50,187 nt of DNA from Baaleninema simplex PCC 7105 (GTDB lineage: Bacteria > Cyanobacteriota > Cyanobacteriia > Cyanobacteriales > Geitlerinemataceae), in assembly GCF_000332355.1 (NCBI RefSeq), contig NZ_KB235958.1, positions 1,836,230 through 1,886,416 on the forward strand, in the 5' to 3' direction. Made by a program: the position numbers and the translations under genes. Below the pieces are notes generated by a model. That model made no database searches and was not told where the DNA came from. It saw only the letters and a list, made by a program, of their open reading frames with translations. This document shows positions 1-50,187 of the stretch, one piece after another. Numbering within the stretch: position 1 is the first letter of the stretch; every line of letters begins with the position of its first letter.

Positions 1-300
1 TGGGTAGAAGTCTTCTATCGGGAAGCCAAAGGATGGTTGGGTTGGAGGGAATGCCAGGCGAGAGGTTTGAAGAGTTTACAGCGGCATTTAATTTTGGTAT
101 TTTGTGCCTACACTTTTATCCTTTGGCATAAGTTGACGGGCGGTTTACGAAGGAAGTGGGCGAACCAACCTTTGGAAACTTTTGTAGATGCTTTAGAGGC
201 TTTTCGGACAGCCATGTCTTTTCGTTTTGTGGCATGGCTGAACGAGAATCGAGACCTGTTTGCCGCTCACAAAGCGCGTTTTGGCTTGGTTTGGGCTTGA
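1..300 (+). CDS. DDE transposase, C-terminal fragment (IS4/IS701-like)
   Basis: The frame is open from the first base and ends in TGA at 298-300, so this is the 3' end of a gene cut by the window edge. The segment reads VEVFYREAKGWLGW near the start, the Y-R-E-x-K-x-x-L-G pattern carrying the last acidic residue of DDE transposases of the IS4/IS701 group. The basic and aromatic stretch that follows, ending in an F-R-F-V-A-W-L type tail, fits the C-terminus of cyanobacterial copies. The protein would cut and join transposon ends. I cannot see the rest of the element and found no terminal repeat just after the stop. Whether the copy is intact depends on sequence outside the window. Confidence 0.75.
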   Translation, partial: WVEVFYREAKGWLGWRECQARGLKSLQRHLILVFCAYTFILWHKLTGGLRRKWANQPLETFVDALEAFRTAMSFRFVAWLNENRDLFAAHKARFGLVWA

Positions 301-377
301 AATTTGTTTAAGTACCGATAGGTGCGTTGCTTTAATCCATGACGTAACTGAAGTTCGGTCTGTGATGCGAAACTTCC

Positions 378-1598
378 TTATCTCCTCGTCTCCTCCTCTA
401 CCCGTTCCAACTCCAGACTTCCGACCTCGGGATAGCCGAGAGCGTTAGGTTCGCCGAAACGCCAGTGTTGGCGGTAGCGATCGAGGAAGTTTTGACCGAT
501 CAGACCGTCAATCCCGATAATATTGAAAAGATCGTCGCCTAAGACAACGGCGTCGAGGTTGCTGGCTTCTGCGGTTCCGAGGCGGACGCGATCGAGCGTT
601 GCAGTCAAGCTGCTTTCCGTTCCGCAAAATCCCACAACGTCCACGGGTTCAGTTTGCGTTAAATCCAGATTTAAGTCGGCGGCGACTCGCTGCGAAATCA
701 CCATTAAATCGGCCCCCGTATCGACACCAAAGCGGTAAGTGCGATCGTTAATTTCCAGTTCCACCGTCATCATTCCCATGTTTCCCTGCAACGGAATCGC
801 TGTCGGATCGGGAGTTGTGGGAGATAACAGTTGTAACTGTTGCGTTTGGGGATCGATGGTAACGTCGAAGCGACTGAGAACGTCGATTCCTAACACGCCG
901 TCGGCGTTACCGGGAATGAGATCTGGGGGGAGTCCCATCCCCGTAATCCCTTCAACCCTGGCAGTTTCGACGGAAATCGAGGGAAGAGTCATCAAGCTCG
1001 CTTCGACATCGGAACAGTCGTCCCCAACAGCGAAGTAACTGAAGAAGTTACCGGGAACGGGAGTCGTCGCAACGCCTAACTCGTCGGCGAGAGGATGGGA
1101 GACGATCGACCCCGACGCGCCAGTGTCGAGGAGAAATTGACCGGGAAATCCATCGACGTTGACGTTGAGGCTGTAAACTTGCGAGTTGGGAATGGGTTGC
1201 AGGGGAACGACGGCTTGTCCGTTCGCGGTGGGAATTGGAAGCGTTACTCCTGTGACTTCGATTAACGCCAGCATTCGCGAGTTCGCGTCTCGTCGCACGT
1301 TCCCCGCGTCGTCGAGCAGAACCACTTCGAGCATACATTGCGTCGAGGCGACTTGTAAGGCTTCGAGGGTAACGGCGAGGGGGTTGGAGATGTTGCTACG
1401 AACGCACTGCGTCAAGCTTTGTAGCAGTTCTGCCCCCAAGTCTACATCGGTGGCGGGGACGTTTTCAGCAAGGACGGTTGAGGTTCGATCGCCGATGGGG
1501 TTTCCCCAGTCTGATAGTTGGGGTGAAGCGGCGATCGCGGGAGTCGAGCTGACTAACGCCCCTAACGTGAATCCTAGAATAGTTTTGACTCTTTTCAT
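378..1598 (-). CDS. Secreted two-domain retropepsin-like aspartyl protease
   Basis: This 406-residue protein starts with a signal peptide: basic MKRVK, a hydrophobic stretch, and an A-x-A cleavage site near residue 24. Two aspartyl protease active-site motifs are visible, LLDTGASGS near residue 157 and GVDTGADLM near 293, each followed by a hydrophobic segment as in the retropepsin/clan AA fold. Two motifs in one chain suggest an internally paired bilobal protease rather than a homodimer. It would act in the periplasm or outside the cell; the substrate is unknown. No partner gene is adjacent. The ATG at 1598 is the only start giving a complete signal peptide. Confidence 0.8.
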   Translation of the reverse strand: MKRVKTILGFTLGALVSSTPAIAASPQLSDWGNPIGDRTSTVLAENVPATDVDLGAELLQSLTQCVRSNISNPLAVTLEALQVASTQCMLEVVLLDDAGNVRRDANSRMLALIEVTGVTLPIPTANGQAVVPLQPIPNSQVYSLNVNVDGFPGQFLLDTGASGSIVSHPLADELGVATTPVPGNFFSYFAVGDDCSDVEASLMTLPSISVETARVEGITGMGLPPDLIPGNADGVLGIDVLSRFDVTIDPQTQQLQLLSPTTPDPTAIPLQGNMGMMTVELEINDRTYRFGVDTGADLMVISQRVAADLNLDLTQTEPVDVVGFCGTESSLTATLDRVRLGTAEASNLDAVVLGDDLFNIIGIDGLIGQNFLDRYRQHWRFGEPNALGYPEVGSLELERVEEETRR

Positions 1599-1750
1599 GT
1601 GTTGTTTTTGTTTCAGGATTGTTCGATCGAAAAAATCAAAATCATGTCAATTTATCGCCAAATTATTTGAGTCGCGAACGCCCTCTACAGTTGGAATTGC
1701 AGTTTTACAGTGCTTTTAGGTTGCGCGATCGCACGACTCAGTCGAACTGG

Positions 1751-2071
1751 CTATATATTTTTCACTTCAGACTCCCCCGTATGCACCACCTCGAGATCGA
1801 TCGGTTGTCGCCTTCCCAACACTTTCAGGTTTCCGTGACGTTTGGCGTAGCGGTTGGCGTACTCCCCAGACGCCGGGTAAGCCAGTGTAGAGCCACTGTC
1901 GAACCCCGTGGCGATCGCGCATCGCTCTTAAGTAGTCTCTCTCTCAGCCAATCCGGAAATTTCCAGCAGCTCAGGGGGCGATCGCTTTATCGCCAAAAGG
2001 CGATCGAGATCGCAGGCAACCGGAACGTTAGCCCGTACAATACAACAAACTGCAAATACTTCTGTCACCAT
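1751..2071 (-). pseudogene. Broken small conserved-looking gene (internal stop, probable slippage)
   Basis: On the minus strand an ATG at 2071 opens a frame reading MVTEVFAVCCIVRANV and then DLDRLLAIKRSPPELLEISG, stopped by TAA at 1928-1930. The same frame continues after the stop with GSTLAYPASGEYANRYAKRH, GNLKVLGRRQPIDLEVVH and a terminal stop at 1751. Both halves look protein-like. Around the stop lies a GAGAGAGAG run; losing two bases there would give AERDYLRAMRDRHG, which joins the halves far more naturally. I infer a roughly 106-residue protein disabled by dinucleotide slippage followed by a second shift. I do not recognise the family. It is too short and broken for ordinary ORF calling. 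Confidence 0.45.
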
Positions 2072-2094
2072 CGCTTACAACTGGGACAGTATCG

Positions 2095-2223
2095 ATGAAC
2101 CAAGTTACGACCCCCAAAAAAACCGAGTCCGTCCTGCGCCAAAATCCCTTCACGACCTATCGCGATCCGAAAACCGGTCGGTGGATTGTGGTCAAACCCC
2201 CCACACAACCTTCTCCACAGTAA
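2095..2223 (+). CDS. Small conserved-looking protein, 42 residues
   Basis: An ATG at 2095 opens a 42-codon frame ending in TAA at 2221-2223. The product has a basic N-terminus, a middle reading NPFTTYRDPKTGRWIVV, and a proline-rich tail. The turn-rich aromatic core followed by a hydrophobic strand looks like a genuine micro-protein, not chance translation. No membrane segment or metal site is visible. It lies between the broken minus-strand gene and the LptF/LptG gene, 135 bp ahead of the latter. No strong Shine-Dalgarno is seen, which is normal for cyanobacteria. Function unknown. Confidence 0.5.
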   Translation: MNQVTTPKKTESVLRQNPFTTYRDPKTGRWIVVKPPTQPSPQ

Positions 2224-2376
2224 CCCAAAGACTCACAGCAGTTTTCAACCAGTTTCGACGGAACCGAACGCGATCGGCCGTTTCGCTTCAGGTGAGGTGG
2301 TGGTGCGCTTCGCGCTAACGATAGACTAGACTGTTGGCACGAATCTCACTCTCGCACCGTGCGTCTCGCCACCGCT

Positions 2377-3546
2377 ATGAAACCATCGTCCTTTCTTTTC
2401 GGTCGGTTCCTTCCGGGACTGTCTATCATGGATCGCTACCTCATCGGCGAAACGCTTCCGCCATTTCTCTTCGGTGTCGGCGCGTTTTCTTCGATCGGCG
2501 TCGCGGTGGGTATCGTGTTCGAGTTGGTACGACAACTCACCAACGCCAACATCTCCCTCGACGTGGCGGCGAAAGTCTTCGTCTTGCAGCTTCCTTACTA
2601 CATTTCCCTTTCGTTTCCCATGGCGATGTTGCTGGGAACCCTCATCGGCTATTCTCGCCTGTCCAGCGATAGCGAGTTGGTGGCGTTGCGAAGTTGTGGC
2701 GTGAGCTTGTATCGCATCGTCCGTCCGGCGTTGCTGCTGGCGCTCGTCGTCACGGCGATAACGTTTGCGTTCGATCAAGTGGTGGTTCCCGGTGCGCTGT
2801 ACGAAGCCGAAGTGACGCTCGATCGCGCGTTGAAGGAAGAAGACACGTTGCTGGCGAAGCGCAATACGCTCTATCCCGAAATCGGGAAATTACCGCAAGC
2901 CAGAGACGCCGAAGACGAGACGTTGGTGCGATTGTTTTACGCCGAGAAGTTCGACAAAGAAGACGAACGAATGTACGGGGTGATCGTGTTAGATCGATCG
3001 GAACCGAAGTTCGATCGCCTGGTCTTCGCCGACTCCGCCACCTGGAACCCCGAAGACAACATCTGGGATTTCTTCGGCGTCACCAGTTACGCCATCCCCC
3101 CCGACGGATCTTACGTCAACATCGCCAAGTTCGATCGCCATCGTTACCCCCTCCCCCGCGCACCCTTGGAATTGGCGCGAGAGCGAGATTACCCGCAAAT
3201 GAACGTGACGCAAGCGTTCGATCGCCTAGAAATCTTGAAAGCCAGCGGCCGCGAAGACAAAATTCGCAAACTCGAAATTCGCATCCAACAGAAGTTCGCC
3301 ATCCCCTTCGCCTGCGTCGCCTTTGGATTAGTGGGAGCGGCGTTAGGGACGAAACCCCAGCGCACCAGCGCCTCGCGCGGGTTCGGAATTAGCGTGTTGG
3401 TGATCTTCACGTATTACCTGCTGATGTCCGTCGGCGATGCGTTGGGATTGAGCGGGTTAATCCGTCCCTGGATAGCCGGTTGGCTACCCACCCTCGTCGG
3501 ATTAGGGGTGGGAATGGGACTGCTGATGCGCGCCTCGAAACTGTAG
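2377..3546 (+). CDS. LptF/LptG family (YjgP/YjgQ) permease
   Basis: Integral membrane protein of the lipopolysaccharide ABC exporter LptB2FG, which extracts LPS from the inner membrane toward the periplasmic bridge. Three hydrophobic segments occupy roughly the first 140 residues, a soluble periplasmic domain follows to about residue 300, and three more segments end the chain. The family opening MDRYLIGETLPPF is at codon 2428; the conserved helix MAMLLGTLIGYSRLSSDSE and the RIQQKFAIPFACVAFGLVG segment are diagnostic. Cyanobacteria often carry a single LptF/G-like gene, so I do not choose between F and G. Start could be GTG 2359, ATG 2377 or ATG 2428; I prefer 2377. No lptB or lptC is adjacent. 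Confidence 0.85.
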   Translation: MKPSSFLFGRFLPGLSIMDRYLIGETLPPFLFGVGAFSSIGVAVGIVFELVRQLTNANISLDVAAKVFVLQLPYYISLSFPMAMLLGTLIGYSRLSSDSELVALRSCGVSLYRIVRPALLLALVVTAITFAFDQVVVPGALYEAEVTLDRALKEEDTLLAKRNTLYPEIGKLPQARDAEDETLVRLFYAEKFDKEDERMYGVIVLDRSEPKFDRLVFADSATWNPEDNIWDFFGVTSYAIPPDGSYVNIAKFDRHRYPLPRAPLELARERDYPQMNVTQAFDRLEILKASGREDKIRKLEIRIQQKFAIPFACVAFGLVGAALGTKPQRTSASRGFGISVLVIFTYYLLMSVGDALGLSGLIRPWIAGWLPTLVGLGVGMGLLMRASKL

Positions 3547-3610
3547 CGATCGTCTCGAGGTGGTTCAGCCTTCGTCGCGGTAGCCTTGCAGGTTTTCCGG
3601 CTCGAACTGA

Positions 3611-4027
3611 CCTACCAAGATTCGTCGCAGTGCTCCAACCATAGCCAATAGGCTTGGTTGGTGGTGAAGCGGCGGTGAGTTTCGGTGCATCCCCTGAACA
3701 ATGCGATAGCGAGAGAAGGGGATAGCGCCGAAACGAACAAACTGGTAAAATTGCCTTACCCGAAACGGTCTTTAAGCTCCTAAGGGTATGGTTCGCAGCA
3801 CCCGAAAAACCCGTGGTGGAGGTAAACCACAAAATCGCCAGTTGGTGTGGCCAAGAGAATTTGATTCTCGCTTATGTCTGCGGTGGGGCGCATCGTGGAC
3901 GTTAAACAAACAGCCTGTGAAGGCGTTCTGACCGGGGGTATTCGGGCTTGCTCGTTTATCTAGGCATGAGCCAGTGAAACAGGAATCTCCGACCATACCC
4001 GCTAGGGTTGGGGGGAGAGCGTCAATT
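3611..4027 (+). mobile_element. 417-bp decayed tnpB tail plus IS200/IS605-type right end, copy 1
   Basis: This stretch has an inverted near-copy at 37356-37772 of exactly the same length, with about six substitutions. The distal part, 3974 onward, can be read as EPVKQESPTIPARVGG, the tail typical of IS1341-type TnpB proteins. It then ends in GGTTGGGGGGAGAGCGTCAA, like the right end of IS200/IS605 elements. The upstream frame, from 3788, carries a TGA at 3928 and no RuvC motifs, so it cannot encode a nuclease. In tnpB elements this end normally encodes the guide (omega) RNA scaffold, so a solo scaffold is possible. The left boundary is only where the two copies start to match. Confidence 0.6.
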
Positions 4028-4105
4028 GACGTTGGACTTGGACAAAGGGGGGGTCGATTTCGATATCTGCAAATCGGTCGATGTGGCGAGAGGGAGGAAA
4101 ACGCT

Positions 4106-5032
4106 TTACGAAATCACCCCACGTTCGTACAACCCGAGAATCGTGCAAACCGTCAGAATCCAACCCACGATCGTTAACAAAACTGGCCAGTCCGACAGCA
4201 AAATTTCTTCCGGTCGTTCGCTGCGATCGCTCGTCGGAATTGGCTTAAAACCCGGACGTTCCATAATTTTCGGATCGCTCAACAACTGATAGCGAAACAA
4301 TCCGTAAAGGACGAACGGTAACGTCAACATCATCCAAGGCGTCGGCGCCCCTTCAACTTGCGGTCCCGAACTCCAAATGGCATAAGTCATAATAGTTCCG
4401 GTCGTCACGATATTTTCCATACGACCGAGTAGTAAAAACGAATAGCGTTTGAGAACCGGGCGAGTTTTACCGATTCCCAATTGACTCAAGCGCAACTCCG
4501 CTTTACGCTTTTCAATTCCTAAAAATAGCGCCAGAAACGCCGTACACAACAAAAACCAGGGAGAAAGCCGGATATCGATCGCCGCCGCCCCCGCTACAGC
4601 CCGCAACACGAAGCCCGTCGCGATCGCCATTACGTCTAAAATAACCAGACGTTTCAACCCTAAGTTATAAGCAGCTTGTAGCACAGTATACAGCGTTAAA
4701 ACCGCACCCAACTCCCACGCCTTCCACCATCCCAGCCCCAACCCACCGACGAGTAGCACCGCAGCCATGACCTTGGCCGTGGACATCTTCACCTGTCCCG
4801 AAGCGATAGGGCGATGGCGTTTGATGGGATGAAGTCGGTCTGCGTTGACATCGACGATGTCGTTGACGAGATAAAAACTACTCGAAATCGCGCAAAATAA
4901 CACGAATGCCAGACTACTTCCCAACAGTGTCGCTGGTGTTAAGTCGAACGCGAACAGCGGCGCAGCAAAGACAATTGCATTTTTCGTCCACTGACGAGGA
5001 CGCAGCGCTCGAACGTGAGGCGAAAGAGTCAT
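4106..5032 (-). CDS. UbiA-family prenyltransferase, decaprenyl-phosphate phosphoribosyltransferase-like
   Basis: A 308-residue, multi-spanning membrane protein of the UbiA superfamily. The first Asp-rich site is N57-D58-x-x-D61-x-x-x-D65 followed by RLHPIKRHRPIASG, and a second conserved loop, LVILDVMAIATGFVLRAVAG, lies near residue 130. This wording, together with the N-terminal RPRQWTKN motif, matches the branch that transfers 5-phosphoribosyl from PRPP to a polyprenyl phosphate, the first step toward decaprenylphosphoryl-arabinose in actinobacteria. Cyanobacterial homologues are common, though their product is less certain. The gene follows ruvB on the same strand after 189 bp and could be co-transcribed. 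Substrate assignment is by motif only. Confidence 0.8.
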   Translation of the reverse strand: MTLSPHVRALRPRQWTKNAIVFAAPLFAFDLTPATLLGSSLAFVLFCAISSSFYLVNDIVDVNADRLHPIKRHRPIASGQVKMSTAKVMAAVLLVGGLGLGWWKAWELGAVLTLYTVLQAAYNLGLKRLVILDVMAIATGFVLRAVAGAAAIDIRLSPWFLLCTAFLALFLGIEKRKAELRLSQLGIGKTRPVLKRYSFLLLGRMENIVTTGTIMTYAIWSSGPQVEGAPTPWMMLTLPFVLYGLFRYQLLSDPKIMERPGFKPIPTSDRSERPEEILLSDWPVLLTIVGWILTVCTILGLYERGVIS

Positions 5033-5221
5033 AGGTAACCGCCACGAAGATCGAAGGTTTTTTTCAACATCCCAACTGCAAGACGCACCGAATTGAAACC
5101 AACAACTTCAGCGTAAACCTGTATATCTTTAAAGTGTAATAGTGGAATCGAGAAATCGATGCGATCTTAACAAACTCTTCTAGAAATGGCGATCGCATCC
5201 AACTTTCTTGAAAGAAAACTT

Positions 5222-6292
5222 CTAGAACAAAGACATTTGACGCTCGGGGGGGTCGTAACCCAGATGTTTCCAAGCTGCGGGAGTGGCGACGCGGCCGCGA
5301 GGCGTTCGGGCCAAATAGCCAATTTGCATCAAATACGGTTCGTAGACTTCCTCAATGGTTTGGGGATCTTCCCCTGTCGTAGCGGCGATGGTTTCCAAAC
5401 CCACCGGACCACCGCCAAACTGTTCGATCGCCACCGTTAGCAAGCGGCGATCGGTCCAATCGAGACCCATCGGATCGACGTTAAACAACTCTAAGGCCGA
5501 TCGCGCCACCTCTGCCGTCACCGTTCCTTCGGCTTTCACTTGGGCGTAATCTCGAACCCGCTTCAGCAACCGATTCGCCACCCGAGGCGTTCCGCGCGAT
5601 CGCCGTGCGATTTCCGTCGCCCCATCTCCCGTCAGCGGCGTATCCAACAGTTTCGCTGTCCGTTCCACGATGAGCGTCAATTCCTCCGGTTCGTAAAACC
5701 GCAACCGCTGCACTAACCCGAAGCGATCGCGCAACGGCGAAGTCAACGCCCCCACCCGTGTCGTCGCCCCCACTAAAGTAAACGGCTGCAACTCCAAACT
5801 ACGAGTTCGGGCAGATTTCCCTTTTCCGATGGTAATATCGACGCGAAAATCTTCCATCGCCGGATACAGCAACTCTTCCGTCATGCGGCTGAGGCGGTGA
5901 ATTTCGTCGATAAACAGTACGTCTCCCGGCTTCAAACTCACCAGCAATCCCACGATATCTCGAGGACGTTCTAACGAGGGTGCGGTGGTCATTTTGTACC
6001 CGACTCCCATCTCCGAGGCTAAAATCGTCGCCATCGTGGTTTTCCCCAATCCCGGCGGTCCGTAGAGTAATAAATGGTCGAGAGCTTCACCGCGAGATTG
6101 CGTGGCTTGAATGGCAATTTCGAGAACTTCTTTTAACTCCCGCTGTCCGATGTAGTCCGCCAGTCGTTGCGGGCGCAGTTTTTCGTCCGGTTGGACGGCG
6201 GCCTGTTCCTCTGGGGTTTCCTCCGGGGACAGCAGGTCGTTTCCTTGGGGTTCTGGTTTGGGAGAGGGTTGGTGAGAAGAGAGAATCGCCAT
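5222..6292 (-). CDS. ruvB: Holliday junction branch migration ATPase RuvB
   Basis: RuvB forms the hexameric motor that, with RuvA, drives branch migration at Holliday junctions during recombinational repair. Visible are Walker [10 protein letters not shown] (about 78-86), Walker [10 protein letters not shown], the sensor GATTRVG, arginine finger PLRDRFG, and a C-terminal winged-helix ending in GRVATPAAW. An acidic, proline-rich N-terminal extension of about 35 residues precedes the family core [11 protein letters not shown], as in other cyanobacteria. The open frame reaches back to 6391, but the ATG at 6292 gives the expected length of 356 residues and is chosen. It lies 86 bp after the methyltransferase gene on the same strand. 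ruvA is not in the window. Confidence 0.96.
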
Positions 6293-6378
6293 AACTCGAA
6301 AATTGCGGCCAGTCGCATCGGGACTTCTTTTTACCTTAGCTCGAATCGCGATCGCCGCCGAACTCGAGAGATTCCGGC

Positions 6379-7416
6379 TTACTTGCGACAAATCGCCGCC
6401 AAACTTGTAAAAAATTGCGTTCCGTTAACGGTGACGGGGTGGATTTGTGCAAACTGAACTTCCGAAAAATAGCGTTCGAGCGTCTTTTGAAAACTGGCTT
6501 GATTGAAAAAGTTAAAATGCGTCGCTTCGAGAAGATGCCAGGGAACCACTTGATGGGGAAAACAAAGCGGAATCGCGTTAATATTGGGAACTGTAAACGC
6601 AGCACGATCGCGTGTGATGCGGGCCAGTTCCGCCAAGGCTTTCTCATAGTCGGGAATATGTTCGAGGACTTCGATACTCACGACGCTGGAAAAATGCTCG
6701 TCCTCGTAAGGTAGCGGAAAACTCCCGTCGTAGCAGGTGACGAACTCCGCCACTTCCGGCAAAATCCCGTTGGTAATGGCGGGGCGATCGATTTCCAAGC
6801 CGTAAGCCTCCACGTCGCGCGATCGCAACTCCCGCACTAACGCCCCGATCCCGCAGCCGAAATCTAAAATCGGGGCGGGTAACGGTTGCGTCAGGGATAA
6901 CACCACCTCCGACGTGACTGGCGAGGGCGTCCCCACTCCATAAATTTGCTCTCGATGCAAAACGCGATCGCCGCTCAGTAACCTATCGTACGCCGGACGA
7001 GACACCACCAATTCCCCACGTTCGCACCAGATCCGCGTCCCGTTGCTGTCGATGGCGAGTTCCGCAATCGGTGTCTCGTAAGGAAGACCGTACTCGAACG
7101 CAGTACCAGAAAATCCTGAATTTGTCAAGGGCAATAAATCCGGGCGGTAAGTTTGAAACCGACTCAACAGCGGCACGGGCGACCCGTTGACATAAACTCG
7201 TAAGGGATCGAAAGACTCCCAAGGCGATCGCGTCCATCCCACCACCCGCAGCACGCCGCAGGCTTCGATATCAAAGGTTTCCCAAACCCCCGTTTCGTGA
7301 GGGCGATCGAGGCGATAAGACCCCACAGCTAGCGCAGCCAACGTCTGAGACTTTTGCAAGTGGGAAGGTTCGGACTGCCAGCGACGCAGAACTCGGAACA
7401 ACTTAGAAAACTTCAT
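6379..7416 (-). CDS. Class I SAM-dependent methyltransferase with N-terminal extension
   Basis: The C-terminal half (roughly residues 150-345) is a Rossmann methyltransferase: motif I reads [15 protein letters not shown] near residue 185, an acidic motif [10 protein letters not shown] follows, and [18 protein letters not shown] marks motif IV of UbiE/Methyltransf_11 enzymes. The first 150 residues form a separate, beta-rich region of unknown family. Enzymes of this type beside polysaccharide export genes often methylate sugars or glycan ends, which is an inference here. The gene is first in a possible minus-strand unit with ruvB and the UbiA gene. Substrate unknown. Confidence 0.75.
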
Positions 7417-7490
7417 AGATAGGGAAAAGAGGAGACAAGGCAGACAAGGGGGACGAGGAGAACCAGGCAGAAAGTTGGTTTCCCTATCAT

Positions 7491-7566
7491 CTCATCATCC
7501 CCTTATCTCATCATCCCCTTATCTCATCATCCCCTTATCTCATCATCCCCTTATCTCATCATCTGG
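7491..7566. repeat. 16-bp tandem repeat, about 4.6 copies
   Basis: Perfect tandem copies of CTCATCATCCCCTTAT begin at 7491, 7507, 7523 and 7539, with a partial one at 7555. They sit in the gap of 332 bp between the methyltransferase start (7416) and the tnpB element. Related ATGAGATGAGGGGATG motifs recur in inverse orientation near 22990, 23055 and 41330. The rest of the gap, 7567-7748, shows no gene. Confidence 0.9.
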
Positions 7567-7748
7567 CGCGATCGGGCTATGATGGTCGTGCCGAAACTAG
7601 AAAATCGGACGAAAGTGCTTTAGCCTAAACTGCGAGAATCCTCGACTTCAATCAAAGATTAGAAGCGGGTACGAACGCGCGGCGGCAAAGTAGCGGGTCA
7701 GCCGTTCGATCGGTTATACTCACTTTAACACGAAGCTCGTTTGTATTA

Positions 7749-8951
7749 ATGAAAGTCGTCAAGCTGAGAATCTATCCCACGAAAGAGCAGGAAGTTGCCT
7801 TGGCCAAAGCCTTTGGCTGCTGCCGTTTCGTGTGGAATCGTTGTCTCCAACTGACGACTGAAGCCTACCGACAAACCGGAAAAGGGATCTCTGGGTTAAC
7901 TCTCAAAAAGATGCTTCCGCAATGGAAGCGAGAACTGGAGTGGCTCTCAGACACTTATTCTCAATGTCTGCAAAGTTCGGTACTCAACCTTTCAAGAGCG
8001 TTTGTCAACTTCTTTGAAGGACGCGCCCAATACCCACGCTTCAAAAGCAAACACAAACGGCAATCCCTTCAATACCCTCAAAACGTCAAGCTAAACAGAG
8101 ACAAGTTGCATCTTCCCATGATTGGAGAGGTGTACTGTCGCGTTCATCGTTGGTTTGAGGGCAAGATCAAAACGGTAACGGTCAGTCGCCACACTGACGG
8201 TCGTTATCACGCTTCGATCCTTATCGATGACGGTTCTGAGAAACCCGAACCGAATGCGGAAGGTAAAGCCATCGGCATCGATATGGGATTGAAGCATTTT
8301 GCGGTGACTTCTGACGGTGATAAATACAATAACCCTCATCACCTCAAGCAACACGAGCGCAATCTCAAACGCAAACAGCGTAAACTTTCGAGGAAACAGA
8401 AAGGGTCGAATTCTCGTCGAAAAGCCAGACGCTTAGTGGCGAGAGTTCACAGCAAGATTGCCAACTCTCGAGCCGATTTTCTCCACAAACTATCCCGCAA
8501 GATAGTCAACGAAAACCAAGTGATTGTGGTAGAAAATCTAGCGGTGAAGAGCATGGTCAAAAATCACAGCCTCGCTAAAGCGATAAGCGACGTGAGCTGG
8601 GGAATGTTCTCGACGATGCTTAAATATAAGGCGAAGGCAGAAGGGAAGGTGTATCTGGAAGTGAATCGATTTTTTCCCAGCACTCACCTTTGCTCTGAAA
8701 CCTTATTGCCGCTACCTAAGATGGGACTCGACGTGCGGTCGTTCAAATGCCCGCAATGCGGACAAACTCACGACCGAGATCTCAACGCGGCAATCAACCT
8801 TAAAAATGAAGGCTTGCGGATTTTGGCCTCGGGAACCGGGGCTTCTGCCAGTGGAGGGAATGTAAGACCAAAGGGAGGTCGGATTCGTTCGATGCTCCCC
8901 GAGGCAGTTCCTTTTGAAACTGGAAGCCACTCATCTATCGCGTCGCGATGA
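7749..8951 (+). CDS. tnpB: TnpB, RNA-guided nuclease of an IS200/IS605-superfamily element (IS1341-type)
   Basis: 400 residues, the normal TnpB length. The N-terminal helix-turn-helix-like region reads KLRIYPTKEQEVALAKAFGC. The split RuvC site is complete: D178 in GIDMGLKHF, E262 in VVENLAVKSM, and D344 in HDRDLNAAIN. TnpB cuts DNA at sites specified by an omega RNA from the element's right end and helps the transposon persist. The zinc ribbon is odd: C315-x2-T318 pairs with C334-x2-C337, so one of four zinc ligands is replaced by threonine. No tnpA is adjacent, so movement would need a transposase in trans. It lies directly ahead of the ABC exporter. Confidence 0.9.
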   Translation: MKVVKLRIYPTKEQEVALAKAFGCCRFVWNRCLQLTTEAYRQTGKGISGLTLKKMLPQWKRELEWLSDTYSQCLQSSVLNLSRAFVNFFEGRAQYPRFKSKHKRQSLQYPQNVKLNRDKLHLPMIGEVYCRVHRWFEGKIKTVTVSRHTDGRYHASILIDDGSEKPEPNAEGKAIGIDMGLKHFAVTSDGDKYNNPHHLKQHERNLKRKQRKLSRKQKGSNSRRKARRLVARVHSKIANSRADFLHKLSRKIVNENQVIVVENLAVKSMVKNHSLAKAISDVSWGMFSTMLKYKAKAEGKVYLEVNRFFPSTHLCSETLLPLPKMGLDVRSFKCPQCGQTHDRDLNAAINLKNEGLRILASGTGASASGGNVRPKGGRIRSMLPEAVPFETGSHSSIASR

Positions 8952-8966
8952 TGAGTGGTAGTTCAC
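8927..8966 (+). mobile_element. Right end of the tnpB element (subterminal hairpin)
   Basis: Arms CCACTCATC (8927-8935) and GATGAGTGG (8950-8958) form a perfect 9-bp stem overlapping the tnpB stop, followed by TAGTTCAC. IS200/IS605 elements end in such an imperfect palindrome, recognised as single-stranded DNA by TnpA. It also marks the 3' end expected for the omega RNA. The left end was not resolved; it lies somewhere in about 7690-7749. Confidence 0.6.
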
Positions 8967-9030
8967 CCTGTTTATCGAGCATATTGCTGCGAATTTTCGG
9001 TTGTGGGTGAGGAAAAGACTGTTGCGTAGT

Positions 9031-9879
9031 ATGTTAAAGGGATCGATCTCGAAAGCGGGATCGGGGAACCCAACAAAAGGATCTGACAATTCGCGATCGT
9101 TCAAACTCGAACTGCTGAAAACCCTCGTTCAGCGAGAATTAGAAGCGCGATATAAAGGGTCGGTCTTGGGCAATTTATGGCCGGTGTTGACGCAGTTGTC
9201 GCAACTGCTCATCTATACCTATGTTTTTTCGATCGTCCTGAAAGTCAAGCTCAACTTGGCAGGAGTTCCAGCCAACAACTTAACCTATGGTTTGTGGCTG
9301 TTTGCAGGGTTGTTGCCTTGGTTTGCCTTTACCAACGGATTTTCTCAAGCGGCGTCGTCGGTGGTCAACCAACCGAACCTCGTGAAAAAAGTGGTGTTTC
9401 CCCTGGGGTTGTTGCCACTGGTTCCCGTGTTGGCGGCGTTCGTCGAAAGTACCTTGGGGTTGATGGTCTTGGTGGCGTTCGTGGCGATCGCTACACAAAC
9501 CCTTCACGCGACCCTGTGGTTGATGCCCCTAATTTGGTTGCCACAACTACTGCTGACAGCGGGATTGGGATACTTCGCCGCCGGACTGACCGTGTTTTTG
9601 CGGGACATTCCCCAAACCATTACTGTCGTACTCAATCTGTGGTTTTACCTGACGCCGATCGTCTATCCGGCCGAAAGTGTTCCCGAATCGTTGCGAACGC
9701 TGGTATTCTGGCTCAATCCCCTCGCTGCCTTTGCCCAAGCCTATCGCGACGCGATTTTAGTCGGCAGCTTCCAGCACGGGGCAGAGTGGGCGATGGCGTC
9801 GATGGTGTCGGTGTCGGTATTTTTGGCTGGATTGTGGTCTTACCGAAAGCTCAAATCCGGCTTTGCTGACGTTCTGTAA
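9031..9879 (+). CDS. ABC-2 type polysaccharide exporter permease (Wzm/TagG-like)
   Basis: A membrane protein of about 282 residues with six predicted segments. The N-terminal cytoplasmic motif LKTLVQRELEARYKGSVLG, followed by NLWPVLTQLSQLLIYTYVFS, is the classic start of O-antigen/teichoic acid exporter permeases. The loop LWFYLTPIVYPAESVPE before the last segments is also diagnostic. It would form the channel that exports a lipid-linked glycan with the ATPase encoded 93 bp downstream. ATG 9031 is preferred over TTG 9001. The tnpB element ends only about 65 bp upstream, so the native promoter may have been displaced or replaced. Confidence 0.9.
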   Translation: MLKGSISKAGSGNPTKGSDNSRSFKLELLKTLVQRELEARYKGSVLGNLWPVLTQLSQLLIYTYVFSIVLKVKLNLAGVPANNLTYGLWLFAGLLPWFAFTNGFSQAASSVVNQPNLVKKVVFPLGLLPLVPVLAAFVESTLGLMVLVAFVAIATQTLHATLWLMPLIWLPQLLLTAGLGYFAAGLTVFLRDIPQTITVVLNLWFYLTPIVYPAESVPESLRTLVFWLNPLAAFAQAYRDAILVGSFQHGAEWAMASMVSVSVFLAGLWSYRKLKSGFADVL

Positions 9880-9972
9880 GCTTCGCGTTTCATCCAGGTG
9901 TCGCGTCGGCGTTGTCTGCCGTTCTAGACCTCCGATTTTCCCGTTCTTCGATCGCTCTCAAACCACAGTTCA

Positions 9973-11379
9973 ATGGACGATTTCGCAATTTCCGTTCGCA
10001 ACGTTTCCAAGAGTTTTCGGCGATACCGACATCCCACCGATCGCCTGAAGGAACTCCTGTTTCCCGGCCATCAGAAGTATCAAGAATTCTGGGCGTTGCG
10101 AAACGTCAGTTTGGAAATTCCAAAAGGCCAAACGTTAGGCATTGTCGGACGCAATGGGTCGGGGAAAAGTACCTTACTTCAAATTATCGTTGGGACGCTG
10201 ATGCCCACCGACGGCGATGTCAACGTCAACGGACGGATTTCAGCGTTACTCGAACTCGGAAGCGGCTTCAATCCCGAGTTTACAGGACGCCAAAACGTAT
10301 TTTTCAACGGTCAACTGCTGGGACTGACCAAACAGCAAATCGAAGAACGGTTCGAGGATATCGTGGCCTTTGCCGATATCGGCGATTTTATCGACCAACC
10401 CGCAAAAACCTATTCCAGCGGGATGTTCGTGCGTTTAGCCTTTGCAGTAGCCACCAGCGTCGATCCCGATATCTTAGTCGTAGACGAAGCCCTAGCCGTC
10501 GGTGACGAAGCGTTTCAACGCAAGTGTTTTTCCCGCATCGAAGCCTTACAATCTCGCGGCGGAACCACGTTGTTTGTTTCTCACGCCGCCTCGAAAGTCG
10601 TAGAACTGTGCGATCGCGCCGTATTACTCGATCGCGGCGAAATGCTCCTGTTTCACGAACCGAAATTCACCATCGATCGCTATCACAAACTCATTTACGC
10701 CCCCGCCGACCTCTGCGAGAGTTTTCGCGAAGAGATTCGCAACACCCCCAACCTCGACCCCCACGCCGAACTCGAGAGCGATTCCCACAACCCGCCGACT
10801 CCCCAGACGCCGGAAGAGTCCCCCACCGACGGCGACTTCTTCGACCCCCACCTCGTCCCCAAAAACACCATTTCCTACATTCCTCGGGGGGCGAAAATTG
10901 CCAACCCTCACATCGTTGCCCCCGACGGACGCACCGTCAACCACCTCACCGGACGCCAGGAGTACGTTTACACGTATAAAGTGACGTTTTACAAAACCGC
11001 GTCGAAAGTCCGGTTTGGAATGCTGGTGAAAACCGTCAGCGGCTTGGAACTGGGGGGAGCGTCGTTTACCACCTCCAGTCAGTCGATCGATCGCGTCGAA
11101 GCCAACACCACCGTCACCGTCCGCTTCCGCTTTCAATGTTTGCTCAATCCGGGGGCGTATTTCCTCAACGCGGGGGTGTCTGGCATCGTAGACGGTCAGT
11201 TTACCTATCTCGCCCGAGGAATCGATATCGCCATGTTCCGCGTGCGTCCAGATAACGATTCTTTCGCCAGCGGGATCGTGGATTTACTCATCGACCCCCA
11301 CGTGAGTCTCGACTCTGAAGTAGAGACAGTGGAGGTGCGATCGAACCCCGCCCGCGAACCGAAAGTTGAATCGCTGTAA
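9973..11379 (+). CDS. Polysaccharide ABC exporter ATPase with C-terminal glycan-binding domain (Wzt-like)
   Basis: Residues 1-250 are an ABC ATPase: Walker A GIVGRNGSGKST (about 57-67), signature YSSGMFVRLAFA, Walker B DILVVDEALAVGD, and H-loop LFVSHA. Residues about 300-450 form an extra beta-sandwich, as in Wzt proteins, where it binds the modified end of the finished O-chain and couples termination to export. A proline-rich acidic linker (about 255-290) connects them. It is the partner of the permease just upstream and is probably co-transcribed with it. The extra domain suggests that the neighbouring methyltransferase may cap the glycan; this is inference. Confidence 0.9.
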   Translation: MDDFAISVRNVSKSFRRYRHPTDRLKELLFPGHQKYQEFWALRNVSLEIPKGQTLGIVGRNGSGKSTLLQIIVGTLMPTDGDVNVNGRISALLELGSGFNPEFTGRQNVFFNGQLLGLTKQQIEERFEDIVAFADIGDFIDQPAKTYSSGMFVRLAFAVATSVDPDILVVDEALAVGDEAFQRKCFSRIEALQSRGGTTLFVSHAASKVVELCDRAVLLDRGEMLLFHEPKFTIDRYHKLIYAPADLCESFREEIRNTPNLDPHAELESDSHNPPTPQTPEESPTDGDFFDPHLVPKNTISYIPRGAKIANPHIVAPDGRTVNHLTGRQEYVYTYKVTFYKTASKVRFGMLVKTVSGLELGGASFTTSSQSIDRVEANTTVTVRFRFQCLLNPGAYFLNAGVSGIVDGQFTYLARGIDIAMFRVRPDNDSFASGIVDLLIDPHVSLDSEVETVEVRSNPAREPKVESL

Positions 11380-11397
11380 TGCTTAAATACCATAAGT

Positions 11398-11640
11398 CGT
11401 AGGGTGCGTGACTTGAAAAATCGGGTGTCGATCGTTAGAGCGATCGCTCGTCACGCACCGCCCATGTACACCGCCCACATACCAGGGTGCGTGTTTTACA
11501 GTGAACAGTGAAGACAGCCGTAGGGTGCGTGACTTGAAAAATCGGGTGTCGATCGTCAGAGCGATCGCTCGTCACGCACCGCCCATGTACACCGCCCACA
11601 TACCAGGGTACGTGTTTTACAGTGAACAGCGAACAGTGAA
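11398..11640. repeat. Two tandem 121-bp copies of a REP-like palindrome unit
   Basis: The unit starting CGTAGGGTGCGTGAC at 11398 is repeated at 11519 with a handful of changes. Each copy folds on itself because GGTGCGTGAC near its start is complementary to GTCACGCACC about 50 bases later, with a HIP1 site between. The second copy runs to ten bases before the next gene. Similar GGTGCGTGAC/GTCACGCACC dyads appear at 23213 and in the large array at 26671-27235, so this is one dispersed family. Confidence 0.85.
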
Positions 11641-11649
11641 GTTGTAGAA

Positions 11650-12447
11650 ATGGATATTCAAGCCACCGAAGAACGCCTCAAGGCCATTGTCGAAGAGTTC
11701 GGCCCCTGGACGAATCACAACGTCCGCCTCGCCCCCAACCTTTACACGATGGGGGCGTCGCCGTCCGGGGCGGAAGTGAAGTTAAAGCGGTTTTTGCAAA
11801 TCGTCTCGGATTTTTGCGGAGACGACTTCTCAAACCTGCGAGTCTTGGATTTAGCTTGTTTGGAAGGGCTTTACGGCTTGGAACTGGCGATGCAAGGGGC
11901 GCAGGTGGTTGGAATCGAGGGACGCGAAAGCAACCTCGCCAAAGCCCGATTCGTCCGAGAGACATTGGGACTCGAGAACATCGAGTTTCACTGCGACGAC
12001 GTGCGGAACCTGTCGCGGGAGAAATACGGCAGCTTCGATATAGTCCTCTGTATCGGGATTTTCTATCACCTCGACGCCCCGGACCTGTTTCGCTTTGCAG
12101 AGAACATCGCCGAGGTGTGTTCCAGGCTGGCAATTTTCGACACCCACGTCAGCCAAACCGCCGATCGAACCTACGAATACCGAGGGCGAACCTACCAAGG
12201 GCGATCGTACACCGAAGACCATACCGCTTGGGGATCGATCGGTAACGAAGAGAGTACCTGGTTGACGCGCCCGTCACTGTACGGTTTATTGAATGACGTG
12301 GGGTTCGCCTCGGTCTACGAGTGTCACCTACCCGTCGTACCGAAGTACGTCGAACTGCGATCGCGCAAACAAGCCGATCGCTCCACCTTTATCGCCGTCA
12401 AAAATCGATCGATTTCTCTAAAAACGACCGATTTGGCTGACGTTTAA
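11650..12447 (+). CDS. Class I SAM-dependent methyltransferase
   Basis: 265 residues. Motif I reads RVLDLACLEGLYGLELA near residue 65, followed by the acidic strand VVGIEGRESNLAKARF and FDIVLCIGIFYHLDAPD for motif IV, so the cofactor fold is intact. The ACLEG wording is close to FkbM/TylF-neighbour and DUF1698-like enzymes found in polysaccharide clusters. A loop of aromatic residues near 170-190 may shape the acceptor site. Its position between the exporter ATPase and the giant glycosyltransferase suggests methylation of the exported glycan. A REP-like repeat lies immediately upstream, so it may be transcribed separately from the ABC genes. Confidence 0.8.
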   Translation: MDIQATEERLKAIVEEFGPWTNHNVRLAPNLYTMGASPSGAEVKLKRFLQIVSDFCGDDFSNLRVLDLACLEGLYGLELAMQGAQVVGIEGRESNLAKARFVRETLGLENIEFHCDDVRNLSREKYGSFDIVLCIGIFYHLDAPDLFRFAENIAEVCSRLAIFDTHVSQTADRTYEYRGRTYQGRSYTEDHTAWGSIGNEESTWLTRPSLYGLLNDVGFASVYECHLPVVPKYVELRSRKQADRSTFIAVKNRSISLKTTDLADV

Positions 12448-12504
12448 TCCCTTACCAAAACACCTCGAACGTCAATTTCCGACCTCGATTCGTACCATAA
12501 ATTC

Positions 12505-12533
12505 TTGACAAAGATCGAGATTTATGTTAATAA
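12505..12533 (+). promoter_or_regulatory. Candidate sigma-70 type promoter
   Basis: TTGACA at 12505-12510, a 17-bp spacer, then TAATAA at 12528-12533. The -35 is perfect and the spacing ideal; the -10 is one or two bases off. It points toward the glycosyltransferase gene at 12677, with about 140 bases of possible leader containing the CT-rich repeat. Confidence 0.45.
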
Positions 12534-12606
12534 AATTGACTTGAAGTTTTCAAATTTCAAAAAACTCGTCGATCGAACAAAACCGATGAGACAATAAGGC
12601 AATTTC

Positions 12607-12676
12607 CTCTCCCCCTCTCCCCCTCTCCCCCTCTCCCCCTCTCCCCTGCTCCCCCTCTCCCCTGCTCCCCTGCTCC
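12607..12676. repeat. CT-rich 8-bp tandem repeat abutting a start codon
   Basis: Copies of CTCTCCCC run without a break from about 12607 and shade into CTGCTCCC units right up to the ATG at 12677. They leave no purine-rich Shine-Dalgarno site for that gene. The tract would slip easily in replication and put a long pyrimidine run in the leader of the mRNA. Confidence 0.85.
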
Positions 12677-15600
12677 ATGAACCAAACTCTCATCGTCACC
12701 GGAATGCACCGCTCGGGAACGTCCCTAATGGCGTCTCTGATTCAAACAGTGGGCGTTCACATCGGCGACGAATTATTAGAAGCCGACGATCGCAACCGTC
12801 ACGGCTATTTTGAAGATAAAGAATTTCTCGAATTTCAACGATCGATTTTGCAAACCTCTTGCGTAGAAGGGGAAGAGGGCTGGTCGGATTGGGGATGGAC
12901 GGTAAGCGAACGGCTCGATCGCTCCCAGTTCGATCGCTATAAAAAAACGGCGTTAACTCTCATTGAATCTCGCCAACAAACGGAAAAAATTTGGGGATGG
13001 AAAGACCCGAGAACCGCGTTGATGTTGGACTTTTGGCACGAATTAATCCCCGACGCAAAATATCTCTTTGTCTACCGCTATCCTTGGGATGTCGCCGACT
13101 CGATCGCCCGTCTCAACGCCCCAATTTTTGCCAACAAACCCGACTGGGCGTTACGAATTTGGTCGTATTACAACCGTCACGTTCTCGACTTTTACAAACG
13201 CCATTTCCAACAGTGTCTTTTAGTCCACACTAACACGGCATTAACCCAACCCGAGCGCTTTGGCGAACTGCTACAAACCAAGTTAAATCTAGAACTCGAT
13301 AGTCCCTTGACGGCGGAAAAAGTCGCTGAAATTTACGATCCCAACCTCTTACAAACCCTAAATTGGAACCATCCTTTCGCGGAAAGCATCCGCACTCGCG
13401 CCTCCCGTCATTGGATGTGGTTGAAGGAACTCGATCGCGCGGCGGAGATTCCTTCAGTCGCCAGTCGTCAGTCGCCAGTCGCCAGTTCTTCGGAAAATAT
13501 TAGCCAACCGTTCGCTGTGACTCAGATGCAAACACCGTTACCGCTGGCTGTGGCGGCGAAACTTCCCGAAGTGAAGGGAGTTGCAGAACCCGAGGACGCC
13601 GACATCACCGTGTCGGTGGTGATTCCCTGTTACAACCAAGGGGAATATATTCTCGAGGCGATCGCCAGCGTTCAAAGCTGTCAAGAGCCAGTTTACGAAA
13701 TTCTCATTATTAACGATGCGTCCACGGACTCCCGTACCTTAAAGGTTCTCGACTACCTGAAACAGCGAGGGTTTCGGGTTATCGACCATCCCGAAAACCG
13801 GGGACTCGCCGAAGCCAGAAATACCGGATTTCATCTGGCGCGAGGGCGTTACGTGCTGCCCTTGGACGCGGACAATAAGATTAAGCCGAACTATATCACG
13901 CAGGCGATCGCGCTGGGCGATCGCGACCCCCGCCTCGGCGTCGTCTACGGCGATTGCGAGTACATCGGCGACAAAACTGGCGTCTGGAAAATCCCCGATT
14001 TCGACATCAACCTCCTCGCCGTGGGGAATTACATCGACGCTTGCGCCGTCATCCGCAAAACCCTTTGGGAAGACTGCGGCGGCTACGACTCCGACATCCC
14101 CGAAAAAATGGGGTACGAAGATTGGGATCTGTGGCTGAGTGCGGCCGAACGGGGTTGGAAATTTCACCATATCCCAGAAGTCCTCTTCGAGTATCGCTTC
14201 CGCCGCGATTCGATGGTCAGTCGCTGCAACATCCCCGACAACCGACAGCGACTGATGCACTATCTCTGCACCAAACATCTGACGCTGTACGTCACCAACT
14301 TTCCCAGCATTTTCGCCAAAAAAGATAGCGAACTTCTCGCCGAACGACTGCGCGTCGAAGAGTTGAAGGCGGAAACCGAACAACTGAAAGCCGAAGTCGA
14401 AACCCAGCAAACCGACTCGCTGCATTTCCAAAGCGAACTCCACCACGCCAACCTGGAAATCGCACAACTGCAATCGCAACTGTTCCCCACCGAGGCGGAG
14501 TTAAAGCGCACCCAAGCCGAAGCGAACGACCTCCGCAACGAAAACCGCCAACTCCATCAAAAACTGTTCGAGGCGTTGCAAACCTTAGAGGCGACGAAAA
14601 CCGAACTTGACGCCGTAAAAGAAAACTCGACGACAGCCAACGAACAGCTTCAAAAGGAACTCATCGCCGCACAACAACAAATTCAGGCGTTACACGTCGA
14701 ATACCAGGCGATGCAAGCCCACTTACACGACGAACTGCATCGCCATCAAGAAACCATCGCGGCGATGGAGGATACGAAGTTCTGGAAACTGCGGGTGCAG
14801 TGGTTTAAGGTAAAAACCCCCGTGATGCGGAAATTGGGGCTGTTGAAAGAAGAGACTCTCGCCGCAGTTCCCCTTCCGCCAGCCGCGACGCCTCCGGTTC
14901 CCGAAGACAATCCCTATCAGTGGTGGTTGAGCCAACATTACCCCCGTCCGTCGGATTTAGAACGGATGGCCGAAGACTTGGAAACGTTGGAGTTTCAGCC
15001 GACGATTAGCATCGTCATGCCCGTTTATAACACCCCGGCGAACTACTTGGAACAGGCGATCGCCTCAGTTCTCGATCAAGTGTATCCCCACTGGGAACTC
15101 TGCATCGCCGACGACGCCTCCACCGCCCCCCACGTGCGCCAAACCCTCGATAAATACGTCACGCTAGACGCCCGAGTTAAAGTGGCCTACCGCACGGAAA
15201 ACGGCCATATTTCCCGCGCCTCCAACACGGCGTTAGGCTTAGCTTCCGGGGAATTCGTCGCGTTGATGGATCACGACGATCTGATGACGCCAGACGCGCT
15301 GTACGAGGTGGTTCGCCTCCTCAACCGCCACCGCGACGCGGATATGGTGTATTCGGACGAGGATAAGGTAGACGAACACAACCAACTGCGCGATCCCTTT
15401 TTCAAACCGGATTGGTGTCCCGATTCCTTCCTCTCGCGAATGTACACCTGTCACCTAGGCGTGTACCGCCGCAGCATCCTCGAGGAAATTGGCGGGTTCC
15501 GCGTCGGGTTTGAAGGGGCGCAGGATTACGATTTAGTCTTGCGCTTTACTGAAAAGAGCGATCGCATCTTCCACATTCCGAAAATTCTCTACCACTGGCG

Positions 15601-16627
15601 CAGTCACCCGGAATCGACCGCCAGTCGCCTCGCCAGCAAGTCTTACGCCGCCGAAGCCGCCGCCAAAGCGATTACGGAAAGTTTGCAGCGACGGGGAGAA
15701 CCGGGTATCGTCAAACCTACGAACAGCGGTCATTGGATCGTGCGCTACAACATCCAAAGACCGGGGAAAGTCAGCATTATTATCCCGACGAAGGATTTAG
15801 CCAGCGTTCTCGATACCTGTTTGACGTCGATTTTCCAGAAAACCACTTACGCCGATTACGAAGTCATCGTAGTGGACAACGGAAGCGTGGAAGCGCAAAC
15901 CCATCAGTTATTCGAGAAGTGGCGTCAGCGTCAACCCCATCGCTTCCGCGTCGAACCGTTAGATATTCCGTTTAACTATTCTCAACTGAACAATTTCGCC
16001 GCGTCTAAAGCCCAGGGAGACTATTTACTGTTTCTCAACAACGACACGGAAATCGTAACGGAAGATTGGATAGAGGCGATGGTGGAACAGGCGCAACGTC
16101 CGTCTGTGGGGGCGGTGGGGGCGACGTTGCTCTATCCCGACAATACCATCCAACACGCCGGGGTGGTGTTGGGGATTGGCGGCGTAGCCGGTCACAGTCA
16201 CAAAACCTATCCCAAAGATGCGATCGGCTATTTCGCCCAGTTACAGACGGTGAACAACTATTCGGCGGTGACGGCGGCTTGTTTGATGTGTCGTCGAGAG
16301 GTATTTGAGGAAGTAGGAGGATTTGAGGAACGGTTGGCGATCGCCTTTAACGATGTAGATTTCTGTTTGAAACTGATCGATCGCGGCTACCGCAACGTTT
16401 GTTTGCCCCACGCGATCCTATACCACTACGAATCCAAGAGTCGCGGCCACGAAGACACCCGCGAGAAACAAATTCGCTTCAAACAGGAAATCGATGATAT
16501 GAAACACCAATGGGCGAAGTATCTCGACAACGACCCCTGTTACAGCCCCCATTTAAGTCGCGATCGCGAAGATTACAGCCTCGCTGCGACGCACCCGCTC
16601 TTCAAACCCAACAAAGTTTTGGGATAG
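12677..16627 (+). CDS. Sulfotransferase-like / triple GT2 glycosyltransferase fusion, 1316 residues
   Basis: Domains in order: residues 1-270 are sulfotransferase-like, with the 5'-phosphosulfate loop VTGMHRSGTSLMASLI and YRYPWDVADSI as the 3'-phosphate region. A first GT2 domain begins near 312 (VSVVIPCYNQGEYI) with LPLDADNKI as its DxD-type motif. A long charged coiled coil spans about 546-706. A second GT2 starts near 774 (ISIVMPVYN; MDHDDLM). A third starts near 1031 (KVSIIIPTKD; FLNNDTEIV). It would add several sugars, and perhaps sulfate, to a surface polysaccharide at the cytoplasmic face. It ends the plus-strand glycan block. A CAGTCGCC-type repeat is inserted in frame near residue 262. 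Whether the sulfotransferase domain is active is uncertain. Confidence 0.85.
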   Translation: MNQTLIVTGMHRSGTSLMASLIQTVGVHIGDELLEADDRNRHGYFEDKEFLEFQRSILQTSCVEGEEGWSDWGWTVSERLDRSQFDRYKKTALTLIESRQQTEKIWGWKDPRTALMLDFWHELIPDAKYLFVYRYPWDVADSIARLNAPIFANKPDWALRIWSYYNRHVLDFYKRHFQQCLLVHTNTALTQPERFGELLQTKLNLELDSPLTAEKVAEIYDPNLLQTLNWNHPFAESIRTRASRHWMWLKELDRAAEIPSVASRQSPVASSSENISQPFAVTQMQTPLPLAVAAKLPEVKGVAEPEDADITVSVVIPCYNQGEYILEAIASVQSCQEPVYEILIINDASTDSRTLKVLDYLKQRGFRVIDHPENRGLAEARNTGFHLARGRYVLPLDADNKIKPNYITQAIALGDRDPRLGVVYGDCEYIGDKTGVWKIPDFDINLLAVGNYIDACAVIRKTLWEDCGGYDSDIPEKMGYEDWDLWLSAAERGWKFHHIPEVLFEYRFRRDSMVSRCNIPDNRQRLMHYLCTKHLTLYVTNFPSIFAKKDSELLAERLRVEELKAETEQLKAEVETQQTDSLHFQSELHHANLEIAQLQSQLFPTEAELKRTQAEANDLRNENRQLHQKLFEALQTLEATKTELDAVKENSTTANEQLQKELIAAQQQIQALHVEYQAMQAHLHDELHRHQETIAAMEDTKFWKLRVQWFKVKTPVMRKLGLLKEETLAAVPLPPAATPPVPEDNPYQWWLSQHYPRPSDLERMAEDLETLEFQPTISIVMPVYNTPANYLEQAIASVLDQVYPHWELCIADDASTAPHVRQTLDKYVTLDARVKVAYRTENGHISRASNTALGLASGEFVALMDHDDLMTPDALYEVVRLLNRHRDADMVYSDEDKVDEHNQLRDPFFKPDWCPDSFLSRMYTCHLGVYRRSILEEIGGFRVGFEGAQDYDLVLRFTEKSDRIFHIPKILYHWRSHPESTASRLASKSYAAEAAAKAITESLQRRGEPGIVKPTNSGHWIVRYNIQRPGKVSIIIPTKDLASVLDTCLTSIFQKTTYADYEVIVVDNGSVEAQTHQLFEKWRQRQPHRFRVEPLDIPFNYSQLNNFAASKAQGDYLLFLNNDTEIVTEDWIEAMVEQAQRPSVGAVGATLLYPDNTIQHAGVVLGIGGVAGHSHKTYPKDAIGYFAQLQTVNNYSAVTAACLMCRREVFEEVGGFEERLAIAFNDVDFCLKLIDRGYRNVCLPHAILYHYESKSRGHEDTREKQIRFKQEIDDMKHQWAKYLDNDPCYSPHLSRDREDYSLAATHPLFKPNKVLG

Positions 16628-16715
16628 CGTTGTGCGATCGTCAACTCTCGCCTCAATGTGACGTAAACTACAGAAATCTTGCCAATTCAACGCCAACATA
16701 CCGCCAAATTCCCCC

Positions 16716-17819
16716 ATGAAACGCCGTAAGTTCGTCACGCAAGCTGGCATCGGAACCGCCAGTGCTACCGTCCTCGCCGCCTGCACTCAAAGTTCCGGGC
16801 CCGCTGTCGATGCCACATCGCTTCCTCGCATTGACTGGCGTATGGCGACGAGTTGGCCCCCTTCTCTCGATACCATTTACGGCGGGGCAAAAACTATTTC
16901 TCGCCGCGTCAGCGAAATGACTGACGGACGCTTCACCATCACCCCCTACGCCGCTGGGGAACTGGTTCCCGCCTTGCAGGTTCTCGACGCGGTTCAGTCG
17001 GGTTCTGTCGAATGCGGACATTCGGCGAGTTATTACTACATCGGTAAAAATTCCGCCTTGGGATTCGCCACGGCGATGCCTTTCGGTTTGAACGCCCAGC
17101 AACAGAACGCTTGGCTGTACGAAGGAGGCGGTTTAGAGGCGATGCAAAACATTTACGCCGATTTCAACGTCATCAACTTCCCCGCTGGCAATACCGGAAC
17201 TCAGATGGGAGGGTGGTTTAAACAGGAAGTCAAAACTCTCAGCGACTTAAACGGGTTGAAGATGCGGATTCCCGGCTTGGGGGGCAAAATTATGTCAGCC
17301 CTAGGAGTCAACGTGCAGGTGCTACCCGGTTCGGAAGTGTTTTTGGCATTAGAACGGGGGGCGATCGATGCGGCGGAATGGGTCGGTCCTTACGATGATA
17401 AAAAATTAGGACTCCACGAAGCCGCTCGATACTATTATTATCCCGGCTGGTGGGAACCCAGCGCAACGCTAGATGTATTCGTGAATCGATCGCAGTGGGA
17501 TCGGTTGCCGACGGAATATCAAGAGGTATTTAAAGCGGCGACTGTCGAAGCCAACACGACGATGTTAGCTCAGTACGATACCCTCAATCAACAAGCCTTG
17601 GCAGAATTAATTGAAGGCGGCACAATTTTAACGGCATACAGCCAAGAAATTATGACTGAAGCGAAGAAAGTCGCTTTCGAGTTATACGAACAAAATGCTC
17701 GAGAAAACTCGACATTTAAGGAAGTTTATGAGAATTGGAATGCCTTCCGCGAGGCCGTTTACCGTTGGAACAGCATCAACGAATTGAGTTTCGCACAGTT
17801 TAGTTACGGCGGTGAGTAA
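16716..17819 (+). CDS. TRAP transporter solute-binding lipoprotein (DctP family), twin-arginine signal
   Basis: 367 residues. The N-terminus MKRRKFVTQ has a twin arginine followed by a short hydrophobic stretch and the lipobox LAAC, so export by Tat and lipid attachment are expected. The mature part matches DctP/TakP binding proteins: WRMATSWPPS at the start, GNTGTQMGGWF and LKMRIPGLGG in the middle, with the conserved arginine that binds a ligand carboxylate, then GAIDAAEWVGPYDD. It would capture a small carboxylic acid such as a 2-oxoacid. No DctQ or DctM membrane genes are adjacent, so it is an orphan here. Confidence 0.88.
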   Translation: MKRRKFVTQAGIGTASATVLAACTQSSGPAVDATSLPRIDWRMATSWPPSLDTIYGGAKTISRRVSEMTDGRFTITPYAAGELVPALQVLDAVQSGSVECGHSASYYYIGKNSALGFATAMPFGLNAQQQNAWLYEGGGLEAMQNIYADFNVINFPAGNTGTQMGGWFKQEVKTLSDLNGLKMRIPGLGGKIMSALGVNVQVLPGSEVFLALERGAIDAAEWVGPYDDKKLGLHEAARYYYYPGWWEPSATLDVFVNRSQWDRLPTEYQEVFKAATVEANTTMLAQYDTLNQQALAELIEGGTILTAYSQEIMTEAKKVAFELYEQNARENSTFKEVYENWNAFREAVYRWNSINELSFAQFSYGGE

Positions 17820-17858
17820 TATAGGGAACGGGGAACGGGGAATAGATGAGGTGAAGTT

Positions 17859-18062
17859 CCTTAGTGGTGCAGAAAAGTCCTGAAACCCTTGCTAGAAAAG
17901 ATATCGCCATATTAAAGGGTTGGCCGCAAAATCTCAGATCGGTAAATTGCTGCTGGAGATCCCCGGCATCTTGGAGATGCCGGGGATCTGGCTTGAGTCT
18001 CAATACATATTTTATGTGCTTTGTCAATCCCCGATCTCGAAAAGTTTTCTGCACCGCTAAGG
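17859..18062. mobile_element. MITE, family 1 (ends CCTTAGTGGTGCAGAAAA)
   Basis: The left end CCTTAGTGGTGCAGAAAAGT (17859-17878) is the inverted complement, with two changes, of the right end finishing at 18062. It is flanked by GTGAAGTT and GTGAAATT, an 8-bp target duplication with one mismatch. No coding frame is present, so movement needs a transposase in trans. The interior carries a 33-bp hairpin (17957-17989, arms AGATCCCCGGCATCT) that also occurs in a second MITE family. Confidence 0.75.
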
Positions 18063-18083
18063 GTGAAATTCTCATCATCTTCC

Positions 18084-19193
18084 CTAACTTTTAGGCGATC
18101 GCGCGGGTTGGGCGATGACCGTCAACGCCTCGCTTTCCTGTTGTGCCTGAGCAATTTGTTTCGGTCGTAAATAAAGGTTTTCCACGAGCGCCGACGCCCC
18201 AGCAAACCAGGGTGGAACGATGAGCGCCCCGATAATTCCCAATACTTGAGCGCCACCGAGAACAGACAAAAGTTGAAATAACGGATGAACGCCGACAGAC
18301 GTTCCGACTAATAACGGATCGAGAACATAGGTTTCTAAATTCTGAATGATGGCGAACAGAATCAACACCCACAATACGAGCCAACCCCCTTGAGAAAGGG
18401 CGACGATTAAAGCCGGAATCGCACCGAGAATCGGTCCGAGAAACGGAATCAGGTTCGTGACACCGGCGATCGCTCCCAAACCCAACGCGAAATCTTGCAA
18501 CCCGAGAACTGTCAATCCAGCCGATGTGGTCACGGCCAAAATTGTCGAAACGAGGAGTCGTCCGCGAATGTATCCCCCCATCCGTTGGCTGACAATAGAG
18601 GTTTGAGCCGCGAGGCGGTCTTCCCAGGGTTGGGGAAACAGTTGCACGATACTGCGAACTAACGTTTTGCTATCGGCCACCATGTAACCCGAGATAAACA
18701 GCGCCAAAATCAGGCTGAAAGCTGCCCCGAGAATGCCCCGCGTAATGCCGTAAGACCGCAAAACCAGTTGTTGGGACGATCGAATCACCCAACCGGTAAT
18801 CGATTGAGCGTCGAACAGTTCGAGAAGCAGTTCCGGCCGCGCGTCGGTTACTCGGATAACCGTCGATTCGATAAGCGTCAGTACGTCTTCAGAAAACTTG
18901 GGAAGTTGACGAGCTAACCGTTCGATTTGGTCGAAAACTGGCGGCCCGATAATTAAAACGACACCCGTGACGATCGCGATCAGACCGAAATAGGCAAAAA
19001 TCGTCGCCAACCATCGCGGCAAACGCAGAAGGCGCTCGCAGAAGTCTACGACTGGCACGATCGAGGCGGCGAGAACCACTGAAATCATCAAGATGACGAT
19101 CAGGCTTTGGAGCTGCCACAACAGGAATACGAGCAGCACTACCGCCGCAATCAACAAGATGTTGGAAAGAGAAAGCGAAATCGATCGCTGCAT
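18084..19193 (-). CDS. AI-2E family (PerM/UPF0118) membrane transporter
   Basis: 369 residues with about eight hydrophobic segments: a cluster of two or three in the first 90 residues, a soluble region (about 95-150), and a second cluster to about 345. The conserved LIPFLGPILGAIPALIVAL and VDPLLVG-like (YVLDPLLVGTSVGVHP) segments identify the AI-2E/PerM family, whose members export or import small molecules; exact substrates differ and are unknown here. The C-terminus is a short glutamine-rich cytoplasmic tail. It is convergent with the TRAP gene, with only the family 1 MITE between them. Confidence 0.88.
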   Translation of the reverse strand: MQRSISLSLSNILLIAAVVLLVFLLWQLQSLIVILMISVVLAASIVPVVDFCERLLRLPRWLATIFAYFGLIAIVTGVVLIIGPPVFDQIERLARQLPKFSEDVLTLIESTVIRVTDARPELLLELFDAQSITGWVIRSSQQLVLRSYGITRGILGAAFSLILALFISGYMVADSKTLVRSIVQLFPQPWEDRLAAQTSIVSQRMGGYIRGRLLVSTILAVTTSAGLTVLGLQDFALGLGAIAGVTNLIPFLGPILGAIPALIVALSQGGWLVLWVLILFAIIQNLETYVLDPLLVGTSVGVHPLFQLLSVLGGAQVLGIIGALIVPPWFAGASALVENLYLRPKQIAQAQQESEALTVIAQPARSPKS

Positions 19194-19629
19194 AGTTCAC
19201 AGAGTTGAAAACGGCAGGTTTAAGGAAAATCAGGTCGAGGACGGACGTTCCCGTACAAGACCCGGAACTCACGGAGAACGGAGCGAGTCAGAATAAAGAG
19301 GAGGAAAACGAAACGGTTGCTCTGTCTTCACCCTGTATTCTGCACCCTCTCCCAAAAAACACGCACCCTCGCCTGTTGCAGTTTACGAGAAAATAGAGCC
19401 GGGAGTGACTCTCGAGACTCTCGAGCCGAGCGCCGACTCTTTTCTGTCCGACGGTATGGGAACGAGAACGCGAGGAAAATGACAAGCTCGGACAGAAAAA
19501 GGCTGAGGTTGTCAGCCAAACGTTGCCACTCGTTCCCTGAGAACTCAAGCGAGGGACTTTCAAATCGAACCGTGCGAAAAGAAGGTCACTTACGCTCAGT
19601 GTCGCTAACTATTTTGACCCATCTGAATT
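19194..19629. other. Gene-free stretch
   Basis: The 436 bases between the divergent AI-2E gene and the PEP-CTERM gene contain only short ORFs that look like chance. Self-complementary GACTCTCGA runs occur near 19410-19430. I see no RNA gene or repeat shared with the rest of the window. Promoters for both flanking genes should lie here but none stands out. Confidence 0.5.
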
Positions 19630-20781
19630 ATGCCAGTATTGAAAACTCAGACTGATTTTAGCAACGTCGGGGTTCGTTCGCTCCGAACCCTCGAACAGCC
19701 CGCGGTTGGAACGCGGCTCGGTCGAACTCTAGGGTGGGCGATCGGGTTCGCCGCCGTTAGTTTAATCGCGTCCAAAGCTCAAGCGATTTTATTAGTGAGT
19801 AGTTTTGGCAGCGATCGCGTGTTGAGCTACGACGAAACCACGGGAGAATTCCTAGGAACGTTCGGCCAAGCCAACCTTGCGGACAGCGGACTGCTCGGCC
19901 CCGATGGTTTGACGGTCGGCCCCGATGGCAATCTTTACGTCACTAGCTTTATCTCGTCAGAAGTTCTGAAGTACGACGGAACGACGGGAGAATTCCTAGG
20001 AACGTTCGGGGACGCATCTAACGCCAACAGCGGATTGGTAAGTCCTGTGGGTTTGACGTTTGGTTTGGACGGAAACCTTTATGTCAGCAGCTTTGGGAGT
20101 AACGAAGTTCTCCAGTACAACGGAATCACGGGGGAATTCTTAGGCATTTTTGGGGAGGCGTCCACCCTCGGAAGCGGATTGGGAAATCCCGATAACTTAA
20201 CCTTCGGTCTGGACGGAAATCTTTACGTGAGCAGTTTTGCCACGGACGAGATTTTAAGATACGACGGCGTGACGGGAGCTTTTTTAGGAACCTTTGGCGA
20301 GGCGTCCAATATCGCCAGCGGACTCGACAATCCGACCGGTTTGACTTTCGGACCCGATGGCAATCTTTACGTCACGAGTTATCTGAGCGACGAAATTTTG
20401 AAGTACGACGGCGTCAGCGGGGAATTTTTAGGCGTTTTTGGCGATGCGTCGAGTTCTAACAGTCCCCTGAACGGTCCGTTTAATTTGACGTTTGGAACGG
20501 ACGGTTTTCTCTATGTCAGTAGCTCTAATTTTTTGAGTGTGGATGAAGATCCGGTCGATCGCGTTTTGAAGTACGACAGTACGACGGGAGCATTTGCTGG
20601 AATTGTTCTCGATGCGAGCAATACGAACGGCCAGTTGTCGGTTCCGGCGGGTTTAGTTTTCCTTCCTGAGTCCGTCCCCGAACCCGGTTCTGTGTTGGGT
20701 TTGTTGGCTGTCGGTGCGATCGGAATCGGTGTGCGGCGATCGCGCAAACCACAGCGATCGCCATCTGTTCGTTCTCTGTAA
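19630..20781 (+). CDS. Secreted NHL/Vgb-like beta-propeller with PEP-CTERM sorting signal
   Basis: 383 residues. A long N-terminal signal ends in the hydrophobic GFAAVSLIASKAQA near residue 55. About six repeats of some 47 residues follow, each reading like GLTFGPDGNLYVTSF followed by EILKYDGVTGEFLGTFG, the blade pattern of NHL or virginiamycin-lyase-like propellers. The C-terminus has VPEPGSVLGLLAVGAIGIG then RRSRK, a PEP-CTERM signal recognised by exosortase, so the protein is probably attached to the surface or released into the extracellular matrix. Propellers of this kind bind proteins or glycans. No exosortase gene lies in the window. Confidence 0.88.
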   Translation: MPVLKTQTDFSNVGVRSLRTLEQPAVGTRLGRTLGWAIGFAAVSLIASKAQAILLVSSFGSDRVLSYDETTGEFLGTFGQANLADSGLLGPDGLTVGPDGNLYVTSFISSEVLKYDGTTGEFLGTFGDASNANSGLVSPVGLTFGLDGNLYVSSFGSNEVLQYNGITGEFLGIFGEASTLGSGLGNPDNLTFGLDGNLYVSSFATDEILRYDGVTGAFLGTFGEASNIASGLDNPTGLTFGPDGNLYVTSYLSDEILKYDGVSGEFLGVFGDASSSNSPLNGPFNLTFGTDGFLYVSSSNFLSVDEDPVDRVLKYDSTTGAFAGIVLDASNTNGQLSVPAGLVFLPESVPEPGSVLGLLAVGAIGIGVRRSRKPQRSPSVRSL

Positions 20782-21199
20782 AGCGATCGAATCGAACGCG
20801 GCGATCGCGTTTGTTTGAAAATCTAAAATGAGTGAATCGATTAGCGTTTTATGCGATCGAAAATTCGCTATTTTTCAAACTCTATTTTGGCTTTGATGAC
20901 TTCGCGATCGCAGCTCGATAAAACCTTGCCGCTCGGATCTCATACTCCATTCTTTTCTGATAAGCTGGGATTCAAGAAGTCTTCACCACATCCATCCTTA
21001 GCCCCCCTTCCCAAGAGGGTTTGAGGGGCTTGGCGGGTCGAGCCAAACCAGTATTTGAGTCCTCGACTCCGCTCGGACTTAACGCTTCGGCTCCGCTCAG
21101 CGTTGAGATTCGGATTCCGTATCGTTTGTCGATCGCCGAACAGTCTGTGGCACAATAACACAGATCTGCAAACGGATCGATCGCCATTCCTCATTATCC
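20782..21199. other. Gene-free stretch with palindromic repeats
   Basis: No coding frame stands out in these 418 bases. Near 21058-21108 are two hairpins back to back: one with AGTCC/GGACT arms around CTCGACTCCGCT and one with AACGCT/AGCGTT arms around TCGGCTCCGCTC. They resemble the short palindromic repeats scattered in many cyanobacterial genomes. A smaller dyad CCCCTTCC/GGGGCTTGG lies near 21003-21033. Confidence 0.5.
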
Positions 21200-21463
21200 A
21201 TGAATCTCATTCTCTACAGCAAACCGGGCTGTCACCTGTGCGAAGGACTTCACGAAAAACTCGTTCAAATCGATAACCTCACTGTCGAACCTCGCGACAT
21301 TACTACCCGCGACGACTGGTTTCGCGCCTATCAATACGAAATTCCCGTGTTATTTTGGGTGGACGAGTCCGGCGTCGAACGTCAACTTCCTCGTCCCTCC
21401 CCGCGATCGAACGTCGCACAATTGGAGCAAATGCTACAGAAATATACTCAGATCTCTGGTTAA
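21200..21463 (+). CDS. Glutaredoxin-like thioredoxin-fold protein (DUF836 type)
   Basis: 87 residues. The opening MNLILYSKPGCHLCEGL has the beta strand and C-x-x-C site (C11, C14) of a small glutaredoxin/DUF836 protein. The rest (VEPRDIT, YEIPVLFWVD with the cis-proline IPV) completes a thioredoxin fold. It could reduce disulfides, but the partner is unknown. It ends 36 bp before murE on the same strand and is probably transcribed with it. Confidence 0.85.
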   Translation: MNLILYSKPGCHLCEGLHEKLVQIDNLTVEPRDITTRDDWFRAYQYEIPVLFWVDESGVERQLPRPSPRSNVAQLEQMLQKYTQISG

Positions 21464-21499
21464 AACCGAACGAAACCCCTCCGGTGCGAGGACAGCTTT

Positions 21500-23002
21500 A
21501 TGAAACTGCGAGAACTCCTCGGGGCGATTTCCCCGCAACCTGCAATTCCCGAACATCCTGCCTTAGACAGCGAAATTAAAGGACTTTCGACCAACTCCCA
21601 CGCTTGCCAGTCGGGAGATTTATTTATTGGAATGCCGGGAACCCGCGTCGATGGCGGTGAGTTCTGGCAAGGCGCACTCGACGGCGGTGCAGTCGCCGCG
21701 ATCGTCTCGGAGGAGGCGGCGAAAAAATATCCCCCCCAAAACAACGAATGTGTCGTCGCCGTTCCCGACGTCACTGTCGCCTGTGCCAACCTCGCCAGTT
21801 GCTTCTATCACCACCCTGGCAAAACTCTCGACTTAGTGGGCGTTACGGGAACCAACGGCAAAACCACCACCACCCACCTTATCGAGTTTTTACTGCGAGA
21901 GGCGCACAAACCGACCGCACTGCTGGGAACCCTTTACGCACGCTGGCCGGGTTTCGAGAAGGTTTCCGTTCATACGACGCCGTTTCCCGTCGATTTACAG
22001 GAAAAACTGGCGCAGGCGCGAGATGCCGAAGCCGAATATGCAGTTATGGAGGTGAGTTCCCACGCTTTAGCCCAGTCGCGAGTTCTCGAGTGCGAGTTTC
22101 AGGTGGCGGTGTTTACGAATTTGACTCAGGATCACCTGGACTATCACAAGGACATGGACGACTATTTCGCGGCGAAGGCGTTGCTGTTCTCGCCGCAGTA
22201 TCTTAAAGGTCGCGCCATCGTCAATATCGGCGATCCTTACGGAGAACTGCTGTCGCAGCAAATTCCCGCAGAACGGCTTTGGACGTACAGCAGCGAGGAC
22301 GATTCTGCCGATTTTTACGTCGATAACCTCAGTTACAATCCCGATGGCGTGGCGGGGACGCTGCACACCCCAGTTGGCGAGACGGCGTTCGAGTTGCCGT
22401 TGGTGGGTCAGTACAATATCGAAAATATGATGGCAGCGGTGGGGGCTGCGTTACATTTAGGCTTAGATTTATCGCAAATTGCGGCAGCACTCCCGAAATT
22501 TATCGGCGTTCCGGGGCGGATGGAGCGAGTTCAAACCGGGTTAAATCAGGATATCAGCGTCATTGTGGACTACGCCCACACGCCGGACAGTTTAGAAAAC
22601 TTGCTTCATGCAGTGCGACCGTTCGTACCGGGGCGATTGATTTGCGTGTTCGGTTGCGGGGGCGATCGCGATCGCACGAAACGTCCGATTATGGGAGAAA
22701 TTGCCGCGCGACTCTCGGATGTTGCCGTCGTCACTTCGGACAACCCGCGCACAGAAGACCCCGATCGCATTATCTCGGACGTTCTCGAAGGCATTCCCGA
22801 GGCGATCGATCCCTTAGTCCTTCCCGATCGCGCCGAAGCTATCCGCCATGCTATTTTACAAGCCCAACCCGGCGACGGCGTCGTAATTGCGGGCAAAGGA
22901 CACGAAGACTATCAAATTCTCGGCACGGAAAAAGTCCATTTCGACGATCGCGAACAAGCCCGAGACGCCCTCGCCCTCCGAAAACAAGAGATGATGAGAT
23001 GA
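21500..23002 (+). CDS. murE: UDP-N-acetylmuramoyl-L-alanyl-D-glutamate-2,6-diaminopimelate ligase
   Basis: MurE adds meso-diaminopimelate to the peptidoglycan precursor in the cytoplasm using ATP. The 500-residue length is normal. The N-terminal UDP-binding domain contains STNSHACQSGDLFIGMPG; the ATP loop is GVTGTNGKTTTTH (about 114-126); the lysine-bearing and metal-binding strand reads VMEVSSHALAQSR; and the C-terminal domain has SDNPRTEDP near residue 414, the DNPR motif that selects DAP over lysine. The CDS ends just before a CAGTCGCC-type repeat. The start ATG at 21500 gives the family N-terminus MKLRELL. Confidence 0.96.
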   Translation: MKLRELLGAISPQPAIPEHPALDSEIKGLSTNSHACQSGDLFIGMPGTRVDGGEFWQGALDGGAVAAIVSEEAAKKYPPQNNECVVAVPDVTVACANLASCFYHHPGKTLDLVGVTGTNGKTTTTHLIEFLLREAHKPTALLGTLYARWPGFEKVSVHTTPFPVDLQEKLAQARDAEAEYAVMEVSSHALAQSRVLECEFQVAVFTNLTQDHLDYHKDMDDYFAAKALLFSPQYLKGRAIVNIGDPYGELLSQQIPAERLWTYSSEDDSADFYVDNLSYNPDGVAGTLHTPVGETAFELPLVGQYNIENMMAAVGAALHLGLDLSQIAAALPKFIGVPGRMERVQTGLNQDISVIVDYAHTPDSLENLLHAVRPFVPGRLICVFGCGGDRDRTKRPIMGEIAARLSDVAVVTSDNPRTEDPDRIISDVLEGIPEAIDPLVLPDRAEAIRHAILQAQPGDGVVIAGKGHEDYQILGTEKVHFDDREQARDALALRKQEMMR

Positions 23003-23013
23003 GGGGATGAAGA

Positions 23014-23045
23014 CAGTCGCCAGTCACCAGTCGCCAGTCACCAGT
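23014..23045. repeat. CAGTCGCCAGTCAC short tandem repeat
   Basis: Alternating CAGTCGC and CAGTCAC units in tandem, directly after murE. The same motif recurs at 43772-43845 and, in frame, inside the giant glycosyltransferase at 13455-13487. Confidence 0.8.
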
Positions 23046-23127
23046 GATGAGGATGAGATGAGGGGATGGTGGGAAGCTGTAGAGCCGTGACCTGCAACCT
23101 CCCCACAATTCCCCAACGAAACGACAA

Positions 23128-23151
23128 AAGGCGCACCCTAGAGTGCGCCTT
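23128..23151. terminator. Hairpin, possible terminator after murE
   Basis: AAGGCGCAC and GTGCGCCTT form a perfect stem around CCTAGA. It is followed by AACTG rather than a clear T-run, so it may be a terminator that works on both strands or a repeat element. It lies about 125 bp after the murE stop. Confidence 0.45.
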
Positions 23152-23212
23152 AACTGTCAACTAACAAACAGTGAACTAACCCTACTGCTCACTGTTCACT
23201 GTTCACTGCAAA

Positions 23213-23280
23213 AGGTGCGTGACACGGCAACAGCGTTGACCTGACTTCGGCAAAATTGTTTGCTCTGCGTCACACACCCG
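23213..23280. repeat. Single REP-like dyad (GGTGCGTGAC family)
   Basis: AGGTGCGTGACAC at 23214 and GCGTCACACACCC at 23268-23280 are near-complementary ends of a stem, matching the tandem units at 11398 and 26671. It stands alone, just upstream of the tRNA 3' end. Confidence 0.6.
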
Positions 23281-23287
23281 ACAAAGC

Positions 23288-23373
23288 GGAGAGGGAGGGA
23301 TTCGAACCCTCGTTAGAGTTGCCCCTAAACAGCATTTCCAGTGCTGCGCCTTAAACCGCTCGGCCACCTCTCC
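23288..23373 (-). tRNA. tRNA-Ser (anticodon GGA)
   Basis: Read on the minus strand, the acceptor arm GGAGAGG pairs with CCTCTCC at the end. GGCCGAGCGG is the D arm, and the T arm is GAGGGTTCGAATCCCTC. The anticodon stem GCAGCA/TGCTGT encloses CTGGAAA, giving anticodon GGA. The long variable arm between anticodon and T arms is the class II feature expected of serine tRNAs. CCA is not encoded. A TATGAT box lies about 40 bases upstream on the minus strand. Confidence 0.95.
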
Positions 23374-23580
23374 AAAATGGGATTATTCAGTTTTGCAGCT
23401 TTACCATCATAACAAAATTTTCGGCGAGTGGGAAGCGATCGCGCGATTTTTTCCAAAATTTTTCTAAAATGTCTCGAAGGGGACGAGTTGTCCCGAGTCT
23501 CAGATTTGTCGTACTCTCAATAAAGGACACTTCGATCGCCCCCAGTTGCGATCGCATTTTGCCTCGAGCGTTTTTAAACT

Positions 23581-23949
23581 ATGACTCGCACTTACGAAGT
23601 TCGCATTCACCACCGCCAGACCGGAAAACACTATTGCATTCGCGTTCCCGAAAACCGCTACATTCTCCAGTCCGCCGAAAATCAAGGAGCGGAGTTGCCG
23701 TTTTCCTGTCGCAACGGTGCTTGTACGAGCTGTGCCGTGCGGATCGTATCTGGAGAAGTCCACCAACCCGAAGCGATCGGACTATCCCCCGAGCTGCGAG
23801 ATAAGGGATACGCGCTGTTATGCGTGAGCTATCCGCGATCGGATCTCGAAGTCGAAACCCAAGACGAAGACGAGGTGTACGAACTCCAATTCGGCCGCTA
23901 CTTTGGAAAAGGCAAAGTCCGTTTTGGAATTCCTCTCGACGATGATTGA
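23581..23949 (+). CDS. Plant-type [2Fe-2S] ferredoxin with C-terminal extension (FdC2-like)
   Basis: 122 residues, longer than a photosynthetic ferredoxin of about 97. The cluster ligands are visible as CRNGACTSC (C-x4-C-x2-C) with the fourth Cys in ALLCVSYP. The tail DEDEVYELQFGRYFGKG is the extension typical of FdC2, a ferredoxin variant conserved from cyanobacteria to chloroplasts that cannot replace ordinary ferredoxin in photosynthetic electron flow. Its electron partners are not settled. It is divergent from the tRNA gene and followed by a strong hairpin. The FdC2 assignment rests on the tail motif recalled from the plant proteins. Confidence 0.85.
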   Translation: MTRTYEVRIHHRQTGKHYCIRVPENRYILQSAENQGAELPFSCRNGACTSCAVRIVSGEVHQPEAIGLSPELRDKGYALLCVSYPRSDLEVETQDEDEVYELQFGRYFGKGKVRFGIPLDDD

Positions 23950-23962
23950 GTTTTAGAGAGAG

Positions 23963-23995
23963 CAGGGGGGCTTCTTCGCCGAAAAAGCCCCCCTG
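23963..23995. terminator. Hairpin terminator candidate after the FdC2 gene
   Basis: CAGGGGGGCTT (23963-23973) pairs with AAGCCCCCCTG (23985-23995), an 11-bp GC-rich stem 13 bp after the stop codon. The downstream T-run is missing and a MITE begins at 23998, which may have replaced it. Confidence 0.55.
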
Positions 23996-23997
23996 TT

Positions 23998-24112
23998 GGG
24001 TGCATCTCAAAAATCTAAATCGATCGGAGGCAAGCTTGAGTCCCCGATCGAGCTGCGGCAACTTACTCCAGACTACCCCAGACTCATATTTTTACAAAAG
24101 TGAGATGTCCCC
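23998..24112. mobile_element. MITE, family 2, degenerate copy E
   Basis: Starts with GGGTGCATCTCAAAAAT and ends with AAAGTGAGATGTCCCC, the family 2 ends with one change on the right. The 115-bp interior differs from the other copies and lacks the 33-bp hairpin. It begins directly after the ferredoxin hairpin. No clean target duplication is visible. Confidence 0.55.
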
Positions 24113-24149
24113 CTGCTCCCGATCCGCTCGTCGTATTCTAGAGTAAGTC

Positions 24150-26627
24150 ATGACGAGCGATCGCAAAACGATGTCTTATCCGTTGGTGAGTGTCATTACG
24201 CCGTGCTACAACGGCAAATCCTTTATTCGACGTGCTTTAGTCTGCGTCAAAACTTCGACGTATCCCAATATCGAACATATCGTCATCGACGATGCCTCCA
24301 CGGACGGAAGTTCGGCGTATTTACAACAGCTACAAGCAGAGTTTAAATTCACCTTCGTCAAATCTCCCAAACATATCGGTGCAGCAGCGGCGAGGAACGT
24401 CGCCATTTCTATCTCTAAAGGAAAATATATTTTACCGCTCGATTGTGACAATTATTTCGATCGCGATTTTATTGAAAAATTAGTCGATACGGCGGAATCA
24501 CTCTCTGAAACCACTTCTCCGATTTATACACCGATGGTTTTGTTTGGAGATGCTCAACGGACGATCGAGGGTAAGGAGTGGTCGCTAGACTTACTTCTAC
24601 AGGCACCGTTTATTAATATTTGTTCTTTAATTTCTCGTCGATCTTTCGATGCTGTAGGGGGCTTCGATCCTCGATTCCCACTGTTAGAAGATTACGATCT
24701 ATTTATGTCGATGGCACTGAACGGTTTTATAGGAAAACGAGTAGCAAGCACTCGACTTTATTATAATATAAGAAAAGACAGTGTTTCCGACCACTTTAAT
24801 CAGCGAGGCGGAGATTTAAAAAAGAAGAAAATTCGTCAACTTATCTTTCAAAAACATCAAGCGGAGTTCGATCGCCTCGGCCTGCGGCAACATCCCGCCG
24901 TCGTGGAAACCCTCGACAACTCTTCAGGTCTCCCGTCCGCTCCGAGCGATCCCTCAACGCCCCAACCGACACCGCTCTCTGAAGCAGAAGGGAACGTCAA
25001 CGAACAACTGCTGTATTTGGTTCCCGGCGATGCGAAAACCATCGTCGAACTGGGATGCGATCGCGGGGCGTTCGGCGTGCGCTACAAGCGCATCAACCCT
25101 CACTGTACCTATATTGGCATCGACGAAAACGCCGAAGCGGTCGAAGCGGCAAAATCGCGGCTCGATCGCGCCGTGTTAGTGCCGTATTCCCAACTCGATC
25201 GCCTGGAAATTCCCCCCAACTCCGTCGATTGCGTCGTGTTCTCCGCCAACCTCGCCAATATCGTCGATGCGGTGAGACTCCTCAAACTCGCGCGATCGTG
25301 GCTCAAAGACAACGGACAACTCCTCGCCAGCATTCCCAACCCCAACCACTGGCAACAAATTCTCGATCGCTTCGCCGGAAACAGCATCAACGCCTTCGAC
25401 GTAGCGACGATAAAAAAAGTCTTCGCCGCCGCTCACCTGCATATTTTCGAGATGGAACGCTGTCGCGACAGCAGCAAAGAGGCGCAACAGCTCCAAACCC
25501 AACTCAAATCGGTTTTAGATACCTATAAGATCGATCGCGCCCAATTCGCCAAACGCAGCGAAACCGCCGCCTACATCGTCCGCAGCCTCAAACTCACCCG
25601 ACCCCTCAAACGGTTGCTCGTCCAAACCCTGATGATTTCGACCATGGCGAGCGATCGCGTGCGCGTGTACCAACCCGATCGCCTGTTACGCACCGTTCCC
25701 GGCGTGCGCCCCGTCTCCAAAATGTACAACGCCAGCTTAAACATCGCCTTGCCCGAAGAAGAAAAAGTCTTTATCTGGCAGCGGACGCGATTGCACAAAG
25801 ACGAAGCCCCCCCCAAACAAAAGCGTCTCATCGACCACGGCTATCTCATCGTCGTAGAAATCGACGACGATCCGCGATTTTGGCCCGAACATATCGAACA
25901 GGATTTCATCACCTACCGTAGCTGTCACTGTATACAAACCTCCACCGAACCCCTCGCCGAATTTCTGCGTCAGTTCAACCCCTACGTCAAAATCTTTCGG
26001 AACCAACTTCCCGAAATTCCACCGCCTCGCCAATATGCCGACGACGGAACCGTCAGGCTCTTTTTCGGAGCGTTGAACCGCGAAGCCGACTGGCAACCCC
26101 TCATCGATGTCGTCAATCGCGTCTTAACCGAATTCGGCGATCGCGTGCGGGTGCAGGTGATTCACGACAAATGGTTTTTTAACGCCTTACAAACGTCCCA
26201 TAAAGACTTCGAGCCGACTTGCGCTTACGATCGCTACCACGAATTACTCAGAGCCTGCGACGTGGCGTTGCTTCCCCTCAACCCCACCGAATTCAACAGC
26301 ATGAAATCGGATTTGAAATTCATCGAATGCGCCAGTCACGGCGTCACCGTCTTAGCCAGTCCGACCGTGTACGCGCGATCGATCGTCGATGGCGAAACCG
26401 GATTGTTGTACAATTCTCTACCCGAGTTCGAGACGAAACTCCGCCGCTTACTGCAAGATACCCCGTGGCGTCGTCAAATGGCGAACAACGCCTATCGCTG
26501 GGTTCGCGACAACCGCCTACTCTCCCAACACTACCGAGAACGGTACGATTGGTATCTCGAAATGCGTTCCCGTCTTCCCGAGTTAAATGAGGCTTTACGC
26601 CAGCGGGTTCCCGAGATATTTCGGTGA
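24150..26627 (+). CDS. GT2 glycosyltransferase - methyltransferase - glycosyltransferase fusion, 825 residues
   Basis: Residues 10-230 are a GT2 domain: VSVITPCYNGKSFIRRAL, then LPLDCDNYFD as the DxD-type site and EDYDLFMSMAL. A proline-rich linker follows near 265-285. Residues about 290-440 are a class I methyltransferase, with IVELGCDRGAFGVRY as motif I and IGIDENAEAVE after it. Residues about 500-825 look like a GT-B type glycosyltransferase, with ALLPLNPTEFNSMKSDLKF and GVTVLASPTVYA plus GETGLLY as the nucleotide-sugar end. One protein could extend and methylate a surface glycan. ATG 24171 is an alternative start. It is isolated from the exporter block by 7.5 kb. Confidence 0.82.
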   Translation: MTSDRKTMSYPLVSVITPCYNGKSFIRRALVCVKTSTYPNIEHIVIDDASTDGSSAYLQQLQAEFKFTFVKSPKHIGAAAARNVAISISKGKYILPLDCDNYFDRDFIEKLVDTAESLSETTSPIYTPMVLFGDAQRTIEGKEWSLDLLLQAPFINICSLISRRSFDAVGGFDPRFPLLEDYDLFMSMALNGFIGKRVASTRLYYNIRKDSVSDHFNQRGGDLKKKKIRQLIFQKHQAEFDRLGLRQHPAVVETLDNSSGLPSAPSDPSTPQPTPLSEAEGNVNEQLLYLVPGDAKTIVELGCDRGAFGVRYKRINPHCTYIGIDENAEAVEAAKSRLDRAVLVPYSQLDRLEIPPNSVDCVVFSANLANIVDAVRLLKLARSWLKDNGQLLASIPNPNHWQQILDRFAGNSINAFDVATIKKVFAAAHLHIFEMERCRDSSKEAQQLQTQLKSVLDTYKIDRAQFAKRSETAAYIVRSLKLTRPLKRLLVQTLMISTMASDRVRVYQPDRLLRTVPGVRPVSKMYNASLNIALPEEEKVFIWQRTRLHKDEAPPKQKRLIDHGYLIVVEIDDDPRFWPEHIEQDFITYRSCHCIQTSTEPLAEFLRQFNPYVKIFRNQLPEIPPPRQYADDGTVRLFFGALNREADWQPLIDVVNRVLTEFGDRVRVQVIHDKWFFNALQTSHKDFEPTCAYDRYHELLRACDVALLPLNPTEFNSMKSDLKFIECASHGVTVLASPTVYARSIVDGETGLLYNSLPEFETKLRRLLQDTPWRRQMANNAYRWVRDNRLLSQHYRERYDWYLEMRSRLPELNEALRQRVPEIFR

Positions 26628-26670
26628 CGAGGTGATGGGGTGATGATGGGATGATGGAATGAGGTGAAGG

Positions 26671-27235
26671 AGACAATCGTAGGGTGCCGTGACGCGGACA
26701 AAAACATCGCGCCGAAATCCGGTAAATGTGATTACCGCGTCACGCACCGCGCCCCACCGAAAAATGGAGAAGACAATCGTAGGGTGCCGTGACGCGGACA
26801 AAAACATCGCGCCGAAATCCGGTAAATGTGATTACCGCGTCACGCACCGCGCCCCACCGAAAAATGGAGAAGACAATCGTAGGGTGCCGTGACGCGGACA
26901 AAAACATCGCGCCGAAATCCGGTAAATGTGATTACCGCGTCACGCACCGCGCCCACCGAAAAATGGAGAAGACAATCGTAGGGTGCCGTGACGCGGACAA
27001 AAACATCGCGCCGAAATCCGGTAAATGTGATTACCGCGTCACGCACCGCGCCCCACCGAAAAATGGAGAAGACAATCGTAGGGTGCCGTGACGCGGACAA
27101 AAACATCGCGCCGAAATCCGGTAAATGTGATTACCGCGTCACGCACCGCCTCCACCGAAACAGGGCGGACAAAAACATCGCGCCGAAATCCGGTCGAGAT
27201 AACTCCCGCGTCACGCACCGCCCCCACCGAAAAAT
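26671..27235. repeat. Tandem array of a ~100-bp REP-like palindromic unit, five full and one partial copy
   Basis: AGACAATCGTAGGGTGCCGT recurs at 26671, 26771, 26871, 26970 and 27070, so the period is 100 bp with one 99-bp copy. Full copies are almost identical; the fifth ends differently near 27150 and a sixth, diverged unit covers about 27165-27235. Each unit folds through GTGACGCGG against CCGCGTCAC about 45 bases apart. The period is not a multiple of three and frames shift through it, so it is not coding. It ends about 50 bp before recF. Confidence 0.95.
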
Positions 27236-27288
27236 GAAACCCCTCGTTACGATCGAACATTATCAATTATTAACTATCAATTGCTTCG

Positions 27289-28428
27289 ATGTATTTAAAA
27301 ACGCTACATTTACAACAGTTTCGCAACTACCAAGAAACCTGCGTTACCTTTGGTGCGCCGAAGACGATTTTAGTCGGAAATAACGCCCAAGGAAAATCGA
27401 ACCTATTAGAAAGTGTGGCGTTATTATCGACATTAAAAAGTCAGCGAGCCAACAGCGATCGCGAATTAGTCCGAGACGAAGAACCGATCGGACGAGTCAG
27501 TGGAACGTTAGAACGTATCACGGGAGAAGTTGAATTAGATGTCATTTTACGGCGATCGGGACGGCGAACGGTGTCTGTCAACAGCGAAACCTGTCGGCGA
27601 CAAGTGGATTTTCTCGGACTGCTCAACGTCGTAGAATTTTCCAGTCTCGACTTAGATTTAGTACGCGGTTCCCCGGACGATCGCCGCCGCTGGCTCGATG
27701 GATTGGTGATTCAGCTCGAACCAGTTTACGCCCATTTGTTGCGGGAATACGGACAAATTTTGCGCCAGCGTAACGCCTTTCTCAAACAGATGAAAGGAAA
27801 AGGAGGCGCGGAATTCGAGGCCATGCGATCGGTGTTCGACTTACAGCTAGCGACAGCGGGGGCGAAAGTGATGCGGCGGCGCTGGCGAGCCGTGCGACGG
27901 TTGGCTCCCCTCGCGCAAAAGTGGCATCGTGATATTAGCGGACAAACCGAAGTATTATCCGTTGAATACGCGCCTCACGTTCGCGATATTGCCAATTTTA
28001 ACGATGCAGAAGCCGTTCGTCGGGATTTTCTAACCCAGCTACGCGATCGCGCCGTTCCCGAACTCCATCAAGGGAGTACCCTCGTCGGACCGCATCGAGA
28101 CGAAGTATATTTAGCCATCGATCGCACCCCCGCACGACAGTACGGCTCCCAAGGACAGCAACGAACCCTCGTCCTGGCCTTGAAACTGGCCGAACTGCAA
28201 CTGATCGAGGACGTTGTGGGAGAACCCCCCGTACTGCTTCTCGACGACGTACTCGCCGAACTCGACCTCAACCGACAGAACCAACTGCTCGAAACCATCG
28301 AAGATCGTTTCCAAACCCTGATTTCCACCACGCACCTCGGCGCGTTCGACGCTCAGTGGCTGCACGCCTCGCAGATTCTCTCGGTATCTGGAGGACGGCT
28401 GAGTCCGACCCCCGAACCCGTGACTTAG
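27289..28428 (+). CDS. recF: DNA replication and repair protein RecF
   Basis: RecF is an SMC-like ATPase that loads RecA at single-strand gaps with RecO and RecR. The 379-residue protein begins MYLKTLHLQQFRNY, the family N-terminus; Walker A is GNNAQGKSN (30-38), the ABC signature region YGSQGQQRTL is near 284, and Walker B LLLDDVLAELD follows, then the D-loop and ISTTHL. The length is standard. Unlike many bacteria, it is not next to dnaN or gyrB. The repeat array directly upstream must contain or precede its promoter. Confidence 0.95.
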   Translation: MYLKTLHLQQFRNYQETCVTFGAPKTILVGNNAQGKSNLLESVALLSTLKSQRANSDRELVRDEEPIGRVSGTLERITGEVELDVILRRSGRRTVSVNSETCRRQVDFLGLLNVVEFSSLDLDLVRGSPDDRRRWLDGLVIQLEPVYAHLLREYGQILRQRNAFLKQMKGKGGAEFEAMRSVFDLQLATAGAKVMRRRWRAVRRLAPLAQKWHRDISGQTEVLSVEYAPHVRDIANFNDAEAVRRDFLTQLRDRAVPELHQGSTLVGPHRDEVYLAIDRTPARQYGSQGQQRTLVLALKLAELQLIEDVVGEPPVLLLDDVLAELDLNRQNQLLETIEDRFQTLISTTHLGAFDAQWLHASQILSVSGGRLSPTPEPVT

Positions 28429-28477
28429 CTTCGAGGCAATGGTTAAGCTGAGTTAAAAAAGTTTGGAAAAATTTAAA

Positions 28478-28521
28478 ATTCTCACGAGTCTCGTTACGAA
28501 GTGAGAATGGTTGCCTATAAT
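28478..28521 (+). promoter_or_regulatory. Inverted repeat and -10 box upstream of rpaA
   Basis: ATTCTCAC (28478-28485) and GTGAGAAT (28501-28508) form a perfect 8-bp dyad with a 15-bp centre. A TATAAT box follows at 28516-28521, 159 bp before the rpaA start. The right arm falls between the likely -35 and -10, so a regulator bound there would compete with or contact RNA polymerase. Confidence 0.45.
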
Positions 28522-28679
28522 CAGTACAGGATTCTTCGCATTCAGTAACAGTTGGCGTAACAGTTCGCGAAGAACCTTCACAAAAGCGAGTTCGTAGTAC
28601 AGTCGGCCGAACCGACAGTCAGACGACGACGCGATCGCACCTGCGAATCTTTCACACACCCGCTCGTAAACATTGATTA

Positions 28680-29435
28680 ATGATGCCTCGGATACTCGTT
28701 ATCGACGATGACCCTTCAATTTCGGAACTCGTCGCCATTAACCTGGAAATGGCGGGCTACGAAGTCAGCCAAGCTAAGGACGGTGTGAAAGCACAAGCGC
28801 TAGCCATGCAGCTCGTCCCCGATCTCATCGTGTTGGACTTGATGCTCCCTAAAGTCGATGGATTCACGGTTTGTCAACGGCTGCGCCGAGACGAGCGCAC
28901 GGCTGACATTCCCATTTTGATGTTGACGGCTCTCGGACAAACCCAGGAAAAAGTCGAAGGCTTTAACGCTGGTGCTGACGACTACATGACCAAACCCTTT
29001 GAAATCGAGGAGATGTTGGCGAGGGTGCGGGCGCTGTTGCGACGAACCGATCGCATTCCCCAGGCCGCCAAACACACGGAAATCCTCAACTACGGACCGC
29101 TGACGCTAGTTCCAGAACGGTTCGAGGCCATCTGGTTCGATAAAACCGTCAAACTGACTCATTTAGAGTTCGAGTTACTGCACTGTTTGCTACAGCGTCA
29201 CGGTCAAACGGTCTCTCCAAGTGCCATCCTCAAGGAAGTCTGGGGCTACGATCCCGACGACGACATCGAAACCATTCGCGTTCACATCCGACATCTGAGG
29301 ACGAAAATGGAACCCGATCCCCGCCATCCCAAGTACATCAAAACGGTGTACGGAGCGGGGTATTGCTTGGAGTTACCGGGAAACCAGTACACGGAAGAGG
29401 AAGAAACGGCATCGACCGAACCCTCGCGTAGCTAA
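28680..29435 (+). CDS. rpaA: Response regulator RpaA (OmpR/PhoB family)
   Basis: RpaA is the master output regulator of the cyanobacterial circadian clock, phosphorylated by SasA. The 251-residue protein has a receiver domain with acidic pocket D9-D11, phospho-acceptor D53 in LIVLDLMLP, and LMTKPF with the conserved lysine. The DNA-binding winged helix contains [23 protein letters not shown] and [18 protein letters not shown]. The linker [20 protein letters not shown] is close to what I recall of RpaA proteins and helps separate it from RpaB. Start is the first of two ATGs; 28683 is equally possible. sasA is not in the window. Confidence 0.88.
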
Positions 29436-29473
29436 CCTCTGCGGTGTAGCAATTCGGGGCGATCGCGTATCGT

Positions 29474-30394
29474 TCAGTTGCGGTGGTTGTTGTTGTAGTG
29501 AATGCGAGCGCCAGCCCAAAGCAGTTTGTCTCGTAACGTCCCGAAGTAAGAATAGTCTTCTCGTAGAATGACGAACTGTGCCATACAGTCGGCCATACGC
29601 ACGTCAACGCGCTGTCCGGGCCAGATCGCCGTCGCGAGAGCGCCGTCCATCCAGAGCTTCGTGTTCAAATCCCGGTCTTCTAGCGGCCAGATACTGACGA
29701 CCGAACCCGGAGGAAGGACGAGGGGACGACTCGACAAACTCAAAGGACAAATCGGGGTGACGGCGATCGCGTTCATACCGGGATGGACGATCGGACCGTT
29801 AGCAGACAGCGTGTAACAAGTCGAACCCGTGGGCGTCGCCACGAGCAGACCGTCCCCCTGATATTGATCGACGATTTCGCCGTCGATTTCCATTTCTAAG
29901 ATCGACGTGAGCATTCGATCGATCGCAGCGGGTTTGATACACATTTCGTTGAGTGCCAAATAGCGATCGCTGACGGGGTCTTGATTGGAGCGATCGCCCT
30001 CGTAAATCGCCGCCTGCAACATCATGCGACGCTGTAAGGCGAATCGATCTTCGCTAAGACGATCCCAAACCCCCTCCGTATCTTGAAAAATCTCGAGGGG
30101 TTCGGTCAAAAACCCTAAATGTCCGCCGACGTTCACCGCCAAAACGGGAATTCCTTCCGGCGATAAATGGCGGGCGGCCGTCAACGCCGTACCGTCTCCC
30201 CCCAGTACAATGCCCAAATCGATTTTTTGCGTCGAAGAGGCTAAAAACACCGGATAGGGGTTATCCTTCGGACCGCTAGGCCCCAGTAAAACATGACAGC
30301 CGCGACGCTCGAGCTGCTTGGCACAATCTTCAGCCCAGCGCTTGCTCGTGGTGTCGCCTGCTTTGTGGGCGATGATAACTTGTTTGAGCTGCAC
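29474..30394 (-). CDS. nadK: NAD kinase
   Basis: 306 residues. NAD kinase phosphorylates NAD to NADP in the cytoplasm. The catalytic GGDGT motif is LGGDGTAL near 64-71. The second signature DGLLVATPTGSTCYTLSANGP carries the glycine-rich substrate loop, and NEMCI supplies the conserved NE pair. The C-terminal strand region ends in YFGTLRDKLLWAG, as in cyanobacterial NadK. Cyanobacteria usually carry two NAD kinases and I cannot say which this is. It is convergent with rpaA (38-bp gap) and divergent from the histidine kinase. Confidence 0.93.
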   Translation of the reverse strand: MQLKQVIIAHKAGDTTSKRWAEDCAKQLERRGCHVLLGPSGPKDNPYPVFLASSTQKIDLGIVLGGDGTALTAARHLSPEGIPVLAVNVGGHLGFLTEPLEIFQDTEGVWDRLSEDRFALQRRMMLQAAIYEGDRSNQDPVSDRYLALNEMCIKPAAIDRMLTSILEMEIDGEIVDQYQGDGLLVATPTGSTCYTLSANGPIVHPGMNAIAVTPICPLSLSSRPLVLPPGSVVSIWPLEDRDLNTKLWMDGALATAIWPGQRVDVRMADCMAQFVILREDYSYFGTLRDKLLWAGARIHYNNNHRN

Positions 30395-30592
30395 GATAGT
30401 TGTCGCGAAACGTCCCGATCTGTCCTATTATCCTGGCTTGTCTCGAGCGGTGCAATTCTCTGCCGCTCGTTTGGCGAGGACACAACATGATTTCTTGACA
30501 GTCGGCTCGCTATTATATTAAGGAGTTCCGTTCAAGCCTTGTCGCAGCACGATCGCCCAACTTAGAGAGCCGTTCGACATAGCTCTAAACTC

Positions 30593-33500
30593 GTGAAGTT
30601 GACGTTCTTCTCTTTCCCAGGCTCGAAACGACCGGTCTCAGTTTCTCTGCGAGCAGTTCTCGTCGTTCCGTTTCTCACCCAAATTCTGCTGACGGTCGGT
30701 CTGACGGGGTACTTGTCCTTTCGCAACGGACGGCGAGCCGTCGAAGACTTAGCCGGACAACTGCTCGATCGCGTGGCCGTCCAAGTGCGCGATCGCCTCG
30801 AGACCTACCTTCACAATCCCCATCGCATCGTCGCCAAAAGCGTTCGCCAAATTCGCCACGGCCATCTCGATCCCGACGACCTCGACGACCTCGAACATTA
30901 CCTGTGGCACGAACTCACAACCTTCGATCGCGTGACCAGCGTTCACTTCACCCGCTCGAACGGGCAATGGTTGGGAGTCGGCCGCGACCTGACCGGCACG
31001 ATCTTACCGCCGAACACCATCGGTCTGGCCGAAATTCGCCCGTCCGACCTCAACACCCGTACCGAACATCTCCTCGACAGTCGAGGCCAGCGCGCTATCC
31101 CCCTGCGCTCGATCGCGAGTTCCGATCCCCGCTCTCGTCCTTGGTATCGCAGCGCGATCGCTTTCGACAAGCAGGTATGGACTGAGATCTTCGCTTGGCA
31201 AGCGTTTCCCCTGGCCGGACTCACCGCAACCGCCCCAGCCTACAACGAAACGGGCGACTTCGTCGGCACGTTCGCCGCCGACGTAACCCTCTCAGAAATC
31301 AGTCACTTCCTCGAACAACTAGACTTTTCCCCGTCGGGAGAAGCGTTTGTCGTCGAATCCTCGGGCAATCTCGTCGCGAGTTCCACCCTCGAACGTCCCT
31401 ATCTCAACGTGACCGACAAGGGATACTTAATGCGACTTCCAGCCATCCAAAGCCGCGATTCCTTGACCCGCTCGACCGCGCGGTATCTCGTGCGGCAGTT
31501 CGGTCGTTTCGACGAGATCTCGACCCAAAAATCCTTCCGACTGACTTGGAACGACCGACGCCATTTCGTGCGAGTCACGCCCTACCGCGACGAATACGGT
31601 CTGAATTGGGCGATCGTCGTCGTCGTTCCCGAATCGGATTTTATCGCGCAAATCCAACAAAACACCCGTACCACCGTGGCGTTGTGCGTCTTAGCTGGGG
31701 CGATCGCCACCGTTCTTGGCCTGCAAACGGCTACCTGGATTGCCCGGCCGGTGCGACGACTCCAACAAGCCAGTCATACCTTAGCCGAAGGACACTGGAA
31801 ACAGTCCTTCGAGATCGCAACACCCATCGCCGAACTGCGCGACCTCGCCACCTCGTTCGATCGCACCGCCTTACAACTGCAACGGTCGCTAAAATCGACG
31901 CAAACGGCACTTCAAGAGTCGGAGACCAAATTTACCAAAATTTTTCACAGCAGCCCCGATAGCATTGCCATTTTGTCCTGGCCCGAGGGACGGTATCTCG
32001 AGGCGAACGACGCGTTTTTACGAGCGAACGGCTACCGTCGAGAAGAAGTTCTCGGGAAAACCACGTCGGAATTGGGATGGGTGGTGCGGTGCGATCGGAT
32101 CGACGAGGCACAGCAAGCATTAGAAAACGACGGATCGCTGCAACTCCTCGAAGTCGATACGCGCATCAAATCGGGCGAGATCCGAACCTTTCAAGTGTCG
32201 GCCGAACGCTGCGACATCAACGGACAGTCTTGTCTCGTCAGCATCTCGCGGGATATTACCGATCGCAAACGCGCTGAAGCAGCCCTTCGTCAGAGCGAAA
32301 GACAGTTTCGCAGCGCCTTCGATACGGCTGCGGTGGGCATGGCACTCGTCTCCCCCGAAAACAAAATTCTCAAAGTCAATGCTGCCTTGTGCCAAATGCT
32401 CGGCTACAGCGAGACGGAATTACAAGCCCTGACGGTGAAGGATGTCAGCGCCCCCGCAGATCTCGACACCGATCTTCAATATACCCGACAACTCCTCAAC
32501 GGCGAAATTGCCTATTACCATCTCGAAAAACGCTACGTTCGCAAAGACGGTGGCTTAGTCTGGGGTATGCTGAGCGTCTCCTTGGTTCGAGACAGTCAAA
32601 ACCAACCGCGTTACGTCATTGCCCAAGTTCAAAACATCACCGATCGCAAATTAGCCGATCTCGCCTTACTCGAAAGCGAACGCCGCTACGCGACCCTCAC
32701 TGAAATTTCTCCAGTCGGTATTTTCAGGGCAGACCCTCGCGGCGTTTGTCGCTATGTCAACCAACACTGCTGTAGGATGTTAGGTCGCTCTGCCAGCGAG
32801 CTGTTCGGTCAGAACTGGTCTGAAGCTTTGCATCCCGACGATCGCGAGGCCGTTCTCGAGGCGTGGCAGCGTGCAATGACCACTCACAGCGTTTTTCAAC
32901 TTGAATACCGATTTTTGCGTCCAGACGGACAAACGGTGTGGGTATGGGGTCAGGCGGCGCCGGACTTCGACACCCACGGCCGACTGACGGGCTTTGTGGG
33001 AACCCTCACCGATATTACCGATCGCAAACACGTCGAAGTGGCTCTGCAACAGGCCAAGGACACGGCCGAGGCTGCCAATCACGCCAAGAGTACCTTTCTG
33101 GCGAATATGAGCCACGAGCTGCGAACGCCTCTCAACGCCATTCTCGGCTTCGTGCAGCTCCTGCGACTCGATGGCGATACGACGCCGAGCCAACGGGAAC
33201 GGCTCGATATTATCAATCGCAACGGCGAGCATCTGCTGGAGCTGATTAACGACGTTCTCTCGATCTCGAAAATCGAAGCCAATCGCCTCACCCTCGATGT
33301 GGAAACCTTCGATCTCGATGCCGTTCTCGATCGCCTCCGAGACACGTTCTCACTCCAAGCGCGATCGAAACACCTCGCCTTCGAGATCGAACGCACCGCC
33401 GACGTACCGTCTTCGCTCCGCACCGATCGCCGCAAACTCGAGCAAGTTCTCACGAACCTCCTCGGAAACGCTTTTAAGTTTACTGAAACTGGAGGTGTCG

Positions 33501-34558
33501 CCTTGCGCCTGTGGTGCGAAACGTCCGACTCACAGTCCGAACGGCTCGGGTTCGAGGTGGCCGATACGGGATGCGGTATTGCCCGAGAGGAACTCGCCGC
33601 CGTGTTCGAGCCGTTCGTCCAGGCCGAAAGCGGACGGCGATCGCAGCAGGGGACGGGGTTGGGATTGCCTATCAGTCGCCGTTTCGTTCGATTGATGGGG
33701 GGAGATATGACCCTGACGAGCGAGCTGGGCTACGGAACCCGAGTTCGCTTCGAGATCGCCTTCGATCGCGCGAGCGACCCTCAGAATGGGCGATCGCCAA
33801 ACCGCCTCGACGGAAAACTTCCGGTAGCTTCGCGATCGCGCGGTTCCGTTTATGCTTTAGCGCCCCACTGCCGGAAATATCGAATTTTGGTGGCTGAAGA
33901 CACCTCAGACAACCGACTCTTGTTGTTGCAATGGCTTGCCGCTGTGGGATTCGAGACCCTCGAAGCCTGCGACGGAGAAGTCGCGGTTTGTCGGTGGCAA
34001 CAGGACGCCCCCGATTTGATTTTGATGGATTTACAAATGCCTCGAGTCGATGGATACGAAGCTACGAAACGCATTCGCGCCCTCGAACGCAGTTCTTATC
34101 CTCGGCGGCGGCGAACCCCCATCCTGGCTACGTCAGCCCATGCGTTCGAGTCGGAACGCCGCGACAGCCTCGCCGTCGATTGCGATGAATATATTCGCAA
34201 ACCGATTACTGCGACGGTTTTGTTCGCCACGATCGCCCGTTACCTGAACGTAGATTATCTTTATGAGGAGTCCGAACAGATGGGAGAGTCCGTCGAATCG
34301 AGCTTCTCAGATCCCGAACGATCGCTCGAAGCGATCGCCACGATGCCGCACTCCTGGGTACAACAGCTCGATCGCGCAGCGGCGATCGCGGACGAGGCGC
34401 AAGTTCGTCAGTTACTCGCCGCCGTGTCCCGAGACGGTCTCGACGAAGAAACGGCCGCGCTGCGAGAGGATTTGGTTCGCGAGATGACCGAACTCGTAGA
34501 CGATTTTCGCCTCGATGTCGTTCTCGATCTCCTGCAACCGTTTCGCGATCGAGCCTAG
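30593..34558 (+). CDS. Hybrid sensor histidine kinase: dCache, HAMP, three PAS, HisKA, HATPase, receiver
   Basis: 1321 residues, GTG start at 30593. A membrane segment near 20-42 and another near 355-377 bracket a dCache-type sensor that would face the periplasm. HAMP follows (about 378-425), then three PAS domains starting near 440, 565 and 690. The phosphorylated histidine is H841 in NMSHELRTPLNAI. The ATPase boxes are LTNLLGNAFKFT, VADTGCGIA and GTGLGLPIS. The receiver has D1146 in LILMDLQMPRVDGY. A glutamate-rich C-terminal tail follows. The ligand and output regulator are unknown. Its stop TAG overlaps the stop of the opposing redoxin gene. Confidence 0.93.
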   Translation: MKLTFFSFPGSKRPVSVSLRAVLVVPFLTQILLTVGLTGYLSFRNGRRAVEDLAGQLLDRVAVQVRDRLETYLHNPHRIVAKSVRQIRHGHLDPDDLDDLEHYLWHELTTFDRVTSVHFTRSNGQWLGVGRDLTGTILPPNTIGLAEIRPSDLNTRTEHLLDSRGQRAIPLRSIASSDPRSRPWYRSAIAFDKQVWTEIFAWQAFPLAGLTATAPAYNETGDFVGTFAADVTLSEISHFLEQLDFSPSGEAFVVESSGNLVASSTLERPYLNVTDKGYLMRLPAIQSRDSLTRSTARYLVRQFGRFDEISTQKSFRLTWNDRRHFVRVTPYRDEYGLNWAIVVVVPESDFIAQIQQNTRTTVALCVLAGAIATVLGLQTATWIARPVRRLQQASHTLAEGHWKQSFEIATPIAELRDLATSFDRTALQLQRSLKSTQTALQESETKFTKIFHSSPDSIAILSWPEGRYLEANDAFLRANGYRREEVLGKTTSELGWVVRCDRIDEAQQALENDGSLQLLEVDTRIKSGEIRTFQVSAERCDINGQSCLVSISRDITDRKRAEAALRQSERQFRSAFDTAAVGMALVSPENKILKVNAALCQMLGYSETELQALTVKDVSAPADLDTDLQYTRQLLNGEIAYYHLEKRYVRKDGGLVWGMLSVSLVRDSQNQPRYVIAQVQNITDRKLADLALLESERRYATLTEISPVGIFRADPRGVCRYVNQHCCRMLGRSASELFGQNWSEALHPDDREAVLEAWQRAMTTHSVFQLEYRFLRPDGQTVWVWGQAAPDFDTHGRLTGFVGTLTDITDRKHVEVALQQAKDTAEAANHAKSTFLANMSHELRTPLNAILGFVQLLRLDGDTTPSQRERLDIINRNGEHLLELINDVLSISKIEANRLTLDVETFDLDAVLDRLRDTFSLQARSKHLAFEIERTADVPSSLRTDRRKLEQVLTNLLGNAFKFTETGGVALRLWCETSDSQSERLGFEVADTGCGIAREELAAVFEPFVQAESGRRSQQGTGLGLPISRRFVRLMGGDMTLTSELGYGTRVRFEIAFDRASDPQNGRSPNRLDGKLPVASRSRGSVYALAPHCRKYRILVAEDTSDNRLLLLQWLAAVGFETLEACDGEVAVCRWQQDAPDLILMDLQMPRVDGYEATKRIRALERSSYPRRRRTPILATSAHAFESERRDSLAVDCDEYIRKPITATVLFATIARYLNVDYLYEESEQMGESVESSFSDPERSLEAIATMPHSWVQQLDRAAAIADEAQVRQLLAAVSRDGLDEETAALREDLVREMTELVDDFRLDVVLDLLQPFRDRA

Positions 34559-35181
34559 GACTGAAAATTTTCGGACGGATGTTCTCTCTCGGCTTCTACG
34601 GTGTTTGTCGTGTCCTGGGAATCTGCCACGCTCTCGGCTTTTTCTAACAACATCTCGGTGGGAGCGTTCGGTTCGAGGAAGGAAAACAGGTGTTTGTAAC
34701 GCAACTTACCCTGACGATCTAAGACGAACTGGGCGGGTAACGGTGCGCCGAGGGCTTGTCCGACCCGGTACGCCCGAAAGACGTTACAGTCAGAATCGCT
34801 CAACAAAGGGAGTTTCAAGCCTAAATCCCGCACGACGATCTGACTTTGGCGCTCGTCGATGCTGGCGATCGTGAAGACTTCTACGCCGAGTGCTTGGAAC
34901 GTTTCGTACTGCTCGTTCAGTTGAACGAGGTGGGGAAAACACAGGGGACAGTATTGTTTTTCGGTGAAAATCCGTGTAAATGCCAGAACGACCGGCTGTT
35001 TTCCTCGATAGTCCCGCAGGCGAACGCGACGTTGGTTGGTGATGTCCGGTAACTCGAAATCTGGAGTCGCGACTTCGTAGTAAGACTGGTTGGTGGCGGG
35101 AAAGGGGAGGAAGTTTTTAAAAAAACGAGGGTTGAGTAAGCCGCGAAAGTCTGTCGAAGTGAGTCGGATTGATTTCAACAT
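34555..35181 (-). CDS. AhpC/TSA-type redoxin (peroxiredoxin-like)
   Basis: 208 residues of thioredoxin fold. The site AFTRIFTEKQYCPLCFPHL has a C-x-x-C where a peroxiredoxin would place its peroxidatic Cys after the T-x-x-C pattern. FTIASIDERQSQ, LPLLSDSDCNVFRAYRV and APLPAQFVLDRQGKLRY follow the AhpC/TSA order. It could reduce peroxides or disulfides; the C-x-x-C leans toward a PrxQ-like or thiol-disulfide role. The N-terminal 60 residues are extra. The last bases form CTAG, which supplies stop codons to both this gene and the kinase gene. Confidence 0.78.
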   Translation of the reverse strand: MLKSIRLTSTDFRGLLNPRFFKNFLPFPATNQSYYEVATPDFELPDITNQRRVRLRDYRGKQPVVLAFTRIFTEKQYCPLCFPHLVQLNEQYETFQALGVEVFTIASIDERQSQIVVRDLGLKLPLLSDSDCNVFRAYRVGQALGAPLPAQFVLDRQGKLRYKHLFSFLEPNAPTEMLLEKAESVADSQDTTNTVEAEREHPSENFQS

Positions 35182-35467
35182 GGTGAGTTCCCTATCTGTA
35201 CCCGATCGCTCGGCAGGCGATCGATGGTCTGGTTTTTTTTATTTGTTTTAATACGATTTTGGCAAAATAACGAGGGGCGTGGCATCGATTAAAAAAACAA
35301 TTCAAGGAAACCCCGGTGCGATCGCCGCTCGTGAAGATAACGGGAGACCCCTTAGAGGTTCATGTTGGAAAACCGAAAAAGGGAACGGGAAATCTCCCGC
35401 ACCTAACGCACCGCACTCTTTCCAGGTGGGAGAGAAAACCGATCGATTGGGTATCGACACACGCACC

Positions 35468-35494
35468 AAAAAAACACCCGCTGGATGCGGGTGT
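35468..35494 (-). terminator. Rho-independent terminator after hsp20
   Basis: On the minus strand ACACCCGC, a short loop and GCGGGTGT form an 8-bp perfect stem (35474-35494) followed by seven T (35468-35474 as A on the plus strand). It lies about 95 bases after the hsp20 stop. The remaining 35182-35587 sequence shows no gene. Confidence 0.85.
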
Positions 35495-35587
35495 ATCGAA
35501 CTCAATTGCGATGCAGGTTAAATCTGTTTCGAGTTATCTCTGTTCTCGACGTTCTACTTCAGCAGCTTGACACGATGGCGGTTTCTC

Positions 35588-36061
35588 TTAGCCTTCGGTG
35601 GTTTCTGCTTTGATTTGTTTCGGTTCTGGGGTGTCGAGTAAATTCACTTTCACCACGCGATGAACCGCTTCGGGAGCTTTCGGTAACATCAGCGTCAAGA
35701 TACCATCTCGATATTCGGCTTTTACGTCGCTGTTGGTGATGGGTTCGGGTAAGTCGATCGTGCGGCGGAATTTACCGATCGGAAATTCGCTGTAAAAGCG
35801 ATGTTTGTCGTCTTTGGGTTCCCGTTTGCGATATTCACCGGCGATCGAGACTTTGTCGCGGGTGACTTCAATGTCGAGATCGTCGCGATCGATCGCTGGA
35901 ACTAACGCCCGTAATAGAAACGCCTCGGGACGTTCTTCGAGTTCGACGGCGATCGACCAGTTTCGAGAATTGTTTTCTCCAGAAACTTCGTTAAAAACGC
36001 GATTGAGTTGACGTTCGATGCGATCGAGTTCTTCAAAGGGATTGACGGTATAGAATCGCAT
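35588..36061 (-). CDS. Small heat shock protein, Hsp20/alpha-crystallin family
   Basis: 157 residues. Hsp20 binds unfolding proteins without ATP and holds them for refolding. An N-terminal arm with NPFEELDRIERQLNRVF precedes the alpha-crystallin domain (about 40-140), which includes RALVPAIDRDDLDIEV, VSIAGEYR and the RTIDLPEPI strand, closing with YRDGILTLMLPKA (the G-x-L motif). The open frame extends to 36448, but ATG 36061 has a strong Shine-Dalgarno, AGAGGAGG, a few bases ahead and gives the family N-terminus. It is the last gene of a minus-strand run headed by a CIRCE operator and has its own terminator. Confidence 0.93.
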   Translation of the reverse strand: MRFYTVNPFEELDRIERQLNRVFNEVSGENNSRNWSIAVELEERPEAFLLRALVPAIDRDDLDIEVTRDKVSIAGEYRKREPKDDKHRFYSEFPIGKFRRTIDLPEPITNSDVKAEYRDGILTLMLPKAPEAVHRVVKVNLLDTPEPKQIKAETTEG

Positions 36062-36230
36062 AACTGCCTCCTCTAATTTAGGCTGTGTTTCTTTCTCTAT
36101 TAGCTGGTTTTCTGCGGACAGTTTTATTGTGCGATCGCACCGCTCGAAATGAAAATGCAGACAACCGTACTTTACTAGGAAACTTGCCGAAATTCGGTTC
36201 GCCTCACTCGAAATTCGGTTCTCCGAAATC

Positions 36231-36599
36231 TCAACGTCCGTAGGGACAAATCTGACAGGCGCGTGCGGCGGCTTCGGGTGCGATTTCCGTCCGTCGTGCG
36301 TTGAAGCCGGGGCTTCCGTCGTAGTCGATATCGTCGTACAGCACTCCCAACACGCACCGCCGAATCTCGAGGGCTTGTCGTCGAGTCCGAACGCCTTGAC
36401 ACGCCAACGCCGCAGATGACTGACTGACGATGGTGCGCTGGGTTTCAAAGCCCGGATCGCCGTTGTAGTCGATTTCGGTGTACAACAAGCCGTTGAGACA
36501 GCGTCTGACTACGTCTTCGCGGTTTTCGGCGAGGGTGGGAGAGATCGGGGTGAGGGGAATTCCAACAATCGTTAAAAGGACGAGGATGAAGCGTTGCAT
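36231..36599 (-). CDS. Secreted protein with two cysteine-bearing repeats, unknown family
   Basis: 122 residues starting MQRFILVLLTIVGIPLTP, a clear signal peptide cleaved near residue 24 (TLA). The mature part is two copies of a motif of about 37 residues: RCLNGLLYTEIDYNGDPGF then R..IV...SAALACQ, and RCVLGVLYDDIDYDGSPGF then R.EIA...AARACQ. Each repeat has a Cys at both ends, suggesting one disulfide per repeat, and an acidic D-x-D-Y-x-G turn that could bind metal. It lies between two heat-shock-linked genes. I do not recognise the family. Confidence 0.65.
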   Translation of the reverse strand: MQRFILVLLTIVGIPLTPISPTLAENREDVVRRCLNGLLYTEIDYNGDPGFETQRTIVSQSSAALACQGVRTRRQALEIRRCVLGVLYDDIDYDGSPGFNARRTEIAPEAAARACQICPYGR

Positions 36600-36670
36600 G
36601 GGGATCGAACTGGCCTTTGAGACGATTGACGTTTCGATCGCGTCAAAGGTTTCGTTCTGTTTGCGATCGC

Positions 36671-37012
36671 TTAAAACAGCAACTCGAATTCTTGGCGAAG
36701 TCGGTTGTAATTGGCAACTCGTCCGACGACAATACAGTCGTCTTCCGATTTTTGAAAGATCGTTTTCCAATGGCGAACTCGCTCTTCGCGTTCGAGCCAA
36801 AAATTGACGATCGCCCGGACGACTTCGTCCCAATCCCAATCGGGCTTTTCATGGACGAGTTCCATCGATCGCACGAATCCATCTAAGCTACAGTCGTAAC
36901 TTCCGAGATAAGCTCGGCTGCGTTTGGGATTGTTTTCGTGTTCTTGTTGGTGGTTGAAAAAGTTTAAAACCGGGGTGACGGTCACGATTTCAAAATCAAA
37001 GGTGTAGGTCAT
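36671..37012 (-). CDS. Hypothetical protein, 113 residues, first gene after a CIRCE operator
   Basis: The product begins MTYTFDFEIVTVTPVLNFF and continues with charged helices, including PDWDWDEVVRAIVNFWLER and WKTIFQKSEDD. It is soluble, acidic and rich in tryptophan, with no signal peptide or catalytic motif I can name. Start ATG 37012 is preferred; a GTG at 37018 is in frame. It starts 74 bp downstream of a CIRCE element on the same strand, the distance expected for HrcA control, and is followed in the same direction by the repeat protein and hsp20. A stress role is inference from this context. Confidence 0.6.
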   Translation of the reverse strand: MTYTFDFEIVTVTPVLNFFNHQQEHENNPKRSRAYLGSYDCSLDGFVRSMELVHEKPDWDWDEVVRAIVNFWLEREERVRHWKTIFQKSEDDCIVVGRVANYNRLRQEFELLF

Positions 37013-37086
37013 AGCCACGACAAAAACGAGACTGTGGAAACTGCGATCGCCAATCTTTTAAAGGGAGCGATCGAGACCGTTGGGCT

Positions 37087-37113
37087 TTAGCACTTCGAGA
37101 CGGAGAGTGCTAA
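37087..37113 (-). promoter_or_regulatory. CIRCE operator (HrcA binding site)
   Basis: Inverted repeat TTAGCACTT - 9 bases - GAGTGCTAA. The CIRCE consensus is TTAGCACTC-N9-GAGTGCTAA, so 17 of 18 arm bases match and the spacer length is exact. HrcA binds this site and represses chaperone genes until heat stress. The nearest gene it could control reads on the minus strand (start 37012); nothing convincing reads to the right. Confidence 0.85.
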
Positions 37114-37121
37114 CCTCAAAA

Positions 37122-37148
37122 CAAAAAGGGTGCGAGTTGTCCTCACAC
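37122..37148 (-). terminator. Minus-strand hairpin and T-run upstream of the CIRCE
   Basis: On the minus strand GGGTGTGAGG and CTCGCACCC pair around ACAA, followed by TTTTTGTTTT. It would end transcripts arriving from the right, yet the sequence to its right now holds no gene, only about 200 bases and the 417-bp decayed unit. It may mark the former end of a lost gene. Confidence 0.6.
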
Positions 37149-37355
37149 CCCACTTATGGCACAGATTGACGTTTCCAAGCTTACGGGTTCGTTCGTACAC
37201 GGTCTCGAAAATCCAATTTTCGATCGCTTTCTGCCATTGTACTCAGTCTCGCGATACGCAACTGTTTGCGAGCAACAGTTGTAAAAAAAATTTACGATTT
37301 CTAGTCGCTAAAACATAAAAATAAAATAAAAAACGTGGCGTTAACTGCCACGCTA

Positions 37356-37772
37356 AATTGACGCTCTCCCCCCAACCCTAGCGGGTATGGTCGGAGATTC
37401 CTGTTTCACTGGCTCATGCCTAGATAAACGAGCAAGCCCGAATACCCCCGGTCAGAACGCCTTCACAGGCTGTTTGTTTAACGTCCACGATGCGCCCCAC
37501 CGCAGACATAAGCGAGAATCAAATTCTCTTGGCAACACCAACTGGCGATTTTGTGGTTTACCTCCACCACGGGTTTTTCGGGTGTTGCGAACCATACCCT
37601 TAGGATCTTAAAGACCGTTTCCGGTAAGGCAATTTTACCAGTTTGTTCGTTTCGGCGCTATCCCCTTCTCTCGCTATCGCATTGTTCGGGGGATGCACCG
37701 AAACTCACCGCCGCTTCACCACCAACCAAGCCTATTGGCTATGGTTGGAGCGCTGCGACGAATCTTGGTAGG
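37356..37772 (-). mobile_element. 417-bp decayed tnpB tail plus IS200/IS605-type right end, copy 2
   Basis: Inverse orientation to the copy at 3611-4027, same length, about six substitutions, including the same TGA inside the residual tnpB frame. Both copies therefore carry the same decay, so the decayed unit itself was copied, not two intact elements that decayed separately. The right end (GAGCGTCAATT on the minus strand) is at 37356. It sits just beyond the 3' end of the fmdB gene. Confidence 0.6.
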
Positions 37773-37802
37773 AGATATAAAGGAAGGAAGTCCGAGCGAT
37801 CG

Positions 37803-38093
37803 TCAACTCGAAGGATATCGCTGGGGAGCATGTCCGACCATCCACGGACGCCCGCTCTGAGACGGTTGGTATCGCGACGGTGTCGGTTCTCGTTGCGCCT
37901 TCACCACTCGCGGTTCGGATGTTGAGGACTTAGAACTCAGAGAACCCGCATTGAGATTCACCATAGGCGGGGAGAAAATGCGTTGTGCGATCGCCTCACA
38001 TTGAGGACAGTTCACCGGAGTTTGACGTTCGGCGATGGTACGCCACGCTTCAAACTCGCCACAACGGGCGCATCGATATTCGTACAAAGGCAT
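37803..38093 (-). CDS. fmdB: FmdB-type zinc ribbon protein
   Basis: 96 residues starting MPLYEYRCARCGEFEAW, the hallmark of the FmdB/CxxC_CXXC_SSSS family. A zinc ribbon is formed by CARC and CPQC, followed by a flexible serine-rich tail. FmdB was described as a regulator of formamidase expression in Methylophilus, and the family is widely found beside amidase genes. Here the ATG lies 5 bases after the fmdA stop, so the two are surely co-transcribed. The open frame extends upstream to 38156, but ATG 38093 gives the conserved start. Confidence 0.9.
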   Translation of the reverse strand: MPLYEYRCARCGEFEAWRTIAERQTPVNCPQCEAIAQRIFSPPMVNLNAGSLSSKSSTSEPRVVKAQREPTPSRYQPSQSGRPWMVGHAPQRYPSS

Positions 38094-38098
38094 ATAGA

Positions 38099-39286
38099 TT
38101 AGCTCGGTAAAATATCTCGATCGAAAATGGCAGTCGGAAGGGCTAACGTACAGCAAGCGTTGGGAATATCGACAATACCGCTAATACGACCTTCGACGGG
38201 GGCGCAACTGAGGAGTAAATAAGCTTGTTCGCCGGTAAAGCCAAATTTCTTCAAGTATTCGATCGCGTTGAGACAGGCGCGACGATAGGAAACGTGAGCG
38301 TCGAGATAGTACTGTTCGCCGCTGAATTCATCGACGGAAATGCCCTCGAAAATCAGATATTCTGAATAGTGCGGTTCGACAGGGCCGGGCTTGAAAATCG
38401 GGTTGACCATGCCGTATTTTTCGACACCACCTTTGATAATATCGACGTGGAGGTCGATGTATCCCGACATTTCGATCGCGCCGCAGAAGGAAATTTCACC
38501 GTCACCTTGGGAAAAGTGAATGTCTCCCATTGACAGTTTCGCCCCGTCCACGTACACCGGGAAGTAAATCCGAGAACCTTTCGAGAGGTTTTTAATGTCG
38601 CAGTTTCCACCGTGTTCGCGAGGGGGAACGGTGCGGGCCGCCTCGGCCGCGACGCGATCGAACTCGGAACTCGGCAACGTGCCTAAAATGGCTTTGTCGG
38701 GGTTGGGAAGTGCTGCCAGGGGCGGAATTTGCGGTTTCCACGGCGGACCGCCTTTATCGACTAAGGCTTTTTCGCGACGGTTCCACTCGGCGAGGAGTTC
38801 GTGGGAGGGAGCGCAGCCAATTAAGCCGGGGTGAGTAATCCCGGCAAAGCGGACGCCGGGAATATGTCGAGACGAGGTATAAATGCCTTGTAAGTCCCAA
38901 ATGGCTTTCGCGGCTTCGGGAAAGTGATCGGTGAGGAATCCGCCGCCGTTCTCACGGGCGAAAATTCCGGTGAATCCCCATTCGTCGCCGGGTAAGGCTC
39001 CGATGTCGAGTAAATCGACCACGAGGATATCTCCGGGTTCTGCACCGTTGACGTGAATCGGACCGCTGAGAACGTGAACGACGTTGAGATCGACATCGCG
39101 AATGTCGCTAGGATCGTCGTTGTCTTTGATTTGTCCGTCTGTCCAGTCTTTGCATTCGATGCGGAATACGTCGCCGGGATTGACGGACACGACGGCAGGA
39201 ATGTCCGGATGCCATCGGTTGTGACCCGGAAGTTCCTGTTCGTTCATCGGTTTGGTCAAATCGACTTTGAAGAGGGTTTCTGGCAC
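38099..39286 (-). CDS. fmdA: Formamidase (acetamidase/formamidase family)
   Basis: 395 residues, full family length. The enzyme hydrolyses formamide to formate and ammonia, giving nitrogen. Characteristic segments are MPETLFKVDLTKPMNEQ at the start, VHVLSGPIHVNGAEPGD, GEFGFTGI-like GDEWGFTGIFARENGGGFL, FAGITHPGLIGCAPSHELL with the conserved cysteine, and REHGGNCDIKNLSKGSRIYFPVYV with the metal-binding GGN motif. It is the first gene of the fmdA-fmdB pair. A large, AT-rich upstream region (39287-40491) separates it from the next gene, and I found no perfect NtcA site there. Confidence 0.93.
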   Translation of the reverse strand: MPETLFKVDLTKPMNEQELPGHNRWHPDIPAVVSVNPGDVFRIECKDWTDGQIKDNDDPSDIRDVDLNVVHVLSGPIHVNGAEPGDILVVDLLDIGALPGDEWGFTGIFARENGGGFLTDHFPEAAKAIWDLQGIYTSSRHIPGVRFAGITHPGLIGCAPSHELLAEWNRREKALVDKGGPPWKPQIPPLAALPNPDKAILGTLPSSEFDRVAAEAARTVPPREHGGNCDIKNLSKGSRIYFPVYVDGAKLSMGDIHFSQGDGEISFCGAIEMSGYIDLHVDIIKGGVEKYGMVNPIFKPGPVEPHYSEYLIFEGISVDEFSGEQYYLDAHVSYRRACLNAIEYLKKFGFTGEQAYLLLSCAPVEGRISGIVDIPNACCTLALPTAIFDRDILPS

Positions 39287-39581
39287 GATCGTCCTCTGGT
39301 GGTGTGGTCAAAACAATGGCAGTTTTTTGGGTGCGCGAAACTGCGAGAAAACGCGATCGCGTTCCCCAAGTGGCTGTTTCGGTCGGAAATCTCGATTCTC
39401 AATCGATATCCGTAAGAAAAGTCAGAAAAAACTGAGTTTAGACAGAATTTAACATAAAGGGTCTGTCGAGAACGATCTTGTTACTTTTGTTACGAAATGG
39501 CGATCGAAACCGTTCACAGCGATCGCAAAAAATAAGAACGATTCTCAAATAGCGTTATTCAATTTTGAATTAAAAGCATTT

Positions 39582-39600
39582 AATAATGATAACGATTATA
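39582..39600. promoter_or_regulatory. Fur-box-like sequence
   Basis: AATAATGATAACGATTATA matches the 19-bp Fur consensus GATAATGATAATCATTATC at about 15 positions. The nearest gene starts are fmdA (39286, minus) and the phosphatase (40492, plus), both far away, so its target is unclear. Confidence 0.35.
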
Positions 39601-40086
39601 TAAACTCAAAAGATTTGTTAAGATTTGAGGACAATTCTCGAGAGGCGATCGCTCGAAAACTCCTTAAAACTTCCTTAAAAATTCTCAAAAAAATCGTTTT
39701 GAGACTCTCAACTGCTCGAGTTTTCGTCTAGAGACAATGCTGCTCACACCTTTCGTCACGATCGACGGGTAAACCTCGATCGCCGCAACTCCAAAAATCC
39801 GCGATCGCGAGGTGTTGGGTATTGTCTGAAACTGCGATCGCGAAAGTCTCGCGAGGAGAGTCACTTACAATAAACGTTTCGATCTCGCATTGCGTAACCT
39901 CAGAGATCGAGACTTGCCAGATCGTGGGAAATGCCAAAACTCTCTGTCGTCAGATTATTCGCAATAAATTACTGGATGGACTCGAACTTGTAGTAAAATA
40001 TAAATTGCAACATACTTTTCAATAAAAACGTTCGCTCTGTTTTGTAAAATTGTATTTTCTTCGATCTTTTATCTTGACAGTATATG

Positions 40087-40109
40087 ACATATTTTTTGAA
40101 AAAATATGT
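40087..40109. promoter_or_regulatory. Perfect 23-bp AT-rich palindrome
   Basis: ACATATTTTTT and AAAAAATATGT are perfect complements around a single G. The TTGACA at 40074-40079 lies just before it, so it could be an operator overlapping a promoter, or a hairpin with a short T-run on the plus strand. Confidence 0.4.
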
Positions 40110-40238
40110 TTTTTGTGTCGTCGTTTAAAGGACAATGAAAATTACATCATCTCAAGTTCTATTGTCTTTGCAAGCTGTTTTGCAAACAGTCAGAGATACA
40201 GATTTTCGTATTTAGGGTGGTGTAACAGAGTGTTGAAG

Positions 40239-40391
40239 GGGTGCATCTCAAAAATGTAGATTCATCGAATTGGGCGCACTCAATTTCCAGATCCCCGGCA
40301 TCTTGGAGATGCCGGGGATCTTATACCGGAAGTGCTAATCGGGAATTTTGCCACCCCAAACTGATGTTTTTGCACTCATTGAGATGCACCC
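40239..40391. mobile_element. MITE, family 2, copy B with 9-bp target duplication
   Basis: 153 bp bounded by GGGTGCATCTCA and TGAGATGCACCC, perfect 12-bp inverted ends. GTGTTGAAG lies immediately on both sides (40230-40238 and 40392-40400), a 9-bp target duplication. The interior carries the 33-bp hairpin (40287-40319). No coding frame. An inverted relative is at 42155. Confidence 0.9.
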
Positions 40392-40491
40392 GTGTTGAAG
40401 TCGGCGATCGCCCTGTTCAGTTGAAGTTTTAAGTTTGCAAGATCGATCGGTTTGCTAACCTAGAGAAACGAAATACGATCGCTCGACTGCC

Positions 40492-41334
40492 ATGTCAGAA
40501 ACTTCCCACTTCAGCTTCGCTGAAATCGTCGAACTCCAACCGCCCCTCAACGATCGCCTCACGCGGTATATGTTAGAAAACTTCGGCGTTACCCTAAAAC
40601 TCCGCAGTCCTCACCCCGTCGAAACCCTGCAAGTACAACTGTGGACGAACGCGCACAGCAAATATAACAGCGAAGGAAACTGGCACGCGATCGACCTTCC
40701 CTACAAAACCACCCTAAACGACGTTCACTCGTTTGAAGGAGGATTTTTCCCCACGAGCCAGGGACAATACGAATACACGTATCGCCTGCGTGTCGAGGAC
40801 GATATGGAGTCGTGGCAATGGTTGGGACTTCCCCCGCACAACGGCAAACTGCACATCAAAGCGCCCTCAGAGGCGATGCCTTGGACGCAAGGACCGAGTT
40901 GCGTGGGCGTTTTACCCCGTCTTTACATCGGGAACTACATCGCCGCCTCCCAAGCCGACAAACTGGGAGTCGATGCCGTGTTGAACATGGCGGAAGAACT
41001 GACGTTGACGTATCCCCCCGAAGCCGATATCGCTTACTGCAAACTAGGAACCGCCGACGGCGCACAAAATCCTATCGACGACGAACTCCTCGAAAAAGCC
41101 ATACACTGGATCGACGATCGCCTTACCGAAGGTCGGCGCAAAATTTTAGTCAACTGTCGCGCGGGAATCGGTCGCAGCGGTTCGGTGATGGTAGCCTATT
41201 GCTTTGCGAAACACCCCGACTGGACTTACGTGGAAACAGTGGAATTCGTCTGGAGTCGCAAGCCGAGTATTTACCCCCACCGCCAGTTACAGGAGAGTTT
41301 AGAGCGACTGTTTCCCCGTCAGGTGAAGCGATGA
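40492..41334 (+). CDS. Laforin-like dual-specificity phosphatase with N-terminal beta-sandwich domain
   Basis: 280 residues. Residues about 10-125 read as a beta-sandwich (VTLKLRSPHPVETLQVQLW, GNWHAIDLPY, YEYTYRLRVED, WLGLPPHNGKLHI), resembling starch-binding or AMPK-beta-like modules. Residues 135-280 are a dual-specificity phosphatase: LPRLYIGNYIAASQ, a possible acid loop GTADGAQNPID, and the P-loop NCRAGIGRSGS with C222 and R228. The usual His before the Cys is Asn. The order binding domain then phosphatase is that of laforin, which dephosphorylates glycogen. A glucan substrate is inference; cyanobacteria do store glycogen. No glycogen gene is adjacent. Confidence 0.75.
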   Translation: MSETSHFSFAEIVELQPPLNDRLTRYMLENFGVTLKLRSPHPVETLQVQLWTNAHSKYNSEGNWHAIDLPYKTTLNDVHSFEGGFFPTSQGQYEYTYRLRVEDDMESWQWLGLPPHNGKLHIKAPSEAMPWTQGPSCVGVLPRLYIGNYIAASQADKLGVDAVLNMAEELTLTYPPEADIAYCKLGTADGAQNPIDDELLEKAIHWIDDRLTEGRRKILVNCRAGIGRSGSVMVAYCFAKHPDWTYVETVEFVWSRKPSIYPHRQLQESLERLFPRQVKR

Positions 41335-41376
41335 GGAGATGAGGTGATGGGGAGATGGGGGGGTGAGGCGATCGCA

Positions 41377-41476
41377 GGGTGCATCTCAATTTCGTAGAAC
41401 GACCCCTCCGCCTTCGGCTCCTCCCCGTGGGCTCGGGGAGGAGGGGTGGGGTTCCGAATCGCCAAAGTGCATCTCC
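41377..41476. mobile_element. MITE, family 2, truncated copy F
   Basis: Starts with GGGTGCATCTCAATTTCGT and shares its interior, including a TCCGCCTTCGG / GGGGAGGA palindrome, with copy G at 42328 in inverse orientation. The right end is degenerate (AAAGTGCATCTCC) and lies against the vapC stop codon. Confidence 0.6.
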
Positions 41477-41477
41477 T

Positions 41478-41867
41478 TTACGACGACCATAATCGCTGAA
41501 TATCGTAAGCCTCAAAAGCTGGATCGCGACTCATCAAAACTAAGGAACGATTCATCGCCTGTGCGACTAAAATGCGATCGAACGGATCTCGATGATGTAG
41601 GGGTAAATGAAGATAGCGTTCTGTATCGGAGAAGGTGATGGATAAAATCTCGATTTGGAGTTGTTGCAACACTCGCCCTAAATCAGAAAATGAATTTTGT
41701 AAGCTCAGTTTTCCTAAACCAAGCTTAATTGAAATTTCCCATAAGCTGGCGATACTGAACCAGAGCGTATTACTCGTATCTTCGATCGTTTCTGCTGCTT
41801 GACGACTTAATTTTTGGCTGTTCTGTAAATACCAGAGTAAAGCATGAGTATCCAGTAGAATATCCAT
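41478..41867 (-). CDS. PIN-domain toxin, VapC-type
   Basis: 129 residues, normal for VapC. The three conserved acidic positions of the PIN ribonuclease are visible: D6 in LLDTHALLWYL, E in SLWEISIKLGLGKL near residue 44, and D in HHRDPFDRILVAQA near 93-96. VapC toxins cut tRNA or rRNA using Mg2+. The gene starts 2 bases after the stop of the antitoxin gene, so they form one operon. This is the WEIAIK-type PIN group common in cyanobacteria. Target unknown. Confidence 0.9.
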   Translation of the reverse strand: MDILLDTHALLWYLQNSQKLSRQAAETIEDTSNTLWFSIASLWEISIKLGLGKLSLQNSFSDLGRVLQQLQIEILSITFSDTERYLHLPLHHRDPFDRILVAQAMNRSLVLMSRDPAFEAYDIQRLWSS

Positions 41868-41869
41868 GT

Positions 41870-42091
41870 TTACATATAATATTTTAAATCTTCGAGAGGT
41901 TCGTCGAAGTCATCAGACATCCAGATTTTCCCTTTCCAAATTCCCAGCCCACCTCGCTTAGACGTTTTTTCGACTTGAGGAAACTCCCGTGTATATCGAC
42001 TTGCGAGAAATTCAGTATAGTCCAAAACCGCTTGCTTGACGGATTCAGGCAGTTTTTCGAGGTTTTGTAAAATCTCAGTTTCGATAGTCAT
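41870..42091 (-). CDS. Antitoxin, DUF2281/VapB-like
   Basis: 73 residues. The opening MTIETEILQNLEKLPESVKQ and YTEFLASRY helices match DUF2281 proteins, the usual antitoxin partner of this PIN group. The C-terminal half, with KRGGLGIWKGKIWMSDDFDEPLEDLKYYM, is the disordered segment that folds into the toxin's groove; the acidic stretch would mask the catalytic site. First gene of the pair. Such antitoxins often repress their own promoter. Confidence 0.85.
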   Translation of the reverse strand: MTIETEILQNLEKLPESVKQAVLDYTEFLASRYTREFPQVEKTSKRGGLGIWKGKIWMSDDFDEPLEDLKYYM

Positions 42092-42154
42092 TATTGACTT
42101 TATTTTACATTAACAAAAGTGTAGTGTAGGGTGGGCAATGCCCACCGACCTATA

Positions 42155-42306
42155 GGGTGCATCTCACTTTTGCAAAAACATCAGTTTGGGGTGGCAAAAT
42201 TCCCGATTAGCACTTCCGGTATAAGATCCCCGGCATCTCCAAGATGCCGGGGATCTGGAAATTGAGTGCGCCCAATTCGATGAATTTACATTTTTGAGAT
42301 GCACCC
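42155..42306. mobile_element. MITE, family 2, copy C with 8-bp target duplication
   Basis: 152 bp with ends GGGTGCATCTCA and TGAGATGCACCC. GACCTATA stands on both sides (42147-42154 and 42307-42314). The interior is an inverted near-copy of copy B, including the 33-bp hairpin at 42223-42255. No coding frame. Confidence 0.92.
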
Positions 42307-42327
42307 GACCTATACATTGATTGTGGG

Positions 42328-42429
42328 GGGTGCATCTCACTTTTGTTATCGAAACCCCACCCATCCTCCCCGAACTCGCGGGGAGATGCCGAAGGCGGAG
42401 GGGTCATTCCACGAAATTGAAATGCACCC
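42328..42429. mobile_element. MITE, family 2, copy G
   Basis: 102 bp with ends GGGTGCATCTCA and TGAAATGCACCC. Its interior is unrelated to copies B and C but is an inverted relative of copy F, with a CCTCCCCG / CGGGGAG palindrome. It lies between the two copies of the 42-bp repeat. No matching target duplication. Confidence 0.75.
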
Positions 42430-42650
42430 GTGTAGGGTGGGCAATGCCCACCGACCTATACATTGATTGTGAGTAAGGCTTAATCGCGTAAGTCCAGTCT
42501 ATTTTAGATGCGATAAAAGCCAAAACAAAGCATTAGTATACTATACTAATTTTAGCATTTTTAACTCACTTTGACCGAAGTTTTTTCTCAATTTATCCGA
42601 GGTTTAGAACCTCCGTCGCGCAGGCGTCTAACCGGCAACACCGAAGTCCG

Positions 42651-43082
42651 CTACCCCTCGCCGGGTTCCGTGTATTCGCAAAACACCCGCAACCCCACCT
42701 TGACGATATACAACACCGCGATCGTGGCAATGGCGGGACTGATGGGTAACATGGTCAGTTCCAACAGATAGATAACGACGCCCGTGAACAGTGCCGCGTC
42801 TTCCGGTTGGCGGGTGTACGCCGTCACCTTGGCTAAAAACCCCTCGTCGCCGCAAACCTCGTCTCGCAGAACCCGCCGCATCACCGACCACAGGGACTCG
42901 CGGGAAACGTCGAAGGAACGCTGTTCTGGGGGAACCTCCCGCTCCCACAGTTCGCCGACGCTGGTGCTGACGTTACCGTGGTGGTGTTCCAGAACCGCCA
43001 TCGCTTCCCGTGCGGGGGCGTAGTCGTGCAGGAGTTGTTGGGCGTGCTGCATTTCGGCGGGGGTCAGTTTCGGTTCGTCCAT
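42651..43082 (-). CDS. Hypothetical protein with C-terminal membrane segments
   Basis: 143 residues starting MDEPKLTPAEMQHAQQLL. The first 100 residues are helical and charged, with MAVLEHHHGNVSTSVGELWE; the end has two hydrophobic stretches, ALFTGVVIYLLELTMLPI and AIATIAVLYIVKVGLRVF, probably a hairpin in the membrane. ATG 43082 is preferred over the upstream frame to 43211. It follows the TPR gene on the same strand by 74 bp, so the two may act together. I do not recognise the family; the N-terminal half has the look of small adaptor domains seen beside cyanobacterial TPR/CHAT proteins, which is a guess. Confidence 0.65.
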   Translation of the reverse strand: MDEPKLTPAEMQHAQQLLHDYAPAREAMAVLEHHHGNVSTSVGELWEREVPPEQRSFDVSRESLWSVMRRVLRDEVCGDEGFLAKVTAYTRQPEDAALFTGVVIYLLELTMLPISPAIATIAVLYIVKVGLRVFCEYTEPGEG

Positions 43083-43156
43083 GGGCAGTTTGGGAAAACG
43101 TCGTTTGTATTGTACTGGGAGAGTTGGAGTTAGGATTCGTCGTTGTCGAGGCGGGA

Positions 43157-43726
43157 TTAAATTAACTCGCGGATTTCGTCGCTGAGGGGTTCGCCTGTCA
43201 CCTGTTCCCACGTCGACTCGAACGCCGCTTCACCGAGTTCCTGGTGCAACTCGGCTAGTCCTCGCAGTGGATATTCAGCCATATAACCATCTTCAAACCT
43301 GATATACGTACCGAGCGCCTGCACGAAATACGACATGGCCTCCTCGAAGCGGCGCTGCAACTGGGCGACCCTGCCCAGTTGGTGATAGTCGCCGGCCGCG
43401 TGGTAGGTATCGCCAGCGGCTTCGTAGATTTGCAAAGCTTGGCGGTAGAGGGCTTCGGCCTCCTCGAAGCGGCGCTGCTCCTCGGCGACGATGCCCATTC
43501 CCCACTGTTGCAGTCTATCTTCCGTTTTTTTGGCTTTGTCGGGTTCGATACCGTAGGGAAATTTCAGGAAGTCTTCGAGATACCAGCGCAATTCGTCGAG
43601 GGCGTCTCGGTCAAATGGATGGTGAAAGGAAATGGGATCGGCGAAGCGGGGTTGCGTTTGTGCGCGTTGCCATGAGAGGCGCACGCTCGAGTCTTGATGG
43701 GTAATTCGCAGGTAGTTTCGCGCCAT
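43157..43726 (-). CDS. TPR protein, probably a shrunken CHAT/TPR effector
   Basis: 189 residues. The N-terminus MARNYLRITHQDSSVRLSW and FHHPFDRDALDELRWYLEDF, then FLKFPYGIEPDKAKK, is the stereotyped start of large cyanobacterial CHAT (caspase-like) proteins, which usually exceed 800 residues. Here it passes directly to two or three TPR units (EEQRRFEEAEALYRQALQIYE; LGRVAQLQRRFEEAMSYFVQAL) and a typical TPR C-terminus. No His-Cys protease part is present. I infer a large internal deletion that kept both ends in frame. ATG 43756 upstream is also in frame. Confidence 0.75.
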   Translation of the reverse strand: MARNYLRITHQDSSVRLSWQRAQTQPRFADPISFHHPFDRDALDELRWYLEDFLKFPYGIEPDKAKKTEDRLQQWGMGIVAEEQRRFEEAEALYRQALQIYEAAGDTYHAAGDYHQLGRVAQLQRRFEEAMSYFVQALGTYIRFEDGYMAEYPLRGLAELHQELGEAAFESTWEQVTGEPLSDEIRELI

Positions 43727-43771
43727 CGCTACCGATTTTTGGGAAATTTTCCCCATCCTAGCGCAAACTTT

Positions 43772-43845
43772 CAGTCGCCAGTCACCAGTCTTTTACAGTC
43801 GCCAGTCACCAGTCTTTTACAGTCGCCAGTCACCAGTCACCAGTT
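43772..43845. repeat. Tandem repeat of CAGTCGCCAGTCACCAGT with TTTTA spacers
   Basis: Three copies, the first two separated by CTTTTA. It overlaps the last codons of the GNAT gene, where it encodes its final residues and stop. Same motif as at 23014 and 13455. Confidence 0.85.
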
Positions 43846-44418
43846 ACTGGCGATAGCGGCGCAACATTCCTGCAATTCGTTTCGTTCGGCGCGATCGCGC
43901 TCGTAATCGAGCAGTTTTCCATAATAGTCGTGTTCGTTCAAATTCAACGACAAGTAAACGTGCTGTCGGGGATTTTTAAAGCCTTTGCTCGTGAAAAATT
44001 TAATCGCCGCTTCGTTAGACGGATCGGTATCCATTAAAACGGTTTCTGCGCCCTGTCCGATCGTCCGTTCGATAAAGCGATCGACCAATTTTCCTGCAAT
44101 GCCAATTCGATGAAACTCTGGACTCACTCCCAACCAGCGAATATAACTGTAAACGTTGAATTTTTTATCAGATTTTTTCTCGACGATCGTGCCTAAAATA
44201 AATCCCGAAAATTGACTGTCTACTTCTGCCACCAAACACAAATCAGAATCGGTGTTGTAAGCTCCGGTGACTTCCCATTCATCCCAGGTTCGATAAAGTG
44301 AGGGATACAGTTCACTCGAGAAAAGCTGTTCGCCTAAATGAAAAATGGGCGCAATATCGTCAATTCCCATTTCGCGAATAATAATTTTAGGGTTGAATTT
44401 AGATGTTTTTTTAGACAT
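43837..44418 (-). CDS. GNAT family N-acetyltransferase
   Basis: 193 residues. The acetyl-CoA fold is clear: IREMGIDDIAPIFHLGEQLF (strand and first helix), LVAEVDSQFSGFILGTIV (strands 2-3), WLGVSPEFHRIGIAGKLVDRF (motif A with R/Q-x-x-G-x-G/A), and AIKFFTSKGFKNPRQHVYL (motif B). It would acetylate an amine on a protein or small molecule; acceptor unknown. ATG 44418 is chosen over 44430. The final residues are written by the CAGTCGCC repeat, so the C-terminus may differ from that of relatives. Upstream, 44419-44655 has only the solo hairpin. Confidence 0.85.
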   Translation of the reverse strand: MSKKTSKFNPKIIIREMGIDDIAPIFHLGEQLFSSELYPSLYRTWDEWEVTGAYNTDSDLCLVAEVDSQFSGFILGTIVEKKSDKKFNVYSYIRWLGVSPEFHRIGIAGKLVDRFIERTIGQGAETVLMDTDPSNEAAIKFFTSKGFKNPRQHVYLSLNLNEHDYYGKLLDYERDRAERNELQECCAAIASNW

Positions 44419-44586
44419 AAATCTACACATCTATATCAGAAATAAAATAATTTTTATTGAAAGTCTGGACTGACACACTTAAGCGTTACCCACGCTAAAT
44501 GTAGAGGGTGTTGGGCAATGCCCACCCTACACATGGAGTGAATGCGGTTGTTCTGAAGTCTTATCTGATTAAAGGAGTCGATTTCC

Positions 44587-44619
44587 AGATCCCCGGCATC
44601 TTGGAGATGCCGGGGATCT
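44587..44619. repeat. Solo 33-bp hairpin (AGATCCCCGGCATCT arms)
   Basis: Perfect 15-bp stem with loop TGG, identical to the hairpins inside MITE family 1 (17957) and family 2 copies B and C. Here no MITE ends are visible around it, although TTTCC precedes it as in copy B. Confidence 0.85.
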
Positions 44620-44655
44620 CATACAAGAAGTCCCGATAACGATCGCACTTCTAAA

Positions 44656-45822
44656 TCACTGCAATACACGAAAATATTCCCGAGCGATACCTGCAATATG
44701 AGCGGCGCGATCGAGCCAGTTGACAATTCTACGGGCGTTGAAGAAATCCTGATACGAACCCGAAATATAGTCGCTCAAACTATATCCCGTATAGGAACCA
44801 TCTCGCATTCCCAACACCAAAATTTTCGCCGCGATCTCTTTCTGTGCGGCCAAATCGGGATTGGCGATCAAATCGATGCCCAAACGAGCCGACCAGTGGC
44901 GGTAATTGGCTCGTCCCGTAATCTGGACGAACCCCCGTCCTTTATAGAGCGGACCGTCTCCGGCGTAGATGTTTCCCAAATCCGATCGCCACTCGTAATC
45001 CCAACCGCTGGCTAACTCTCGCATCCATTTTCCCATGTGAGATTCATGTTCGGCTGTGGCGAGAACGTAGGCAATTTGCCCCAAATCGGTAACGCCGTTG
45101 TCGAGACAGGATTGCAGAATTAAGGGAACCGAATCGCGAGCGTGAACGCGAATGTCGGGATAGGGAATCGAGGCGATAATCCGAGGAATATCGAAATTTC
45201 CAACCCCTTCTTTCGGGCGATCGGGTTGGTAAACGCGAACGGGCCCGTCGATCAACATCGACCAGGTTTCCCGGCCGACTAAACCGTCTACGAGGAGGTT
45301 TCGCTGTGCCTGAAACCGCTTGACGGCGGCTTCGGTATTGACGCCAAACTTTCCATCGACAATTTCGTCGGGGGGAAAAATACCCGCGTCTTTGAGGCGT
45401 TGTTGTAAAACGCGAACGAATTCGCTGAGTTCTGGGTAGTCTAAGCCGTCCCCCCGTTTTAAGACGGGAAATCGTGGAATCTCGACGGGAGGCTCGCTGT
45501 CTGGATCGTCTTTCGGTGGCTCTGACGGTGGCTCTGACGGTGGCTCTACCGGTTTTGCAGGGGGTTTTTTAGAAATTCCGAGAACGCGATCGATCTCGAT
45601 CCAGGTACTTTGTCCGACAATACCGTTAACTTCGAGGTCGTGGCGCATTTGAAAAACGCGCACGGCTTTTTCAACCTTGGAGTCGAACTGACCGTCTACG
45701 ACTTCGCTCTCGGGAAGTAGTTTGAGTCGAATCAGAAGTCGCTGTAACTCTTTGACGGGTTCGATAAACTCCTTCGATTTAATGCCGTCTCCGGGTCGAA
45801 GAAAGATGCGTTTGACGGTCAT
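44656..45822 (-). CDS. Peptidoglycan-binding / GH19-like (chitinase-lysozyme fold) hydrolase
   Basis: 388 residues. Two peptidoglycan-binding type 1 domains (about 10-75 and 125-195) each show D-G-x-F/FG with AVRVFQ or AVKRFQ and G-x-V-G-x-x-T-W. A proline-rich linker with repeated PPSEP separates them. The C-terminal 170 residues resemble GH19 endolysins: YVLATAEHESHMGKWM with the catalytic Glu and LYKGRGFVQITGRANYRHW. It would cut cell wall glycan strands. No signal peptide is visible, so export is by another route or by lysis. ATG 45822 is chosen; ATG 45861 is upstream in frame. No phage genes are adjacent. Confidence 0.85.
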   Translation of the reverse strand: MTVKRIFLRPGDGIKSKEFIEPVKELQRLLIRLKLLPESEVVDGQFDSKVEKAVRVFQMRHDLEVNGIVGQSTWIEIDRVLGISKKPPAKPVEPPSEPPSEPPKDDPDSEPPVEIPRFPVLKRGDGLDYPELSEFVRVLQQRLKDAGIFPPDEIVDGKFGVNTEAAVKRFQAQRNLLVDGLVGRETWSMLIDGPVRVYQPDRPKEGVGNFDIPRIIASIPYPDIRVHARDSVPLILQSCLDNGVTDLGQIAYVLATAEHESHMGKWMRELASGWDYEWRSDLGNIYAGDGPLYKGRGFVQITGRANYRHWSARLGIDLIANPDLAAQKEIAAKILVLGMRDGSYTGYSLSDYISGSYQDFFNARRIVNWLDRAAHIAGIAREYFRVLQ

Positions 45823-45923
45823 AGTTCGTTTTGAAAATAGCGGTGACTCTATTTTAGACACCGTTGGGCGATTCGCGCGGCTCTACGGTCAAACGAGTCA
45901 GTTCGTCTCGATCGCTGGACTTC

Positions 45924-46979
45924 TCAGCCGCGAACGGCGACTTCGGGCAACCATTCTGTCTCTCGAGACTGCCAAACTTTGCCGTCCATGGCCATTTGCT
46001 CGATGGAACTGGCCAGTCGTAGGGCGCGTAACGCCTGTTCTCCGCCGACAGAGGGTTGGTTGCCGCCGCGAACGCAGTTGACGAAATGTTCTAACTCTGC
46101 GTGTAGGGGTTCGATGTTGCTAGTGCGGACTTTTTCGATCAGTCCGTCTTGACGATACAACACTTGACCGTAATCGGTGGAGTAGTTGGCGGTGGTTTGA
46201 CGGTGAATGAGGATTTCGTTGTTGAGGAAATCCGCTTCTGTCAGAGAATTTTTGCAATGAGCGGCGATCGATCGCCGTTTGCGGTGTGTTACCTTACTGG
46301 CGGTCAGGGTGGCGATCGCACCGTTGGCGAATCCCAGCGTCGCCGTGACGTAATCTAAATAGGGGGAACCGGAAACGCTGCTGCCGCTGGCGGAGACTTT
46401 CACCACGCGATCGCCGATGAGTTCCAACATCAAATCGATGTCGTGAATCATCAAATCTAACACCACCGAAACGTCGTTGGCGCGATCGGAATAAGGGCTG
46501 AGGCGATGCGCCTCTAACGCCAAAACGTCTTCGGTTTTTAAGACTTTACTGAGTTCTTGAAACGCGGGATTGAACCGTTCGATATGTCCCACTTGCAAGA
46601 TACAACCCGATTCGGCTGCTGCATTGACGAGAGCTTCGGCTTCTGCGAGACTCGCCGCGATCGGTTTTTCGATCATGACGTGAATGCCCGCTTCTAGGCA
46701 GGCCATTCCCACCGAATAGTGCAACCGCGTCGGAACCGCCACACAAACCGCCTGGACGTGGGGGAGTAAATCGCGGTAGTCTTCGTAAAACTTGACGCGA
46801 TACTTGCTGGCCGTATCCAGGCCGCGATCGACGTTAATGTCCGCCACTCCCACGAGTTCCACGTCTTTGAGCAGACTTAACACCCGCGTATGGTGTTGAC
46901 CCATATTGCCAACCCCAATGACACCCATGCGAAGCGGCTCGGGTTGGCTCGTCCCCGCAGTGTTATTTGGATGATTCAC
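45924..46979 (-). CDS. Gfo/Idh/MocA family oxidoreductase
   Basis: 351 residues. The Rossmann fingerprint GVIGVGNMGQHHTRV begins near residue 19, followed by VGVADIN, and the catalytic EKPIA motif is MIEKPIAAS near 107. The C-terminal half has DLMIHDIDLMLEL (with the active-site histidine) and a beta-sheet domain starting with SGSPYLDYVTATLGF. These enzymes oxidise or reduce sugars and inositols with NAD(P). The reaction is not defined by sequence. It stands alone between the hydrolase and the MIF homologue. Confidence 0.9.
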   Translation of the reverse strand: MNHPNNTAGTSQPEPLRMGVIGVGNMGQHHTRVLSLLKDVELVGVADINVDRGLDTASKYRVKFYEDYRDLLPHVQAVCVAVPTRLHYSVGMACLEAGIHVMIEKPIAASLAEAEALVNAAAESGCILQVGHIERFNPAFQELSKVLKTEDVLALEAHRLSPYSDRANDVSVVLDLMIHDIDLMLELIGDRVVKVSASGSSVSGSPYLDYVTATLGFANGAIATLTASKVTHRKRRSIAAHCKNSLTEADFLNNEILIHRQTTANYSTDYGQVLYRQDGLIEKVRTSNIEPLHAELEHFVNCVRGGNQPSVGGEQALRALRLASSIEQMAMDGKVWQSRETEWLPEVAVRG

Positions 46980-47176
46980 GGATAGACTCTCTCATCACAC
47001 TTGGTTTCGCCTCCCCCAACACCGGAAGAGTAAGTTCGGGCAGCCTAGTACGACCCAAAACTACCCAGATAGTATCACAGCGTCTTAAATTGTAAAGATT
47101 TGGCAAGTACAGTTTTCGACACTGTCTACTCCGGCGGATTTCGAGCGATCGGTGCGACGGTTGCAAGGGCGATCGC

Positions 47177-47530
47177 TCAAGCAAAGGTCGAACCGTTCCA
47201 CCCCCACATGGCCCGTTCGGCATCGGCGAATTCAATGTACGTTCGTTTGGCCGGAACGCCGATGGCCTTTTCGATTTCTTGACAAAAATCCTCACTCATG
47301 GCCTTCGTTTGAGCGGGATTCATATTGCCAATACTTTTAATTTCGATGTAACACACTGGGTCGGTGGTACCGCCGAAGGTCATGGGAACGTCTGCATCAA
47401 AGGCTGTCATCACGTAGGATTCGGGTTTTCCCAAGTGTCCCGCCAGCTTGGACGACAGTTGTTTGAGCAGTCCTTCGATCGCCGTTTTCTCCGGTGCTAC
47501 CGCAGAGGTTTTAACTTGAATTAAAGGCAT
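47177..47530 (-). CDS. Macrophage migration inhibitory factor / phenylpyruvate tautomerase homologue
   Basis: 117 residues, the MIF length. The start MPLIQVKTSAV exposes Pro-2 once Met is removed, the catalytic base of the tautomerase superfamily. SSKLAGHLGKPESYVMTAF and the conserved end PAKRTYIEFADAERAMWGWNGSTFA complete the match. Homologues in eukaryotes are cytokines with tautomerase activity; cyanobacterial copies are known and have tautomerase activity at best. Role unknown. The ATG at 47530 is inside a longer open frame but gives the family N-terminus. Confidence 0.92.
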   Translation of the reverse strand: MPLIQVKTSAVAPEKTAIEGLLKQLSSKLAGHLGKPESYVMTAFDADVPMTFGGTTDPVCYIEIKSIGNMNPAQTKAMSEDFCQEIEKAIGVPAKRTYIEFADAERAMWGWNGSTFA

Positions 47531-47649
47531 GATGTCGTTCTCTGAGTCGTAAATGTCTAAAAACCCTTGTTGATGGGATGACCGGATGATGTGATGGGGT
47601 GAAGTTTTCTCCCCATCTCTCCATCTCCCCACTGGTGACCGTTGCTAAA

Positions 47650-48141
47650 TTAACCGCCGTAACTCCAGCCGGTACTCGAGAGTTCGAGAATGTCGCCGTC
47701 GCGGTGCAATCCAGCCGCAATGACTCGGCCGACGAAAACGGTATGGTCGCCGTGTTCGACACTACCGACCACGTTACATTCGATATATCCGAGAGAGTCT
47801 TTAATAATGGGACATCCCGTTTCGCCGAGGACGAACTCGACGTCTTCAAACTTGTTTCCAACGCGGCGTTGGGGTTTGAAGAACTGTTGCGCCATCTCTT
47901 TCTGTCCCGCTTCGAGGAAGCTGAGCGCAAACACGCCACTGGCTTTAATCATGGCATTGGAACCGCTATCGTTTTTGACGCAGTTCACCACCAGCGGCGG
48001 TTCAAAAGACGCCTGCGTCACCCAACTGGCGGTAAAGCCGTTGACGTTGTCGCTATCTTTGACCCCACAGATGTAGAGTGCGTGGGGCATTTTGCGTAAG
48101 AGTGTCTTTTTGGCGGCTTTTTTGTCTTCCGTATCTAACAT
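47650..48141 (-). CDS. Flavin reductase family protein (FMN-binding split barrel)
   Basis: 163 residues. ALYICGVKDSDNVNGFTASWVTQASFEPPLV is the FMN-binding strand-loop (N-G-F-T-A-S-W-V-T-Q-x-S) typical of flavin reductases; GHTVFVGRV-like GDHTVFVGRVIAAG closes the barrel. It would reduce FMN with NAD(P)H or act with a partner oxygenase; close cyanobacterial relatives are the C-terminal domains of flavodiiron proteins. It lies upstream of the MIF homologue by 120 bp on the same strand. Confidence 0.9.
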   Translation of the reverse strand: MLDTEDKKAAKKTLLRKMPHALYICGVKDSDNVNGFTASWVTQASFEPPLVVNCVKNDSGSNAMIKASGVFALSFLEAGQKEMAQQFFKPQRRVGNKFEDVEFVLGETGCPIIKDSLGYIECNVVGSVEHGDHTVFVGRVIAAGLHRDGDILELSSTGWSYGG

Positions 48142-48594
48142 CGCGTTGTGTTTCCCTTGGGTAGATTTCTCGGGGTGACAGCGCGTTCGGGAACCCGTCG
48201 CACCGTCAGAGTCATTGTAAACAGTTCCCCGTCACCCGTCATCTGTCGTTGGTTAGGGCGATTCCTGGCGATCGCGCGGCTTTCGAGTCTCAATCGTCGC
48301 GGACGATTGCACGAACTTAAGGGTTGAAGTCTTAAAAAAAGCTTTACTTATCATTGGGATTTAACAATCGAGTTGAAAGACTCTCGACAAATCGGGCGAT
48401 CGCCTTAACAATGGATTTAATTCAACCTTTTTTGTGTTAACCATAGATTTTTATCTATGTATAGACGATCGCAGATTGCCCAGCAACTCCCGCGATCGCC
48501 GTTGAGTTTCAAACGTTCTCTCGTTCGCTCAACACAGACATTCAGACTGCACAAACATCAGCAGCGAAATTGAGTACTAGAGTTTACATCCGAT
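48142..48594. other. Gene-free stretch
   Basis: No coding frame stands out. A small hairpin with arms CATAGAT and ATCTATG lies at 48442-48459. From about 48595 the sequence becomes the right end of a family 2 MITE. Confidence 0.5.
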
Positions 48595-48618
48595 CGATTT
48601 ACATTTTTGAGATGCGTC
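48595..48618. mobile_element. MITE, family 2, right-end fragment H
   Basis: GATTTACATTTTTGAGATGCGTCC matches the right terminus of copies C and I (which read GAATTTACATTTTTGAGATG then CACCC) with two changes. No left end is seen. It abuts a fragment of a transporter gene and may mark the breakpoint that truncated it. Confidence 0.55.
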
Positions 48619-48843
48619 CATGCTTACCAACACAACTACATCAGTAAGAGTATCCTGGCAGTGATTGATATCGCCACCGTGGGATTGTTGTGCGATCGCC
48701 TCGTCACCTGGATTCAACATCTCGTCGTTTCCCGCAAATATAAAGACATCCAGGTTTACAGGGCAGGTGGTTCGACTCCATTCACTCGAAACACGCCACA
48801 CCTGCCCTTTTCTTCTTCTCCTTTCTCAACCGTTCTGAACTGA
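48616..48843 (+). pseudogene. C-terminal fragment of a nitrate/bicarbonate-type ABC permease (NrtB/CmpB-like)
   Basis: The frame reads HAYQHNYISKSILAVIDIA then TVGLLCDRLVTWIQHLVVS. This resembles the end of NrtB/CmpB permeases as I recall it: D-A-Y-N, then I-L-A-x-I-Y-I-G-x-V-G-L-x-L-D-R-L. Only about 45 residues match; there is no start codon of its own beyond TTG inside MITE fragment H. A terminator hairpin follows at 48761. I infer the stump of a transporter gene cut by a MITE-associated rearrangement. The match is from memory and could be chance. Confidence 0.4.
48761..48814 (+). terminator. Rho-independent terminator candidate
   Basis: GGGCAGGTG (48761-48769) pairs with CACCTGCCC (48799-48807), followed by TTTTCTTCTTCTCC. 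A 9-bp stem with a 29-base loop. It lies just past the transporter fragment and supports the view that a real gene once ended here. Confidence 0.6.
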
Positions 48844-48945
48844 GGCGTTAAGTTTTTCGGGGGAAGAGTGCGATTCGTTACGAACAGTACGTTTAGGGCG
48901 GCAAGTTACCCTGAGTCGATCGCTCTTTCCCCTTTCCTCTTGTAT
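48840..48945. repeat. 106-bp structured element, copy 1
   Basis: Repeated at 49009-49114 with three substitutions. GGGGGAAGAG near the start pairs with CTCTTTCCCC near the end, enclosing TTCG-TTA-CGAA and an AGGG...CCCT stem, so the RNA would form a three-way junction. No coding frame is conserved. Function unknown. Confidence 0.7.
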
Positions 48946-49008
48946 GTTAACCCCTGCATTTTAAAATTGGCCGACGACCATGTTAAGCAATCAAAAATCA
49001 TTTTTTGG

Positions 49009-49114
49009 CTGAGGTATTAAGTTTTTCGGGGGAAGAGTGCGATTCGTTACGAACAGTACGTTTAGGGCGGCAAGTTACCCTGAGTCGATCGCTCTTTCCC
49101 CTTTCCTCCTGTAT
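49009..49114. repeat. 106-bp structured element, copy 2
   Basis: Same orientation as copy 1, 169 bp downstream. The outer and inner stems are all kept; the three changes (CG to TA near the start and T to C near the end) fall outside them. The 63 bases between copies contain nothing recognisable. Confidence 0.7.
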
Positions 49115-49206
49115 TTTGACATCAGAGTCAGAGCATCTCAATCAGGCTTGACAAAAGACTTTGAGAAAAGTGGTTGGTAGTAATGAGGAGTAATGCTAAT
49201 TGGGTT

Positions 49207-49359
49207 GGGTGCATCTCAATGGATGTAAAAACACGAAACTCTGCGTAGGTGGGACTGAGCGAAGCCGAAGTCCACGGATGAAACGGAGTGGAACCCAACA
49301 GCCGATCGATCGAGTAGGTCAGCTTGTATCCAATGAATTTACATTTTTGAGATGCACCC
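49207..49359. mobile_element. MITE, family 2, copy I
   Basis: 153 bp, the same length as copy B, with perfect ends GGGTGCATCTCA and TGAGATGCACCC. The interior is different and lacks the 33-bp hairpin, but the last 25 bases match copy C. No target duplication is visible, so it may be recombinant. Confidence 0.8.
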
Positions 49360-49456
49360 CTTTGATTTTTAAACTCTTGCCATGAAAGGATTGTGACTGA
49401 CCAGTATCATTAGAGTGCAAAACTACCGAATCCCCGCACCTTAAGGCTGTGGAATG

Positions 49457-50187
49457 TCAATCGGAGGAAAGCTCCTGCCACCAAGTTTGCAAATCGGCGA
49501 GACTGGTGAAATCGAGTAAGGCTTCCCCCAAGGCTTCAATTTGCGCCAGTGGTAACGCCGCAATTTGACTCGAGATTTCTGGGGGAATCTCTCCAATCCG
49601 GCGATGGAGAAGTCGCAGTACCATCGCAACACCTTCTTCGCGGCGTCCTTCCTGAAGTCCCGCCTGATGTCCTTCTTGAAGTCCCGCCTGACGTCCTTCT
49701 TGTAATGCTTCTTCCCAAATCTCTCGAAATACCACCGATTCTTGCATGATTTCTCTCCTGAAGATTTGCTGAATCAGCTCTGTTTCTAATAGTAGCCCAG
49801 CTAAAATGGCAGCGGAGGCGGTGAGATTGCTTTGGGTACGGCGATCGCGAAGGCGTTGTATTTCTCGGGCCACTTGCTGGAGCAGTTCGGTTCGTTCTTC
49901 GCTACGAGCCAACACTGCCAACGGTAACAGTCCCGGTGCGCTGAGAAAGAGTTCGGGGGGTTGTTCCCACAGGCGCACTACTTCAAATTCATGGCGAGTA
50001 CCGGGAATTTCAAAGGTGTTTTGATAGACGAACGCCGACTGGCTGGGTTTCAAGTACACCACCACCTGTCGCATCTGTTTTTCGGGAAACCGACGATACA
50101 CCCGCAGGCGGTAATCGGCCATGCGAAAGGCCATTTCGGCTTCGGGTCGGGTTTGAAACTCGACGTGCAGAACTGTATCGGTCGATT
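49457..50187 (-). CDS. Rpn/PD-(D/E)XK family nuclease-like protein, 5' end outside the window
   Basis: The frame continues to the window edge, so the N-terminus is missing. The visible start reads DTVLHVEFQTRPEAEMAFRM, the D-x(n)-E-x-Q site of Rpn/PD-(D/E)XK proteins, followed by YRLRVYRRFP and VVVYLKPS. Middle helices and a run of EGRQAGLQEGHQAGLQEG repeats precede the C-terminal RRIGEIPPEISSQIAALPLAQIEALGEALLDF, a DUF4351-like tail. These proteins are very common in filamentous cyanobacteria and are thought to be DNA nucleases or transposase relatives. The near-identical AGLQEG repeats suggest recent expansion. Confidence 0.8.
   Translation of the reverse strand, partial: STDTVLHVEFQTRPEAEMAFRMADYRLRVYRRFPEKQMRQVVVYLKPSQSAFVYQNTFEIPGTRHEFEVVRLWEQPPELFLSAPGLLPLAVLARSEERTELLQQVAREIQRLRDRRTQSNLTASAAILAGLLLETELIQQIFRREIMQESVVFREIWEEALQEGRQAGLQEGHQAGLQEGRREEGVAMVLRLLHRRIGEIPPEISSQIAALPLAQIEALGEALLDFTSLADLQTWWQELSSD

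Follow-up and report, generated by a model that had tools for sequence, protein, structure and literature searches.

The stretch of DNA analysed here (50,187 nucleotides, called the window below) carries an inverted repeat of the CIRCE type ahead of three genes read in the same direction, namely those for an uncharacterised protein (P1), a secreted-type protein (P3) and the small heat-shock protein Hsp20, which raises the question of which of these genes the operator serves. Cyanobacterial CIRCE elements are described for groESL1, groESL1.2 and groEL2 (PMC5381637, PMC8400943, PMC2662882), with the groES start lying inside the CIRCE loop in Synechocystis (PMC2662882). HrcA is described as a negative regulator whose effect heat lifts and which GroEL restores, and deletion of hrcA as also affecting some genes that lack CIRCE (PMC7760821). 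The hspA gene of Synechocystis has been reported to lie outside HrcA control (PMC2758279). These statements follow the accessible parts of the cited papers. In the literature found, accessible to the same extent, the P1 gene was not named as a CIRCE target, with subscription papers and regulon databases lying outside the search, and the literature search yielded neither expression nor binding data on P1.

Table 1. Features of the P1 locus, with positions counted from the first nucleotide of the window.
Feature	Position	Strand	Description	Basis
Second terminator-like hairpin upstream of CIRCE	37332-37354	-		Terminator scan
Terminator-like hairpin with T-run	37127-37151	-	Ends just upstream of CIRCE	Terminator scan
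CIRCE operator	37087-37113	-	TTAGCACTC-N9-AAGTGCTAA in the reading direction of P1	1 mismatch; recurs before P1 homologues
P1	36671-37012	-	Uncharacterised protein, 113 aa, gene of the CIRCE operator	No Pfam/NCBIfam match; homologues; AlphaFold2 model
P3	36231-36599	-	Secreted-type protein, 122 aa, two similar halves	Signal-like N-terminus and halves by eye
Second core copy	36208-36220	-	AACCGAATTTCGA, within the palindromic element region 36163-36220	1 mismatch
Conserved hsp20 upstream element	36163-36199	-	AACCGAATTTCGG...TACGGTT	Core in 10/10 closest f1 hsp20 genes
hsp20	35588-36061	-	Small heat-shock protein, 157 aa	PF00011, E 6e-19, 68.4 bits against a cut-off of 20.8
Intrinsic-terminator-like hairpin with T-run	35474-35494	-	After hsp20	Terminator scan

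The preliminary description of this locus had read the repeat as matching CIRCE at 17 of 18 arm positions, and a scan with shuffled sequences confirmed this. The repeat that marks genes of the HrcA/CIRCE regulon, TTAGCACTC-N9-GAGTGCTAA, is present ahead of P1, 74 nt from its ATG as calculated from the coordinates, and is the sole match with three or fewer mismatches in the window, none being found in 100 shuffles. The genes behind it were also as described earlier: a 113-residue Trp-rich protein (four Trp), a secreted-type protein of two similar halves, and an hsp20 followed by a strong terminator-like hairpin (Table 1). Two features beyond that description are the terminator-like hairpin at 37127-37151 and the conserved element ahead of hsp20. 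A scan of all 8 contigs of the genome (6.15 Mb) returned three CIRCE sites with three or fewer mismatches, and the reversed pattern, used as a control, gave one match per strand at the same threshold; over 80 genomes the reversed pattern gave no match with one mismatch or fewer. The other two CIRCE sites of the window's genome are both perfect, one standing before groES-groEL and one before groEL2, so that outside these two loci P1 alone has such a site ahead of it in this genome. For the same reason, relocation of the operator from groE by a rearrangement was ruled out, groESL and groEL2 each having retained a perfect site of its own. HrcA is encoded once in the genome (PF01628, E 5e-52). The P1 gene is thus like the groESL and groEL2 genes of cyanobacteria in having the same operator just upstream in a genome with the repressor family, and in being headed by one of the few such sites that the genome contains. 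It differs in being an uncharacterised, non-chaperonin target, the targets in the accessible parts of the literature being groE genes (PMC5381637, PMC8400943, PMC2662882, PMC2758279). A promoter scan gave no sigma-70-like match at the CIRCE of the window, and in the related locus L006 it gave a single one, overlapping the P1 start codon.

With a profile built from four members, P1 homologues were found in 168 of the 388 genomes of the class. The census of their upstream regions drew on the best 150 of the 173 matches in these 168 genomes, the 23 weakest not being taken and G323, with its gene at the start of a contig, being left out. Fourteen named loci and the loci of the window's own family (f1) were added, giving 157 loci after removal of repeats, defined by an identical protein start and upstream end (one such pair, L035 and L038, came from two genomes). 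L049 had just 59 bp upstream and was dropped, which left 156 of the 157 loci to be scored by their best CIRCE match within 500 bp upstream, three or fewer mismatches being counted as positive. By this measure 46 of the 156 distinct loci carried the operator, with none, one, two and three mismatches in 6, 23, 9 and 8 loci, respectively (29 with at most one), many of the loci belonging to close relatives, so that the counts are not independent. The remaining loci showed four (3 loci), five (6), six (7) and seven to nine (94) mismatches. None of 959 control tiles of 500 bp from elsewhere in the same loci reached three mismatches, the best having four, and the reversed motif gave no match at this threshold over the 156 upstream regions. 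A chance origin of the window's site is ruled out by these tiles and the 100 shuffles. Operator and start codon were 50 to 321 nt apart across the P1 loci. Within f1, P1 was found in 5 of 14 genomes, all five with CIRCE upstream; in one of them (G010) the gene is interrupted by an insertion with a TnpB/OrfB-like gene according to weak Pfam matches (L009, 1501-3094), and a remnant of the P1 end lies further downstream in L189. It should also be noted that the sites before P1 in L104, L110, L111, L129, L157 and L158 (families f30 and f38) have three mismatches, several of them reading TTAGCANTC-N9-...TGCTTA, and may be either degenerate CIRCE copies or another operator.

The conservation of CIRCE together with P1 in relatives, which had been proposed as a check, is therefore seen in 46 of 156 loci and thus in part of the family only. 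The case that would have spoken against it, CIRCE before groE in relatives and a recent rearrangement here, was looked for and not encountered: the ORFs at the 157 P1 loci gave no groES or groEL hit, in flanks that mostly measured 1.5-4 kb and less where a contig ended, with cut ORFs uncounted. Within the same flanks hsp20 was present at the window's own locus only. Among the 14 largest neighbour clusters no common functional partner of P1 was apparent. From its recurrence, P1 appears to be a conserved third CIRCE target, and one that is not a chaperonin.

The hsp20 gene has an upstream region of a different kind. No CIRCE-like site with up to five mismatches in the direction of the gene was found in the stretches of up to 300 bp taken upstream of the window's hsp20 and 16 homologues. 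Instead, the 169 nt between P3 and hsp20 contain the element listed in Table 1, the core of which (AACCGAAWTTCGG) stands 133-153 nt before the ATG in the ten closest hsp20 genes of f1, the window's included, and is followed by TACGGTT in nine of the ten (L179 differs). A search of the window's genome with the whole element gave one match, the copy ahead of this hsp20. The core was confined, among 170 loci, to the two that cover the window's hsp20, and it was absent from seven more distant hsp20 homologues (L181-L187). The gene resembles the hspA/Hsp17 genes of other cyanobacteria as a member of the Hsp20/alpha-crystallin family, and differs from them in this family-specific element; its counterparts in relatives have no CIRCE ahead. 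The K-box of cyanobacterial groESL1 is a TTCGG/CCGAA-type inverted repeat near a heat-shock promoter. The hsp20 element is also an inverted repeat of the TTCGG/CCGAA type, with a spacing and sequence different from those of the K-box motif. The palindromic element is a candidate operator of a heat-shock regulator. A simple RNA thermometer at the start region of hsp20 was rejected (fold z-score 0.16).

The preliminary description had taken P1, P3 and hsp20 as one unit headed by CIRCE, which in its full form would be an operon under HrcA on a single transcript. The three genes do share a strand, with gaps of 71 and 169 nt, no same-strand terminator-like site in the gaps and a strong one after hsp20, so that read-through from P1 to hsp20 is possible in the window's genome; in G012, moreover, P1 and P3 are co-oriented, with P3 233 nt behind P1. 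The arrangement in relatives and the upstream element common to hsp20 and its nine orthologues nevertheless make a three-gene operon improbable. The four other f1 genomes that have P1 carry hsp20 elsewhere, at about 0.8 Mb (G012), 1.4 Mb (G010) and 3.7 Mb (G006) from P1 by contig coordinates where both are on the same contig, and on a different contig in G009. Together with its own conserved element, this suggests that hsp20 is probably a separate unit with its own promoter and not primarily CIRCE-controlled, and the report that Synechocystis hspA is not HrcA-regulated, in the accessible part of PMC2758279, points the same way. The placing of unknown proteins in the HrcA regulon is accordingly supported for P1, the operator of which recurs in distant cyanobacteria while the neighbours change, and is not supported for the three-gene unit.

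P3 follows P1 at a distance of between 0.07 and about 2 kb in f1 (the window, L006, L047, L189 and L190), and a convergent gene for a protein of about 340 aa starts 39-43 nt after P1 in G006 and G009, which rules out a common P1-P3 transcript in those two genomes. P3 homologues were found in 9 of the 388 genomes, with further ones in G012 and G009 outside the matches of that sample, and no P1 was present within flanks of about 1.5 kb or less in six P3 loci outside f1 (L191-L196). P3 thus adjoins P1 only within f1, and it is possibly co-transcribed with P1 in the window's genome. Neither Pfam nor NCBIfam gave a match to P3 over the cut-off; a Pfam match to gpD (E 0.003) lay below it and was not believed, and a PHROGs match to phrog_1386 (E 5e-4 over 30 residues) led nowhere.

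As a palindrome has no direction, CIRCE could also serve a product on its other side, either a gene transcribed divergently or a small RNA, so far unannotated, between the two upstream hairpins, whose T-runs hint at an extra transcript. In the window the upstream neighbours are formamidase and zinc-ribbon genes as against a pyridoxamine-oxidase-like gene in L006, and DNA comparison of CIRCE and the region upstream with the f1 relatives gave matches of at most 22 bases. By alignment, the four f1 relatives (L006-L009) nevertheless have a hairpin-like stretch with a T-run at the place of the hairpin nearest to CIRCE, one missing from the terminator scan of L006; that such a hairpin lies there although the upstream gene is divergently oriented suggests an unannotated small RNA upstream of CIRCE. 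This hairpin reads towards CIRCE, however, so that an upstream transcript would end there and not start. Between the hairpins Rfam had nothing at gathering score, its matches in the window being a tRNA away from CIRCE and a weak match to a CRISPR repeat (37364-37400, E 4.1) below that score; the idea that CIRCE coincides with an RNA element from a known family was accordingly rejected. What stays the same across the 46 CIRCE-positive loci is P1, the ORF upstream being found on one strand or the other and belonging to different sequence clusters, which shows that the operator follows P1 and makes service to another product extremely unlikely.

It could further be asked whether HrcA acts on the repeat at all, or whether this is a relic or serves as a hairpin in the mRNA, as many P1 genes do without it: 110 of the 156 loci lack CIRCE at three or fewer mismatches, including that of Synechocystis salina and all rows of f27 (Leptolyngbya/Nodosilinea-type), and G155 (f5, Nostocales-like; L118, L199) keeps a two-mismatch site with HrcA not detected. 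HrcA is, however, found in the congener G398 with the same two-mismatch site, and in 79 of the 80 genomes with P1 that were tested, whether their P1 has a site or not, these genomes having been chosen by the author. The match scores over the 156 loci are two-peaked, with the 46 positive loci at 0-3 mismatches and most others at 7-8, and five P1 loci have tandem copies, two or three in number. The 52 sites of the P1 loci differ in their nine loop bases but keep their arms, positions G4, C5, T8, A20, C24 and T25 being identical in all 52, a constancy partly due to the selection of sites with three or fewer mismatches. A relic or hairpin of this kind is therefore very unlikely.

The whole of these results is, with high probability, explained by CIRCE placing P1 under HrcA control together with groESL and groEL2, with P3 and hsp20 as lineage-specific neighbours and hsp20 transcribed from its own promoter. 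The sequence, its conservation, the genomic counts and the presence of HrcA are observed, and repression and its release by heat are taken by analogy with the established biology of HrcA. In the unstressed cell HrcA bound to CIRCE would keep P1 as well as groESL and groEL2 repressed; once GroEL is taken up with misfolded proteins, HrcA would become inactive and P1 would be made together with the chaperonins. The cell would in this way be supplied with a small alpha/beta protein, probably cytosolic, delivered with the GroE machine. P3 and hsp20 would lie downstream of P1 by a lineage-specific arrangement, and hsp20 would most likely fire from its own promoter.

As for the product itself, P1 matched no family in Pfam or NCBIfam. 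Among fifteen P1 homologues searched against the same profiles, the only families to appear were ones hit by a single member, the best with E 3e-4 (puhA), cut-offs not being given for these matches. The kind of regulation is a known one and the target family, absent from Pfam and NCBIfam, is not; P1 with its operator is, as far as the searches show, an undescribed third branch of the CIRCE set of cyanobacteria. The AlphaFold2 model from 15 aligned members is a confident, compact alpha/beta structure (mean pLDDT 87.5, pTM 0.78) with the elements E5-14, H15-26, E33-38, H43-52, H61-74, H76-88, E93-101 and H102-112. A fold search against the PDB and a viral library gave nothing at E 0.001 or less or at a Z of 5 (Foldseek best E 0.36, TMq 0.25; VIA-align best Z 3.6). 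A match to an HTH regulator among solved structures searched by sequence (best E 0.004) was dismissed as chance, the best PADLOC match (PbeD, E 0.012) and that in PHROGs (E 0.29) led nowhere, and searches of plasmids and viral contigs gave nothing useful. No signal-like N-terminus was seen by eye, and P1 is for this reason probably cytosolic. The most constant residues among 157 members, each at least 98% conserved, are Phe5, Cys41, Leu43, Asp44, Trp59, Trp72 and Arg98.

Judged from its regulation only, P1 may act as a proteostasis or stress-protection factor beside GroE, and the earlier suggestion of a possible new cytosolic heat-shock factor agrees with that regulation. A more specific reading would make P1, a small alpha/beta protein with the near-invariant Cys41-(Thr/Ser)-Leu-Asp, Trp59, Trp72 and Arg98, the founder of a new cyanobacterial family of chaperonin partners that act on or with GroEL1 and GroEL2, perhaps as client adaptors or folding cofactors. 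This would account for HrcA controlling P1 along with the chaperonins; neither the 14 largest ORF clusters among its neighbours nor the fold searches gave a pointer to a chaperone role, and we consider such a partnership unlikely.

The distribution of the operator was examined on a P1 tree of 156 rows, in which the CIRCE label needs 12 changes as against a mean of 40 on shuffling (0 of 500 shuffles as low), the tree having few columns and several long branches, so that this number is rough; the starred branches alone force four. One clade, with Chlorogloeopsis, Tolypothrix, Goleter and the f5 genomes, is positive in 24 of 24 rows and is judged by its named members to be Nostocales. Spirulina, the SBLK row, the five f1 rows and both rows examined of f9 and of f34 are also positive. 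Those of f27 and f8 are negative, and f30, f6, f17 and g9 are mixed. In g9, the genus of Synechocystis salina LEGE 00031, one of four genomes is positive, with two mismatches, and the lack of a site with three or fewer mismatches in the other three may explain why work on Synechocystis did not reveal control of P1. A third CIRCE target in several distant lineages would be a lead to an overlooked response of cyanobacteria to heat, and perhaps light, stress.

HrcA was present in all 39 CIRCE-negative genomes among the 80 tested, so that absence of the site does not mean loss of HrcA, and P1 must run without such control in many species. Where the P1 site had one mismatch or none (24 tested genomes), the genome held exactly three such sites in 23 cases and two in G062; the 39 genomes without a P1 site held two sites in 30 cases, three in 5 and one in 4 at the same threshold, the genes headed by the remaining sites having been determined in the window's genome only. 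Third CIRCE sites were observed in G328, G133, G314, G037 and G019, although P1 is without CIRCE in these genomes.
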